Source: Spirochaetota bacterium | GTDB taxonomy: Bacteria > Spirochaetota > Spirochaetia > Treponematales > UBA12059 | Assembly: GCA_026398615.1 (NCBI GenBank) | Contig: JAPLSN010000024.1 | Span: 61,984 to 125,983 of the forward strand | Reading direction: 5' to 3' | DNA length: 64,000 bases | Part shown: positions 1 to 64,000 of the stretch, in pieces | Position numbering within the stretch: the stretch's first letter is position 1 | Layout: every line of letters starts with the position of its first letter | The notes under the pieces: generated by a model | Database searches by the model: none | The model's input: the letters and a program-made list of their open reading frames with translations, nothing else | Told to the model about the DNA's origin: nothing | Made by a program: the position numbers and the translations under genes

Positions 1-810
1 CCAGGTCCGGGCGACGATGCCGAAGGCCACCCCGAGGTTGATGGAAGCCTTGGAACCCCTCATTGCCACCGTAACCCTGGATTCGCATCGGGAAAGCAGT
101 TCCGGGCTCACGCCGAGCTCCTCCGAACCCACGACGAGCACCCCGCGTACGGGAAATTCGAACTCGTCGAGCTCTGTCCCTCCCAGTTCGAGCGCCACGA
201 GGGCCCCGAGCCCCTCCAGGTCGCCCGGAACCGCCCGACGCCAGGGTACCGTCCGGGTGGTGCCCATGGCCGTCCGCTCCGCCCTCGGGTGGCCGGGATC
301 GGCCGTGAATCCCGAAAGGAGCAATTCCCCGACACCGAACGCGTCCGCGGACCGGAAGACCGACCCGACGTTGAACGGGCTCCTGACATCCTCGAGGTAG
401 GCGCGGAAGCCCTCGAAGGGACGACGCGACGATGGATCGAGGGAACCGTCGGGGGCGACGAAGTCCCAATCGGCGGGATCCCTGCCGATTTCCTTTCCCA
501 GGTTGCGCCGTACGCGGTTGAGGATCCGGACGAGAGGATCGGAAGCCGTACCGTCCCCCCCCATACCCGCGCCGGGCAAGCTGCCGGGCGGGCCGAAACC
601 CCGGAGAACGCGTTCGGCGTCCCGGGATTCGATCCTGAACGCTTCCGAAAGGTTTTCGTCGGCGGAGAGCAACCCGAGTAGACCGAGGCAATAGGCGACA
701 TCAACGACCCGGCCCGAGCGCCGTTCGCGCTCGATGGCTTCGAGGGTGAGGGCCAGTTTCCTGCGCCGGTGTCCGGGGGAGAGCTCCCCGAGCTTGCGGA
801 GGGCGATCAC
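1..810 (-). CDS. TrmH/SpoU family RNA methyltransferase (3' end runs off the window)
   Basis: Minus-frame translation contains ...YLEDVRSPFNVGSVFRSADAFGV...GVLVVGSEELGVSPELL...VAMRGSKASINLGVAFGI, the SpoU motifs; GTG start overlaps the stop region of the upstream gene. Confidence 0.8.
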   Translation of the reverse strand, partial: MIALRKLGELSPGHRRRKLALTLEAIERERRSGRVVDVAYCLGLLGLLSADENLSEAFRIESRDAERVLRGFGPPGSLPGAGMGGDGTASDPLVRILNRVRRNLGKEIGRDPADWDFVAPDGSLDPSSRRPFEGFRAYLEDVRSPFNVGSVFRSADAFGVGELLLSGFTADPGHPRAERTAMGTTRTVPWRRAVPGDLEGLGALVALELGGTELDEFEFPVRGVLVVGSEELGVSPELLSRCESRVTVAMRGSKASINLGVAFGIVARTW

Positions 811-814
811 CGGC

Positions 815-1787
815 TCAATACGCCGTCTTGATGAGGTCGAACACGTCGTCCACCGACACCACCCGGGGCATCATGCTGGATATCTCGAGGGACCGGGCGG
901 TTTCCGCGGCTTCCATGAGCCTGTCCAGGTCGATTTCGAAGTCCTTGAGCCGGCTCGGGATCTTTATCATGCCCAGCCTGGTCCTGACGGCTTCGACCAC
1001 CCTGGAGGCTGCGTCCGCGGCAGGCAGGGGTCGACCTTCCTCTTCGGTCACGCCGAAGGCCGGGGCAAAGGCCGCGATCCGCTCGATGCGGTATTTCACG
1101 GCGATTTCCATGAGGTAGGGCAGGAGCACCGCCGCGATGTTGGCCTTGGGCACCTTGAAGCGGGCGTTGATGGCGAAGGTGATGGCGCTCCCCACCCCGA
1201 GCGAGCTCGTCGCGATGCCGGCCGAGGCGAGGAAGGCCCCGCGGCAGGCTTCGAGACGGGCGTTCGGGTCGTCGGGCCGCTGGATGTACATGTCGAAGGC
1301 GTGGACGAGGGAATGGATCGCCCGTTCGAGCACGCTGTCGGAAAAGAAATCGGCTTGCGATGAGATCGAGCCCTCGATGCAGGCCATGATCGCGTCGAGC
1401 AGGGCGATTTCCGCCGTCATCTGGGAAAGGCCCGACTGGAGGTTGGGATCCATCACCACCGCACATGCCCCCCCGTTGCCCGAGGAAAGCAGGCAAGCCT
1501 TGCGATTGCGGGAATCGGTCACCACGAAACGGTCGCCGAGCAGGAAGGGATCGCGGATGGCGGTGGGTACCAGGACGAGGGAGGCGCCCGGTACGCGCGG
1601 TGAGGACCTTGATCCCGCGGCCTTCTAGTATGGCCTGGACGCGGTCCACCGTTTTCGCGTCATGAAGGGCCGGATCGGCGATCATCATCACGCGGTCGGC
1701 GTTTCTCCCGATGATAACCGGGAGCTTGAGCACGGATTCCAGCCCGAGGAAGACCTCGGGGACGATCCGGAAATGAAAATCGGCCAT
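815..1787 (-). pseudogene. Iron-containing alcohol dehydrogenase with internal deletion/frameshift
   Basis: N-terminus (MADFHFRIVPEVFLGLESVLKLPVIIGRNADRVMMIADPALHDAKTV...) is in one frame and C-terminus (...PTAIRDPFLLGDRFVVTDSRNRKACLL...VPKANIAAVLLPYLMEIAV...) in another, joined near 1590-1605; the GGGS-type NAD(P)-binding segment is missing. Confidence 0.75.
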
Positions 1788-1816
1788 ATAAAAGCCTCCG
1801 CCCGGCTTGCGCGGGC

Positions 1817-1846
1817 AAAAAAAAGGCGGAAGTCGATCCTTCCGCC
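1817..1846 (-). terminator. Rho-independent terminator downstream of flgM
   Basis: On the minus strand GGCGGAAG-GATCGA-CTTCCGCC followed by T8. Confidence 0.8.
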
Positions 1847-1869
1847 GCTATCTACCTTCGGGATGCATG

Positions 1870-2190
1870 TCAAAAAAACTGGTCGATGATCCGGTCGGCT
1901 GTGGCGGAAATCACCGTGTCGTCGATGTAGTCGGGGTCGTTGATCCTGGACTTGAGCTCGGCGATGCGATCGGCCCGGACATCGGGGGCGTTCTTGGCGA
2001 TCTCGATGGCGCTGAACAGTTCCGACTTTTCCACGGCTTCGGAGGAGAGGTTAATGGAATCGCCGCGATCGCCCTTCCCGATACGGCCGGCGGAACCGGT
2101 CTTCGGGGGATTCTGCATCGGGTCAATAGGATTCAATCGGTCGATCGTCATCGAAATCCCCCTGCCATGCTCAACCACAATTATCGGCAC
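1870..2190 (-). CDS. flgM: FlgM-like anti-sigma-28 factor
   Basis: 106 aa ORF with MTIDRLNPIDPMQ...DSINLSSEAVEKSELFSAIEIAKNAPDVRADRIAELKSRINDPDYI, FlgM-like. Confidence 0.7.
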   Translation of the reverse strand: MPIIVVEHGRGISMTIDRLNPIDPMQNPPKTGSAGRIGKGDRGDSINLSSEAVEKSELFSAIEIAKNAPDVRADRIAELKSRINDPDYIDDTVISATADRIIDQFF

Positions 2191-2205
2191 GCGCCCGGTT
2201 TTAAT

Positions 2206-2886
2206 TTACGCTTTTTTCCGGCCCGTTACAAGTACCGAAAACTCGCCCATGATCTTGCTCCGGGCCGAAAAATCGTCCCGGACGAAGCCGGCGGTACCGA
2301 TGACGAGTTCTTCATGGAGCTTCGTGAGCTCCCTCCCGACGCAAATCTGCCTCTCGACATCGATATCGGCGATATCGGAGAGCAACTTGAGGATGCGATG
2401 GGGTGATTCGTAGAGCAGGAAGGCGTCTTCGCGGTCCAGGAGCTCGGCGAGCCGGGATTTCCGGCGTCCGTTTTTCGGGGAAGGGAAGCCTTCGAACAGC
2501 ACCGCCTTGAACGGGAGGCCGCAGGCCGACACGAGGGCGGCAAAGGCGCTCGGCCCGGGGATGGGTACGACGGCATGGCCGCCTTCCCGCACGCGGGCGG
2601 CCAGGAGCCGCCCTGGATCGCTCATCCCGGGAGTGCCGGCGTCGCTGCAGTACGCCACGTCCCGACCCTCGTCGAGGATGCCGACGACCCTGGCTGCGCC
2701 CTTTTCTTCCTCGTAACCGTAACAGGCGACGAGGGGCTTGCGGATTTCATAGTGATTCAGGAGCCGGAGGGTATGGCGGGTATCTTCGCAGGCTATGGAA
2801 TCGACCGCTTTCAGGGTTTCCACGGCGCGGAAAGTGATATCCCCGAGGTTGCCGATCGGCGTCGCGACCATGTACAGCGTCGACAT
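2206..2886 (-). CDS. rsmI: 16S rRNA (cytidine(1402)-2'-O)-methyltransferase
   Basis: MSTLYMVATPIGNLGDITFRAVETLKAVDSIACEDTRHTLRLL...SDAGTPGMSDPG...PIPGPSAFAALVSACGLP. Confidence 0.95.
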   Translation of the reverse strand: MSTLYMVATPIGNLGDITFRAVETLKAVDSIACEDTRHTLRLLNHYEIRKPLVACYGYEEEKGAARVVGILDEGRDVAYCSDAGTPGMSDPGRLLAARVREGGHAVVPIPGPSAFAALVSACGLPFKAVLFEGFPSPKNGRRKSRLAELLDREDAFLLYESPHRILKLLSDIADIDVERQICVGRELTKLHEELVIGTAGFVRDDFSARSKIMGEFSVLVTGRKKA

Positions 2887-3031
2887 GGGGGCATTATGGG
2901 GGCTGCGCCCACCGGGGTCAAGCTACGCATGCCGCTGCCGCGCGGGCGGCGGACATTGCCATCACGCCGCCCGGAATGTATACTGGGTCGGCCGGGTACT
3001 GTCGCTTCTGCCGGTACGGGGGTCATTGCAC

Positions 3032-4144
3032 ATGGACGGCAGGCAAGTCCAGCGGTACATTTTCCTCGGGCTCTTCCTCTTCCTCTTCGTGCTGACGGCG
3101 GTGCTGTTCTACCCGTTCATGTCGATCCTGCTCTGGTCGGGAGTGCTGTACGTCATCACCCTGCCCATCTACAACCGCATCGTCAAGCGCAAGCGCCTCG
3201 TCCAGCGGCACCCGGTCTTCCGGAGCATCGTCGCGGGAGTCATGGCCACGCTCTGCATGATCATCGTCGTGATCCCGACGGTCCTCATCGGGATCACCGT
3301 CATCGTCCAGCTGAAGGAATTCGTCCAGACGCTCTCCCGCTTCCTCGAGGCGAACCGGCATGTCTTCGAAACCGTCAAGGGAGAATCCATCGCGGCCCTC
3401 ATCATGGACCAGACGGCCGGCTTCATCGACCTCAGGAACATCGACATCCGGGTCGAACTGACGAAACTCCTGACGAGCAGCGCTTCGAGTATCTTCTCCT
3501 TCTCGTCGGCAGCCTTCCGCAACCTGCTCGGCTTCGGTTTTTCGCTGACCTTCCTCGTCTTCACGCTGTTCTTCCTCTACCTCGACGGGGACTATCTCGT
3601 CTCCACCCTCATCGACATGGTCCCCATCGACCGGCGCTACACGGTGGCCTTCCTCCGGCGTTTCAGGGACACGGCCAGGCACCTCGTCCGGGGATACCTG
3701 CTCGTCGCGCTCTACCAGGGCGTCGCGGCTTTCGTGATCTTCGGCATCTTCCAGGTGACGAGCCCGGTCTTCCTCGCCGTGCTCGTGTCGCTCACCTCAT
3801 TCGTCCCGATGGTCGGCACGGCCCTGGTCTGGGCCCCGGTCACGATCGGCCGCTTCATCTCCGGCGACTTCGCGGGAGGCATCGCGCTCGGACTGACCTG
3901 CGCGTTCTTCATCTCGATCGTGGACAACTTCCTGCGCCCCTTCCTCCTGCACGAAAAGATCAAGATCCATCCCCTGCTCATCTTTTTCGCGATCCTGGGC
4001 GGCATCCGCATGTTCGGCGTGAACGGCATCCTCATCGGCCCGATCGTGCTCATCCTGTTCTTCGCAGCCATCGAACTCTTCGAGGAAGCCTTCGGCAAGC
4101 GCAAGGAACGGAAAGTCGGCCCCTACGACGACCCGCGCCACTGA
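3032..4144 (+). CDS. AI-2E family (PerM-like) transporter
   Basis: Multiple TM segments with ...LTSFVPMVGTALVWAPVTIGRFISGDFAGGIALG... and C-terminal ...LIFFAILGGIRMFGVNGILIGPIVL. Confidence 0.85.
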   Translation: MDGRQVQRYIFLGLFLFLFVLTAVLFYPFMSILLWSGVLYVITLPIYNRIVKRKRLVQRHPVFRSIVAGVMATLCMIIVVIPTVLIGITVIVQLKEFVQTLSRFLEANRHVFETVKGESIAALIMDQTAGFIDLRNIDIRVELTKLLTSSASSIFSFSSAAFRNLLGFGFSLTFLVFTLFFLYLDGDYLVSTLIDMVPIDRRYTVAFLRRFRDTARHLVRGYLLVALYQGVAAFVIFGIFQVTSPVFLAVLVSLTSFVPMVGTALVWAPVTIGRFISGDFAGGIALGLTCAFFISIVDNFLRPFLLHEKIKIHPLLIFFAILGGIRMFGVNGILIGPIVLILFFAAIELFEEAFGKRKERKVGPYDDPRH

Positions 4145-4153
4145 CGATCCGCC

Positions 4154-4325
4154 GAGCGCGGCGACGAGGCGTATCATGAACCGGGCCGGATGGGGCCTGG
4201 TAGCGGGATATGCTTGAGCGCGGCGACGAAGCGGGCCATGGACCGAACTGGACGGGTCTGGTACATGGGATCGGGATGATCGCGGCGACGAAGCGGGTCA
4301 TGGAACGGGCCGGACGGGGCCTGGC
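4154..4325. repeat. Three tandem copies of a ~62 bp-period repeat (GAGCGCGGCGACGAAGCGGGYCATGGAMCG...)
   Basis: Copies start at 4154, 4216 and 4278 (exact 62 bp spacing); a fourth dispersed copy is at about 23130-23175. Confidence 0.8.
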
Positions 4326-4371
4326 GAAGAAAAAACAGGGGTCGGCGGGGCGACTCCTGTTTTTTTTCGCC
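4323..4371. terminator. Long bidirectional terminator hairpin
   Basis: GGCGAAGAAAAAACAGGGGTCG / CGACTCCTGTTTTTTTTCGCC inverted repeat between convergent genes. Confidence 0.75.
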
Positions 4372-4422
4372 ACCCGTCGTGTCGGCGTTTCTCGGTCCGG
4401 CGGTGGCCGGGTTCATTGCCAT

Positions 4423-4785
4423 TCACGCCGCGGGGCGCGCCGTGGCGATTTCCGCGAGTTGGTCGTTCGTGAAGACGGCATAGACCGGCACGCCCTGGGC
4501 TTCGGCCATTTCCTTCCTGAGCGCCCGCAGTTTCACGAACAGCCTGAAATCCGTTTCGCTCAGGATTTCCCGATAGTCCGTCCTGCCCTGTCGTCCCTTG
4601 TCAGCTTCGGTCTTGCCATTGACGAGGTATTCGACCGAATATGCCCAGTGGGAACCGTCGCCGGTCGATACGAATTCCTGCGTGACGCGAACCGGGGAAT
4701 GGCTTCGAAGGAATTTGTTGAAAACGGCGGCTTCATCGCTGTCCGGAAGGCCCGGAATTTTGAAAACCGCATACTGTATGCTCAT
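4423..4785 (-). CDS. HRDC domain protein of the DGR-accessory type
   Basis: 120 aa: ...FNKFLRSHSPVRVTQEFVSTGDGSHWAYSVEYLVNG...DYREILSETDFRLFVKLRALRKEMAEAQGVPVYAVFTNDQLAEIA; C-terminal HRDC-like segment, gene directly downstream of a VR-like target gene. Confidence 0.75.
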   Translation of the reverse strand: MSIQYAVFKIPGLPDSDEAAVFNKFLRSHSPVRVTQEFVSTGDGSHWAYSVEYLVNGKTEADKGRQGRTDYREILSETDFRLFVKLRALRKEMAEAQGVPVYAVFTNDQLAEIATARPAA

Positions 4786-4796
4786 GGTACGTCCTG

Positions 4797-4838
4797 AAAA
4801 TCATCAACGTTTCTATTTATAGAAACGTTGATGATTTT
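4797..4838. other. Perfect 19 bp-stem hairpin with 4-nt loop between DGR target and HRDC gene
   Basis: AAAATCATCAACGTTTCTA-TTTA-TAGAAACGTTGATGATTTT. Confidence 0.85.
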
Positions 4839-4868
4839 TTCCCGCTTTTTGCACACCCGCCCGCGACA

Positions 4869-4922
4869 CCGGCCCGTGTCCCGCTTGGCGGCCGTCCCGG
4901 CCGCCGCAGGTCCACGGGCCGG
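4869..4922. other. Two-tier GC-rich stem-loop just downstream of the VR-like segment
   Basis: Outer arms CCGGCCCGTG/CACGGGCCGG, inner arms GGCGGCCG/CGGCCGCC with 3-nt loop. Confidence 0.8.
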
Positions 4923-4948
4923 CGCCGCGGGACCCGCCTTGAGCCCGT

Positions 4949-7630
4949 TCAGAACTGGGGGCGCACGAGGCGGAAGCCCATGTCGTCGATCCGGCCGCGC
5001 GGGAGGCCGCAGTACCGATTGGCCGACCGGAGGTACAGACCGTCGTAGCGCCAGCCACCGCCGCGAGCCACGCGTTCGTCGCCCGCGGCCGCGCCCCGAG
5101 GGTTGATCTGGTTTCCAGTCGCATACACGCCATACCAGTCCCAGCACCATTCCCAGACATTCCCGTGCAGGTCATACAGCCCCCAGGCGTTCTTCGCGTA
5201 GCTTCCAACCGGACTCGTCTTTTCCAGATACGGGCCTTTCGGAGCGCCATTATAGGGGTAATCGCCATGGAAATTCGCCTGGCTGGAACCCAGCCCGTTC
5301 CCGAACGACGTCGCCGTCTTCGTCCCCGCACGGCACGCGTACTCCCACTCGGCCTCCGTCGGCAGGCGGTAGCCGTTCGCCGTCCAATCGCAGCGCACGT
5401 CCGTCCCGCTCACCGTGTACGCGGGTTTCAATCCTTCCTTTTTCGAGCGCCAGTTGCAGTATTCGATGCAGTCATACCAACTGACCAGCACGACGGGTTG
5501 GCGATCGGTTTGGGCAAAATAGGGATACCTCCAGTTCGCGTCCTCTTTCACAACCCACTCCGCACCGGAGAACACATACCCGCCGCCCTCCCGCTCCGCC
5601 TGCGTCTCGTAGCCCGTCTCGGCCGCGAATGCGCGGAATTCCCCGACGGTCACTTCGTACGCCCCCATCCAGAAGGTGCCCATCGTCACCTGGCGCTGGA
5701 CTTCGTCGGACTCACGGCTCGGCTCGCTGGCCGGGCTGCCCATCGTGAAGGTACCCCCGGGGATCTTCACGAAACCCTGGGTGGCGCGTTCGGGGGCCGC
5801 GGCGGCGGGGGTCGGGGCGGGCGTCTGGTCCTTGAGTTCCAGCTTGAGGATGCTCGTCTGGCCTTCCCGCACCGTGACGCGGGCGGCAGCGGCATACTTC
5901 CTGCCGCCGATCGTGGCACTCGCACCCAGGTCGTAGTCCCCGACGAGGGCTTCGCACTCCAGCGGGGCGCTCCCGATCTTCACGCCGCCCAGGGTGAGCT
6001 CCGCGTCGGTGTCGGGGTTCGTGGTCACTTCAAGGATGCCCATCCTGCCTGAAAACGCGGCCGTTCTTTTCTCCGTGCCGCCCTTGGAGGCGGGCTTCAC
6101 CGTTTCGTTCCATTCCCTGTAGCGGGTGTCGCCGGGCACCACGCGGACATTCGCGTCGCGGTACGGCAGCTTGACCACGAGGGGCAGGCTGCCCTTCTGC
6201 GCGCCGTCCACGTAGACCGTGCCCGCCATGCCGTTCTTTTCCTTCAGGTCCAGCGTGAAGAAGTTCGGCACCAAGATCAGTTTCATCTTGGTCGTCTTCC
6301 CGTCCTCGATGAGGATGGTCTGGCGTTTCGTGTCGTAGAGCTCCCGGCTCAGCACGAGTTCGTAGTTCCCCGACTTGAGCCGTTCCACGCTCAGGGCGCC
6401 GCCGGACAACGTACCGCGCTTTTCGCCGTTGAGCAGCACCTCCACGCCCTCCGCCGGATCGCAGGTCAGGGTCAGCGACCCGAAGTTGGGCTTCAAGTCC
6501 AGGTTCACAGTCACCTTGGCGTTCGTCACCGTGATCGCCGCGGAAAAGGGATAGTACAGGTAGTTCCGATCCTGGGCTTCCACCCTGTAGCTGCCGGGTT
6601 CGATTTTTTCGCTCAGGGAGGAGGTGTCGCTCCAGGCCCGGACTTCCCGCCCGTCGGCCGACAGCAGCCGGAGGTCCACCTTCACGCCCTCGGGCACCTT
6701 GAACTGGACGAACTGGGCCTTGGCCGTCGGCGCGGCGGCCGGCGCCGCCGTCGGAGACGCGGCATCGGTGGCCATGGCCTGGCTCGATGCAGGCGCGTTC
6801 CCCACCCTGGCCAAAGGCGGCTGCAGGGCGCCTGCGCCCGGGTCGAACACGCCGGGTTGCTGGCTCAAGCCCACGTTGAACGCGTATTCGCTCACGGCGT
6901 CGGGCAGGTAACGCTCGAGTTCGGGGACGCTCAGGTAACCGTCGCGGTTCAAGTCGCCCTCGCCGTTCAGGGCCAACAGGAGGCTCCGCGTGAACAGGCC
7001 GTTCGCGCCCTTGGGATCCTCGTAGCTGGCCTTGCCCTTGCCCGTGGACGTGATCACCACCGCCCGGGAGAGGACCTTCACCTCGCCCACGCCCACCACG
7101 GCCAGGCCCTTGTCCCTGGCCACCGTTTTCTGGCACGCGTCGATCAGGAACACGATGTGCTTCACCTTGCCTTCGAGCGGGGATGCAAGGTCGTCCCGCA
7201 GGGACATGCCCGTCCCGACCGGATTCTTCACTTCCGCGTCGATGGGCAGCAGCCAGCTTTCCCCGTTCCTGTCGTTGATCCCATGGCCGGAAAAGAAGAA
7301 CAGCACCTGGTCGTCCGGCCTGACGATTCCGGACAGGGCTGCCACCCGCTCCAGAATCTTGTTGCGGCTGGGAAAATTCACGTCGGTGTACGGCAGCGCG
7401 CCGGACATCACCGTCACGGCCTTGTAGCCACCGAGCCTGGTCAGGAGCTTCCCGAGGTCCTCCGCGTCGTTCTGCGCCTTCTGCAGCGGCACGAGCCCCG
7501 AGTCGGCGTACTGGTTGATGCCCACGATGATCGCGAACCGCCGGGGTTCCGGGATTGCCTGCGCGCCGGCCAGGGACAGCGCTGACACCAGGAAGCCCGC
7601 GAACGCCATCGCTTTGCACCATGATTTCAT
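4949..7630 (-). CDS. Secreted caspase-like (peptidase C14) + PEGA-repeat + FGE-sulfatase/C-type-lectin-fold protein; putative DGR variable protein
   Basis: Signal peptide; RRFAIIVGINQYADSGL...VLFFFSGHGIND...VFLIDACQ (caspase His/Cys motifs); PEGA-like repeats; GFVKIPGGTFTMGSP...EVTVGEFRAFA...PVVLVSWYDCIEYCNWRS...YRLPTEAEWEYACRAG...GLYDLHGNVWEWCWDWYG...RVARGGGWRYDGLYLRSANRYCGLPRGRIDDMGFRLV. Confidence 0.9.
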   Translation of the reverse strand: MKSWCKAMAFAGFLVSALSLAGAQAIPEPRRFAIIVGINQYADSGLVPLQKAQNDAEDLGKLLTRLGGYKAVTVMSGALPYTDVNFPSRNKILERVAALSGIVRPDDQVLFFFSGHGINDRNGESWLLPIDAEVKNPVGTGMSLRDDLASPLEGKVKHIVFLIDACQKTVARDKGLAVVGVGEVKVLSRAVVITSTGKGKASYEDPKGANGLFTRSLLLALNGEGDLNRDGYLSVPELERYLPDAVSEYAFNVGLSQQPGVFDPGAGALQPPLARVGNAPASSQAMATDAASPTAAPAAAPTAKAQFVQFKVPEGVKVDLRLLSADGREVRAWSDTSSLSEKIEPGSYRVEAQDRNYLYYPFSAAITVTNAKVTVNLDLKPNFGSLTLTCDPAEGVEVLLNGEKRGTLSGGALSVERLKSGNYELVLSRELYDTKRQTILIEDGKTTKMKLILVPNFFTLDLKEKNGMAGTVYVDGAQKGSLPLVVKLPYRDANVRVVPGDTRYREWNETVKPASKGGTEKRTAAFSGRMGILEVTTNPDTDAELTLGGVKIGSAPLECEALVGDYDLGASATIGGRKYAAAARVTVREGQTSILKLELKDQTPAPTPAAAAPERATQGFVKIPGGTFTMGSPASEPSRESDEVQRQVTMGTFWMGAYEVTVGEFRAFAAETGYETQAEREGGGYVFSGAEWVVKEDANWRYPYFAQTDRQPVVLVSWYDCIEYCNWRSKKEGLKPAYTVSGTDVRCDWTANGYRLPTEAEWEYACRAGTKTATSFGNGLGSSQANFHGDYPYNGAPKGPYLEKTSPVGSYAKNAWGLYDLHGNVWEWCWDWYGVYATGNQINPRGAAAGDERVARGGGWRYDGLYLRSANRYCGLPRGRIDDMGFRLVRPQF
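4964..5074 (-). other. Putative DGR variable region (VR) at the 3' end of the FGE/C-lectin domain
   Basis: Between constant blocks RV-RGG-W, LRSANR, P, R and MGFRLV the variable positions are mostly NNC codons (GGC CGC TAC GAC TAC TAC TGC GGC CGC GGC ATC GAC GAC), as expected if derived from AAC codons in a template repeat. Confidence 0.7.
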
Positions 7631-7712
7631 GTCGCCTCCGGATCAGCTCATCGTCAAGAAAAGTATAGTGCGCTTCGACGGAAAATGGAAATGCCGCCGC
7701 CGGAGGGATGAA

Positions 7713-7759
7713 ACCACGAAGGACGCGAAGGGGGTACCACGAAGCTCACGAAGAAAACG
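7713..7759. repeat. ACCACGAAG-type short repeat cluster
   Basis: accacgaaggacgcgaagggggtaccacgaagctcacgaag; related sequence in reverse orientation at 21290-21335. Confidence 0.65.
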
Positions 7760-7941
7760 ATCTTCGGGTAACGCGGAAACAATCCGGGGTGATGGCCGCG
7801 GCGCCCGCGGAGAGTCGACAGCCTGCGACCCCGGAAACGGCGCGGCGTGTCGGCGCAGGAACCCGGCCACCGCTCGATCACGAACCGTCGACACGACGGG
7901 TGGCGCACCTTCCCGGGAACCCGGGACATGATCAGTCAGGA

Positions 7942-8769
7942 TCAGCGTTCGATCGCCGCGAGATAGCGATCCGATATGTCGAGATCCCCCGCGGTCCTTC
8001 CGAGCATGCGGTCGGGGCGGCTCACGCCGTGGAAGTCGCTGCCCGCCGCGATCCGGAACCCGAACTCGACGCCCATCCGTTCGAGCCGCTCGCAGTGTCC
8101 CCGCTTCGCGGTCGGGTGCCAGGCTTCGATCCCGTCGACGCCGAGTTCCCTCCACGCGGCGAACAGCTCGCGCAGTCGCGTCCACGACACGAAGAGCGAA
8201 AGGGGATGGGCGACGAAAGACAGCCCGCCGGATTTCCCGATCAGGTCCACGGCGGCAGCAAGCTCCAGGCAATCCTTCGCTTCGTACATCGGGCGGCCCT
8301 TGGCGAGATACCTGTCGAAGGCGGCCTGCTTCGTCCGGACCACCTTGAGCTCGACGAGCCGCTTCGCGATGTGCGCCCGTCCCATGCAGGAAGAACCGCT
8401 CGCGGCGACGAGTTCGTCATAATCGATGCCGATGCCTTCGTTGCGCAGGCGCCAGACGATGCGCCGGTTGCGCTCCTCCCGCGAGCGCGCGAGGCCCGCC
8501 AGGGCGCCGGCGAGTTCCGGGGAGACGGCGCCGAGATCCAGGCCCAGCAGGTGGAATTCGCCGGGCATGAAGGCGATTTCTATTTCGACGCCGCGGACGA
8601 GGCGCAGGCCCTTTTCGGCGGCCCGCATACCGGCTTCCTCGAGGCCCGCGACGGTGTCGTGGTCGGTGAGCGCGAGTGCCGCGAGGCGGCGTTCGGCGGC
8701 GAGATCGACGAGGGCGGAGGGGGACAGGGTGCCGTCGCTCGCGCTCGAATGGGAGTGGAGGTCGATCAC
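7942..8769 (-). CDS. PHP domain metal-dependent phosphoesterase
   Basis: VIDLHSHSSASDGTLSPSALVDLAAERRLAALALTDHDTVAGL...GRAHIAKRLVE...SDFHG; GTG start overlaps upstream TGA. Confidence 0.85.
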   Translation of the reverse strand: MIDLHSHSSASDGTLSPSALVDLAAERRLAALALTDHDTVAGLEEAGMRAAEKGLRLVRGVEIEIAFMPGEFHLLGLDLGAVSPELAGALAGLARSREERNRRIVWRLRNEGIGIDYDELVAASGSSCMGRAHIAKRLVELKVVRTKQAAFDRYLAKGRPMYEAKDCLELAAAVDLIGKSGGLSFVAHPLSLFVSWTRLRELFAAWRELGVDGIEAWHPTAKRGHCERLERMGVEFGFRIAAGSDFHGVSRPDRMLGRTAGDLDISDRYLAAIER

Positions 8770-9650
8770 GCGGGATCCCCGCCGGGGTAACCAGCGGGGA
8801 TCTCGCCGGATTCGTCGAATACGCGGATCGGAACGGCCTTTTGCGACGGGGAAATCGCCGAACGCAGGACCCGGGCGACATCCCGCAGAACTTCGTCCCC
8901 GATAGGGGAAGTCCTTCCGCCCGGCGACGGCCTGGCCTGGGTGTAGAGGTGAAACTCCTTCACGCGGGCTCCGTCGGCGAGCAGGCTCGCGGCGAGCGAG
9001 GCGTATGCTTCGACATCTGCGGCTTCGGGCGCCTTTCCGTCCGCCGCGCAGAACATGGACTGGATGACTATGTCGTGCGCGCGCGCGAACGAGCGCAGCC
9101 CGTCGACCAGCCTGGCGAACGGCACCGCCGAGCGGTTCATGCGACGGTACGCGGCTTCGGAACCCGCGTCGAGCTTGGCCCACACGCGGACGCGGTCGCG
9201 GTCCGCGCGGGGACCGATGGCATCGGCGATCGGAGCGTCGCCGAGTCGCGTCGAGTTCGTGATGAGCACCACTTCGGCCTCCGGCGTGTGCGCGTCACGG
9301 GCCGCCACGATGGCGCCGAGGGCGTCGGCGAAGGAGGGGGACAGGGTGGGCTCGCCGTTCCCGCTGATGCAGATATCGCGGACCGGCGTCCCCGCGAACA
9401 TGGACGGGTACTCTTTCGTGAAAAAACGTTCGAGCCCCCGCACCAGGTCGGCCTGGGTGAAGGTCAGCGGCGTCTCGAAGGGGAATACCTCGCAGTATGG
9501 GCAGTCGAAGTTGCATACCTTGCGGTCGGGAAAGAGGTTCACACCGACCGAAAGCCCGCCGGAACGACGGGACACGACGGGGTAGATCACCCTGCCTGAT
9601 TCCCGTTCGCTTCGATGGTCGTTCACAGAGCGATGTATCGGATCGTCCAT
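8766..9650 (-). CDS. Radical SAM protein
   Basis: GVNLFPDRKVCNFDCPYCEVFPF (CxxxCxxC variant) and ICISGNGEPTLSPSF. Confidence 0.85.
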   Translation of the reverse strand: MDDPIHRSVNDHRSERESGRVIYPVVSRRSGGLSVGVNLFPDRKVCNFDCPYCEVFPFETPLTFTQADLVRGLERFFTKEYPSMFAGTPVRDICISGNGEPTLSPSFADALGAIVAARDAHTPEAEVVLITNSTRLGDAPIADAIGPRADRDRVRVWAKLDAGSEAAYRRMNRSAVPFARLVDGLRSFARAHDIVIQSMFCAADGKAPEAADVEAYASLAASLLADGARVKEFHLYTQARPSPGGRTSPIGDEVLRDVARVLRSAISPSQKAVPIRVFDESGEIPAGYPGGDPA

Positions 9651-9853
9651 GGGAACATCCTACCCCGCGCAGGAGCTCTTCCGTAAGCCCCCGAGATGAC
9701 TCATCCGGATTCCGACCCAACTCCCGCCATTGCGCAGGATGATCCTGCCGGGTATCATCGCGGCAGCGGCACGGGCGCGCAACATCCTCACCAGGCCCAT
9801 GGCGATCATCTCGTCGGCGATCGCCCCGATCCTCTTGAAAAGGGGGCTTTGAC

Positions 9854-10636
9854 ATGAACGAAAACCGCCTCTACCTGATCCTCCATCCCAACCACTCCCT
9901 TATCGCGAGCCAGCTCGAACCGGAACGGTTCGCGAAGCACTACGTGCAGGGCTCCACCCGCTATTTCGAGGGCAGGCTCATCTTCGCCGAAGTCGATCCG
10001 GCCTTCCGCCATCCGTACTTCGACATCGACGGGGCCTACGCCCAGCTCGCGCCGCACGAGAACGGCAGGCCCAAGGCCACGAAGTTCATCATGAGCTACC
10101 GCGTCCTCGAGCACACCGACTTCGACGCCATCGGCAAGCTTTTTGTCTGCAACGGCCTCGGCGACCTCGTCGAACTCAGGAGCGCCGACTACGACCCGAA
10201 GATCCGCGGCGACGACATGCGCATCCTGCTCGAGATCAACCCGATCAGGATGATGGTCCTCACGCGCTTCAACTTCATGGAATACGCGAAGTACATCACC
10301 GACCCGAAACAGGCCAAGGGCGCCCCGGCGATGTTCTATACCCAGCTCGAATTCGGCGCGGACGACTTCATGACCGAGTTCGACGAAAACCCCTTCATCA
10401 AGTGCTTCGTCCCCGGGATCCACCCGGCGCGCCTGCGCACCTCCATCATGGAAATCCGGAACACTCCCGGGAAAAACGTCAAGGGGCTCACCCTCGATTG
10501 CCCCATCGACCGGATCTCCTACAAGATGCTCAGGCACGGGTTCATGTTCGCCTCCCGGGACAAGTGCAAGTTCTACCCGCTCCTCCCCCTCGAGGAAGTG
10601 GAGAGATCGTACTACAAATTCTGGAAGAACATGTAA
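9854..10636 (+). CDS. Conserved hypothetical protein
   Basis: Complete 260 aa ORF MNENRLYLILHPNHSLIASQLEPERFAKHYVQGSTRYFEGRLIFAEVD...; no family recognised. Confidence 0.75.
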   Translation: MNENRLYLILHPNHSLIASQLEPERFAKHYVQGSTRYFEGRLIFAEVDPAFRHPYFDIDGAYAQLAPHENGRPKATKFIMSYRVLEHTDFDAIGKLFVCNGLGDLVELRSADYDPKIRGDDMRILLEINPIRMMVLTRFNFMEYAKYITDPKQAKGAPAMFYTQLEFGADDFMTEFDENPFIKCFVPGIHPARLRTSIMEIRNTPGKNVKGLTLDCPIDRISYKMLRHGFMFASRDKCKFYPLLPLEEVERSYYKFWKNM

Positions 10637-10691
10637 CGGGACGAAGAAGAAACCGAAAGAAGCCGGGTCCGCGCCGGCCAAGGAGAATCCC

Positions 10692-11069
10692 ATGTCAGCG
10701 ACCGCCATTGCCACCGATGCCGCGCCGAAAGCCATCGGCCCGTATTCCCAGGCCGTTAAAACCGGCAGTTTCATCTTCTGTTCCGGCCAGCTCGGGCTCG
10801 ATCCCGCGTCGGGTGCGCTGGCCGACGGCGTCAAGGCCCAGGCCGGACGCGCCCTGGACAACCTGAAAGCCGTGCTCGCCGCCGCCGGCGCGGGTCCCGC
10901 GAACGTCGTGAAGACGACGATCTTCCTCGCCGACATGCGCGATTTCGCCATCGTCAACGAGGTCTACGCCTCGGTCTTCCCCGCGGACCCGCCGGCCCGA
11001 TCCACCGTGCAGGTGGCGGGCCTGCCCAAGGGCGCTCTCGTCGAGATCGAAGCCATCGCCGTCGCGTGA
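10692..11069 (+). CDS. ridA: RidA family reactive intermediate deaminase
   Basis: IGPYSQAVKTGSFIFCSGQLGLDPASG...VNEVYASVFPADPPARSTVQVAGLPKGALVEIEAIA. Confidence 0.9.
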   Translation: MSATAIATDAAPKAIGPYSQAVKTGSFIFCSGQLGLDPASGALADGVKAQAGRALDNLKAVLAAAGAGPANVVKTTIFLADMRDFAIVNEVYASVFPADPPARSTVQVAGLPKGALVEIEAIAVA

Positions 11070-11089
11070 CGCGCCGCCCGGAGACCCGC

Positions 11090-12316
11090 ATGTACGATTT
11101 CGAGACGATCCCCGAACGCCGCGGCTCGGGCTCCGTGAAGTGGGGGCCGGACCCGCGGGCGGCGGGCAGGGTGACGGATGAGCAAGTCCTCCCGTACTGG
11201 GTGGCGGACATGGATTTCCCGCTCCCGCCGGAGATCCACGCGGAGATCCTGGCCAGGGCCGCCCACCGGGTATTCGGCTATGCCGCCCTGCCCGACGCGT
11301 GGGCCGATTCCTTCATCCGATGGACGCAGGAACGGCACGGCGTCGGGATCGGACGGTACTGGACCAGGTTCTCCCCCGGCGTGGTGCCCGCGATCGCGGC
11401 CTGCATCGCGGCCTGCACTTCCCCGGGGGAGGGCGTGCTCGTGCAGCCCCCGGTCTACCATCCCTTCGCGGCCATAGTCCGCGCGTCGGGAAGGCGGCTC
11501 GTCGAAAACCCGCTCCTGCGCGACGCCGACGGCCGTTGCCGCATGGATTTCGACGCTCTCGAACGTGTATCCGCTGACGCGAAGCTCCTCGTCCTCTGCA
11601 GCCCGCACAACCCGGTGGGCAGGGTCTGGACGCGCGACGAGCTCGAGCGCCTCGCCGACATCGCCGAGCGCCGCGGCCTCGCCGTCGTGTCGGACGAGAT
11701 ACATTCCGACATAGTATTCCCCCCGAACCGCCACGTTCCCGCACTCGCGCTGCCGGAAAGCTTTTCGCGGCGTTCGGTGTCATGCTACGCGCCGAGCAAG
11801 ACCTGGAACCTGGCCGGGCTCCAGGCTTCGTGCATCGTCATCCCCGATCCCGTCATGCGCGCTTCCTTCGACCGCGCGATGGAAGCCTTCGGTCTCGGCG
11901 TCCCGAACGTCTTCGCCCCCGTCGCCGTCGACGCCGCCTACCGGTTGGGCGGCCCCTGGCTCGCCGAGGCCCTCGTCGTGCTGTCGGACAATCGCGCCCG
12001 GCTCGAGCGGGAACTGCGACTCGCCGCACCGGGCGGTACCCCGCCGGGCGGTACCCCGCCGGGCATCGCGTTTACTCCGACCGAAGGCAGCTACCTCGCA
12101 TGGATGGACTTTTCCGCCCTCGGGTTGGGTCCCGGCACGCCTCCCGCCGACTGGCTCCAACGGAACGCCGGCGTCCGCCTCGACGAGGGGACGAAGTTCG
12201 GTTCCGGCGGCGAGGGTTTCGCGCGCTTCAACTTCGCCTGCCCCCCCTCGCTCATCGACGAAGCGGTATCCCGCATCGCGGATGCGTTGCGGAACCGGGC
12301 ACGATCCTGCTCATGA
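11090..12316 (+). CDS. MalY/PatB-type PLP-dependent beta-cystathionase/aminotransferase
   Basis: MYDFETIPERRGSGSVKW...PYWVADMDFPLPPEI...SPHNPVGRVW...VVSDEIHSDIVF...YAPSKTWNLAGLQAS. Confidence 0.9.
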   Translation: MYDFETIPERRGSGSVKWGPDPRAAGRVTDEQVLPYWVADMDFPLPPEIHAEILARAAHRVFGYAALPDAWADSFIRWTQERHGVGIGRYWTRFSPGVVPAIAACIAACTSPGEGVLVQPPVYHPFAAIVRASGRRLVENPLLRDADGRCRMDFDALERVSADAKLLVLCSPHNPVGRVWTRDELERLADIAERRGLAVVSDEIHSDIVFPPNRHVPALALPESFSRRSVSCYAPSKTWNLAGLQASCIVIPDPVMRASFDRAMEAFGLGVPNVFAPVAVDAAYRLGGPWLAEALVVLSDNRARLERELRLAAPGGTPPGGTPPGIAFTPTEGSYLAWMDFSALGLGPGTPPADWLQRNAGVRLDEGTKFGSGGEGFARFNFACPPSLIDEAVSRIADALRNRARSCS

Positions 12317-12482
12317 TCCCCGGCGTCCTTTGCCTTGTCGCCTCGTATTTCTTCATGACGCAAAAGGATGTCGTCCCCGTCGAGCCCCCGGGGAGAGGGT
12401 AGCGGACGCCCCTCCGTGGGCGGGAGCGAGGGGGAGACTTCCCCCTCCATCACCGTTCAGTCGCCGTGATTCCCATGCTCCG

Positions 12483-13967
12483 TCAGACGAGTCCGGCTTC
12501 CCGCTTTTCCTCGGCCGACAGTTCCTCTTTCCTTGCGAGCACGGCCAGGACACGTTTCTCGTCGTAGCGGAGGAAGAACAGCAGTCCGAGCACGCAGAAG
12601 CCGATGGCGGCCGCTGCCGCGGCACGGATTCCGAAGGGTTTTTCCACGCTCTTCCCCAGGAGGAGAAAGGACGGGAAGAGGAGATTGGCCAGGGCTATGC
12701 CGAGCTTCATCATGAACGTGCGCGCCCCGAAGAAGATGCCGGCCTTGTAGTCGCCGGTCTCGATGCCGTGGCTCTCCGCTATGTCGGCGACGATCGCGTT
12801 CGGGAGGATGCCGAAGATGGCGATGGGCAGGGCTGCGAGCACGATGACGAGCCAGGCTTGCGCGATGCGCGGCATGGGCAGCCAGCCGAGCGCGAACACG
12901 ATGAGGAAATCCAGCGCGAAGGCGGCGAAGGCGAAGACGAGGACGGGCTTCTTTCCGAGCTTCTTCGCCACGAGGTTGATGGGTACGTAGAAGGCGAACG
13001 AGAGCACGAACATCACGAGCATGAGGAGCGACGGCAATCCCGCATCGAGCCCGAGGAGGGTGATGATGTAGTAGGTGATGCCCATCTGGATGAAGTTGAG
13101 CGACACCCAGTACGGCAGGTCCGAGAAGACGAACCAGCGGAAATCCCGGTTGGCGAAGGTGGACTTGACGGCCTGCCAGACGCCTTCCTCGGAAGCATGC
13201 CCTTCGGCGTAGCGTCGCTCGTCGATGAAGATGACCGGCAGGAGCATCATGATCCCGGAGACGAGGCCGAAAATCCCGAGTACGAGCTGGAAGGCGCGGA
13301 CCGGGTCGAGTCCGAAGGCGTTCCCGAGCGCGGGGTACAGGGCGTAGGCCTGGTTGCCGATCGCGAAACCCAGGGCCCAGGTGATGGATATGGCGGTGGC
13401 GATGCCCAGGCGTTCGTTCGGCGTGTGGCCGAGCTCGGAGATGAGCGCGTTGTACGGCGTGCAGTACATCGTTATGAACCAGTAATAGATGGTCATCGTG
13501 ACGGCCAGCCAGAGCGCGTTGACATTCTGTCCCGAGGCCGTGGCCCCGTCGGCGACGGGGAAAAAGACCAGGAAGCCGAAAACGGCGGTCGGTATGGCCG
13601 AAATGGCCAGGAAAAGCCGGCGGCGGCCGAACCGGGACCTGGAGCGGTCGGAGAGATTGGCCACCCAGGGGTCGGTGACGCCGTCCCAGATCCGCCCGAA
13701 GGCGTTGATGAGCCCGATGACGGTGAGCGCCCCGAAGATGGCGCCCTGGAAGATGAACGGCGGGAAGAGGAGCTGACCGCCCTTCTGTTCCGGCGGCAGG
13801 AAAAAGAAGGTCAGCGCATTCGACACCGACCACGAGGCGAGCGACCAGCCGAACTGGCCGAGCGCGAACATGACAAGCTTCCATCCCGGCAGCTTTTCGA
13901 TTTTATGTTCCATGGAACCATCCTGCACGTCGAGATGGCTGGATTCTATCCCCCGGAACGAAGCCAT
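12483..13967 (-). CDS. MFS transporter, glycoside-pentoside-hexuronide (GPH) type
   Basis: 12-TM protein with ...AFGRIWDGVTDPWVANLSDRSRSRFGRRRLFLAISAIP... Confidence 0.85.
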   Translation of the reverse strand: MASFRGIESSHLDVQDGSMEHKIEKLPGWKLVMFALGQFGWSLASWSVSNALTFFFLPPEQKGGQLLFPPFIFQGAIFGALTVIGLINAFGRIWDGVTDPWVANLSDRSRSRFGRRRLFLAISAIPTAVFGFLVFFPVADGATASGQNVNALWLAVTMTIYYWFITMYCTPYNALISELGHTPNERLGIATAISITWALGFAIGNQAYALYPALGNAFGLDPVRAFQLVLGIFGLVSGIMMLLPVIFIDERRYAEGHASEEGVWQAVKSTFANRDFRWFVFSDLPYWVSLNFIQMGITYYIITLLGLDAGLPSLLMLVMFVLSFAFYVPINLVAKKLGKKPVLVFAFAAFALDFLIVFALGWLPMPRIAQAWLVIVLAALPIAIFGILPNAIVADIAESHGIETGDYKAGIFFGARTFMMKLGIALANLLFPSFLLLGKSVEKPFGIRAAAAAAIGFCVLGLLFFLRYDEKRVLAVLARKEELSAEEKREAGLV

Positions 13968-14043
13968 GCAAGCGCTTTCATGCCCGGACGGAGCATGCCG
14001 CCCATGGGTCGCTCGAGGACTTTTGGGGGCAGCGGGGTCGCGG

Positions 14044-15327
14044 TCAGGGTTTCCAGACCAGCCAGAGCACGGTCGCGGTCGCGACCGTCGTCAGCAGCGT
14101 GAACGGCGCGCCGATCTTCACGAAGCGGCCGAAGGAAACGGGATCGCCGTGCTTCTTGGCCATGCCCACGGCGACGATGTTGGCGGAAGCGCCGAAGGGG
14201 GTCACGTTCCCGCCGAGGCAGGCGCCGACGAGGAGGCCGAAATAGATGACCATGGGATCGTAGCCGCCGTCCCGCCCGAGCTGTCCGATGAGGGGGAGCA
14301 TGAGGGCGATGTAGGGCACGTTGTCCACGAAGCCCGAGATGATGACGGAGACGGCCACGACCACGACGAAAATGCCGGGCATGTTGGATCCTAAAGCGGA
14401 GGAAACGAGGCGGGCCGCGGCTTCGACCGCCCCCGAACGGTTGAGCGCGCCGAGCATGACGAAGATGCCGGCGAGGAAGAACATCGTCTCCCAGTCCAGC
14501 TCCCGGATGATCCGGATCGCCTCGGAGACTCTCTCCTTGCGGAATATGATGAACCAGAGCTGGCCGAGCAGGGCGCATCCGAGGCAGATGAAGCCCGCGC
14601 GCATCCCGACCCCGGCCTCGGACAGCGAATTGACGGCCAGGCCGACCACCATGACGAGGAGGAGGAGGAGGGGCACCCACGAGACGACCCTGCTCTCGCG
14701 CGCCACATGTTCCTTCTTCGAGAAGCGCTTGAGGTAGAACCAGCAGAAAAGGAAGGCGACGAGGGCCCCGAACTGGACGAAGAAGAAGATGGAGATCCTT
14801 CCGTCGTAGAAGAAGAAATCGTTGAAGCCGAAACCGACGGCGCCGGCGAAGAGCATGGACGGCGGGTCCCCGACGAGGGTGGCGGTTCCCTGGAGGTTGG
14901 CGTTCACGGCAAGCAGGACGAGGACCGATCCGACCGGCACCTTCATCTTCTTCGAAAGCTCGATGGCGATCGGGGCGACGACGAGCACCGTGGCCACGTT
15001 CTCCACGAAGGCCGAAACGAAGCCCGTGAAAAGGCAGATGAGGGCGATGGCCATGCCGGTGGAGGGGGCTGCGCCCGCGATGATCTCCGCGATGACCGCG
15101 GGCACCTTCGAATAGATGAAAAGCTCCGCGAGGATGAGGCTTCCGACATAGATGGCCAGGACGTTCCAGTTCACGTCCTCGAAGATCGCCGCCCGGAGGT
15201 TCGTCGAACCGAGCAGGATGAGGAGAACGGCCGCGCCGAGGCTGAAAAAAAGCTTTCTGTCGGAGAACAGGGATATGAGGATATACGCGACGATCGTGAC
15301 GGCCACGGTGATCATGGTAGTGTTCAT
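14044..15327 (-). CDS. ArsB/NhaD/SLC13-like ion transporter permease
   Basis: Multi-TM; ...FTGFVSAFVENVATVLVVAPIAIELSKK...GFVDNVPYIALMLPLI...GACLGGNVTPFGASANIVAVGMAKKHG. Confidence 0.8.
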   Translation of the reverse strand: MNTTMITVAVTIVAYILISLFSDRKLFFSLGAAVLLILLGSTNLRAAIFEDVNWNVLAIYVGSLILAELFIYSKVPAVIAEIIAGAAPSTGMAIALICLFTGFVSAFVENVATVLVVAPIAIELSKKMKVPVGSVLVLLAVNANLQGTATLVGDPPSMLFAGAVGFGFNDFFFYDGRISIFFFVQFGALVAFLFCWFYLKRFSKKEHVARESRVVSWVPLLLLLVMVVGLAVNSLSEAGVGMRAGFICLGCALLGQLWFIIFRKERVSEAIRIIRELDWETMFFLAGIFVMLGALNRSGAVEAAARLVSSALGSNMPGIFVVVVAVSVIISGFVDNVPYIALMLPLIGQLGRDGGYDPMVIYFGLLVGACLGGNVTPFGASANIVAVGMAKKHGDPVSFGRFVKIGAPFTLLTTVATATVLWLVWKP

Positions 15328-15402
15328 GTCATAATACTTGTTTCGCCGACCCCTCGCGTCAAGACGCGCGCGTCACGACGAGGGACCTGCGTCGTCCCGT
15401 CG

Positions 15403-15424
15403 ATGTTTCTACACATCGAAACAT
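15403..15424. promoter_or_regulatory. Candidate operator (inverted repeat ATGTTTC-N8-GAAACAT) upstream of the glycerol-3-phosphate operon
   Basis: ATGTTTCTACACATCGAAACAT; TTGACA -35-like box at 15448-15453 shortly downstream. Confidence 0.45.
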
Positions 15425-15505
15425 GCGCGCGGGAAAGCCATTTTTGCTTGACATACGGCGGGAGGAACTGCATTCTGGTTGCACTTCACTTCCGGAGTAC
15501 ATTTC

Positions 15506-17578
15506 GTGAATAGAATACTGCATCACCCCGTCCTGGACGTTCCTGGCGGCCGCCGCGAGGTGGATTTCCTCTTCGATGGCGTTCCTTCGAGAGGCTACGA
15601 GGGCGAAATCCTGAGTTCCGCCCTGTTTGCCGCGGGATACAAGCGTTTTTCGGTACACAGGAAAGGCGAGGCGCCCCAGGGCATCTTCTGCGCCAACGGG
15701 CAATGCTCACAGTGCACAGTCATCGTCAACGGCCTCGCCCGCAAGTCCTGCGTCACGCCCCTGGCCGCCGGCATGGACGTCCGCACCCTGGTGGGAATAC
15801 CCATCCTGCCCGCGGACAACCGTCCCCGGGGCCGCATGGAAAAAAAATCCGTCGAAACGGACATCCTCGTCATCGGCGGAGGCCCGTCGGGGCTTTCGGC
15901 CGCGATGGAACTCGCGGGGATGGGTTTCTCCGTCGTCCTCGCCGACGACAAGGAAAGGCTCGGCGGCAAGCTCGTCCTCCAGACCCACAAGTTCTTCGGG
16001 TCCGAGGAGGACTGCTACGCGGGCACGCGCGGCGTCGACATCGCCCGCAAGCTCGAAGCCGACCTGCGCTCGATCCCGAACGTCATGATCCTGGCGAATT
16101 CCCCCGTGGTCGGCATCTACAAGGACCGCAAGGCCGGCGTCTACGTCAACGCTTCGTCCTACCTGCTCGTGGGTTTCAAGGCCCTCGTCGTGGCGGCGGG
16201 CGCCCGGGAAAAGTCGATCCTCTTCCCCGGCAACGACCTTCCCGGCGTCTACGGGGCGGGAGCCTTCCAGACACTCGTGAACCGCGACCTCGTGAAGGCG
16301 GCCGACCGCGTCCTCGTCGTGGGATCCGGCAATGTCGGCCTCATCGGGGCCTACCACGCGCTCCAGGCGGGCATCTCCGTCGCGGCCATCGTGGAGATCC
16401 TCCCAAAAATAAACGGTTACAAGGTCCACGCCGACAAGATCATCCGCACCGGCGTGCCCGTCAGGCTCAACACGACGGTCGTCTCCGTCGAGGGCGACGG
16501 CCGGGTCGAGCGGGCCACCGTGGCAAGGGTGGACGAAAACTGGAAGCCCCTGCTCGGGACGGCGGAAACCTACGAGGTGGACACCGTCCTCATCGCCACG
16601 GGCCTGTCGAGCTGCGACGAATTCTACGACCAGGCGCGGGCTTTCGGATTCCCGGCCGTGAAGGCCGGCGACGCCGAGGAGATCGCCGAGGCGTCCAGCG
16701 CCATGTTCGGCGGCCGCATCGCTGCGCTGTCCCTGGCCAAACTGCTGGGCAAGGCCGTGACGATCGACGAGTCGTGGATCGCCAAGCGCGAAGTGCTCAA
16801 GTCGCGTCCCGGCGACGTTTCCTGCCGCGACGAGGAGACCGCCGGCGAGCGGTGGCGACCCGTCTTCTTCTGCACCGAGGAGATCCCCTGCAATCCCTGC
16901 GCGACGGTCTGCCCCACTGGTTCGATAACCCTGCGCGAGAACAAGGGTACGATCATGGACCTTCCCTACTACCACGGGTCCGACTGCAAGGGCTGCATGG
17001 CCTGCGTCGCGGCCTGCCCGGGACTCGCCGTGTCGCTCATCAGGCGCATCGACGACGCGTGGACCGAGGTCGTGCTTCCCTTCGAGTTCGACCCATGGTT
17101 CGAGCAGGGCGCGATCCTGCCCGTGCTGGCGCAGGACGGGAGCTTTCTCGAGGACGCATCGCTCCAGCGGAAGTTTTTCCATAAAAAGTACAGGACCTGG
17201 CTCCTCACGCTCAAGGTGAGCGCGGCCAACGCGCCGAAGGCCGCGGGCATCCGGGTCCAGGCCGAGGAAACAACGCGCCCCATGCCCTCCCCGCGCTTCG
17301 AACACCTGCCCGACGACGCGGTCGTCTGCCGCTGCGAACGCGTGACGGTCGGGGAGCTCGTGGAGTTCATCAGGGCCAACCGCGTCACCGACGTGAACCA
17401 GCTGAAGACGATACGCGCGGGCATGGGCGCCTGCGGCTCCAAGACCTGTACGCCGCTCTACTCGCAGGTGTTCCGGAAGGCGGGCGTGGACCCGAAGGAC
17501 GTGACGGGCGGCTCGGTCCGCCCCCTGGCGGTCGAAGTGCCGATGGGCGACCTCGTCAACGAAGGAGGCAGGCCGTGA
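15506..17578 (+). CDS. (2Fe-2S)/FAD/4Fe-4S pyridine-nucleotide-disulfide-type oxidoreductase (sarcosine oxidase alpha/anaerobic dehydrogenase subunit-like)
   Basis: N-terminal 2Fe-2S motif FCANGQCSQC; ILVIGGGPSGLSAAMELAGMG; CNPCATVCPTGSI and CKGCMACVAACPG ferredoxin motifs; CRCERVTVGELVEFI BFD-like C-terminus. Confidence 0.85.
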   Translation: MNRILHHPVLDVPGGRREVDFLFDGVPSRGYEGEILSSALFAAGYKRFSVHRKGEAPQGIFCANGQCSQCTVIVNGLARKSCVTPLAAGMDVRTLVGIPILPADNRPRGRMEKKSVETDILVIGGGPSGLSAAMELAGMGFSVVLADDKERLGGKLVLQTHKFFGSEEDCYAGTRGVDIARKLEADLRSIPNVMILANSPVVGIYKDRKAGVYVNASSYLLVGFKALVVAAGAREKSILFPGNDLPGVYGAGAFQTLVNRDLVKAADRVLVVGSGNVGLIGAYHALQAGISVAAIVEILPKINGYKVHADKIIRTGVPVRLNTTVVSVEGDGRVERATVARVDENWKPLLGTAETYEVDTVLIATGLSSCDEFYDQARAFGFPAVKAGDAEEIAEASSAMFGGRIAALSLAKLLGKAVTIDESWIAKREVLKSRPGDVSCRDEETAGERWRPVFFCTEEIPCNPCATVCPTGSITLRENKGTIMDLPYYHGSDCKGCMACVAACPGLAVSLIRRIDDAWTEVVLPFEFDPWFEQGAILPVLAQDGSFLEDASLQRKFFHKKYRTWLLTLKVSAANAPKAAGIRVQAEETTRPMPSPRFEHLPDDAVVCRCERVTVGELVEFIRANRVTDVNQLKTIRAGMGACGSKTCTPLYSQVFRKAGVDPKDVTGGSVRPLAVEVPMGDLVNEGGRP

Positions 17579-18747
17579 AGACCTTCGACGTCGTCATCGT
17601 CGGCGCCGGCTCGGTCGGCGTCCCGCTCGCGTACTGCCTGGCCCGGAAAGGCATCCGGACGGCCTGTGTGGAGAGCGAAGCCTCCTGGGGCCGGGGCCAG
17701 AACCGCGCCGCCATCGGCGGGGTGCGCGCCACGCACTCCGATCCCGGCAAGATCCGCATCTGCAACGAATCCATCGCCATCATGAGCCGTTTCCGCGAGG
17801 AGCACGGCATCGACATCGAGTGGCGCTCCGGCGGCTATCTCTTCCTTGCCTACGACGAAGCGCGCGAGAAGGCTTTCAGGGAACTGCTCGTCGTCCAGAA
17901 GGCGGCGGGCCTGGGCATCGACTGGATACCCGCGGACCGCGTCCTCGAGCTGGCGCCCGGACTGAAGCGCGAGGGCTTGAGGGGCGGCACCTTCAGTCCC
18001 GGCGACGGCTACGCCTCGCCCCTCATGACATCCACCGCCTTCCACAAGCTGGCCCTCGAGGCAGGTGCGGAATTCTCCTTCGGCGAGACGGTCACGGGCT
18101 TCGACATGGAAGGCGGCCGCATGACGCGCATGCGTACCGACCGTGAAACCTGGTCGGCCGGGCTCTTCGTGAACGCCGCGGGAGCGAGCGCGGCGGAACT
18201 TTCGAGCCTCGTCGGCATGGAAATCCCGGTGCACCCGGACTGCCACGAGGGAGGGGTCTCCGAGCCCGTGGAACGGTTCATGGAGCCGATGCTCGTGGAC
18301 ATCATCCCGGACGACGAATCCGGCAACTATTACTTCTACCAGGCGAACACGGGCCAAGTCGTCTTCTGCATCACCCCGAAACCCCAGGTCTGGGGTACCG
18401 ACATGGACAACAGCTCGGGTTTCCTGCCTCTGGTCGTCCGCCGCATGCTCGAGATCTATCCCCGGCTGCGGAACCTCCGGGTGCGCAGGACCTGGCGCGG
18501 CATGTACCCCATGACCCCCGACGGGCTCCCGGTCATCGGGTACTGCAGGGAAGCGGAGAACATGCTCCTCCTCGCCGGGATGTGCGGCCAGGGTTTCATG
18601 ATCGGCCCCGGGCTCGGATCGATCATGGCGGAGGTGATCGCGGACGGCGCGACCGGGGCCGCGGCGTCCGCTTCGGGTGAATACGGCTTCATCTTCGACG
18701 AGTTCACGCCCTACCGGAAATTCGAGGGCATGGAAATGCTGAAGTAG
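17575..18747 (+). CDS. FAD-dependent oxidoreductase (DadA/sarcosine oxidase beta/GlpA-like)
   Basis: FDVVIVGAGSVGVPLAYCLARKGIRTACVE...RRTWRGMYPMTPDGLPVIGYC...GMCGQGFMIGPGLG; overlaps the preceding gene. Confidence 0.85.
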   Translation: MKTFDVVIVGAGSVGVPLAYCLARKGIRTACVESEASWGRGQNRAAIGGVRATHSDPGKIRICNESIAIMSRFREEHGIDIEWRSGGYLFLAYDEAREKAFRELLVVQKAAGLGIDWIPADRVLELAPGLKREGLRGGTFSPGDGYASPLMTSTAFHKLALEAGAEFSFGETVTGFDMEGGRMTRMRTDRETWSAGLFVNAAGASAAELSSLVGMEIPVHPDCHEGGVSEPVERFMEPMLVDIIPDDESGNYYFYQANTGQVVFCITPKPQVWGTDMDNSSGFLPLVVRRMLEIYPRLRNLRVRRTWRGMYPMTPDGLPVIGYCREAENMLLLAGMCGQGFMIGPGLGSIMAEVIADGATGAAASASGEYGFIFDEFTPYRKFEGMEMLK

Positions 18748-18756
18748 GACCCCCTG

Positions 18757-19593
18757 ATGACGATACCCGCCGGAATCATCGCGATCGCCCATCGCGGCTT
18801 CAGGAGCATCGCGCCCGAGAACACGCTTGCCGCCGCCGAAGCCGGTTTCGCCTGCGGTGCGGACGCATGGGAGCTGGACGTGGCCGCGACGAGCGACGGC
18901 GAACTCGTGGTGATCCACGACGATACCCTTCGCCGTACCACGAATGCCGCGGCCGCCTTTCCCGCGCGCGAGCCGTGGACCGTCCACGATTTCACGCTCG
19001 CGGAAATCGAAACCCTGGATGCCGGCAGCTGGTACGCCGGGTCCGACCCCTTCGGCCGCATCGCGTCGGGCGAAGCGGGGCCGTCCCTCCTAGCCGGCTA
19101 CCGTGGCGTGCGCGTCCCCACCCTGCGCGGATGCCTCGGGTTCACGAAGTCGAAAGGCTGGCTCGTGAACGTGGAGATCAAGGACGCGTCGGGGTGGCCC
19201 TGCCACGCATGGATCGTCGAGCGGACGGTGGAGCTTGTCCGTGAACTCGGTATGGTCGACTCGGTCATCGTCTCGTCCTTCAACCACGACTACATCCGCA
19301 GGGTCAAGCTCGCGGAGCCGCGCCTCGATACCGGCGCCCTCGTGGATAAAGTCGCGCCCTCCGATCCGGTGGCGCTGCTCCGAGAAACGGGAGCCCGCTC
19401 GTACAATCCCGGCAGGGAAATTCTCACCGAGGCGACCGTCGTCGCGCTCCGGGCCGGGGGCTTTGACATTTTCCCCTGGACCGTCAACTCGGAAGCGGAC
19501 ATGCGGCGGCTCCTGGACTGGGGTGTCACGGGCATCATCACCGACTTCCCGGACCGCCTCCTCAAGGTACTCGATCGAAGATCCCGGTACTGA
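18757..19593 (+). CDS. glpQ: Glycerophosphodiester phosphodiesterase
   Basis: IAIAHRGFRSIAPENTLAAAEAGFACGADAWELDVAATSDGELVVIHDDTLRRTT...INVEIK-like LVNVEIKD. Confidence 0.9.
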   Translation: MTIPAGIIAIAHRGFRSIAPENTLAAAEAGFACGADAWELDVAATSDGELVVIHDDTLRRTTNAAAAFPAREPWTVHDFTLAEIETLDAGSWYAGSDPFGRIASGEAGPSLLAGYRGVRVPTLRGCLGFTKSKGWLVNVEIKDASGWPCHAWIVERTVELVRELGMVDSVIVSSFNHDYIRRVKLAEPRLDTGALVDKVAPSDPVALLRETGARSYNPGREILTEATVVALRAGGFDIFPWTVNSEADMRRLLDWGVTGIITDFPDRLLKVLDRRSRY

Positions 19594-19608
19594 TCCTTAC
19601 TACAGCGA

Positions 19609-19670
19609 GAAAACATGAACCATCCGTTTTTCGCTCCCGCGAAGGGTGATCATTGAGGATTCATGTTTCC
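19609..19670. repeat. Palindromic intergenic element, copy 1
   Basis: gaaaacatgaaccatccgtttttcgctcccgcgaagggtgatcattgaggattcatgtttcc; matches copies at 24042 and 54312. Confidence 0.8.
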
Positions 19671-19770
19671 TTTCCATTGAATTGACCAGAAAGTCCCGCC
19701 CTCGGGCGAGAAAAAGCATCGACTGGCAAAAACAATTTGCACAATCAGGAAGACGGGACTACACTGACGG

Positions 19771-21117
19771 ATGCGGCTCCACGACGGGCCGCGGATCCAG
19801 GAGGCTACAATGAAACGTTTCTTCATGACTGCATTCACACTTGTCTTGATCGCGACGGCGGTTTTCGCCGAACCGGTCAGCGTGGATTTCTGGCATGCCA
19901 TGACCGGCAAGAACGGCGAGATTGTGCAGGCCGTCTGCGACAAGTTCAACGCCAGCCAGACCGACTACAAGATCGTGCCCGTCTTCAAGGGTTCGTACAG
20001 CGACACCATGAACGCCGGCATCGCGGCTTTCCGCGCCGGCCAGGCCCCCGGCATCATCCAGGTCTACGAAGTGGGCACCGCCACGATGATGGCCGCCAAG
20101 GGCGCGATCAAGCCGGTCTACCAGCTGATGGCCGAGAACAAGGCCAAGTTCGATCCCAAGGCGTACATCCCGACGATCACGAGCTACTACTCGACGTCCA
20201 AGGGCGAAATGCTCTCCATGCCCTTCAACAGCTCGACGGCGGTCATGTATTACAACAAGGAAGCGTTCAAGAAGGCCGGGCTCGATCCCGAAAAGCCGCC
20301 GGTCACCTGGCCCGAGTTCTTCGATTACGCGAAGAAGCTCAAGGCCTCCGGCATGGAAGGCGGATTCACCACCAACTGGATCTCCTGGATCCAGCTCGAA
20401 AACTTCTCCGCCTGGCACAACCAGTCCTTCGGCACCAAGTCCAATGGCTTCGACGGACTCGATACCAAGCTGGTCTTCAACACCCCCCTTACGCTCAAGC
20501 ATTTCCAGACCATCTATGACCTCTCGAAAGACAAGACCTTCATCTACGGCGGCCGCGAGAACAAGGCCAACCCGCTCTTCAGCTCCGGCCAGGTCGGCAT
20601 GCACTTCGAATCGATCGGCGGTTACGGCAGCATGAAGGCCACGTGCAAGTTCGAGTTCGGCGTCGCCCGCCTCCCTTACTACGCCGACGTCAAGGGAGCC
20701 CCGCAGAACTCCATCATCGGCGGAGCTTCGCTCTGGGTCTTCAACGGCAAGGGCAAACCCGAGTACAAGGCGATCTCCGAGTTCTTCGCCTTCATCTCGC
20801 AGCCCGAAATCCAGGCTTTCTGGCACCAGAACACGGGCTACCTCCCCATCACGAAGGCCGCCTACGAACTGACCAAGTCCCAGGGCTTCTATGTGGCCAA
20901 CCCCGGGATGGAAGTCGCGATCAACCAGCTCCTCAACAAGGCCCCGACCGGAAACTCGATGGGCATCCGCTTCGGCAACTTCAACATCATCCGCGAGATC
21001 GAGGACCAGACCTGGGAAGACATCCTGGCCGGCAAGATCTCCGTGAAGGACGGCCTCGACAAGATGGTCAAGGACGGCAACGAGAAGCTGCGCGAATTCG
21101 AACGCCTCTACAAGTAA
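19771..21117 (+). CDS. ugpB: sn-glycerol-3-phosphate ABC transporter substrate-binding protein
   Basis: VSVDFWHAMTGKNGEIVQAVCDKFNASQTDYKIVPVFKGSYSDTMNAGIAAFRAGQAPGIIQVYEVGTATMMAAKGAIKPV, UgpB-like; start probably at the ATG at 19810. Confidence 0.9.
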   Translation: MRLHDGPRIQEATMKRFFMTAFTLVLIATAVFAEPVSVDFWHAMTGKNGEIVQAVCDKFNASQTDYKIVPVFKGSYSDTMNAGIAAFRAGQAPGIIQVYEVGTATMMAAKGAIKPVYQLMAENKAKFDPKAYIPTITSYYSTSKGEMLSMPFNSSTAVMYYNKEAFKKAGLDPEKPPVTWPEFFDYAKKLKASGMEGGFTTNWISWIQLENFSAWHNQSFGTKSNGFDGLDTKLVFNTPLTLKHFQTIYDLSKDKTFIYGGRENKANPLFSSGQVGMHFESIGGYGSMKATCKFEFGVARLPYYADVKGAPQNSIIGGASLWVFNGKGKPEYKAISEFFAFISQPEIQAFWHQNTGYLPITKAAYELTKSQGFYVANPGMEVAINQLLNKAPTGNSMGIRFGNFNIIREIEDQTWEDILAGKISVKDGLDKMVKDGNEKLREFERLYK

Positions 21118-21125
21118 CGGTCCGC

Positions 21126-21157
21126 ATGGCCTGCTGCCAGCAAAGGTAGCAGGCCAT
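21126..21157. terminator. Stem-loop between ugpB and ugpA
   Basis: ATGGCCTGCT-N12-AGCAGGCCAT. Confidence 0.55.
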
Positions 21158-21289
21158 GGTTCACCAGGAAGGGCACGAAGGGAAGAAAAAGGGCACGTAA
21201 GGAAGCGAACAGGATTGAGGGAAAAGAAGATGACAACAGTGTGAGCCAGCGCACTTGTCATCCATTCCAATCATTTCCCTTTCTCCATC

Positions 21290-21335
21290 TTCCCTTCGCG
21301 CCCTTCGTTTCCTCCGTGTGCTTCGTGGTTCTTCC
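21290..21335. repeat. ACCACGAAG-type short repeat (reverse orientation)
   Basis: ttcccttcgcgcccttcgtttcctccgtgtgcttcgtggttcttcc. Confidence 0.6.
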
Positions 21336-21373
21336 TGCCCTGAAGCAATCATCCCATTCCGGAGACAGTGTCG

Positions 21374-22258
21374 ATGACGAAACAGTACGAATTCCCGAGC
21401 AAGGGCCTGCCCTATCTCCTGGTCCTCCCGCAGATGGCGGTCGTCTTCGTCTTCTTCTTCTGGCCGGCCGCGCAGGCAGTCTACCAGTCCTTCTTCGTGC
21501 AGGACCCCTTCGGCTTTTCACTCATCTTCGTCGGCTTCGAAAACTACACCAAGCTCTTCGCGGACCCCGCGTACTGGGATTCCTTCGGCGTCTCCACGGT
21601 CTTCGCGCTCTCCGTCGCATTTTCCTCCATGTTCATCGCGCTCTTCCTCGCGGTGCAGGCGAACAGGAAGATGCGCTTCTCGTCCTTCTACAAGACCATG
21701 CTCATCTGGCCGTACGCGGTCGCCACCATGGTCGCGGGCGTGCTCTGGCTCTTCATGTTCAACCCGAACGTCGGCGTCATCGCGTGGTTCCTCGCGAAAG
21801 TCCTCGGGATCAAATGGAACCACCTGCTCGATTCGGGACAGGCCCTGCTGCTCGTGTCCATCGCCGCGTCGTGGAAGCAGATAGCCTACAATTTCGTCTT
21901 CTTCCTCGCCGGGCTCCAGGCCGTGCCCGCCACGCTCGTCGAGGCGGCCGCCATCGACGGAGCCGGCCCCGGCAAGCGCTTCTGGGCCATCATCTTCCCC
22001 CTCCTCTCGCCGACGACCTTCTACCTGCTGGTCATGAACCTCGTCTACGGCTTCTTCGAAACCTTCCCGATCATCCACCAGGTGACGGCGGGCGGCCCGG
22101 GCACGTCGACGAACGTGCTCGTCTACAAGGTATGGAGGGATGGCGTCATCAACCTCGACCTCGGGAGCTCGGCCGCGCAGTCGGTCGTTCTCATGATACT
22201 CGTCATCGGGCTCACCGTGGTCCAGTTCCGCTTCATCGAGCGGAAAGTCAACTACTAG
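21374..22258 (+). CDS. ugpA: sn-glycerol-3-phosphate ABC transporter permease
   Basis: MTKQYEFPSKGLPYLLVLPQMAVVFVFFFWPAAQAVYQSFFVQDPFG...EAAAIDGAGPGKRFWAIIFPLLSPTTFYL. Confidence 0.9.
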   Translation: MTKQYEFPSKGLPYLLVLPQMAVVFVFFFWPAAQAVYQSFFVQDPFGFSLIFVGFENYTKLFADPAYWDSFGVSTVFALSVAFSSMFIALFLAVQANRKMRFSSFYKTMLIWPYAVATMVAGVLWLFMFNPNVGVIAWFLAKVLGIKWNHLLDSGQALLLVSIAASWKQIAYNFVFFLAGLQAVPATLVEAAAIDGAGPGKRFWAIIFPLLSPTTFYLLVMNLVYGFFETFPIIHQVTAGGPGTSTNVLVYKVWRDGVINLDLGSSAAQSVVLMILVIGLTVVQFRFIERKVNY

Positions 22259-22267
22259 GAGACCGCC

Positions 22268-23113
22268 GTGACCGAACACTCGAAAATGCGGCGCTTCCTG
22301 CCGCACCTGTTCCTCGGCCTGGCGATGGTCGTGATCATCTTCCCGATCTGGCTGGTATTCGTCGCGTCGACGCGCACCAGCGCCGAGATCCTCTCCGCAC
22401 CGATGCCTGTCGTGCCGGGAAGCCACATCATAGAGAACTACGGGCGGGCCTTCTTCGAAGGGGCGAAGAACCTCGGCGCGTCGGCTTTCACGATGATGAA
22501 GAATTCCTTCATCATGGCCATGGGGATCGCCGTGGGCAAGATCGTGGTATCGCTCCTCGCCGCCTTCGCCATCGTCTTCTTCGACTTCCGCTTGCGCAAG
22601 TTCTGCTTCTGGGCCATCTTCATCACCCTGATGCTGCCGGTCGAGGTGCGCATCATGCCGACCTACAAGGTCATCTCCGACCTGGGCATGCTGAACTCGT
22701 ACTGGGGCCTCATCCTCCCGATGATCGTGTCGGCCACGGCCGTCTTCCTGTTCCGGCAGTTCTTCATGTCGGTCCCCAGGGAGATCGCCGAAGCCTCGCA
22801 GATAGACGGCGCCAGCCCCATGGCCTTCTTCGCCGAGATACTCGTCCCCATGACAAGGACTCCCATCGCGGCCATGTTCGTCATCCAGTTCATCTACGGC
22901 TGGAACCAGTACCTCTGGCCGCTGCTCATCACGACGAAGGAGAAGTACTACACGCTGCTTATCGGCATCAACCGCATGCTGTCCGGCGCCGACGTGCAGA
23001 TCGAGTGGCAGATCGTCATGGCGACCGTCCTCCTCGCCATGATCCCGCCGGTCATCGTCGTCGCGGTCATGCAGAAGCAGTTCGTGACGGGCATGACAGA
23101 CACGGAGAAGTAA
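22268..23113 (+). CDS. ugpE: sn-glycerol-3-phosphate ABC transporter permease
   Basis: Multi-TM with EAA loop EIAEASQIDGASPMAFFAEILVPMTRTPIAAMFVIQFIYGWNQYLWPLLITT. Confidence 0.9.
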   Translation: MTEHSKMRRFLPHLFLGLAMVVIIFPIWLVFVASTRTSAEILSAPMPVVPGSHIIENYGRAFFEGAKNLGASAFTMMKNSFIMAMGIAVGKIVVSLLAAFAIVFFDFRLRKFCFWAIFITLMLPVEVRIMPTYKVISDLGMLNSYWGLILPMIVSATAVFLFRQFFMSVPREIAEASQIDGASPMAFFAEILVPMTRTPIAAMFVIQFIYGWNQYLWPLLITTKEKYYTLLIGINRMLSGADVQIEWQIVMATVLLAMIPPVIVVAVMQKQFVTGMTDTEK

Positions 23114-23234
23114 GCCTTGTTTCAGGAATGAGCGCGGCGATGGGGCGGGCCAGGGAACGTCCGGTACGGTCCATGGGCACGCCCTTCGCCGCTCTCGACT
23201 TTACGGGCATCGATTTTCCTGCTACGCTTGACCC

Positions 23235-24029
23235 ATGGATTCCCGCATCGTGAACGAGAAGGCAGCCATGTACAAGGATCGAAGCGTGAGGCTGACGCCG
23301 GCGCTCTTCGACCAGCTCCGCATCGACAAGAAAAGCATCCAGCTCAAGGTGGATGAGTTCTTCATCGCGTGCATCCCTTTCGAGCTTTCCCTCGCCAAGG
23401 CCAGTCTGCTCGCCTTTCTCAGCGAGCAGGAAACCGTGTTTTTCGAAAAATACGTGGGAAAGAACCAGAAGCTCTCGATCACCTGGAATCCGCCGTACGG
23501 TACCAGGAGCGAAACCTTTTTCCTCGTCAGCCGCGTGCTATGCTTCCGGAAACCCGACCCGGCTTCCCCCTACTGCTTCATCGATGTCGAATTCGTGTCA
23601 TCACCGCACGCGTTGAAGGAAATGCTCGTCACATACTTCACCGAGCTGGACGAGGCGGAGCGCTTTTTCAAGGAGGCCGCCGATACGCCGCTCTCGGCGG
23701 AGCAGGTCCTCGCAGCCTTCGGAAGCGCGCACCTGACCCTGATCAGGGACGGCTGCGTCGCCGAGCGCCTGAAGATCGCCCGCTGTTCGCCCCGGAAAAT
23801 CCGCGCCTTCGGGGAATTCGAGGGAACCCTGCCCGCCCCCGGCGACATTCTGGACTTGGAACCTTTCGAAGGGGAAGGCGCCTGCCTCATCAGGGGGAAG
23901 TGCGACGCATTCGTGCCGTATGCGGAAGCGCAGGGTTTCGCATGGCTCGACCTGACCTTGGAGTTCCTTCCCTGCTCCAGCTCGCGGATACGGCGGGCGG
24001 TGGTGGGCAACAGGCATGCACCGTACTGA
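23235..24029 (+). CDS. Uncharacterised protein, possibly PilZ-like
   Basis: 264 aa ORF ...YKDRSVRLTPALFDQLRIDKKSIQLKVDEFFIACIPFELSLAKASLLAFLSEQE...; family assignment uncertain. Confidence 0.6.
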   Translation: MDSRIVNEKAAMYKDRSVRLTPALFDQLRIDKKSIQLKVDEFFIACIPFELSLAKASLLAFLSEQETVFFEKYVGKNQKLSITWNPPYGTRSETFFLVSRVLCFRKPDPASPYCFIDVEFVSSPHALKEMLVTYFTELDEAERFFKEAADTPLSAEQVLAAFGSAHLTLIRDGCVAERLKIARCSPRKIRAFGEFEGTLPAPGDILDLEPFEGEGACLIRGKCDAFVPYAEAQGFAWLDLTLEFLPCSSSRIRRAVVGNRHAPY

Positions 24030-24041
24030 TCATTCAATGGA

Positions 24042-24107
24042 AAGGAAACATGAATCGTCAATAATTACCCCTCGCGGGAGCGAAAGATGGATGATTCATG
24101 TTTCCTT
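24042..24107. repeat. Palindromic intergenic element, copy 2
   Basis: aaggaaacatgaatcgtcaataattacccctcgcgggagcgaaagatggatgattcatgtttcctt. Confidence 0.8.
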
Positions 24108-24149
24108 GCTTCAGGATGGATCAGCAAGCAGCGAAAGGAGAATGACGGC

Positions 24150-25331
24150 ATGACGAAAAATTTCCGGATCACGGCCTTCTTGCTGTCGGCCGTACTGTTC
24201 TCGGTCCTGCCCGCCGTCCCGGCCGCCGCGCAGGCCAAGCCGGCCGTCGCCTTCGTGGGCGTTTCCAACGCCGGCGGAGACCCGCGCTACGACTACCTGT
24301 CGGGGATCCTGCTCGGGATCGTCTCGTTCGACCTGTCGTCGGAAGTGGTGCTCGTGGACAGGCGCAACCTGGAATCGGTGATTTCCGAACAGGAGCTGTC
24401 GCTCACCGGGATCGCGGCGGACGGGGCGGCTGCCAGCAAGATCGGGAAGCTCCTGAACGCTGACTGGATCCTCACCGGCGACTTCGTCGCGCTCGGCACG
24501 GAGGTGCTGTTCACGCTCACGCTGGTGGACGTGGCCACGTCCCGTGCATCGGTGTTCCGCGACCGCGGCTCGGACGAGAACGTGGCGCATCGCGCGGCGG
24601 AGCAGCTTGTCCTGAAGCTCACCGGCAGGACGGTGAAATTCTCCGACGCCGCAGCGAGGCGTTCGATACTGTCGATGCGTGACGAAACTCCCGGCAGCAT
24701 TGCCCTGTTTTCCCCGATCATCGACGCGGAGATCCACGTGGATGGCGAGTTCACCGGATATACCACGGGGGACGCGAAGAAGCCGTTCGAAATAGCGGGG
24801 TTGAGGCCCGGCAAGCATCGGGTCCGCGTCCACATTTCCCGGGAATTCGGCGTCCTCAAGCTGCCCGAAATCACTTTCAGCGATTGGGATGTCGAGGTGG
24901 ACATCCAGGGCGGCAAGCGTGTCACGCTCAGGGACGAAACCCGGCACTTCAGTGAACAGCTCTGGCGCGTCATCGAGCTGGCCAACGTCGACCTCAAGGC
25001 GCCCTTCACGGATATCGAAGGCCTGCGGCTGACCAGGGAAATCGGCTATGTCGACCGGGGCGGCATCAAGGTACCGGTCTTGATCGAGCTGACGTCGATG
25101 AACACCGTGACCGGCCTCCGCCTCGAGCTGACCCTCAAGGTCGGAGGCGAGACGAAAGCGGCGAAGCTGGATTGCCCGCCTGAGGCGGGACGGCTGGAAC
25201 GCGCGGCGACCCTGGCGGCGGGGAATGTCTCGGTGGAGCTGAAGCTCTATTGCGAGGGGGACCTCAAGCGCTGGCGCGTCACCTTGGACGCGATCCGCAC
25301 GGACGTATCCATGGACGAGTGGAAGAAGTAG
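24150..25331 (+). CDS. Exported CsgG/PEGA-type protein
   Basis: AAGGAG RBS; signal peptide; KPAVAFVGVSNAGGDPRYDYLSGILLGIVSFDLSSEVVLVDRRNLESVISEQELSLTGIA...; PEGA-like SIALFSPIIDAEIHVDGEFTGYT. Confidence 0.75.
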   Translation: MTKNFRITAFLLSAVLFSVLPAVPAAAQAKPAVAFVGVSNAGGDPRYDYLSGILLGIVSFDLSSEVVLVDRRNLESVISEQELSLTGIAADGAAASKIGKLLNADWILTGDFVALGTEVLFTLTLVDVATSRASVFRDRGSDENVAHRAAEQLVLKLTGRTVKFSDAAARRSILSMRDETPGSIALFSPIIDAEIHVDGEFTGYTTGDAKKPFEIAGLRPGKHRVRVHISREFGVLKLPEITFSDWDVEVDIQGGKRVTLRDETRHFSEQLWRVIELANVDLKAPFTDIEGLRLTREIGYVDRGGIKVPVLIELTSMNTVTGLRLELTLKVGGETKAAKLDCPPEAGRLERAATLAAGNVSVELKLYCEGDLKRWRVTLDAIRTDVSMDEWKK

Positions 25332-25434
25332 GGGGAGTCGGCCGCTCGCGGCGGCGTCAGGAGAGACAGCCCCGGTAACGGTTCACGTCGAGCGCGTCCA
25401 GCCGCTTTCCGTGCGTCTCGAGCCGCCTTCAGAC

Positions 25435-25656
25435 GAAGCAGGTACGGACGCAGTCGAGCATGGCACCCCGCCACGGGAAACGCGGCCCGTCGGTGATCCT
25501 GAGCGCGGGGGTCGAACCAGCGCCATTCATGGCCAGCTGGCGAAGCGTCACAGCCCCGTAAAAGATCCCCGCCATACCCGACGCCCGCACGAAGCCCCCT
25601 TTCCGGTCAGTTCAAGGATGTAATCTTCGGGACCGGTCAGCTCTGTCCCCGGCTCT
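25435..25656 (-). pseudogene. Remnant of a GH20 beta-N-acetylhexosaminidase
   Basis: GPEDYILELTGKG / GFVRASGMAGIFYGAVTLRQLAMNGAGSTPALRITDGPRFPWRGAMLDCVRTCF* in adjacent frames. Confidence 0.7.
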
Positions 25657-25814
25657 GCCGGCGGGGTGGGGGGGGGGGGGATATCCCTCGGAATGCCTTG
25701 CCACGGAGTATGCACCTGCCTCGCCCGCTCCACCGGCAGGGAATGTCCGCCTGCATCGCAGTATCTCATTTCATGGTGAATCATCGTCGGCGCCTCCTTG
25801 CGCGATGTCCGTCG

Positions 25815-26219
25815 TCAGGAATTCGCGTTCGCCAACCGTTTCAGCAGCGACATCGCCTCCGCCGCCTTCCCTGCCTGGATGAATACATGATCGTGATAGT
25901 ACCCGGCCACGACATTGGCGCTGATCCCCGCCTTCGCCAGCCTGGTCGAAACCGCGGCGGTCAATCCGACCGCGTCGAGGCTCGAGTGGACGTTCAACGT
26001 GATACGCCTGAACGCGGCATGCACGGGAAAACCAGCTCGTTCCGCCTTTCCTTTTTCCAGGATCAGCGTGAAGGCTTCCCGTTCCGAAATTACCGCCCAT
26101 GGCTCGAGCTCGGCAATCCCGGCGAAGGATCCGGTCGTGAAGCAAAACACGAATTCATCATCCGCCAGCTCCGGATCCATTGAACCGAGCAGCACTTGAA
26201 GGTTCTTTTCGCCATCCAT
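25815..26219 (-). CDS. ACT domain-containing protein (DUF2241/CASTOR-type)
   Basis: ELEPWAVISEREAFTLILEKGKAERAGFPVHAAFRRITLNVHSSLDAVGLTAAVSTRLAKAGISANVVAGYYHDHVFIQ. Confidence 0.8.
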   Translation of the reverse strand: MDGEKNLQVLLGSMDPELADDEFVFCFTTGSFAGIAELEPWAVISEREAFTLILEKGKAERAGFPVHAAFRRITLNVHSSLDAVGLTAAVSTRLAKAGISANVVAGYYHDHVFIQAGKAAEAMSLLKRLANANS

Positions 26220-26755
26220 GTCAGCCTCCCCCGGTATCGTCATCCGGCATCGGGGCGGTAACTGCGCCCATCGGGATCATCGGAGACTCGAACGAGGGTG
26301 CTCGACCCGGGAAAGTGCCTTCAAGGAGTCAAGGCACCCCGAAGGACCGGTCCATTCCCGCAACGCCATCGGCTGGTTCATGATGACCATCGGCGCTTTC
26401 CGGGAAGAAATACGGCACTGCATCCTGTCGCGGAAGGATCATGCCCCGTTTTTTTCCAACACCCAGTGTAGGGGTTGATCCCCGGGATGTCAAAGTCCGA
26501 GCTTCCCGGGTTTTCACGGCCATCCCGCGGATGCACGGAAAGCGTGGAATCGGATGACGATCGGCGTCACAGCCCTTGAACGTCCCCGTGGAATCGCCTG
26601 ATGACCCGGTGTACACTTCCGAAAGCTTCGATCCGGATATCGTCCCGCGGTATCATGCGGATATTCGGATCGCACGAAATCCCTGGCCGCGGGAAAGGAA
26701 ATTCCCCGCCGGTCGAAACGAAACCGGATTCGTCGGGAAAACAGGAGGAGAGCGC

Positions 26756-27352
26756 ATGGATATTACCCCGCTGTTCGTAAGATTGGCAGGTCCTGCCCGA
26801 CGGGCGCTCCGGACGCTCGACCTGAACGAGCTTGAAGATCTCGCCAAATATTCGAGAAAGATGATTTCTGATCTTCACGGGATAGGACCAGCCGCATTGA
26901 AAGTGATGGAAAGCGAAATGGCTTCGCATGATATCACTTTCCTGGATGCGGATGAAGGCAAGAAGGAAACGGGAATTCCCCCGATAGATCGATACATACA
27001 GGGGTTCCCTCGGCGGACGCAGGCCCTGTTGAAAGAGATGCGACGCATAATCAGGTCGGTGGCTCCGGACGCCGCCGAGAAAATATCGTATCAAATGCCG
27101 ACCTTCCACCTGCACGGGAACCTGGTCCATTTTGCCGGATATGAAAGGCATATCGGCTTCTATCCGACCTCGAGCGGTATCTCGGCGTTCGAGTCCGAAC
27201 TGGGACCGTACAAGCATGCGAAAGGTTCGGTGCAGTTCCCGATCGAAGAACCGTTGCCGGCGGATTTGATAATGAGGATAACGAGATTCAGGCTTGAGGA
27301 GAACATGAGAAACGCATCGACTGCGAAATGGAAGAAAAAATCCGGAACCTGA
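26756..27352 (+). CDS. DUF1801/YdhG-like domain protein with helix-hairpin-helix segment
   Basis: ARRALRTLDLNELEDLAKYSRKMISDLHGIGPAALKVM...EKISYQMPTFHLHGNLVHFAGYERHIGFYPTSSGI. Confidence 0.8.
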   Translation: MDITPLFVRLAGPARRALRTLDLNELEDLAKYSRKMISDLHGIGPAALKVMESEMASHDITFLDADEGKKETGIPPIDRYIQGFPRRTQALLKEMRRIIRSVAPDAAEKISYQMPTFHLHGNLVHFAGYERHIGFYPTSSGISAFESELGPYKHAKGSVQFPIEEPLPADLIMRITRFRLEENMRNASTAKWKKKSGT

Positions 27353-27376
27353 TGGCAGCCTGAACCAGCTTCCTGT

Positions 27377-28531
27377 TCAGGACAGCGCCAGGATGTCGAA
27401 GTCGCTGCGCCTGGAACTTCCCTCGGAGAGGTGGCGGCCGGTCAGCAGGCGGTCGAGGAGCATGCCCGCCGCACCGTAGGCCACGGCCCGGCCTCCGAGG
27501 CTCGAGTAGCGGATGTCCGCCAGCCTGGGTACGGGGTACATCCAGTTTTCCTCGAGCCGCCGCCTGAGCTGGGCGCAGAAATCCGAGTCGAGGCGTTCGA
27601 TGTCGCCCCCGATGAAGACATGCTCGAAGTCCATGACGTTGAGGAACATGGCCATGTTGCGCGCCAGCTCGTCGGTGACCGCCGAGAGCGCAATCGAGTC
27701 GCGTTCGACGCTCCGGATGGTCTCCTTCGGCAGGGAGAACTGGAGGTTGCCGCTCCCGTCGCAGAGGACGGAGCGGAATTCGCCGGCGTTGCCGTGGGCT
27801 CCCGTAAAGACCTTGCCGCCGAGCACGATGCCGAAGCCCACGCCCATGCCGCCGTACTCGCCGATCGACACCGGGTCGGTGCGGAACTCCACGAGGGCGA
27901 ACAGGAAATCCTTGAGTTCCTCGCGCCGGTTGAAGGCGAGTTCGCCCCACGCGCAGCAGTTGGCGTCGTTCTCGACGAAGCAGGGAACGTCGAGCTTGGC
28001 GGCCACCGTGACCCCGAAATCGATGGGCGAGGCGATGGCCAGCGGCACCGAGTAGTTGACGACGTTCCGCTTGCTGTCGATGAGGCCCCCCATGCCGACA
28101 CCGACACCGAGCAGGCGCTCTCCGGACGGGCAGAGCTTCGCCACGCAGTCGCTGATGATCTCGCAGGATTTCCCGGCGAACTGCGCGCCGTCGATGTAGA
28201 CCGAACCGCGGTGTTCGGCGAGGACTTCGCCCGACAGGTCGACGGCGACGGCGATGAACGCGTTCACCTGGATTTCAATGCCGATAACACGGCCGTAGTT
28301 CCGGTCGAGGACAAGGTGGATGGGTTTGCGTCCGCCGCGGGTCGAAGCCTCGCCTTCGTCGATCTCCTCGATGATCCCGTACTCGATGAGCCGGCTGACC
28401 TGGTTGGTGATCGTGGATTTGTCCAGGCCGAGGCGCTCCGCGAGCTTGACGCGGCTGATCCTCGGATGATGCCAGATGGTCTTGATGATCCGGAATGCGG
28501 TTCCCATACCGGTGCCTGTTTCTCTGGTCAT
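27377..28531 (-). CDS. ROK family transcriptional regulator (NagC/XylR type)
   Basis: N-terminal wHTH (HHPRISRVKLAERLGLDKSTITNQVSRLIEYGII) plus ROK domain. Confidence 0.9.
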   Translation of the reverse strand: MTRETGTGMGTAFRIIKTIWHHPRISRVKLAERLGLDKSTITNQVSRLIEYGIIEEIDEGEASTRGGRKPIHLVLDRNYGRVIGIEIQVNAFIAVAVDLSGEVLAEHRGSVYIDGAQFAGKSCEIISDCVAKLCPSGERLLGVGVGMGGLIDSKRNVVNYSVPLAIASPIDFGVTVAAKLDVPCFVENDANCCAWGELAFNRREELKDFLFALVEFRTDPVSIGEYGGMGVGFGIVLGGKVFTGAHGNAGEFRSVLCDGSGNLQFSLPKETIRSVERDSIALSAVTDELARNMAMFLNVMDFEHVFIGGDIERLDSDFCAQLRRRLEENWMYPVPRLADIRYSSLGGRAVAYGAAGMLLDRLLTGRHLSEGSSRRSDFDILALS

Positions 28532-28626
28532 TGACGTCCCCGTCCTCGGTGAATGTTGGTTACTCCGATCGCCCCGGAAGAAGAGACCAACGCAGAGTCG
28601 CTATGAATATGTTGATTCCTTCAACC

Positions 28627-28646
28627 ATTCATGGTATACCATGAAT
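28627..28646. promoter_or_regulatory. Perfect 20 bp palindrome, candidate ROK-regulator operator
   Basis: ATTCATGGTATACCATGAAT in the region upstream of the ROK regulator. Confidence 0.6.
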
Positions 28647-28769
28647 ATATCTGCCGCCACGATAATCCATTACAGAATAAAAAAGCGCAAGTACGCCTGC
28701 CCGGCGCACCGTTTCACGCCCGTCTGACAGGAGGTTCGCGGATGGAACGGATGGACCGCGGCGGCGAGT

Positions 28770-28973
28770 GGAGCATTGCTCCGGCGCTTCAGGGCCAACG
28801 CCACAGGCATCATCAAGACCGGGACGAACCGGCTGGAAGTCCTCGATTCGGGATTTTCGCTCCTGCCGGGCAAGCCCGTTACGGTGGCTTTCGCCTCGAC
28901 CGGCGGTAGACCTCCGAAGGCCGCCGAACTCGAGCGTTCGCTGTCCGTCATGCACCTCCGCGCAAGCTCCTGA
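28770..28973 (+). pseudogene. C-terminal remnant of a GH2 beta-mannosidase-like gene
   Basis: ...NRLEVLDSGFSLLPGKPVTVAFASTGGRPPKAAELERSLSVMHLRASS*, resembling the FFDLLPG... C-terminus of beta-mannosidases; no catalytic domain upstream. Confidence 0.5.
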
Positions 28974-29114
28974 AACCCGCCGGCATGCGTTGACTGCGGG
29001 ATCGGTCGCGGCTAGGATTCCCTTTCAAGCCTTGCCATGGCAGGGCCGATTCCTGCCTTGTCAATCATGATCGAAGCATCGTGAATACCTGCGCGCGGAA
29101 CGAGGGACGAGTCA

Positions 29115-32100
29115 ATGAAGGGAAACTCACGACGACGAGACATCGCGGCCGAGCTGGAACAGAGGATACTCGTCCTCGACGGAGCCACCGGCACCTGCAT
29201 CCAGGGCTGCGGGCTCGCCGAAGCCGATTTCAGGGGCGAGGAATTCCGCGATACCGCGATTCCCCAGTCGGGGAACAACGACATCCTTGTCCTCACGAGG
29301 CCGGATCTGGTGCGCGGGATACACGCCCGCTACTTCGATGCGGGAGCCGATATCGTCGAAACGGACACATTCAACGCGACGCCGGTTTCGCTCGCGGATT
29401 ACGGCCTCGCCCACCTCGCCTGGCGCATCAATCACGAAGGCGCGGTTCTCGCCTCGCTCGCGCGCGACGAAGCCGAACGGCGCGACGGCCGCGTGCGTTT
29501 CGTCGCGGGTTCCGTGGGCCCGACGAAGAGATCCCTTTCCGTGCCGCCGCGCCTGGACGACCCCTCCTGGCGGGAGCTTTCCTTCGACGAGCTGGCGGCG
29601 GGTTACGCGACGCAGATCCGCGGCCTCGCCGACGGCGGCGTCGACCTCATACTCGTGGAGACGGTCTACGACGCCCTCGTGGCGAAGGCGGCCCTCGCGG
29701 CGGCCGACGAGGTCCTCGGGGACGAAGACATCCCGATAGCGGTCTCCTTCACGATCGACCGCGGCGGCCGCACCCTGGCGGGCCAGGACGCCGGGGCCTT
29801 CCTCGCGTCCGTCCGCTCCCCCCGGGTCATCTGCGTCGGATTGAACTGCTCCTTCGGCATCGACGACATGCTCCCCCACCTCAAGCGGATCGCCGCGCGC
29901 GAAAGCCGGTTCGTGAGCGTCTACCCGAACGCCGGCCTCCCGGACGCCCTCGGGAATTACGGCGATGACCCGGAGTCGATGGCGGCGAAGCTCGCCCCGG
30001 CACTCGCTGACGGGATCGTCAACATCGTCGGCGGCTGCTGCGGCACGACGCCCGCGCACATCGCCGCGATAGCCCGCGCCGCCAGGTTCGGCGTCCCGCG
30101 CAGGCGCGTCCCGGAATCGGCGGGTACGGTCTTCTCGGGGCTCGAAGAACTCCGCGTGTCGCCGGGTCGGGGACTCGTCAAGGTCGGCGAACGCACGAGC
30201 GTCACCGGGTCGGCGGCGTTCAGGAAGCGCGTGGCCGAAGGCCGATGGGACGAAGCCGTCGCGATAGCGAAGAAGCAGGTCGAGGCGGGCTCGGACATGA
30301 TCGACGTCAACATGGATGACGCGTTGATCGATTCCGGCAAGGCGATGGAAACCTTCCTCAGGCTCGTGAACGCCGACCCGGACGTCTGCCGCGTCCCCGT
30401 CATGATCGATTCGTCGGACTGGGACACCATCGTCAGGGGGCTCAAGTGCGTCCAGGGAAAGCCCCTCGTCAATTCCGTCTCGCTCGGGAACGGGGAGGAC
30501 GAATTCGCGCGACGGGCGGCGACCGCGCGCAGGTACGGCGCCGGCATCGTGGTGATGGCCTTCGACGAACGGGGACAGGCCGACAGCTTCGGCCGGCGTA
30601 CGGAAATCTTCGAGCGGAGCTACCGCATCCTCGTGGGAAACGTCGGATTCGACCCGAGCGACATCGTGTTCGACCCGAATGTCCTCGCGGTGGGAACCGG
30701 AATGGAGGAGCACGCGGGCTGCGCCGTGGATTTCATCAGGACCGTCGCGTGGATCAAGGCGAATCTCCCCGGCGCGCTGACGAGCGGCGGCATCTCCAAC
30801 CTCTCCTTCGCCTTCCGCGGCAACGACGCCGTGCGCGAAGCCATGCACGCGGTATTCCTCCGGGAAGCGGTCGACGCGGGGCTCGATCTGGCCATCGTGA
30901 ATCCCGCGGGGCTCAAGCTCCCCGGGGATATCGACCCGGAGCTCCTGCGACTCGCGGAAGACGTGGTCCTGAACCGCCGCGCGGGAGCGGCGGAGGAGCT
31001 CGCCATCTGGGCTCGAACCGCCGTCGCGGTCTCGGAACCGGTCGACACAAGGAATCGTGCCGCGGTACCCGTCGGGAAACGGCTGGAGGACGCCGTGATC
31101 CGGGGAGACACGGAGCACCTCGTGGAGGACCTGGCGAAAGCCCTCTCCCGAGGCATGACGCCCCTCGACCTGATTTCCGGTCCCCTCATGGCGGGGATGG
31201 ACCGCGTCGGCGCGCTCTTCGGCAAGGGCGAGATGTACCTGCCCCAGGTCATCAAGTCCGCGCGAACCATGAAAAAGGCTGTCGGGATCCTCGAACCCGG
31301 GCTCCACGGCGCCCAATCCACCGCGGGCAGGGCGGGGAAAATCGTGCTGGCGACGGTCAGGGGCGACGTGCACGACATCGGGAAAAACATATTCGGCGTC
31401 GTGCTCGCGTGCAACGGCTTCGAGGTCGTCGACCTCGGCGTCATGGCGGAAGCGGGAGATATCTGCGACGCGGTCGTTTCGAACGGCGCCGATCTCGTGG
31501 GTCTGTCCGGCCTCATCTCGCCCTCGCTCGAGGAGATGCGGAAGGTCATCGTCGCGCTCCGCGGCCGCGGCATCGACGTCCCCGTCATGATCGGCGGCGC
31601 CGCGGCGTCCCGCACGCACACCGCCGTCCGCCTGGCGCCGGAACGGCCAGGCTTCGTCGTCTACGCCAAGGATGCGTCCGAAGGCGCCGCTTTCGCCAAG
31701 TGCCTGCTTTCGCCCGGGCGCGCGGCATTCCTTTCCGGGTTAAAAACCCTGTATGCCGACCTGGCCGGAAAGCACGCGGACGCGAAGGCATCCGTCGTCT
31801 TCGCCGATCTCGCGACGGCCGCAGCGCGCCCCTTGCACGTGGACTTTTCGAAACGCAGGTCACCTGAGCGAACGGGCATCCTCGTCCTCCGGGACATCCC
31901 GCTCGCGGAACTCGCGGAAAAGCTGGACTGGGACCAGTACCTCGCGACCTGGGGCCTGCGCCGAAACCCCGTCTCGGAGGACGGTTCCGGCACCAACGCG
32001 GGCCGCGCGTCGGCCGAAGCCCTCGCCGACGCGAAGGCGATGCTCGCCCGCGTCATCGCGGCGGGAACGCTCGAAGCCCGCGCGGTATTCGGGATCTTCC

Positions 32101-32675
32101 CCGCGTCATCGGATGGAAGCAGCGTCGACATCGACGGCAGGGAAAGGGTCAGGTTCCCGCGAAGTCAGGCGCCGGCCGGCGGAGCCTTCCCCTCGTTGTG
32201 CGATTTCATAGCCCCCGCGGATTCAGGCGGCGACCACATCGGCGTTTTCGCGGCGACGGTGGCGGAAGCAGTCAGCGGCGCCGACGGATCTGGCCCGGGC
32301 GAGCGCGGTTCGATCGAGCTGGGGCTCCTCGCGGACGCCCTCGCGGACTCAGCCTCGGAGTGGCTCCATGGGTACGCGCGGCGGGAATGGTGGCCCGGCG
32401 CCGCGGGGATACGGCCAGCGGTCGGCTATCCCCCCGATCCGAACCACGCGGACAAGGGCGCGATCTGGAGGCTTCTCGATCCCGCGGCGGCCATCGGCGT
32501 GTCGCTCAGCCCGACCTACGCGATGAATCCCGCGTCGTCGGTGTGCGGTTTCTGGTTTGCCCACCCGGACGCGCGATACATCAACGCGTCCGCGGTCGGA
32601 CCCGACCAGCTGGGCGCGATAGCCGGGGCGTACGGCATGGACCCTGCGGATCTGCAGCGATTCTTCAAGTCATAG
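29115..32675 (+). CDS. metH: Cobalamin-dependent methionine synthase
   Basis: 1186 aa; LEQRILVLDGATGTCIQG; NIVGGCCGTTPAHIAAIA; pterin-binding; VLATVRGDVHDIGKNIFGVVLACNGFEVVDLGVM; activation domain. Confidence 0.95.
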   Translation: MKGNSRRRDIAAELEQRILVLDGATGTCIQGCGLAEADFRGEEFRDTAIPQSGNNDILVLTRPDLVRGIHARYFDAGADIVETDTFNATPVSLADYGLAHLAWRINHEGAVLASLARDEAERRDGRVRFVAGSVGPTKRSLSVPPRLDDPSWRELSFDELAAGYATQIRGLADGGVDLILVETVYDALVAKAALAAADEVLGDEDIPIAVSFTIDRGGRTLAGQDAGAFLASVRSPRVICVGLNCSFGIDDMLPHLKRIAARESRFVSVYPNAGLPDALGNYGDDPESMAAKLAPALADGIVNIVGGCCGTTPAHIAAIARAARFGVPRRRVPESAGTVFSGLEELRVSPGRGLVKVGERTSVTGSAAFRKRVAEGRWDEAVAIAKKQVEAGSDMIDVNMDDALIDSGKAMETFLRLVNADPDVCRVPVMIDSSDWDTIVRGLKCVQGKPLVNSVSLGNGEDEFARRAATARRYGAGIVVMAFDERGQADSFGRRTEIFERSYRILVGNVGFDPSDIVFDPNVLAVGTGMEEHAGCAVDFIRTVAWIKANLPGALTSGGISNLSFAFRGNDAVREAMHAVFLREAVDAGLDLAIVNPAGLKLPGDIDPELLRLAEDVVLNRRAGAAEELAIWARTAVAVSEPVDTRNRAAVPVGKRLEDAVIRGDTEHLVEDLAKALSRGMTPLDLISGPLMAGMDRVGALFGKGEMYLPQVIKSARTMKKAVGILEPGLHGAQSTAGRAGKIVLATVRGDVHDIGKNIFGVVLACNGFEVVDLGVMAEAGDICDAVVSNGADLVGLSGLISPSLEEMRKVIVALRGRGIDVPVMIGGAAASRTHTAVRLAPERPGFVVYAKDASEGAAFAKCLLSPGRAAFLSGLKTLYADLAGKHADAKASVVFADLATAAARPLHVDFSKRRSPERTGILVLRDIPLAELAEKLDWDQYLATWGLRRNPVSEDGSGTNAGRASAEALADAKAMLARVIAAGTLEARAVFGIFPASSDGSSVDIDGRERVRFPRSQAPAGGAFPSLCDFIAPADSGGDHIGVFAATVAEAVSGADGSGPGERGSIELGLLADALADSASEWLHGYARREWWPGAAGIRPAVGYPPDPNHADKGAIWRLLDPAAAIGVSLSPTYAMNPASSVCGFWFAHPDARYINASAVGPDQLGAIAGAYGMDPADLQRFFKS

Positions 32676-32795
32676 GAGCGAAACCGGGAAGCGGCTCCTC
32701 GGGGGCATCGATGGCTGCCTCGGGCGTAGCTTGAATGTGCCTGATTCCGGATCCCGGAGTCTCCCCGATCGGCGCCTGAACGTCCCGGCTTCCGT

Positions 32796-33755
32796 TCAGG
32801 CACTTTCCGGTTCCCCCGGGGACTTCACCTTTCCGGCGCCGTCGCCCTGCGCGCACAGCATGCCGGCGAGCATGAGCGCAGCGCCGCCGAGGATGCGGCC
32901 GGTGAGCGGCTCCCCGAGGAGGAGGATGCCCCCGATGCCGGCGAAGGGCGATTCCATGGCCAGGATGATGGAGGCGCGGGCCGGGTGGGCCTTCTTCTGC
33001 GCGACGATCTGGAGCGTGAACGCCACGCCGATGGACAGGACGCCGCCATACAGGATGGGGACCAGGGCCGGCAGGAATCCGGCGAACGGATGCGGTTCGA
33101 AGACCCAGGCGGCGCCGAGGCTGAGCAGGGCGCAGGTCGCGAACTGCCCGATGGCCAGGTCCAGGGAATTCATGCCCGGCGAGAGGCGGTCGATGACGAG
33201 GATGTGGAATGCCCAGAAAAAGGCGCCGGCCAACACGACGAGGTCGCCGGGCCTGACCCGGAGGGTTTCGTCCACGCCGAGGAAGTACAGGCCCGCCATG
33301 GCGAGAGCCGCCCCGATCCAGAGGAGCCGGCCGATCTTCCGGCCCGAAAGCGCGTGGATGGCCGGCACGATGACGACGTAGAGGCAGGTGATGAAGCCCG
33401 CGTTGCCCGCCGTCGTCGTTACGAGCCCCGCCTGCTGGAGGCTGGCCGCGGTGAAAAGGACCGTCCCGGCGACGACGCTTCCCGCGACCGCGAGGGCGCC
33501 GACGCGCCAGGCCGACGCGCCTGGTTTTCCCTGCCCGGGAACCGACGCCTCGGGGCTGCCGGGCTTCCTCCCGCGCAAGGCGAAGCGCAGCGGCACGAGC
33601 ATCGCCGCGCCGATGGCGAAGCGGACCGCGTTGTAGGCGAAGGGGCCGATGCTCTCCATGCCGACGCGCTGGGCCACGAAGGCGAAACCCCATATCAGCG
33701 CCGTGAGCAGCAGGAGAAAATCAGCCTTCAATGAATACGTCCGCTCTTCCGCCAT
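32796..33755 (-). CDS. EamA/DMT family transporter
   Basis: LLLLTALIWGFAFVAQRVGMESIGPFAYNAVRFAIGAAMLVPL...; 10-TM DMT pattern. Confidence 0.9.
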   Translation of the reverse strand: MAEERTYSLKADFLLLLTALIWGFAFVAQRVGMESIGPFAYNAVRFAIGAAMLVPLRFALRGRKPGSPEASVPGQGKPGASAWRVGALAVAGSVVAGTVLFTAASLQQAGLVTTTAGNAGFITCLYVVIVPAIHALSGRKIGRLLWIGAALAMAGLYFLGVDETLRVRPGDLVVLAGAFFWAFHILVIDRLSPGMNSLDLAIGQFATCALLSLGAAWVFEPHPFAGFLPALVPILYGGVLSIGVAFTLQIVAQKKAHPARASIILAMESPFAGIGGILLLGEPLTGRILGGAALMLAGMLCAQGDGAGKVKSPGEPESA

Positions 33756-33919
33756 CGCACCCTCCGCTTCGCTTCGATCGTGAAACAGGAGTAATGGGTA
33801 CACGAGAATCAGGCGCTCGTCAACGCGCAAAATCGTTCCGGATCGCTTACAATTCCCATAGCCGCCGGCCAATGGATCCTGTCATCAGGATTCCCGTGCC
33901 AGGGCCGCATCGATGGAGG

Positions 33920-34483
33920 ATGGAAATGGATCGAGAACCCATCATGACCCTGGATTCCGCGCGCAGCGCGAATCCCTGGAATGGCTTCACCTCCAGCGCG
34001 GAGGAAGAAGCCGGGTCGATGAAGGTGAAGGCGTACCCGAGCTTCCCGCCCGGCTTCAAACCCCTCGCGGCCCTCGAGCCGTTCGACAGGCTGACGGGCG
34101 GGCTGCTCCTCGCCCGCAGCGAGGAACGCAGGGAAGTCGGCGCCAACGCGGCATTCTTCTCGGACCTCGCGCGCGTGGACGCCACCCGTCCTTCGACCCT
34201 GCCTGCATTCATCGGCAGGTGGACCGCGCCCTTCACGGCTTCCATGACGCCGCGGAAGCTCGCGGAATTCCTCATCGCATCCCAGCTCGTCATCACCTAC
34301 TGGCACGTCTCGTCCAGTCTCAGGCTTGTCGACGAATGGGACGACGGCAGGAAATACAGGGCGGAATTCGAGGGAGAGCACATCTATTTCACGAGCGAGC
34401 GCCACGTCTCCGGCATAGCGTTCGCGATGGCGCTCGACAGGGAAACGGGCGAGATCGCCGTCGAGACGCTCCACGGGATGTGA
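33920..34483 (+). CDS. Hypothetical protein
   Basis: ORF MEMDREPIMTLDSARSANPWNGFTSS...; start uncertain. Confidence 0.55.
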   Translation: MEMDREPIMTLDSARSANPWNGFTSSAEEEAGSMKVKAYPSFPPGFKPLAALEPFDRLTGGLLLARSEERREVGANAAFFSDLARVDATRPSTLPAFIGRWTAPFTASMTPRKLAEFLIASQLVITYWHVSSSLRLVDEWDDGRKYRAEFEGEHIYFTSERHVSGIAFAMALDRETGEIAVETLHGM

Positions 34484-34521
34484 AAACCCGTGCACATCGG
34501 CCAGTCCGGCTCCCGGACCTT

Positions 34522-35490
34522 CTACCCGCCCGGCCGGCCGGGCGATGAAACCATGGCGCACAACGTGCCATTGAGCCGGAAGCGGCCGAACCCGTGCGGA
34601 AGCACGAGGTGCGAACCCTTCCGGAGCGGCCACGATCCGGCGCCTCGCCCGAGCGAGCCTTCGCCCGAGATGACGCCCAGTATGAGGAAGGGCTCGTCGT
34701 GCGGCAGCTCCATCGAACCGGACACCGCCTGCCGCGACAGGGTGAAATGCCCGTTGCGCGTGAAGACCGTGGTGACGCCGCCATGCCTGCGGATCGTCTC
34801 CGGCCGTTCGTCCGCGTCGACGTAGGGAAAACGCGCGGCGGCCAGCGCCTTTTCCAGGTGCAGGTCCCGCCGCGTTCCGGCCCGATCCCGACGATCCCAG
34901 TCGTAAATCCTGTAGGTCAGGTCGGAACTCTGCTGGGTTTCGAGGACGAGCGCGCCCGAGCACAGGGCGTGGATCGTCCCGCTCGGGATGTAATGGAAAT
35001 CCCCCGGCTTGATCGGGACGCGACGGAGCAGGCGATCCCATTCCCCCGCGCTCGCCATCGCCTCGAATTCCCCCCGCGTCCGCGCGTTGTGGCCGAGGAT
35101 GATGGAAGCCCCCCGCGTGCAGTCGATGATGTACCAGCATTCGCTCTTGCCCGACTCCTCGCCGTTTCCGGCGCGCGCCGCTTCGTCGCCGGGATGCACC
35201 TGGACCGAAAGGTCGTCACGGGCGTCGAGGATCTTCACGAGCAGGGGAAAACCGTCCCCGCGCAGGCCGCCGAACAGGTCGCGCCGTTCCTTCCAGAGTT
35301 CCAGGAGCGTCATCCCGGCCCAGGGCGGGTTGACCGCCCTGCAGGGACCCGCGGGATGAGCGCTCACAGCCCAGCATTCGCCCGTACTGTCCGAGGGGAT
35401 ATCGAAGCCGAAATCCTCGCGCAGGCGGGTTCCTCCCCAAATCCTCTCCTTGAAAACCGGTTCGAGGATGATGGGCTCGATGGCGATCAC
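34522..35490 (-). CDS. manA: Mannose-6-phosphate isomerase, class I
   Basis: IILEPVFKERIWGGTRL...LVKILDARDDLSVQVHPGD...ECWYIID...GDFHYIPSGTIHAL; GTG start likely. Confidence 0.9.
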   Translation of the reverse strand: MIAIEPIILEPVFKERIWGGTRLREDFGFDIPSDSTGECWAVSAHPAGPCRAVNPPWAGMTLLELWKERRDLFGGLRGDGFPLLVKILDARDDLSVQVHPGDEAARAGNGEESGKSECWYIIDCTRGASIILGHNARTRGEFEAMASAGEWDRLLRRVPIKPGDFHYIPSGTIHALCSGALVLETQQSSDLTYRIYDWDRRDRAGTRRDLHLEKALAAARFPYVDADERPETIRRHGGVTTVFTRNGHFTLSRQAVSGSMELPHDEPFLILGVISGEGSLGRGAGSWPLRKGSHLVLPHGFGRFRLNGTLCAMVSSPGRPGG

Positions 35491-35515
35491 CGCACGCACC
35501 CCGGTGTCGAATCTG

Positions 35516-36409
35516 TCATGCCCGCCGTCCCGTCCGCGCGCGTTCGGCCGCGCGGAAAGCGAGCGCAAAACCGCCCTTCAGGCCGGAATGCTCGCCGAGT
35601 CCCGGCGGTACGACGTACCCGTCGATGTCGTCGAGGCGGCGGTGCCGCACGTACCCGGCCAGCAGCCCGACCAGCTTCCGCCGGACGAGGGGGAAAAGGC
35701 TGGTCCGCTTCATGACGCCTCCCCCGAGTATCATGCGTTCCGGTGAAAGCACGAGCAGGTAGTCCATGAGCGCCTGGGCGATATAGGCGGACTCCAGCTC
35801 CCAGACGGCGTCCGAGTCATCCAGGTCCTGTCCCTTGACGCCCCGGCGCGCTTCGATCGCCGGCCCCGCGGCGAGGCCTTCCAGGCAATCCCGGTGATAG
35901 GGGCAGGTACCCGGGAATGCGTCCCCGTCCTCCCTCCTGACCAGGATATGCCCCATCTCCGGGTGGGTCATGCCGTGGAGGGGTTTCCCGTCGATGACCG
36001 CGCCGACGCCGATGCCGGTGCCCACCGTCATGTAGAGGAGGGAACCCAGGCCCCTTCCCGCGCCCCACGCTTGTTCCCCGAGCGCGGCCGCGTTGACGTC
36101 CGTGTCGAAGCCCACGGGCAGCCCGAGGCGGTTTTTCAGCTCGCGCAGGAGCGGGAAATTCGCCCAGGCGATCTTGGGAGTGGTGGTGATGCTGCCGTAC
36201 GACGGACTCGACTCGTCGAGGTCCACCGGACCGAAGGACCCGATGCCGAGCGCCTCGATTTCCTTGCCGCGCAGGAACTCCACGGCCTTGCCGACCGTCT
36301 CTTCGGGACTTGTCGTCGGAACCACGAGCCGGTCCTCGATCCCGCCGCCTTCGTTCCCGACGCCCATGACGAACTTGGTGCCTCCGGCTTCCATAGATCC
36401 GAGCTTCAT
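35516..36409 (-). CDS. ROK family sugar kinase (fructokinase-like)
   Basis: LGSMEAGGTKFVMGVG...LGIGSFGPVDLD...TVGTGIGVGAVIDGKPLHGMTHPEMGHILV...CPYHRDCLEGLAAGPA. Confidence 0.9.
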   Translation of the reverse strand: MKLGSMEAGGTKFVMGVGNEGGGIEDRLVVPTTSPEETVGKAVEFLRGKEIEALGIGSFGPVDLDESSPSYGSITTTPKIAWANFPLLRELKNRLGLPVGFDTDVNAAALGEQAWGAGRGLGSLLYMTVGTGIGVGAVIDGKPLHGMTHPEMGHILVRREDGDAFPGTCPYHRDCLEGLAAGPAIEARRGVKGQDLDDSDAVWELESAYIAQALMDYLLVLSPERMILGGGVMKRTSLFPLVRRKLVGLLAGYVRHRRLDDIDGYVVPPGLGEHSGLKGGFALAFRAAERARTGRRA

Positions 36410-36464
36410 GCTGCAGCGCCTTTCTCCCGTTCGGGAACAGACATGGTATGAATCAAGCTGCCGG

Positions 36465-37418
36465 TCATGCAAGTCCGGCTGGAGGCCGTCCCGATCCGGT
36501 CATCGCCCTGGCCAGCAGGCAGGCGCCGTCCACCGCCGGGGACAGAGCTTCCACGATCTCGAGCCCCGGCACGAAACCCCTGGCGAGCGTCGACACCCTC
36601 GCACGCAGGACGTGGTCGTTTTCGATGAAGCCGCCCCGGTACGCGAGCCGTTTTCGCCCGAGCTCCGGGTCGAGCGGTCCGGCCGCGGACCGGACCAGGA
36701 GGGCCAACTCACGCGCCGCCGCATTGAAAATGTCGGCGGCCAGCGGGTCAGCTCTGTCCCTCAGCTCCCCGACGACGGGGGCGAAGCGGGCGATCTCGCG
36801 CTTGTCGAGCCGTTCGTGGAACAGTTCGATGAAATCGAAGGGTGACGCCAGACCGAAATGCGCGAGTGCGGCGTCGATGAGCCCGCTGTGGAAGTCGCGG
36901 CCTTCCCGGGACTTGATGCCCCTGCTGATGGCCTGGAAGGCGACCCAATAGGCCGACCCTTCGTCGCCGAGGAGATGCCCCCAACCCCCGATCCGTATCG
37001 AGCGGCCGCTGTACACGCGTCCGAAGGCGATGGCGCCGGTCCCCGCTATCAGGAGCAGGCCCTCGGTATCGCGCAGCGCCCCGGCAAGGGCAGGCTCGGC
37101 GTCATTCCCGGCGGCGACAGCCGCTTCCTGCGGGATTCCCGCGGCTTCCCGCAGGAGATTCGCGAAACGCGGGCCATCTTCGGGCGCATCGACGCCCGCC
37201 GAACCGGCGAATCCCGCCGCGCAGTCCCGGGGATCGATTCCGGCTTCGCCGTACGCCCGGGAAAAAAGCCCGGCCAGCGTTTCGCGGACCTTCTCCATTG
37301 GGTTGGAGCGGGGATTGGTGCTTCCCGATTCGGCGTAAAACAGGCGTTCGCCGTCCAGGGTTTCGATGGCAAGCCGGGAATTCGTCCCCCCGCCGTCGAA
37401 ACCGAAAATCCATCGCAT
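36465..37418 (-). CDS. BadF/BadG-type ATPase, N-acetylglucosamine kinase-like
   Basis: WIFGFDGGGTNSRLAIETLDG...GFAGSAGVDAPEDG...LLIAGTGAIAFGR...GGWGHLLGDEGSAYWV. Confidence 0.85.
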   Translation of the reverse strand: MRWIFGFDGGGTNSRLAIETLDGERLFYAESGSTNPRSNPMEKVRETLAGLFSRAYGEAGIDPRDCAAGFAGSAGVDAPEDGPRFANLLREAAGIPQEAAVAAGNDAEPALAGALRDTEGLLLIAGTGAIAFGRVYSGRSIRIGGWGHLLGDEGSAYWVAFQAISRGIKSREGRDFHSGLIDAALAHFGLASPFDFIELFHERLDKREIARFAPVVGELRDRADPLAADIFNAAARELALLVRSAAGPLDPELGRKRLAYRGGFIENDHVLRARVSTLARGFVPGLEIVEALSPAVDGACLLARAMTGSGRPPAGLA

Positions 37419-37679
37419 GCACCGCCCTCCGTGTTTCCGGTCGTATCGCCGTGGTCACCGATGTTCAATCAGCGTCCGGTCAGGTTACAATACTGGGTAC
37501 GATAGCAGGGATCCGGGGAAAAGACAATTTGTGTTGTTTTTTCAAGCAACTATCAGAATAGTACCGGTAGCTGATCCATCAGGGAGAACGGAACAACCGG
37601 AAACCGCTCCGCTCTCGACCGGCTGGCGCGAACCGGATCGCAGAGGGGTCAACGCCGGGCACGAGCGAGGAGAGCCTTC

Positions 37680-38849
37680 ATGGGCATCATCTGCATCCAT
37701 AACGCCACGGTCCTGGCAGGTTATGCCAACATGGACAAGTGCGCCGTCATGGTCGAGGACGGCCTGATCGCCGACGTTTTTTCCGAACGCCGCTTCGAGC
37801 AAAAGCGCCTGCCTTCGGATGCCGTCGTCATCGATGCCGAAGGGGCTTTCGTCTCGCCGGGCTTCATCGACACCCATATACACGGCTTCGCGGGGTTCGG
37901 GACCGAGGACCTCTCCGCCGACGCGATCACGGCCATGTCCGACAGACTCGGCGGCTACGGTGTCACCGCGTTCTGCCCCACCATCTACCCGATGGAAGAA
38001 GGGGACATGCTGGCGGCCATCGGCGCCTGCGTCGACGCGATGGGCCGGGAACAAGGCGCGCGCATCATGGGCGTCCACCTGGAAGGCCCCTTCATCTCCC
38101 CCGCGCGCCTGGGGGTCCAGCGCCCCGAACACGTCCGTCCCGTCGACCTGGACCTCATGGAGCGCCTGTACGAAGCCGGACGCGGCAGGATCACCAACAT
38201 GACCGTGGCTCCCGAACTCAAGGGGATGCGCGAGCTGGCCCTCTATTGCATCAAGCGGAACATCGTGCTCCAGGCGGGCCACACGGACGCCACCTACGAG
38301 AACATGCTGGAGGGAATGCAGGCGGGCATCCTCCACTCCACCCACTTCTTCAACGCGATGTCGAGGCTCCACCACCGCGACCCCGGGGCCGTGGGCGCCA
38401 TCATGATCCACTCCGAACTTTCCTGCGAGATCATCGCCGACGGGAAGCACGTCCACCCGGATCTCATCCGCCTGCTTCTCCGGGACAAGCCGGCCAGCAA
38501 GGTCGTCCTCGTCACCGATTCTCTCAAGCCGACGGAGCAGGTCAACTGCCCGCTCTACGCGAACCGCGAGCTCGTGGCGCTCAGGGACGGCGTCTTCCGG
38601 CGGGAGAGCGACGACGTCATGGCGGGCTCCGCGCTCACGATGATCGAAGGCGTCCGCAACCTCGTTTCCTACGGCATCCCGATCGAGGTGGCCGCCCAGA
38701 TGGCCGCGGCGAACCCTTCGAGGATACTGTCGCTCGGCAAGCGCGGACTTCTCGTCCCGGGCTACGAGGCGGACATCGCGGTGTTCGACGGGGATTTCCG
38801 GGTGCTCGCGACGATCGCCGGCGGCCGCTTCGTCAAGCGCAATATTTGA
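37680..38849 (+). CDS. nagA: N-acetylglucosamine-6-phosphate deacetylase
   Basis: [17 protein letters not shown]...[23 protein letters not shown]...[44 protein letters not shown]. Confidence 0.95.
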
Positions 38850-38874
38850 CAAGGATCATGGGAGGAGGAAGACA

Positions 38875-39678
38875 GTGAGGCTCGTCATCAGGCAGGACTT
38901 CGACGCCGTCTCCCTCTGGGCGGCCAACCACGTCGTGCGTCGCATCAATGCCGCGAAGGCAGCTGCGGAGAAGCCCTTCGTGCTGGGACTGCCCACGGGG
39001 TCTTCGCCGCTGGGCATGTACGCGCGGCTCGTCGAACTCCGCGCGGCCGGGAAGGTCTCTTTCCGGGACGTCGTCACCTTCAACATGGACGAGTACGTCG
39101 GGCTGCCCGAAGACCACCCGGAAAGCTACCACAGCTTCATGTGGAAAGCCTTCTTCGGGAAGGTGGACATCGATCCCGCCAACGTCAACATCCCGGATGG
39201 CAACGCGCCTGACCTCGGGGCGGAATGCGCGCGCTACGAGGCGAAGATCGGGGCGCTCGGCGGCATCGACCTCTTCGTCGGCGGGATCGGCGCCGACGGG
39301 CACATCGCCTTCAACGAGCCCGGCTCGTCGCTTTCCTCGCGGACGCGCGTGAAGACCCTGACCCGCGATACGAAGACGGTCAACGCGCGCTTTTTCGGCG
39401 GCGATTTTTCGAAGGTGCCGTCGACGGCGCTCACGGTGGGCGTGGGCACGATCATGGATTCTCGCGAAGTCCTCATCCTCGCGTCGGGCATGGGCAAGGC
39501 GCGCGCGCTCCGGCACGCGATCGAGGAGGGCGTGAACCACCTCTGGCCGGTGAGCTGCCTTCAGCTCCATCCGAACGGGATCATCGTGTGCGACGAGGAC
39601 GCGACGATGGAACTCAAGGTCGGCACCGCGCGGTACTTCAAGGAGATGGAGTCGACCACCTTCGACGACGGTGCATGA
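38875..39678 (+). CDS. nagB: Glucosamine-6-phosphate deaminase
   Basis: [19 protein letters not shown]...[26 protein letters not shown]...[18 protein letters not shown]. Confidence 0.97.
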
Positions 39679-39795
39679 ACGACCGGGATGCCCCGGCGAA
39701 GGAAATGAACGGCACGGACGTGGGCGTTGATCCGGGTTCATTGCATCTGCGGCATCGACGGCCAGGAAGACCCGGAAGGCGCCGCGCGCCGATTC

Positions 39796-41823
39796 TCAGG
39801 GTTTCCTGCGTGTACCCGCCGGGCGCGTCCCTTCGACGGCTCCCGCTTTCCTGAGCAGCTCCGCCCCTTCCGTGTTGCCCATCCGGATCGCGCGATCCAG
39901 AGCGGTACTTCCATTCGCCATTTTCGCGTTTACGTCGACGCCGGCTGCTATCAGGAAACGGATCGTACCGTTCGAGATGGCGCCCTCGAAGCCGGTCGCC
40001 TGGTGCAGGAGGGTCGTTCCGTATGCGTCGACCTCCCCGGGATCTCCCCCTTTCCCGCAGAGCCATTCGACCATGCCGGGATGGATGCACGCATCGAAGA
40101 GGGCGGATCTCATCTGGGAGTCCTTTTTCCCCACGGGCAGGCGTTTTTCTTCCACCAGGTATCGCGCGAGCTCGAGGTTCCCCGACCCGCACGCGGCGTG
40201 GAGTATCGTCCGACCGTCGGATGCGACGGCGAAAAAATTCGCCCCTTTCGCGCCGAGGTACTTCGTCCGTCCGAGATTGCCGGTCTGCGCGGTCACGAAC
40301 AGGGGCGTCCTTCCTCCGCCTAGATCGACGTCCGGGGCGGAAAGTTCATCCACGCAGGAACGCCAGGCGCGATCGTCCGGGAGTTGCGAAAGCGCGTAAA
40401 AACGTTCACCCCATTCTTCCAGGGCGGTCTTCGGGGGGACGTTGCCGCTTCCGGGTGACGATGCCGCGCGGACACCGCCGCGCGTCTCGAGAAGGGAGGC
40501 GATCGCGCTCTTGCCATGCGCTTCCGCCCAATCCAGCGCGGTGCCGAACCCGCCGACCGCAATGGCCGGGTCGGCGCCCCTGTCGAGAAGATAGCCGACT
40601 ATCGCCGCATCGCCTCCCGAGCCTCGGTAGTCGACGGCGGTCATGAGTATCGTGAACCCCGCGTCGCCCTTTCCATTGACGTCCGCTCCCCGGTCGACGA
40701 GGAATTTCACCATGTCGAGATGACCGCCGAATACCGCTGCCTGAAGAGGGGTCCATCGTCCTTGCGGCTTGTCCAGGTTGGCGCCCGCTCCGAGGAGATA
40801 TACGGCGAGTTCCAGGTTGCCCGCGTACGCGGCAGCGACGAGCGGAGCGTCAAAGGCATTCTTCGCGTCCTGATCGTTCGTCAGCCCCCCCGATTCGACC
40901 AGCATCTTCACGATCCCGACGTCGCCCGCCCGCGATGCGTACTGCATCGCGGTCACGCCGTAGCGGTCGCGCGCCGACGGCGAGCCTCCCCGCGAGAGGA
41001 TGTCCCGGACGAGTTTCGCGTCGCGCCTGTCGACGGCGAGAAAGATGAGGGGTTTCCCGTCCGGCCCGGGATCGTCGGGGGAACGGACGAGGGGATACAG
41101 GAATGCGAACGATGTCGTCTTCCCGGACGCGTAGGCGCGGCATGCCGTCGCCGCCGGAATCGGCGCTTTCGCCAGCTTCATCACGAGCGCGTCATCGCCC
41201 GTCGCCACGATGTAGTCGAGGGCGGACATACCTTCCCCGGATGATCTCGCGGCATCCGCGCCGAGCTCGGCAAGTTTCAGGATCATCGTTCCGCGGTTCC
41301 CGCCGGACGCGAGATTGGACGCTGCAAGCAGGATCGGCGTATACCCCGACGGCGTGACGGGGTCCACCGGCGAACCGTACCCGATGAGCAGGCTGAACAT
41401 CGCGTATCGGCCCTCGCGGGCGACGACGTGGATCGGGAGGAACCCGTCAGAATCGGGGATCGAGATGGCGGATTTCAGAAGGGCCTTGTCCAAGCCCGCC
41501 TTGACGAGGTAATCGAGCATCTCGGGGAAATTCGCGTCCATGGCGACGGTATGCGGCCCCCATCCCGACTTGTCGAGCAGGTTGGGCGACGCCTTTTTCG
41601 CCACCAGGAGTTTCGCGATGGCGACGTTTCCGCGCGCTGCGGCATAGAAGAGCGGCGTACGGCCCAGGTCGTCCTTCGCGTTCGGATCGGCGCCGGCTAA
41701 AAGGGCGGCCTGAACGCCTTTGGCGTTTTCCCCCTTGACCGCCTTGAAAAGATCCTGGTTCGGCGCGGCCGAAACGGCGACGGATGCGGCGAGCGCGAGG
41801 AACGCGGCGAGCTTGAACTTCAT
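39796..41823 (-). CDS. Exported ankyrin-repeat protein
   Basis: Signal peptide MKFKLAAFLALAASVAVSAA, then many ankyrin repeats (AALLAGADPNAKDDLGRTPLFYAAARGNVAIAKLLV...); GGAGA RBS. Confidence 0.9.
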   Translation of the reverse strand: MKFKLAAFLALAASVAVSAAPNQDLFKAVKGENAKGVQAALLAGADPNAKDDLGRTPLFYAAARGNVAIAKLLVAKKASPNLLDKSGWGPHTVAMDANFPEMLDYLVKAGLDKALLKSAISIPDSDGFLPIHVVAREGRYAMFSLLIGYGSPVDPVTPSGYTPILLAASNLASGGNRGTMILKLAELGADAARSSGEGMSALDYIVATGDDALVMKLAKAPIPAATACRAYASGKTTSFAFLYPLVRSPDDPGPDGKPLIFLAVDRRDAKLVRDILSRGGSPSARDRYGVTAMQYASRAGDVGIVKMLVESGGLTNDQDAKNAFDAPLVAAAYAGNLELAVYLLGAGANLDKPQGRWTPLQAAVFGGHLDMVKFLVDRGADVNGKGDAGFTILMTAVDYRGSGGDAAIVGYLLDRGADPAIAVGGFGTALDWAEAHGKSAIASLLETRGGVRAASSPGSGNVPPKTALEEWGERFYALSQLPDDRAWRSCVDELSAPDVDLGGGRTPLFVTAQTGNLGRTKYLGAKGANFFAVASDGRTILHAACGSGNLELARYLVEEKRLPVGKKDSQMRSALFDACIHPGMVEWLCGKGGDPGEVDAYGTTLLHQATGFEGAISNGTIRFLIAAGVDVNAKMANGSTALDRAIRMGNTEGAELLRKAGAVEGTRPAGTRRKP

Positions 41824-41960
41824 CGCAATCTCCTTGGGGAAGTTCCCGTGGGCGGTTTTCCCGACAAGGTGGAGTATCGCGCTCCGGGAAGCAAGGATCA
41901 AACGGCGGATCCTGGCCGGCGACATCCGGCAGCGCCCCGAAACCGCGGGCGACATGACCA

Positions 41961-44228
41961 CTACTTCACGGTCATCCTGAACACGCCGTCCCAGTCCTCG
42001 GGAACCGGGTACTTCTCGAAATACGCGACCCTGTCCAGGAAGATGGCGCTCGGGCCGTCCTTGAACGCGGCGATGTTCTTCTCGAAGGCGATCCTGGCCT
42101 TCGCCCAATTCTTCTTGCGGTAGGCGATGAGACCCATCTCGAAGACCTTGCGGATCTTGTCCAGCTTTTCCGCGGCCCGGGATGTCGCCTGGAGCAGTTC
42201 GTAGATGCGGACCGGGTCCCTCTTGCCCTTCACCGCCACGAAGTCCAGCTCCCTGCAGACGAACTCGTCCTTGACGAGCCGGTAGACCGCGTCGGTGATG
42301 ATGGTCTTGGAGCGGTATTCCTTGTTGGCCCCCTCGAGGCGGGCCGCCAGGTTCACCGTGTCGCCGATGCTCGTGAAATCCATGCGGTCCTGGGCGCCCA
42401 CGGATCCGAAGACGACCGGACCGGTGTTCACGCCGATGCCGATCTCCACGGTGACGAGCCCTTCCTTTTCGCGGGCTTCACGCTCCTCCTGCATCGTGTG
42501 GCGCAGTTCCATGGCGGCACGGCACGCGTTGAGTTCCTTTTCGGGGCCGTCAAAGAAGGCCATGAGCTCGTCGCCCACGAACTTGTCCACGTCGCCGTGG
42601 TTCCTGATGACGATCTCGGTTTCGAGGCCCAGGTAACGGTTGAGGATCGATACGACTTCGTCCGGACGCTTGCCCTCACAGAGGGTCGTGAAGCCGCGGA
42701 TGTCCGTGAACAGGAAGGTCAGGTTCTTTTCGACCGATGACGAAGTGCCCTTTTCCGCCTGCTTGAGGGTCGAAGCCGAGATGTACGGTACGATGCCCCG
42801 GATGACCGTGACCATCTCCCCGATCTCGCCGGAGAGCGACTTGATCTCGTCGCGCGTGATGACGTGATCACTGTAGACGAGGTTTTCGGCGGACACCCTC
42901 GTCTCGCCGCGGATCATCCCGCGGAGCGAGTTGGAGATCCTGCGGACGCCCATCCTCAGGTAGAGCAGCGGACGGACGATGCGGTCGCCGACGATGAAGA
43001 CGATGATGGCCGACAGGTACAGGAAGAAGACGGTGATGGCGATCACGGAGGAGCGGGTGCGGAAGAAGGGTTCGAAGATGACGTCCTCGTCGAATATGAT
43101 GGCGGCGAGCCCGATGAGCCGGTCACGCCGCACGCCGTCCGCGGAGGCTTTGCCCTTCGTCGTGATGGGACTGATGAACGTGAGGACCTTCGCCTTGACG
43201 TCGGCGAAACCCGCCGAACCCTCGACGGCGCCGTACTTCGCGACGACCGCGCCGGGAATCGCCGGGCGGTCGGGGAAACGCTTGCCGGGAGCCAGCGTCG
43301 AATACTCGGACGCGAAGTCGGGAACGTTGCCCCCCGAGAGGGCGTCGAGATACACCTCGACCTTGAGGTTGGAAAACACCTCGAACGACGCGAAGTGGAA
43401 TTCGGCCCTTTCGTTCAGCTTGGACTGGCGGTCCAGGTATTCGAACATGGCAAGCGAATCCCCGAGGTTGATCTTGTAGATCGCCGCCGCCTGCTCCGCC
43501 TGGTTGCGCGCGCCGTCGCTTACGGCCTTGAAGATCGTCGCCCGGTAGCCGGTGAGCGTCACCGTCGAGAGCACGATGACCACGATGCCGACGACGCTCA
43601 TGAACGCGATGATCAGTTTCGTCTTGATGCGATACACGACCTCGAAGGCCGCGAAGAGCTTGTTCTTCCGGTCGGCCGTCGCCGCCTCGCCGGCCTTGAG
43701 GGTTTTCCGGAATTCGACGAAATCGTTGTACACGGGATCGAGCCGGTTGAGTATGCGGATCGCGAGGATCACGGACGCGACGTTACCCGCGAACGCGAGG
43801 AGCGCGACGACGTAGGCAATGACGGGCACGGCCGCGAAGTAAGCAGGTCGATCGCCGTACGCGGCGAACGGGACGACGAAACAATAGGCCGGGATGACCG
43901 TCGCGGCGATGCGAAGGAAGGCCGAAAGCCGCGTGCCGGGTCCGAATCTTTCGCCCTTGATGCCGTCGAGCGCGAAGCCCGAGAGCTTCCAGAGCCCGAA
44001 AAGCGGCATGGCCCACGCGGCGAACAGGGCGATGCCGGCAAGCGACAGCCCCGAGAGGCGGAGGTATTCGAACGGCAGCGCGAGCGCGGTCATGACCGGG
44101 TAGGTCCCGTCGACGGCGGTGGACGCACCGATCGGCAGGAACAGCCACAGGACGAACAGCGCGCCCGAAAGCCGGTCGAGGATGATCCCGGCGGTCGCCA
44201 TGGTGTCAGAACGGTTCACTTTTTCCAT
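41961..44228 (-). CDS. Membrane-bound adenylate/guanylate cyclase with HAMP-like linker
   Basis: KNLTFLFTDIRGFTTLCEGKRPDEVVSILNRYLGLETEIVIRNHGDVDKFVGDELMAFF...DRMDFTSIGDTVNLAARLEGANK. Confidence 0.95.
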   Translation of the reverse strand: MEKVNRSDTMATAGIILDRLSGALFVLWLFLPIGASTAVDGTYPVMTALALPFEYLRLSGLSLAGIALFAAWAMPLFGLWKLSGFALDGIKGERFGPGTRLSAFLRIAATVIPAYCFVVPFAAYGDRPAYFAAVPVIAYVVALLAFAGNVASVILAIRILNRLDPVYNDFVEFRKTLKAGEAATADRKNKLFAAFEVVYRIKTKLIIAFMSVVGIVVIVLSTVTLTGYRATIFKAVSDGARNQAEQAAAIYKINLGDSLAMFEYLDRQSKLNERAEFHFASFEVFSNLKVEVYLDALSGGNVPDFASEYSTLAPGKRFPDRPAIPGAVVAKYGAVEGSAGFADVKAKVLTFISPITTKGKASADGVRRDRLIGLAAIIFDEDVIFEPFFRTRSSVIAITVFFLYLSAIIVFIVGDRIVRPLLYLRMGVRRISNSLRGMIRGETRVSAENLVYSDHVITRDEIKSLSGEIGEMVTVIRGIVPYISASTLKQAEKGTSSSVEKNLTFLFTDIRGFTTLCEGKRPDEVVSILNRYLGLETEIVIRNHGDVDKFVGDELMAFFDGPEKELNACRAAMELRHTMQEEREAREKEGLVTVEIGIGVNTGPVVFGSVGAQDRMDFTSIGDTVNLAARLEGANKEYRSKTIITDAVYRLVKDEFVCRELDFVAVKGKRDPVRIYELLQATSRAAEKLDKIRKVFEMGLIAYRKKNWAKARIAFEKNIAAFKDGPSAIFLDRVAYFEKYPVPEDWDGVFRMTVK

Positions 44229-44249
44229 TGAGGGGCCCCTTTTTTTCCG

Positions 44250-45515
44250 TCATTCGCCGCCGAGCGCCTTGATCTTGGCGTCGGCCTTGTCGTAGTACGC
44301 CTTGGCCTGCTCGTAGTCGGGTGCCACCCTGAGGACGACGGTAAAACCGTCCCTGGCTTCCTTGTAGAGCTCGGCGTTGTAATCCTCCACCGCCTTGCCG
44401 TAGACGGCCTTGACCCGTTCCATCACGTCGGACCGTTTCGCGGCGACGCGATCCTTGTTCGCCTGGACCTTCATGTTGTCCCTGGCGATATCGATGGTCC
44501 GGATGGCGCCGGCAAGGTCGCCTTTCCGGATGAGGGCGTCGATATCCGCGAGCACGGCATCGATCTCGGCGTCAAAATCGCGGCGGGATGCCTCTTCCTG
44601 CGCCTTGCTCTTGAGCGCCGCCGCGTCGGCGGTCCTGGAAACGGCCAGGGCGGAGGATGCCTTCGCGTCGGCTTCGTCATATTTTTTCGCCGCGAAGAGA
44701 TCCTGTGCCCAGCGGTAGTAAAGCCTGTACTTGGCGTCCCGGAGCTCCGGAGTCGTCGTCTGGCCCGCGTCCGCCAGGGCACGCTCGGCGTTCCTTATGA
44801 CGGTCTCGGCGCCGGCGTAATCCTTCTTCTCCGTTGCGGTCTTGGCCTTCGCGAGGTCATCCGACACCCAGGCCCTGGCCTTGTCGGCGATCTCCTTGCG
44901 GACCCGCAAGGCATCGCCGTTCTTCGAGTCGAGGTAGAGGATCTCGGTGGCGAGCTTCGCGGCTTGGGTCGCGAGCTTGCCGCCTTCGGTGCGCCTTTTT
45001 TCCGCTACCAGGCGCTTTTCGGTCTCCTTGAGCGGGGTCACGCGTTTTTCGAGGAGCTTGGCCCTCAGGGGCTCGGTTTCCTTCCGCATCGCCAGCGCAT
45101 CCTTATTGGAGCCTTCGATGGCTACGGCACGTTCCACCGCGCCGCAATACTCGTAGTCGTCCCGTTCGTTCCGGTTCTTCTTGACGCGGTAGCCCTTGGC
45201 CTTCGCGACATAAAACGCCAGTCGCTCGGCCTTCCATGCGTTCGTCCTCGCGAGGTACTTGCGAGCGGTTTCGTTCAGCGGGTCGAGAATCAAAGCGTTG
45301 GTAAAGTGGGCGCGGACCAGGGATACCGCCCCGAAATCCTCGTTCTGGACGAGGCGCACGTTGTAGAGTTCCACGCCCCGATCGGCCAGCACCTGCGCCT
45401 TTTCCTCACGCGAAGCCTTCTGGACCAGGAAGAGGTCGGCGGTCATGGCACAGGACGAGGCGGAGAGCAGGACCATGATCAGCGCCGCGGCTGCCAGGGA
45501 CATACTTTTCTTCAT
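44250..45515 (-). CDS. Exported TPR-like lipoprotein
   Basis: MKKSMSLAAAALIMVLLSASSCAMTADLFLVQKASREEKAQVLADRGVELYN...; lipobox-like LSASSC. Confidence 0.75.
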   Translation of the reverse strand: MKKSMSLAAAALIMVLLSASSCAMTADLFLVQKASREEKAQVLADRGVELYNVRLVQNEDFGAVSLVRAHFTNALILDPLNETARKYLARTNAWKAERLAFYVAKAKGYRVKKNRNERDDYEYCGAVERAVAIEGSNKDALAMRKETEPLRAKLLEKRVTPLKETEKRLVAEKRRTEGGKLATQAAKLATEILYLDSKNGDALRVRKEIADKARAWVSDDLAKAKTATEKKDYAGAETVIRNAERALADAGQTTTPELRDAKYRLYYRWAQDLFAAKKYDEADAKASSALAVSRTADAAALKSKAQEEASRRDFDAEIDAVLADIDALIRKGDLAGAIRTIDIARDNMKVQANKDRVAAKRSDVMERVKAVYGKAVEDYNAELYKEARDGFTVVLRVAPDYEQAKAYYDKADAKIKALGGE

Positions 45516-45724
45516 AGAACCTCCAGGCTCCACACGAATCGAAACGCCCCCGTGCAGGCTGCGGGGGCGGGCTGTTGGCCGAGCTGCGGATGATCGGCGT
45601 ACGGACGTCCGTCGGCGGTAAGTTTATCCATACAATATACCGGATCGCTCCGATTTTTCACGGCCAATCATGCTGGAATTCGCCGAAAGGAAGGCGAAGT
45701 CCACACCAAACCGCTTCCGTTCGA

Positions 45725-47443
45725 CTAGCCGTCTGGAAACGGCTGGCTCGCACCGCCTGAGCGATCCGGGAAAAAACAGGTGATCGTCGTGCCCCGCCCC
45801 GGTTCGCTCTCGCCCCGCAAGCTCCCTCCGTGCCGCTCCATGATGGACCGGCACAGCGGCAGGCCGAGTCCCTGCCCGCGCTCCCCTTCGGTACCGAAGG
45901 TGGATCGGACGCCGTCCCCGCCCAGGGCCGTCGCCAGGGTCGCATCGTCCATGCCGATGCCCGTGTCCGCGAAGGCGAGTTCCAGCCCGTCCCGGAGCCG
46001 CTCCGCCCGGATCGACACGCTCCCTCCGCGGGGCGTGAACTTCATGGCGTTCTGAACGAGGTTCCGCACGAGGATGCGGAACTGCCGGTCGTCGGCCCGC
46101 ACGGTCGTCTCCGTTCCGGATATCCCGAGCGAGATGCCCTTCTGGCTTGCGATCATGGACACGAGATCCAGGCATTCGCGGACGACGGGCCCGACCTGGA
46201 CGATCCCTGCCGAGAGAGGCGAGTCCGAGACGGATGGCCCCACCCACCCGAGGAGATTGTCCAGGGTGCTGTAGATGGCTTCCAGGCTCTTCTGGGCTTC
46301 GGTGAAGATGATGCGGGTTTCCTCGTCCGGGATGCCGTCCTCGAGCCTGAACTTCACGAGCTGGCGGAACCCCCAGATCGGCGCGACCAGGTCGTGGCCG
46401 ATGATGGCCAGGAGCCGGGCCCGCATGGCAGCCGAAGCCCGGTTCTCCTCCAGCAGCGCCTCGCGGTCGGTGACGTCATCGAGGACACCGATGATCCCCG
46501 CCAGGATTCCGTCGGCGTCGCGGTAGACGGCCTTGACGACATGGATCGTCCGCGTTTCGCCCCGGCCGTCGGCGATCCCCATCCGGTAGCCGGTGATGTC
46601 GGATGGGGTATTCCTGAGCGTGGAATCGCTCGCATCGATGGGTATCGCAGCCGTTTCGCCGAAGAGCTCGTCCGCGCGCTTGCCGACGATATCCCTTCCT
46701 TCCCGTCCGAAGAAATCGCAGTATGCCTGGTTGCAGCCCGTGAAGATGCCGTCCATCGACTTGTGGAAGACCGGCATCGGGATGGCGTCGAGCAGGGTCT
46801 GCCGGAAGCTCAAGCCCTCGGCGATCATGCTGGACGTGCGCCGGAGGTTGGAAATGACCCGCTCCCGTTTCCCCGTTTCACGTTCGATCAGTGCGTCCAG
46901 CGAGTACATGCCCACATAGAGGAAAGCGAGGAGGGCGAAGAGGTGGATAAAGGATACCGGGTAGCCGCCGCGGAGCAGGCCGGGCAGCCCGGGAATGAGC
47001 CGTGGATCCGCCAGGGTCATTGAATACTCACCGAGCACGACGGCGGAGGACAGGAGGAACCAGGGCCTCGAAGGCTTCCTCCCGGCGCAGAACACCACGA
47101 TGGTCGGCGCCAGGACGTTGAGCAGGGGATAGATCTCGATCGGGTCGACGAAGGTGGAGTAGACGGAACTCGCGATGGCGGTCGCGGCCATGATGCCGCC
47201 CGCGGCGCTGGCGGAAATTCCGAACCTCACGAGGACGAGCACGACCGCATACGCGGCCGTGAAGGAAACGCCGGCCAGGGCGCCGGGTTTCCCCTCGGCC
47301 AGGGGAATGGCGCCGTTCAGGAGCGAGGAAACGGCGAGGATGAGCAGGGTCACGACGAGCAGTTCGGTTCGGTACGCTCCGGGGACGGAATCGTCGAACC
47401 GTGCGGGGAGGAAGAATCCGATGGCCCGTCTGCAAGGATTCAT
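45725..47443 (-). CDS. Membrane PAS-domain sensor histidine kinase
   Basis: N-terminal TMs; PAS segment; IGHDLVAPIWGFRQLVKFRLEDG; NLVQNAMKFTPRGGSVSIRA; GERGQGLGLPLCRSIMERHGGSL. Confidence 0.9.
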   Translation of the reverse strand: MNPCRRAIGFFLPARFDDSVPGAYRTELLVVTLLILAVSSLLNGAIPLAEGKPGALAGVSFTAAYAVVLVLVRFGISASAAGGIMAATAIASSVYSTFVDPIEIYPLLNVLAPTIVVFCAGRKPSRPWFLLSSAVVLGEYSMTLADPRLIPGLPGLLRGGYPVSFIHLFALLAFLYVGMYSLDALIERETGKRERVISNLRRTSSMIAEGLSFRQTLLDAIPMPVFHKSMDGIFTGCNQAYCDFFGREGRDIVGKRADELFGETAAIPIDASDSTLRNTPSDITGYRMGIADGRGETRTIHVVKAVYRDADGILAGIIGVLDDVTDREALLEENRASAAMRARLLAIIGHDLVAPIWGFRQLVKFRLEDGIPDEETRIIFTEAQKSLEAIYSTLDNLLGWVGPSVSDSPLSAGIVQVGPVVRECLDLVSMIASQKGISLGISGTETTVRADDRQFRILVRNLVQNAMKFTPRGGSVSIRAERLRDGLELAFADTGIGMDDATLATALGGDGVRSTFGTEGERGQGLGLPLCRSIMERHGGSLRGESEPGRGTTITCFFPDRSGGASQPFPDG

Positions 47444-47518
47444 GAAGCCATTATAAGCGCAAACACCGCGGTATTTCCATGTTCGACCGGCCCGGACGCC
47501 ATGATCGGTCCCTTCCCG

Positions 47519-48613
47519 TCAATCGTCGGGCAAGAGGCGGACGCGCGTTTCGTCGAAGCCTATGGAGACGGGACTCCCCTCGGGTGGAATGCGCTTGACG
47601 GAAGGGTCGTCGATCTGGACGAGGACTTCGCCGTATTCCGTCTCCACGAAGCTCTCGACGCTGTGGCCGAGGTAGACGTTCATGCGGATGGAACCGTCGA
47701 CGATGCCGGAGCCCGGGACGCCGAGCCTTAGCGATTCGGGACGGGCCATGGCGGACGCCGTCGTCCCCGCGGCGATCGCGGGAGAAGCGCGCGCCACCCG
47801 GAACTTCTTGCCCCTGAGCGAACAGGTCCACCCGTCGCCTTCCCGGCCGAGGACCTCGACCGGGAAGAAAGCCACCTTGCCGACGAAGCCCGCGACGAAC
47901 TTCGAGGCGGGATCCTCGTAGATCCCGACGGGCGTGCCGATCTGGCGGATCTCGCCGTCCTTCATGACGATGACGCGGTCGGAAAGGCTCATCGCCTCCA
48001 CGCGGTCGTGGGTGACGTAGACCGCCGTAATGCCGAGCGTCTTCTGGATGCGGCGGATCTCCACCCGCATCTGCTCGCGGAGCAGGGCGTCGAGGTTCGA
48101 CAGAGGCTCGTCGAGCAGGAGCACCGAGGGTTCGACGATGAGCGAGCGAGCCAGGGCAACGCGCTGCTGCTGGACGCCCGAAAGGCGTCCGGGCGAGCGG
48201 TCAGCGAGGTTCTCGAGCCCGACGAGGGCGAGTGTCGATCGGACCTTCTCGGCGATCTCCGCCTTCGGGACCTTCCGTATCCTGAGGCCGTAGGCCACGT
48301 TGTCCGACACCGTCATGTGGGGGAAGAGGCCGTAGCTCTGGAAGACCGTGGCCGTGTCGCGCTTGTTGGGCGGCAGCATGGTGACGTCTTCCGATCCGAT
48401 CAGGATCCGCCCCGAGCTCGGAAGCTCGAACCCGGCTATCATGCGGAGCGTCGTCGTCTTGCCGCAGCCCGAGGGGCCGAGGAGCGTCACGAGTTCGCCC
48501 GGCGACACGGTGAAATCCGACTCGCGGACCGCGACGACGTCGGCCCGTCCCTTGGTGTTCCTGAATCGCTTCGTCACGCCTGCGAGGGTGACGGATACGC
48601 TGTTTTTCGGCAT
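47519..48613 (-). CDS. Fbp/Pot-type ABC transporter ATP-binding protein
   Basis: LLGPSGCGKTTTLRMIAGFE; VFQSYGLFPHMTV; LSGVQQQRVALARSLIVEPSVLLLDEPLSNLDALLREQMRVEI; VTHD. Confidence 0.93.
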   Translation of the reverse strand: MPKNSVSVTLAGVTKRFRNTKGRADVVAVRESDFTVSPGELVTLLGPSGCGKTTTLRMIAGFELPSSGRILIGSEDVTMLPPNKRDTATVFQSYGLFPHMTVSDNVAYGLRIRKVPKAEIAEKVRSTLALVGLENLADRSPGRLSGVQQQRVALARSLIVEPSVLLLDEPLSNLDALLREQMRVEIRRIQKTLGITAVYVTHDRVEAMSLSDRVIVMKDGEIRQIGTPVGIYEDPASKFVAGFVGKVAFFPVEVLGREGDGWTCSLRGKKFRVARASPAIAAGTTASAMARPESLRLGVPGSGIVDGSIRMNVYLGHSVESFVETEYGEVLVQIDDPSVKRIPPEGSPVSIGFDETRVRLLPDD

Positions 48614-48670
48614 GGATTTCGGCTCCTCGCTGCTTTTCGTTGGTATGGCGTTCGCATCGCCCGGGGGGGA

Positions 48671-50887
48671 TCAGCCCGCCACGGTCTTCTCGGTCAGGCC
48701 CTCGTCGCGCACGAGCAGCCGCATGAGGCCGAAGGCCGCGAGGACGATGACGATGAGGGCGGTCGACAGGACGCTGGCCAGCCCGAAGCGAAGGTTCTCG
48801 GAGAAGTTGTAGATCTGCACCGTCAGGTGGTACCAGCGGGCGGATATCAGGAATATGATGGCGCTGACCGCCGTCATCGAACGGACGAAGGTATACGACA
48901 TGCTCGTGAGGAAAGCCGGCCGGATCAGCGGCAGGACGATGGTCCTGAAGACCGTCGGCGCGTCCGCCCCGAGGTCCGCGGCAGCTTCCTCGATGGCCGG
49001 GTCGATCTGCCGGAGCGACGCCGCGCCCGTCTCGAGCCCGACGGGCAGCTCGCGCACCACGTAGCTGATCACGATGATCGCGGCCGTGCCTACGAGCAGG
49101 AGCGGCGGCTTGTTGAAGGCCAGGATGTAGCTGATGCCGATCAGTGTGCCGGGGACCGCGAAAGGCGTCATGAGCAGGACTTCGAGCAGTCGCTTGCCGG
49201 CAAAGGTCTTGCGCACGACCGCGAGGGCCGCGACCATGGCCAGCACTCCCGCGATCGGGGTCGCGACCGCGGCGAGCGTCACCGTGTCGCGGATGGCCTG
49301 GGCGCCCCGGCTCAGCGCCTCGCCGATGTTGGCGAGGGTGAACGAATAATCGATGCCCCAGTTCTTGACGAAGCAGCCGGCGACGATCGTCCCGTAAAGC
49401 CCGACGATGAAAAGCAGGCAGAGGCCCACGAACGCGGAGAGCGCGAAGCGCACCCCCGGCGGCGCCAGTTCGGCAAGGCGTGTCGAGGGTTTCCCGGTCA
49501 CGGTCACGAAGCTCCGGCGGTTCACCCAGTAGCGCTGGGCGAAGAAGGCCGTGAGGGTCGGCAGGAGGAGGAGCAGCGACAGCGCCGCGCCGCCGCCGAG
49601 GTTGTTGCGCCCGGTGACCTCGATGTACGCCTCGGTGGAGAGCACGCGGTACGAGCCGGACAGGAGCAGGGGATTCGCGAAGTCGGCGAGCGAGTTGGTG
49701 AACACGAGGAGCCAGGCCGACAGGACGCCGGGCATGGCGAGCGGCAGGGTCACCGACAGGAAGGTGCGCAGCCGCGAGGCGTTGAGATCGAGGGCGGCAT
49801 CCTCCAACGTCGAATCGATGGCCTTGAGCACGCTCGACAGCGTGAGATACGCGATGGGGAACATCCCGATCGTCTGGACCATGACGAGGCCGCCGAGGCC
49901 GTACACCGAGAATTCCTTCAGGCCGAGGAGCTGTTTCGTGATGAGTCCGTTGTTCCCGAACAGGAGGATGATCGAGAGGGTGAGCGAGAACGGCGGGGAG
50001 ATGACCGGCATCGTGGCCAGGGTGCCGATGAACTTCTTGCCGCCGACGGAGGTGCGCTCGGTCAGGAAGGCGAAGGCGAAGCCGATCAGGGTCGATATGG
50101 TCGCGGTCCAGACGCCGAGACGCACGGAACCGAACAGGGCCTGCAGGTAGCGCGGCGAAAGGACCTGCTTCCATGTTTCGAGCGAGAACGAACCGTCGCG
50201 GACGAAGGTGAGGCGGACGGCTTCGAACAACGGGTAGGCGACGAAGACGAAGGCCACGGCGAAAAGGAAGAGGACCGCGTAGCCCGTGAGCGGATCGCGC
50301 GCGAGGGTGGCAACTGCGAACAGCAGGGTGAAGACAAGCCAGGCGATGAGCGCGAGCGACAGGAGCAGGCGGTCGAAGCCGGCGGCACCCGCCCCCGGCG
50401 CCGCGACTACCAGGGCCCCGAGCACACCTGACCCGGACTCGTCGGGTATGGGAGCGAAGTAGATCCTCGCCCTGGCCCTGCCGCCGTCCGGCCCGAAATC
50501 GAGTTCGTAGAGCGCCTTGGTGACGAAGGGTTCCAGGTAATAGGCGCTCTCCAGACCCTTGGTGAATTCCGCTCCCGCCGATTCCGCCGCGAGGAGGTCG
50601 GTCATGACCTGGTCGGCCGCTGCGACCGAGAACGCGCCAGTCCCGGTATCGAGCGCGAGGTAGGCTGCCCTGGAACCGGGCAGGACGGAAGCCAGCCCCG
50701 ACAGCCAACCGGGCATGGACGCCTGGTCCGCGGGAGCGGTTCTGGCGAACAGCGCGATTTCCTTGAAACGGGACCCCTCGGTCAGATCGCGGAAGGATCC
50801 GGCGAGCGACAGGTAGATCCATGCGTCGAACGCGGCGAACAAGGCCGCGACGATCAGGAGTTTCACGAGTTTTTTCCGTTCGATCAT
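48671..50887 (-). CDS. Fused iron(III)-type ABC transporter permease with N-terminal extracytoplasmic domain
   Basis: Two permease halves with EAA-like loops (TLEDAALDLNASRLRTFLSVTLPLAMPGVLSAWLL and AIEEAAADLGADAPTVFRTIVLPLIRPAFLTSMSYTF) preceded by an atypical ~150 aa N-terminal domain. Confidence 0.9.
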   Translation of the reverse strand: MIERKKLVKLLIVAALFAAFDAWIYLSLAGSFRDLTEGSRFKEIALFARTAPADQASMPGWLSGLASVLPGSRAAYLALDTGTGAFSVAAADQVMTDLLAAESAGAEFTKGLESAYYLEPFVTKALYELDFGPDGGRARARIYFAPIPDESGSGVLGALVVAAPGAGAAGFDRLLLSLALIAWLVFTLLFAVATLARDPLTGYAVLFLFAVAFVFVAYPLFEAVRLTFVRDGSFSLETWKQVLSPRYLQALFGSVRLGVWTATISTLIGFAFAFLTERTSVGGKKFIGTLATMPVISPPFSLTLSIILLFGNNGLITKQLLGLKEFSVYGLGGLVMVQTIGMFPIAYLTLSSVLKAIDSTLEDAALDLNASRLRTFLSVTLPLAMPGVLSAWLLVFTNSLADFANPLLLSGSYRVLSTEAYIEVTGRNNLGGGAALSLLLLLPTLTAFFAQRYWVNRRSFVTVTGKPSTRLAELAPPGVRFALSAFVGLCLLFIVGLYGTIVAGCFVKNWGIDYSFTLANIGEALSRGAQAIRDTVTLAAVATPIAGVLAMVAALAVVRKTFAGKRLLEVLLMTPFAVPGTLIGISYILAFNKPPLLLVGTAAIIVISYVVRELPVGLETGAASLRQIDPAIEEAAADLGADAPTVFRTIVLPLIRPAFLTSMSYTFVRSMTAVSAIIFLISARWYHLTVQIYNFSENLRFGLASVLSTALIVIVLAAFGLMRLLVRDEGLTEKTVAG

Positions 50888-50918
50888 GCTGCTCCCCGTC
50901 GCCGCGTCGTCGCGTGTA

Positions 50919-51923
50919 TTACCGGAGGGACCCGATCTCGTCGTTCCAGCGCTTGAGCAGCCGGTCCTTGTTGACCTTGTCGCCGTCCCAAGCCATGTCC
51001 TGCTTGACGGTCCTGATCTCGGTGAGCGAGAGGGCGCTCGGGTGGCGGGGCGAGCCCTTGGCAACGAGGACGAGGTACCACTGGGTGAAGAGCTCCTGGG
51101 CTTTCTTGGAAGTCAGGACCCAGTCGTAGAGCTTCTTGGCGTTGACCGCGTCCTTGCCGCCCTTGATGAGCGACATGGAGGCCAGCTCGTAGCCCGAACC
51201 GTCGGAGGGCGCGGTGATGAGGACATTGGCGCCTTCGGCCTTGAGCTTCACCTGGTCGTGCGCGTAGCCGATGCCGACCGGGACTTCTCCGATGGCCACG
51301 CTCTTGCCGGGCGCCGAGCCCGACTTGGTGTACTGGTCGATGTTGGCGTCGAGCTTCTTGAGGTAGTCGAAGGTCTTCTGCTCGTCGCCGCCCATCACGT
51401 ACCGGATGGTCGTGATGACGTTGTAGGCGGTGCCCGAGGTGTTCGGGTTGGCCATGCGGATGCGGCCCTTGTATTCCGGCTTGAGGAGGTCGGCCCAGCT
51501 CTTCGGCGGGGTGATGCCGAGTTCCTTGGCGCGGTCGAGGTTGGTGACGAAGGTTAGGGGGCCGACGTAGAGTCCGATCCAGTAATCCTGGGGATCACGG
51601 TACTGAGCGTCCGTGTTGGCGGCCGCCCTGGACTTGTACGGCGTCGTCAGACCCTTGGACTTGGCGGTGATGTGGTCGAGGCCGACGCCGCCCACCCAGA
51701 TGGACGCCTGGGGATTGGCGGATTCGGCTTCCATGCGCGCGACGGCTTCGCCGCCGGAGAGCCGGACGAAGTTGACGGTGATGCCGGTTTCGGTCTGGAA
51801 GGTTTCGAAGAGGGCCTTGGCGAGGGGCTCTTCGAGCGTAGTGTAGGCGCTCACGGTGTTCTGGGCCCAGAGCCCGGCAACTGCGAGCAGGATGACAGAA
51901 ACGAATGCGATGCCGCGTTTCAT
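50919..51923 (-). CDS. FbpA-type iron(III) ABC transporter substrate-binding protein
   Basis: Signal peptide; VSAYTTLEEPLAKALFETFQTETGITVNFVRLSGGEAVARMEAESANPQASIWVGG; PPKSWADLLKPEYKGRIRMANPNTSGTAYN. Confidence 0.9.
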   Translation of the reverse strand: MKRGIAFVSVILLAVAGLWAQNTVSAYTTLEEPLAKALFETFQTETGITVNFVRLSGGEAVARMEAESANPQASIWVGGVGLDHITAKSKGLTTPYKSRAAANTDAQYRDPQDYWIGLYVGPLTFVTNLDRAKELGITPPKSWADLLKPEYKGRIRMANPNTSGTAYNVITTIRYVMGGDEQKTFDYLKKLDANIDQYTKSGSAPGKSVAIGEVPVGIGYAHDQVKLKAEGANVLITAPSDGSGYELASMSLIKGGKDAVNAKKLYDWVLTSKKAQELFTQWYLVLVAKGSPRHPSALSLTEIRTVKQDMAWDGDKVNKDRLLKRWNDEIGSLR

Positions 51924-52411
51924 GAACGGGTTCCTCCTGGAAAACTGATGTTTTCACAGTATTTAACCGTTTTAGAAAAAACGCAAGTGGTTGCGCGAAG
52001 ATTCCCGGAAACGCAGAATGGATTTCGAGGGCTGGTACTTCAAGCAGGTGACGCATGCCCCGGATGAAACCCGGGCTTTCATCCCGGTGATTCCCCGAGG
52101 AGCTTCCACCGGCGGAGGCTGTTCCTCGGTGCAAGCCATCGAGGGGCGGACGGGGAGGCATGCTCCGTGCGCCGATCAACGGCCTTCTCTCCCGCCGCAT
52201 CGCCGAGTCCATCGACGCGACGCTCCGGGTACGCATCCGCGCGGGCGTCTCGATGCGCTGGTCGGGAGAAGCGGGCAACGCGGGCCTCGAAGTGGCGGGA
52301 GAGATCGGCAGTCCAGCCCGCTGAAGGGCCCGGGGACCGCCCCTAGAATGTTTCCCGCCATCAACTTATCATGGCACATTCCTCCTCGCGCAATCCAGGA
52401 CAGGCCACGAA

Positions 52412-54253
<1,842 letters not shown>

Positions 54254-54311
54254 GCGTCCCGTCAATACCGACGGGAACAGAACGGCATGCATACCAATCC
54301 TTGCCATAATT

Positions 54312-54377
54312 AAGGAAACATGCATCATCCATTTTTCGCTCCCGCGAAGGGTGATCATTGAGGATTCATGTTTCCTT
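54312..54377. repeat. Palindromic intergenic element, copy 3
   Basis: aaggaaacatgcatcatccatttttcgctcccgcgaagggtgatcattgaggattcatgtttcctt. Confidence 0.85.
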
Positions 54378-54480
54378 TCCATGTGGAATGATTAGCAAGC
54401 CGGGAAATCGCATTATTGCCATGAGAGCTCTATCATGGAGCTCTGTCCCCGGTCCGGGTCGCTCCCCGCGGCAACCAGCT

Positions 54481-55755
54481 TCAGAATTCCATCCTGGACT
54501 GGATTGTCAGCCCCAGGGAATTGTTCCCGGCAAGACTCGTGAACTCCTTTTCTTCTCCCCCACCGTTGTAGGACAGGGAAACCGTAAAGGGGGGACTTCC
54601 GGACAGGTCCGCGTTCTCCGAAAGCTTCAGGCTGAAGGAAGCGTCCGAGAGATTGGCGATGCCCGAGAACATCGTCGAAAGCTTGTTCGAAAAAAGCTCG
54701 TCGGCCGTCAACGCCAGGTATGCGTAGGCTTCGCCGGAGTACAGGGGCAGGTATGTCCCCGCGTCATAGGCACCCGTGCGGTCGGATCCTCGGGAGTCGT
54801 AGTAACCCTCGCCCGACAGCGTCCAGCGCTTGAGCTCGTCAAGAGCCCGCGAAAAACCGAGGGACGCGGCCAGATACCCATTGAAGGTATCGTACTCGGG
54901 AGCGAAGGCCGTTTCCCCATACAGGGTAAAACCGAGCACGCGTCCGGAAACATCGAAGCCCAGCCGGGCTTGCGCTTCAAGACCACCATAGGCCGAGAGG
55001 CCGAACTCGGCGCCGGCGATGGCCGCATCGGCGCGGAATGCGACATTCGTCCAGCGAACCACATCCTTGACCGCGCCTGAATCGACGGTGCCGGAAAAGT
55101 CGGCAAAGGCGAAGAGGTTGGCCCGCGGGAAGGGCACATGCACGCGCAGCCCCGGCTTCCCGCTCCGGAGGTCCACCGGCTGGAAAGGATCGGCCCGTTC
55201 CAGGTTGATGAAATCCACGGGGCTCCAGATGCGGGTGGCCCCCCAGGCGATGAGCTGGTTTCCCGCCCTGAAGAACACGCGCTTGCCGATATCAAAGCCA
55301 TAATGAAGCTCCGAGAGTGTGAACGAGGGCTGCGTGTAGTCGACAGGCGGGGCCGGGAACGCGACATCACCCGATTCCCCTTGGGCAAAGGAATACCGGG
55401 TATTGTACGCGATGTAGAGCGCTCCGAAATCCGGTGAGCTCGCCTTGGCGAAAATCTTGCCGGATAATCCGGCTTGGGCCGTGTACCCGGTGAACCCGGA
55501 CATCGTCGCGGCATTCATGCTCGCGATGACAGTCCCCCCGGCCTGCAATTCGGTGCCCGCAGTCACGGGGCCAGACCCGGCGTCCTCCCCTCCCGGCACG
55601 GATCCCGCCGCCGCATCGAAGGCGCCCGGCGAAAAGGGATCGTCGTCAGGTCCCTGGGGAGCGTCCTGGGCTGCGGCCGCGAACGGAAGGAGCAGAGACA
55701 GGACCGCCGCGACCAGCAGGCGCTCCGGGTGGTTTATCCTCGTTGTTCGCTTCAT
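54481..55755 (-). CDS. Predicted outer-membrane beta-barrel protein
   Basis: Signal peptide, alternating aromatic/hydrophobic beta-strand pattern, ends ...NNSLGLTIQSRMEF (C-terminal Phe). Confidence 0.7.
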   Translation of the reverse strand: MKRTTRINHPERLLVAAVLSLLLPFAAAAQDAPQGPDDDPFSPGAFDAAAGSVPGGEDAGSGPVTAGTELQAGGTVIASMNAATMSGFTGYTAQAGLSGKIFAKASSPDFGALYIAYNTRYSFAQGESGDVAFPAPPVDYTQPSFTLSELHYGFDIGKRVFFRAGNQLIAWGATRIWSPVDFINLERADPFQPVDLRSGKPGLRVHVPFPRANLFAFADFSGTVDSGAVKDVVRWTNVAFRADAAIAGAEFGLSAYGGLEAQARLGFDVSGRVLGFTLYGETAFAPEYDTFNGYLAASLGFSRALDELKRWTLSGEGYYDSRGSDRTGAYDAGTYLPLYSGEAYAYLALTADELFSNKLSTMFSGIANLSDASFSLKLSENADLSGSPPFTVSLSYNGGGEEKEFTSLAGNNSLGLTIQSRMEF

Positions 55756-55767
55756 GCCGACCCCCCC

Positions 55768-56580
55768 CTAACGGGACTGTTCCTCGAGGAACGCCTTGGA
55801 AAAGACATAGTCCTGGATGCGGCTCGTCGAGATGGCGTCGTTCGTGAGGTAGGTCTGCTGCCCCTTCTCGAGGGCGTCCACGGAGAGGAGCTTGGTGAAG
55901 ATGTATTTGCCTTTCCCGAGATCCTGGTAATCGACGTAGTAGCTCGTGCGCAGGAGGGTTTCCGATGCGCTAAAATTCTCCACCTTGACCGGGAGCCCGT
56001 CGCCTTTGCGCAGGTACCATTTCTGCACGGGGAAGGACACGTCGAGCTGGAGCGCGTCGAGCCTCACGATGTCGCAATCCCATTTGGAAACCCTCGCCTG
56101 CCCCGCGAGCGTCGCCCGGTACTGGTCCAGGAGGCGGGATTTCCCGAAGAGGTCCGTCCTGACATCGGTGGATCCGACGTCGTCCTTGCGGTTGCGGTAG
56201 ACGAACTCCCTCGTCGAAGGAAGATAGAGGAAGAGATCGTCCTTGCTCCGGTAATATCCCTTTCCCTTCTCGCTGTCGGGAAACTGGAAAATGAGGGTGA
56301 ACGCGTCCACCGCATCGCGCCTGAAGATTCGCACGCGAAGGACCCGGTCCGTCTCTGCCGCCTTCTTCTGCACGAAGGTGAAGGTGTTCGTCACGTCGAG
56401 TCCTTCAAGGTTGAGCTTGTCCTCGAAACCCCGCACGAGCGCCGCGGCCGCCGGATCGCTCGCAGCTCCACCCTTCGCCGTCCCCTGCGCGGCGACGGGG
56501 AACGCGGCAAGGGCGAGGGCGGCGGCGAGGGCGGCGGCCGCATGGCCCGAGCAATTCCCGGTATGCTGTTTCGGTTTCAT
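55768..56580 (-). CDS. LolA-like outer-membrane lipoprotein-sorting protein
   Basis: FRRDAVDAFTLIFQFPDSEKGKGYYRSKDDLFLYLPSTREFVYRNRKDD...; adjacent to FtsX/LolD genes. Confidence 0.8.
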   Translation of the reverse strand: MKPKQHTGNCSGHAAAALAAALALAAFPVAAQGTAKGGAASDPAAAALVRGFEDKLNLEGLDVTNTFTFVQKKAAETDRVLRVRIFRRDAVDAFTLIFQFPDSEKGKGYYRSKDDLFLYLPSTREFVYRNRKDDVGSTDVRTDLFGKSRLLDQYRATLAGQARVSKWDCDIVRLDALQLDVSFPVQKWYLRKGDGLPVKVENFSASETLLRTSYYVDYQDLGKGKYIFTKLLSVDALEKGQQTYLTNDAISTSRIQDYVFSKAFLEEQSR

Positions 56581-56593
56581 TTCATGCTCCTTG

Positions 56594-57925
56594 TCAGAAA
56601 GTCTTCGTAAGGGCCTCGACGGGGCTGATGCTCCCGCCGCGCCGCGCCGGGAAGAAGGAGAAAAAGGCGGCAAAGGCCGCGATGGCTGCCACCACGGCGC
56701 CAATGTCCTCCAGCCTCGGCGACAGGACGAGCCGTCCCGAGCTCAGGAAGATGCCGAGTTGTCCACCGGGAGGAAAAGAGAGCCAGCTCCCCGCGGCAAA
56801 GGCGACGATGACGGCGAAGGCTGCCCCGGCGGCCGAAAAGGCGAGGGCGAGAATGGCGCTCTCCGTCACGAAGAGCGCGGCAACGCCGCCGCGGTCCATC
56901 CCGATGGCGCGCATGGTCCCGATCTCGCGCAGGCGCTCGTTGATGGTCATGCGGAGGTTGATGAAGATCGAGGCGATGATGACCGCGAGGAGGATGCCCG
57001 CCACCGCCCCGCCGACGGCGTTGACGGCGCCGAGCACGCTCCGGACGATGCCGAGCACCTCGTCGAGCGTTGAAAGTTTCAGCATGACCCGATCGCGTCC
57101 TTCCTTGTCGGCTTCGTACTTGACGCTCGCGGCAGATACGGCCGATATCGCTTCGGAGTCGTTCCTGGGCTTCGAAACCTCGAATCCGGCCGCGGCCAGG
57201 GCGTCCGAGAGGGCGTCGCGCTTTTCCGCAAGCCCCGTGGGCCGCGGCAGCCAGGCATACATCGTCGTCGCTGCCCCCGCATCGGCAAGGTCCAGGGCGC
57301 GGAGGAACTCGAAGTGCGTGAGCACGAAGCCGCGCATGAAGAAGTTGTCGGTTTCGTAGATGCCGCGCACGGTAAGGATGCCTGTATTGAAGGCGCCGAA
57401 TCGGGTCCTCGTGGACAGGACGACGGTCTCGCCCGTCGCAAGGGCGAAATACCCGGCTATATCCCCGGGAAGTACGACCCCGTTCGGATCCGCCGCCAGG
57501 TCTTCCCACGAACCCGAAGAGAAAACCATCTGTCCCCGGAAACCCTCGTCCTTCGCCATGTCGATCCCGGTGAAGCCGAGCCGCTTCGAAAGACCCTTGT
57601 AGTAGACTGCCGACTGGACGAGGTAGCGCGGAAGCACCACCGCGCCGCGGCCGAGCTGGGCTTCGGCGATCGCGGCGACTTCGGGACTCCGCTCAATCCC
57701 GTTGAAGATGCGCCCTCCCTTTGCGAACTGCCCCGATATCGTGATGTGCCCGGCGCTCGAACGGACGAGGCTCGTCGAGATGTTGTCCGAGGCGCCGCGG
57801 GAAAAGGAAAACAGGAGAACGAGGAGGAACGCGACGATGGCGTAGTTCGCGCCGAGCGTGAAGCTCCTCTTTTTCTGCCTGAAAACGTTCTTGAAAGCGA
57901 TGCCGATGAAGTTCCACATGTGCAT
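56594..57925 (-). CDS. FtsX/LolC/E-type ABC permease
   Basis: MHMWNFIGIAFKNVFRQKKRSFTLGANYAIVAFLL...NLRMTINERLREIGTMRAIGMDRGGVAALFVTESAILALAFS. Confidence 0.9.
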   Translation of the reverse strand: MHMWNFIGIAFKNVFRQKKRSFTLGANYAIVAFLLVLLFSFSRGASDNISTSLVRSSAGHITISGQFAKGGRIFNGIERSPEVAAIAEAQLGRGAVVLPRYLVQSAVYYKGLSKRLGFTGIDMAKDEGFRGQMVFSSGSWEDLAADPNGVVLPGDIAGYFALATGETVVLSTRTRFGAFNTGILTVRGIYETDNFFMRGFVLTHFEFLRALDLADAGAATTMYAWLPRPTGLAEKRDALSDALAAAGFEVSKPRNDSEAISAVSAASVKYEADKEGRDRVMLKLSTLDEVLGIVRSVLGAVNAVGGAVAGILLAVIIASIFINLRMTINERLREIGTMRAIGMDRGGVAALFVTESAILALAFSAAGAAFAVIVAFAAGSWLSFPPGGQLGIFLSSGRLVLSPRLEDIGAVVAAIAAFAAFFSFFPARRGGSISPVEALTKTF

Positions 57926-57930
57926 TTCTC

Positions 57931-59379
57931 CTAGCGCTCGCTCATGGCCTTGAGCGGGGTGATGGATGTCGCGACACGCACGGGATACAGGGTTGCAAGG
58001 ACGGAGACCACCGCGACCGCGACGAGGGTCTGCACGAAGTGCCACGCGTTTGCCCTGAGCGGCAGCCGTCCGCCGCCGATGAGGAACTGCGAGATCGTCT
58101 CCGGAAGGGGCACGCCCCCCGAAAGGGCCGCCATCACCACGCCCGCCGCGACCATGCCGACGAGGGCGGCCGCCAGGTTCAGAATGAGGGTTTCCGCCAG
58201 GAACATGTTCCTGACGAAAGACTTGTCGCTCCCGATGGCGCGCATCGTCCCGATCTCGGCCGTCCGCTCGACGACGTTGATGATGAGGGTATTCGCGAAG
58301 ATGAGGGCGACCACGAGGAAAACGAGTCCCGTGGCGAGCCAGATGAAGGCCTGGAGGGCTTTCGAAATACTCGCATAGAAACCCGAGGCCGCGTCCCAGC
58401 GGGCCGCCTTCACCTCGAGGCCATCCGTCGCCTCGATGGCGGCGATGAAGCGGTCGACGGTGGCATGATCCTTGAGCTTGACCGCGATCATGGTGAATCC
58501 GGAGAGCGCCTCCGACCGGAGCGAACCGAGGTCCAGTTCTCCGATGCCGGCATCCGCCAGGCCGAAGATCGCGTCCTCGCCCCCTTGTGCCGCGGCGAGA
58601 CCCGCGTTGAGCGCCTCGGGAAGGGCCGTGACCCCGGTATAGTTGTAGAGTTCTGAGTAGGTGGCCGCATCGACGAAGTTGATGTAGTTGAAAACGCTCT
58701 TGTAGTGCTTCGGCTCGAAGATGCCGGTCACGCGGGATGGCAAGGCGTTAGCGCCGCCCTCTGTGATGCCGAGGAGGGTAACCCGTTCGCCGACACGGAG
58801 CTGCACGCCGTAATTCCTGAGGTACTGCCCGTTCTGGAAGGCGCTGATCATGACGCCGCGAGCTCTGTCCCCGGTCGAGCCGTCGCCTGTCACGCCGGTC
58901 CCGGGCGGGGACAGAGCTCCGTCTTCCCGTATCCCGAAGAAACTCCCGTCCTTCACGTCGACATTGGGGAATACCTTCCGGTAGGGTCCCGGCTCGACGG
59001 CATAGAAGATGAATGGCAGATCGACCTTTCTCCCGTCGCGTTCGACCTGGACGAGGCCGTAGTTCTGCGCGAAGGATGCCCAGGTGAGGACCTCGGGGGA
59101 CGCGGAAAGGAATCGTCCTACTTCGTCCGCATTCCGGATGTTCGGCAAGGGGGTGTTGAAGGCAAAGGGAGAAGGAAGTTCCTTGGACCTGGCCGAATAG
59201 ACGATGAGGTCACCGGTAAAGTTGTCGATGATCGAGGCACGCGAAGCCTCGCCGGCCGATGAGCTGAAAGCCGTCCCGAAGACCGAGAGGAAGGTCCCGA
59301 AGGCGACGAGGGATCCTATGAGCACCATGCGTCCCTTGCGGCGCATGATCGTCCGCAGCGCGAGTCTCAGTACCAGCAT
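57931..59379 (-). CDS. FtsX/LolC/E-type ABC permease carrying an in-frame palindromic repeat
   Basis: ...NVVERTAEIGTMRAIGSDKSFVRNMFLAETLILNLAAALVGM...; 58860-58919 is an inverted-repeat element encoding ALSPPGTGVTGDGSTGDRA. Confidence 0.9.
   Translation of the reverse strand: MLVLRLALRTIMRRKGRMVLIGSLVAFGTFLSVFGTAFSSSAGEASRASIIDNFTGDLIVYSARSKELPSPFAFNTPLPNIRNADEVGRFLSASPEVLTWASFAQNYGLVQVERDGRKVDLPFIFYAVEPGPYRKVFPNVDVKDGSFFGIREDGALSPPGTGVTGDGSTGDRARGVMISAFQNGQYLRNYGVQLRVGERVTLLGITEGGANALPSRVTGIFEPKHYKSVFNYINFVDAATYSELYNYTGVTALPEALNAGLAAAQGGEDAIFGLADAGIGELDLGSLRSEALSGFTMIAVKLKDHATVDRFIAAIEATDGLEVKAARWDAASGFYASISKALQAFIWLATGLVFLVVALIFANTLIINVVERTAEIGTMRAIGSDKSFVRNMFLAETLILNLAAALVGMVAAGVVMAALSGGVPLPETISQFLIGGGRLPLRANAWHFVQTLVAVAVVSVLATLYPVRVATSITPLKAMSER
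58860..58919. repeat. 60 bp palindromic element with GAGCTCTGTCCCCG/CGGGGACAGAGCTC arms inside a CDS
   Basis: 14 nt perfect inverted terminal arms; length exactly 60 bp (20 codons). Confidence 0.85.
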
Positions 59380-59383
59380 GGTC

Positions 59384-60076
59384 CTAGACCTCCGCCCCGT
59401 CGTATCCCACGACCTTCCCGTCGAGCACGTTGATCACCCGTTTCGCCTCGCGCATGATGTGGGCATCGTGGGTGGAAAAGATGAAGGTGGTCTTGTCCGA
59501 CTCGTTGATGGAGCGCATGAGCTCGACGATGCGGATGCCGGTGCCTGAGTCGAGGTTGGCGGTCGGTTCGTCGGCCAGCACGATGAGCGGCCTGGTCACC
59601 AGGGCGCGTGCGATGGCCACGCGCTGCCGCTGGCCGCCCGAGAGCTCGTTCGGCTTGTTCTTGATCCGGTCGTCGAGGCCCACTTCCTCGATGAAACGCA
59701 TGACGAGTGCTTCGCGTTCCTTCCTCGTCAGCTTGCTCTTGACGAGGAGGGGGAACTCGATGTTCTCGTACACGTCGAGCACCGGTATGAGGTTGAATGA
59801 CTGGAAAATGAAGCCTATCTTCGTTCGCCTGTACCGCGTGAGCTCGCGGTCCGAGAGGCCGCCGACGTCCGCCCCGTCGATCGTCACCCTCCCCGAGCTC
59901 GGCACGTCGATACAGCCGAGCATGTTGAGCAGGGTGCTCTTGCCCGAGCCGGACGGCCCCGCGATCGCGAGGAATTCCCCCTTGTCGATCGAGACGGACA
60001 CGCCGCGGAGGGCTTCCACCACGGTGTCCCCGAGTTTGTAGCTCTTCCTGACATCGGCCAGTTCCACGACACTCAT
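59384..60076 (-). CDS. LolD/MacB-type ABC ATPase
   Basis: [74 protein letters not shown]...[32 protein letters not shown]. Confidence 0.95.
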
Positions 60077-60678
60077 CGTTGTACTCCTTCCTGATATCCG
60101 AGACCCGCGAGCATCACGTCAACGAGCTCGCCTGCCATTTCAATGCGACTCCTCCTGAGGGCGAAACCGGGTATCGCGTGCATGCTTTCCACGAGGCCGA
60201 TGAGGCCGCCGGCCACCAGGCCCGTATCGCGGCAACCGATCTCGCCATCGACGACGGCCTCGTCGAGGACAGCCTTGAGGCGCAGGATGAGGAGACCGTA
60301 AGCCAGGTCCATGAGGCGCCTGCCGTCCGCCGGAGCCAGGGCGGGCATGTCCGTTCTGGCCATCCTGATGAGATCCATGGGCGGCTGGGACAGGAGCCAG
60401 CCGGAAGCGGCTCTGAGCCGTGACCGAACCGAAGATCCTGCCGCAGCGATCGCCGCGTCCAGGCCCGCGCCATGGCGCCTGAGATTCCGCTCCGTCACCT
60501 CGATGAAGAGGGATTCCTTGCCCCCGGGAAAATGGTAATACAGCGAGGCGTGGGAAAGACCAAGAAGCGCAGCTATGTCCCTCAGTTTGACCGCGGAGTA
60601 GCCATGCTCGGAAAATAGATTTTCCGCCGCATCCAGGAGCCGCTCCCGTGCTGCCAGGGGCTCGGTAATTTTTCTCAC
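60073..60678 (-). CDS. TetR/AcrR family transcriptional regulator
   Basis: RERLLDAAENLFSEHGYSAVKLRDIAALLGLSHASLYYHFPGGKESLFIEV. Confidence 0.93.
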   Translation of the reverse strand: MRKITEPLAARERLLDAAENLFSEHGYSAVKLRDIAALLGLSHASLYYHFPGGKESLFIEVTERNLRRHGAGLDAAIAAAGSSVRSRLRAASGWLLSQPPMDLIRMARTDMPALAPADGRRLMDLAYGLLILRLKAVLDEAVVDGEIGCRDTGLVAGGLIGLVESMHAIPGFALRRSRIEMAGELVDVMLAGLGYQEGVQR

Positions 60679-60690
60679 CTTCCCATCGAT

Positions 60691-60710
60691 ACTACCAACA
60701 TGTTGGTAGT
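60691..60710. promoter_or_regulatory. Perfect 20 bp palindrome, candidate TetR operator
   Basis: ACTACCAACATGTTGGTAGT just upstream of the tetR start. Confidence 0.75.
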
Positions 60711-60775
60711 ATACAGTTAAATATATATATGGTCAAATAAAATTTTTGTTTCAATCAGTCGGATGGAAAACAGCA

Positions 60776-61589
60776 TCAGTGGGGGTGAAAAGTTTTCGTG
60801 CCCGGGCGAAAGCCGGATATCCCTCTCCGCGTCGATGAGCAGCGCGACGAGGCCAAGTCGGTCTGCGAGAGCGTACCCTGCTCCACCCTGAGGGCAAGCA
60901 GTACCAAGGGCGGCCCGTCTGCACCGGCCCGCCCTTCGACGACGACCGTCGCCGCGACGAGTATCCCTTCGAGCGGCCATCCCGTCGTCGTGTCCATGAT
61001 GTTATGCCAGCGCCGCCCCCCGGATTCGAACCAGCGCTCGTAAATCCCCGATGTCCCGACCATGTCGTCTCGGGCCATGCCCGCGTGAGACAGCTCGCTC
61101 GTACCCGAAAATTCATCGATACGGACCCGGCGCCAGTCGACGAGCGCGAGGGCAGCGGCATCTCCACGGGTTCCGGCACGCGAGGACTCGATGAGCCGAC
61201 TCCCCAGAGCCTGACCAAGGGGCCGACCGTCGGATCGAAGCGCCCGCCGGAAAGTTCCGCGAGATCGATACCCCGCTTCGCAATGGCGAAGAAGTCCGCC
61301 AAGACGAGGACTGGCCCCTGCCCTGCCGTTCAGGTTCGCGAGCTCGGAGCCCTCGCGCCACATGTTCATCGCCACGTCGATTGTACGCAGACGCGCCATG
61401 CTAACCTTTGCCAGGCTCGCGGCAACGGCAGGATCCGAACGGTCGTGGCGGCTCAGGCGGATCATCGACTGGAAAATCGAAGCCGTGCTCACCCGCGAGG
61501 GGGGGGCGCACAACCCGAGAACACGGCGCCAGCGAGGAGGGCTGCCACGACGATCACCACGGCGGCCAGCACATTCCGTCGATCTGTCA
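60776..61589 (-). pseudogene. ApbE-like FAD:protein FMN transferase with multiple frameshifts
   Basis: Lipoprotein signal MTDRRNVLAAVVIVVAALLAGAVFSGCAPP, then RTIDVAMNMWREGSELANLN, ADFFAIAKRGIDLAELSGGRFDPTVGPLVRLWGVG and GISGIYERWFESGGRRWHNIMDTTTGWPLEG-type motifs split over different frames. Confidence 0.75.
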
Positions 61590-61924
61590 TATCATCCTTG
61601 TCGGGGCAAGGCATGTTGCTGCATGCGGCTTATTGCCTCGGCTTTTCGATCGCCGTATCCGGAACCCAGCCAGGTTCGTCCATCCTGCCTGAAGTACTGT
61701 ATCCCCGCTTTCCCGGTGATGCTGCTTCCCCGAAACGAGGTGGCGGCGGGGTCAAGCTTTTCGCCGCGTCATTCACTGACATCCACATCCCGGAGTTGCC
61801 CGGCTCCATGGCACCGTTTGCGTTGGGTCCGAGGCGACCTTCGGGTTCTGGATGCGACCTTCGCACCCCGGGTCACACGGGCACTGCCGTGTACCTGCCG
61901 TAGAACTCCTTGTCGGACCGAAAT

Positions 61925-63919
61925 TCATTTCTTCCGGGCGATATTCCTGTATTGTTCCACCATGTACGACACCATGTCGTCCGATACTTTCCGATAGCGT
62001 TCAAGTATCGACGGATGTTGTACGGCGATATTGTTTTTTTCACCGGGGTCTTTTTCGAGATCATAGAGTTCCTCGCGCGAGTCCTTCATCCGCTTGATGT
62101 ATTTCCAGTTCCCGTCCCGTACACCCATGAGTTCATCGTTCCAAGAGGTATGGAAAACCGCCATCTTTTCCCTTGAAGCCGAAAAGATCGATTCCCCGTC
62201 CCTGGCGGTCACATCCCCTATCTCCAGAAGGTCAAGGATGGACGGCATGATGTCGATATGCCGCGATATCGAATCCATCACGATGCCAAACGGAAAAAGC
62301 GATTTGCTGTAGAAGATGGCTGGCACATGCACGTTCTCTTCGTAGATGAAGAGAGGATGATTGTAGTTCCCCGTGTGCTGGTAGAAGGCCTCTCCGTGAT
62401 CGGTAACCATCACGAATACCGTGTTTTCCATCAAATTCTCATTTTCAAGTTCATCTATCAGGTTTCCCATGGCGGCATCGGCGTAATGAAGCGAGTTCAG
62501 ATAGTTCCGCCAGGTCTTTTCCGCCGTCCCGATACCCATTTCTTCCGGATCCGTGATTTTCCGGAAGTCGTCGGGTGTCGCGTATGGATGGTGCGGATTC
62601 ACGGGAGCCATTATCAGGAAATACGGCGATGACTGCCGTTTTATCCAATCCACGGCAGGTTTGATCATCAGTCGTTCGTCAGCTCCCCAACCGACATTTT
62701 TTCCGTACTCTCCGCTCACCATCAGGTCCTTGTAGAGGATGAATTCATCAATACCCCTGTTTGCGAGGAATTTATTCCTCTCGGCATATAATAGATCACC
62801 CGTATGTATCAGGCAGGTTGCATAGCCGTTGTCGGAAAGGACCTCGGTGATCGTATGAACGTCCACGTCATGGTATTCCCGGAATATCATCGACTTCCCG
62901 TACATGGAATAGCGCGAACTCATGACGGAATAGATGGTATTTGCCGAAAGCGGGTAATTCGAATAGTGATTCGAAAGGAGAAGCCCGTTTCGGGACAATG
63001 AATGCATGGCGGGAAGCACCTGTTCGCCATTGTACTCGAGGTCGTAGTATGACCAGCTCGTCGATTCGAATAAATATAGAATGACATTGTAGTTTCCTTT
63101 CTTGACAACCGGCAGGAACCTGTCCGTTCCGGGTTTTTCGATCGAGTCCGTGGCATGATCCGATGCGGACACCCTTTCTGCAGCGGGCGGCATGAACGTT
63201 TCCCTTCCCGGCCCGAACAGCAAGGCGCTCACGGGATTCGTCCCGAGCTCCGCTCCTTGCGTTCGCGCAGGCGAAGCATGTAAACCCTCGGCATTTCCAT
63301 TCGTCATCGCGACCGAAAACAGGGCAAGCACTAGTACCAACGATGTGAAAAACGCGACAAACCGCTTGATTCGATATATCGAGCGTTCTCGGGCACGCAT
63401 TCGCTTCCCGAGTGTGAAAATGGATGACGATATCAGTAATAAAAGGAAAATCACGAGACCGCTCCGGGATACCGTCGATATTTCCGTGACAGCGGAAACC
63501 AGCATGGATTTGATGTCGGTGAATTGTTCGCCACCGATGTAATTTTTCCCGAAAGCGGTTTGATAAACCCGGATGAAATCGGTCGCGAATACCATGAACG
63601 CGGAATAGGAAACCACGAACAGCAGGGACAGCAAGGGGAGTATCCGCTTGAATACGGGCGTCAGCAGCCATCCGGCGACAAGCACCGCCAGGACGATCGT
63701 CGTCGCCATCACGTCCGAAGCAAAGGCAGCTGCCATATAGGAGCGGTACTGTTCACCCGCAAACGAAGCAGGGAATATTCCGTCCAGCAGTACATGCACC
63801 CTCGCCCGGTAGAACGCAAGCACGGCCAGGACGAACATGTCCAGAACCAGGTAAAACGGAGATGATCGCCCCAGGCTTTCCCTGTAGGACAATGCCTGAG
63901 AGCCGCCGTGTTCATGCAT
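61925..63919 (-). CDS. Membrane sulfatase / LTA-synthase-like alkaline phosphatase superfamily protein
   Basis: Five-TM N-terminus; YNVILYLFESTSWSYYDLEYNGEQVLPAMHSLSRNGLLLSNHYSNYPLSANTIYSVMSSRYSMYGK...VFVMVTDHGEAFYQHTGNYNHPLFIYEENVHVPAIFYS. Confidence 0.9.
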   Translation of the reverse strand: MHEHGGSQALSYRESLGRSSPFYLVLDMFVLAVLAFYRARVHVLLDGIFPASFAGEQYRSYMAAAFASDVMATTIVLAVLVAGWLLTPVFKRILPLLSLLFVVSYSAFMVFATDFIRVYQTAFGKNYIGGEQFTDIKSMLVSAVTEISTVSRSGLVIFLLLLISSSIFTLGKRMRARERSIYRIKRFVAFFTSLVLVLALFSVAMTNGNAEGLHASPARTQGAELGTNPVSALLFGPGRETFMPPAAERVSASDHATDSIEKPGTDRFLPVVKKGNYNVILYLFESTSWSYYDLEYNGEQVLPAMHSLSRNGLLLSNHYSNYPLSANTIYSVMSSRYSMYGKSMIFREYHDVDVHTITEVLSDNGYATCLIHTGDLLYAERNKFLANRGIDEFILYKDLMVSGEYGKNVGWGADERLMIKPAVDWIKRQSSPYFLIMAPVNPHHPYATPDDFRKITDPEEMGIGTAEKTWRNYLNSLHYADAAMGNLIDELENENLMENTVFVMVTDHGEAFYQHTGNYNHPLFIYEENVHVPAIFYSKSLFPFGIVMDSISRHIDIMPSILDLLEIGDVTARDGESIFSASREKMAVFHTSWNDELMGVRDGNWKYIKRMKDSREELYDLEKDPGEKNNIAVQHPSILERYRKVSDDMVSYMVEQYRNIARKK

Positions 63920-64000
63920 TTCGTTTGCCGCTCGCTATCGATGGATGTGTACGTTCGAACCTTGCCCATCCAACCCGCTGAACCGAGTTGTGGATCCAAA

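Follow-up and report, generated by a model that had tools for sequence, protein, structure and literature searches.

The 64-kb window analysed here (C41:61984-125983, from a 125,983-bp contig in a 3.38-Mb draft spirochaete assembly of 43 contigs, 99.08% complete) very probably contains the fossil of a DGR cassette. In its original form this would have consisted of an FGE target, an HRDC accessory gene and a reverse transcriptase (RT) gene, possibly followed by a template repeat (TR). It would have been inserted between an AI-2E family transporter gene and a PHP-type gene, and have then lost the 3' part of its HRDC gene, its RT and its TR. What is left is a target gene with its variable repeat (VR), part of an HRDC gene, and a copy of a dispersed repeat in which the HRDC reading frame ends (Table 1). 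The locus is a degenerate DGR, of a kind already known, and the only oddity about it is the occurrence of two orphan VR fragments elsewhere in the genome. It may serve as a worked case of DGR death, in which a repeat ends the accessory frame, RT and TR vanish, and the diversified target remains as a frozen variant.

Table 1. Features of the putative degenerate DGR locus and its flanks (positions within the window)
Feature	Position	Strand	Evidence or remarks
AI-2E family transporter gene	3032..4144	+	Pfam PF01594, E 2.7e-46; left flank of insertion site
Dispersed repeat copy: 62-bp tandem units, terminator-like hairpin, end motif CACGCCGCG at 4424-4432	4154..4432	+	
Truncated HRDC-type DGR accessory gene (putative), 120 aa	4423..4785	-	Pfam HRDC, E=2.6e-10; homologue alignment; structure models
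Palindrome, A+T-rich and almost perfect, in target–HRDC gap just before HRDC start codon	4797..4838	.	95% match to own reverse complement over 42 bp
Former DGR target gene (putative), 893 aa: caspase, PEGA domains, FGE-sulfatase (C-lectin type)	4949..7630	-	Pfam
VR core, in common with C31:37119-37220	4955..5056	-	Full VR may reach about 5095 (by comparison with relatives)
Second, inverted copy of dispersed-repeat end, on far side of target gene	7841..7905	-	78% over 65 bp
PHP-type gene	7942..8769	-	Named from sequence reading; right flank of insertion site

An earlier note, made from the sequence without database searches, had described a small protein with an HRDC-like end encoded directly after the VR-bearing gene, and had taken it for a retained HRDC-type DGR accessory. 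The ORF is where it was reported, and its Pfam match and its homologues agree with the proposed identity. Spirochaete homologues are up to 48% identical (E 1.3e-30), and at about 20 loci they adjoin a DGR-type RT, an FGE target, or both, so that by sequence comparison the gene appears to be a DGR-type HRDC accessory, in truncated form. Wherever the HRDC gene is intact and enough contig follows, an RT is nearby. The window protein aligns with these accessories over its whole remaining length, N-terminal domain included. "Retained" is thus correct as to presence but not as to completeness. The protein consists of an N-terminal beta-alpha-beta-beta domain and about half of an HRDC domain, matching positions 2–41 of the 68 in the Pfam profile; its closest homologue in the genome scan (L097, 47%) covers positions 2–68. 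Of 17 homologues aligned, 16 are between 151 and 178 aa long, the exception being the 109-aa protein of L077.

Predicted structures give the same picture, with the window model ending before the last two HRDC helices of L097. The intact C-terminal domain of L097 has the fold of the HRDC domains of RecQ, BLM and WRN (e.g., 1wud, 2rhf), with a TM score of 0.90 on 1wud_A and a sequence match at E 2e-16. Unlike those proteins, the DGR accessories have no helicase part and a separate N-terminal beta-alpha-beta-beta domain, for which a structure search gave no convincing solved match; the window copy also lacks the last helices. The part that remains is otherwise undamaged, with no frameshift or internal stop and with the columns invariant among homologues preserved, so that a recent loss and some retained function are indistinguishable. 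No HRDC or RT remnant could be read downstream of the frame, in any reading frame.

Similarity to other HRDC proteins stops just before the end motif of the dispersed repeat. This motif, CACGCCGCG, overlaps the HRDC stop codon (4423–4425) and the last two codons, both for alanine, and is common to the aligned copies of the repeat; the stretch at 4145–4420 has 16 matches across seven contigs of the same genome. The tandem repeats at about 4154–4325, noted earlier as occupying the place where TR and RT would normally lie, are real and belong to this element, but they are not peculiar to the spot. They were considered as a possible TR/RT remnant and rejected as such, being part of a dispersed repeat with these 16 matches and giving no RT or HRDC reading.

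The surroundings of the locus were compared with those in relatives. The locus lies in the interior of its 126-kb contig, not at an end, and is thus not interrupted by an assembly break. In four genomes of the same family (G346, G324, G064, and G274) the AI-2E and PHP-type genes are direct neighbors, 38–158 bp apart, with the same outer neighbors as in the window and no FGE or HRDC match between them. The 3.8 kb that separates these genes in the window thus appears to have been inserted in this lineage, a direction that we infer from the relatives. As no sister species was found to carry the full cassette here, the sequence of insertion and then loss is likewise read from those with an empty site. 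While complete, the cassette would have acted on the C-terminal end of the caspase/PEGA/FGE protein, diversifying it. The HRDC 3' part, RT, and TR could most simply have been lost through one rearrangement that placed a copy of the dispersed repeat at about codon 118 of the HRDC gene. In two relatives (L068 and L072) the TR lies after the RT, so a single deletion extending outward from the middle of the HRDC gene would remove the HRDC end, RT, and TR together. The VR would now be frozen.

The FGE-sulfatase domain of the target extends to the C-terminus of the protein, and the VR lies at the 3' end of the gene. Its core is 75% identical over 102 bp to an orphan sequence on contig C31 (pair A). 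The differences in this pair fall mostly at the first two codon positions (12/11/3 at positions 1/2/3), as they do between the VR of an FGE gene on C31 and a fragment on contig C14 (pair B, 12/12/5); ordinary FGE tails differ more evenly (e.g., 18/16/22). They are also concentrated on sites that are adenine in the TRs of relatives. For pair A, 19 of 25 adenine sites of the L068 TR differ vs. 7 of 77 other sites (p 3.5e-10), and 22 of 33 adenine sites of the L101 TR vs. 4 of 69 (p 1.4e-10); for pair B, 22 of 32 adenine sites of the L072 TR differ vs. 7 of 70 (p 3.3e-9). These are Fisher tests in which sites are treated as independent and the relatives' TRs stand in for the lost one. As a positive control, mismatches in the relatives' complete TR/VR pairs are nearly all at A (e.g., 16/16, 18/18, and 23/24). 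Because the pair differences combine the codon pattern with this preference for adenine sites, the VR is taken, on sequence grounds, to be genuine. As the adenine pattern in this pair of remaining VR copies shows, former activity of a DGR is still recognizable once RT and TR have been lost.

Neither an RT nor an adenine-rich copy of the VR was found in the window, by an RVT_1 search of the genome and a TR/VR scan respectively, as the earlier note had reported from reading alone. The only RVT_1 match in the whole genome is at C3:1867-2544, and an HRDC-type RT query returns the same gene and no other. It belongs to an Avd-type DGR (L034 = C3:1-6000, at about 490–2916) with bAvd, TR, RT, and an Lcl-type target. 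The C3 VR differs from its TR at 10 positions in a gapless 53-bp stretch, all of them at A. The 5' end of the Lcl-type target is lost at the contig end, and a TR codon AAG is aligned to TAG in the VR, so that diversification itself apparently created the target's stop codon. As a source for the FGE VRs the C3 TR was rejected, there being no meaningful alignment to them, and searches of the assembly by DNA similarity, by pattern (2 mismatches allowed), and with a VR/TR-tail profile returned no other TR for the FGE VR. A TR or RT may have gone unassembled in a draft of 43 contigs that is 99% complete.

A functional cassette would have an RT of the DGR type, a TR matching the VR at its non-adenine sites, and an intact accessory gene. 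The locus has none of these, the genome's one RT being on C3 and no such TR occurring in window or assembly. It does have a further mark of such a cassette, a VR bearing adenine-directed substitutions at the 3' end of a C-lectin/FGE-type target, as judged indirectly through the relatives' TRs. Besides a decayed cassette, which is the reading that this combination of an HRDC gene cut in mid-domain by a dispersed repeat, missing RT and TR, and unbroken contig bears out, the earlier note had offered a target and accessory on which an RT and TR at another site act in trans. There is a complete-looking DGR in the genome from which this could operate, and a precedent in Thiohalocapsa PB-PSB1, where MITE-like repeat arrays have replaced the RT or TR of degenerate loci while the target stays, complete DGR loci are found elsewhere in the genome, and trans diversification has been reported where repeats took the place of the RT (PMC10907252). 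The present locus resembles these in its preserved target, lost RT and TR, repeats in their place, and a complete-looking DGR elsewhere. It differs in having an HRDC accessory whose frame ends in the repeat, and a VR with no matching TR, so that trans activity is not indicated here as it is in Thiohalocapsa. A trans target should have a TR elsewhere that fits it at all non-adenine sites, and none was found; the one RT comes with its own bAvd, TR, and target, and the HRDC partner is truncated. Continued diversification in trans is accordingly regarded as very improbable.

In Thiohalocapsa, structural variants with an intact DGR locus have also been reported alongside degraded ones (PMC10907252), and the present assembly could similarly display just the degraded version in a population where other variants keep an intact HRDC-RT-TR end. 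The undamaged state of the remaining HRDC part is what a recent loss would predict, but the assembly contains a single version, and we consider this explanation unlikely. The same undamaged state might instead mean that selection has preserved the 120-aa protein as a working short version with a different role: the frame is open, all conserved residues of the remaining part are present, and the N-terminal domain is predicted to fold as a beta-alpha-beta-beta unit. However, the frame stops in repeat DNA, partway through a helical domain that is conserved; no close relative has the short form; and other short or broken homologues likewise have no adjacent RT. Selection for a short form is regarded as quite improbable. 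Finally, HRDC domains also occur in RecQ, and an unrelated HRDC protein such as a RecQ fragment might have come to lie beside an ordinary FGE tail. This idea is scarcely credible and was rejected. RecQ itself gives a match of its own in this genome, on C9, the window protein aligns with DGR HRDC accessories through its N-terminal domain as well, and the VR pair signature is not that of ordinary FGE tails.

Among other spirochaetes, damaged HRDC genes recur at three loci, L077 (G015), L082 (G262), and L086 (G031), where they are short, partial, or broken and have no adjacent RT. There are no RVT_1 matches at all in G262 and G031. Two were found elsewhere in G015, but no TR for its orphan loci was found in the stretches of those RT loci that were compared. 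Given this recurrence, remnants consisting of target and accessory with no matching TR should not be read as trans-acting. In G262 a TR/VR pair survives beside the partial HRDC gene (L082:6616-6689 and 6883-6956), in a genome with no RVT_1 match; this locus is another stage of DGR decay.

One of the closest known systems is the DGR of Treponema denticola, with the order target – TR – HRDC – RT, some isolates of which have leftover targets without RT and TR (PMC4891356). One locus in the comparison (G167), assigned to T. denticola from coordinates, has 23 of 24 TR/VR mismatches at A and an HRDC protein of 160 aa; an HRDC match at position 2,304,207 was found in the genome of an order-level relative, and the T. 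denticola HRDC gene has been published at 2,304,072–2,304,554 (PMC4891356). The window locus is similar in having a variable target beside an HRDC accessory gene, but its HRDC domain is reduced to about half, there is no RT or TR, and the target has N-terminal caspase and PEGA domains. By its preserved target and VR, missing RT and TR, and repeats in their stead, it falls among degenerate DGR loci as described for Thiohalocapsa (PMC10907252).

The two orphan VR fragments are in different settings. The 102-bp sequence at C31:37119-37220 (= L003:1501-1602) is of the same type as the window VR but not part of a complete gene, and is located directly after the stop codon of a different FGE gene, itself cut by the contig end. 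It was rejected as a candidate TR, since the codons that vary in it have undergone diversification too and are not rich in adenine. The other, of 120 bp, is at C14:96543-96662 (= L128, about 6043–6162), fused to an unrelated reading frame. By default both are regarded as remains of deleted target genes. They might also be ectopic insertions of mutagenized DGR cDNA, which seems rather unlikely; if this were true, DGR cDNA would be able to insert at sites other than its target. The frame to which the C14 fragment is fused looks like a portion of an ATPase gene, and a long palindrome comes within a few bases after the fragment.
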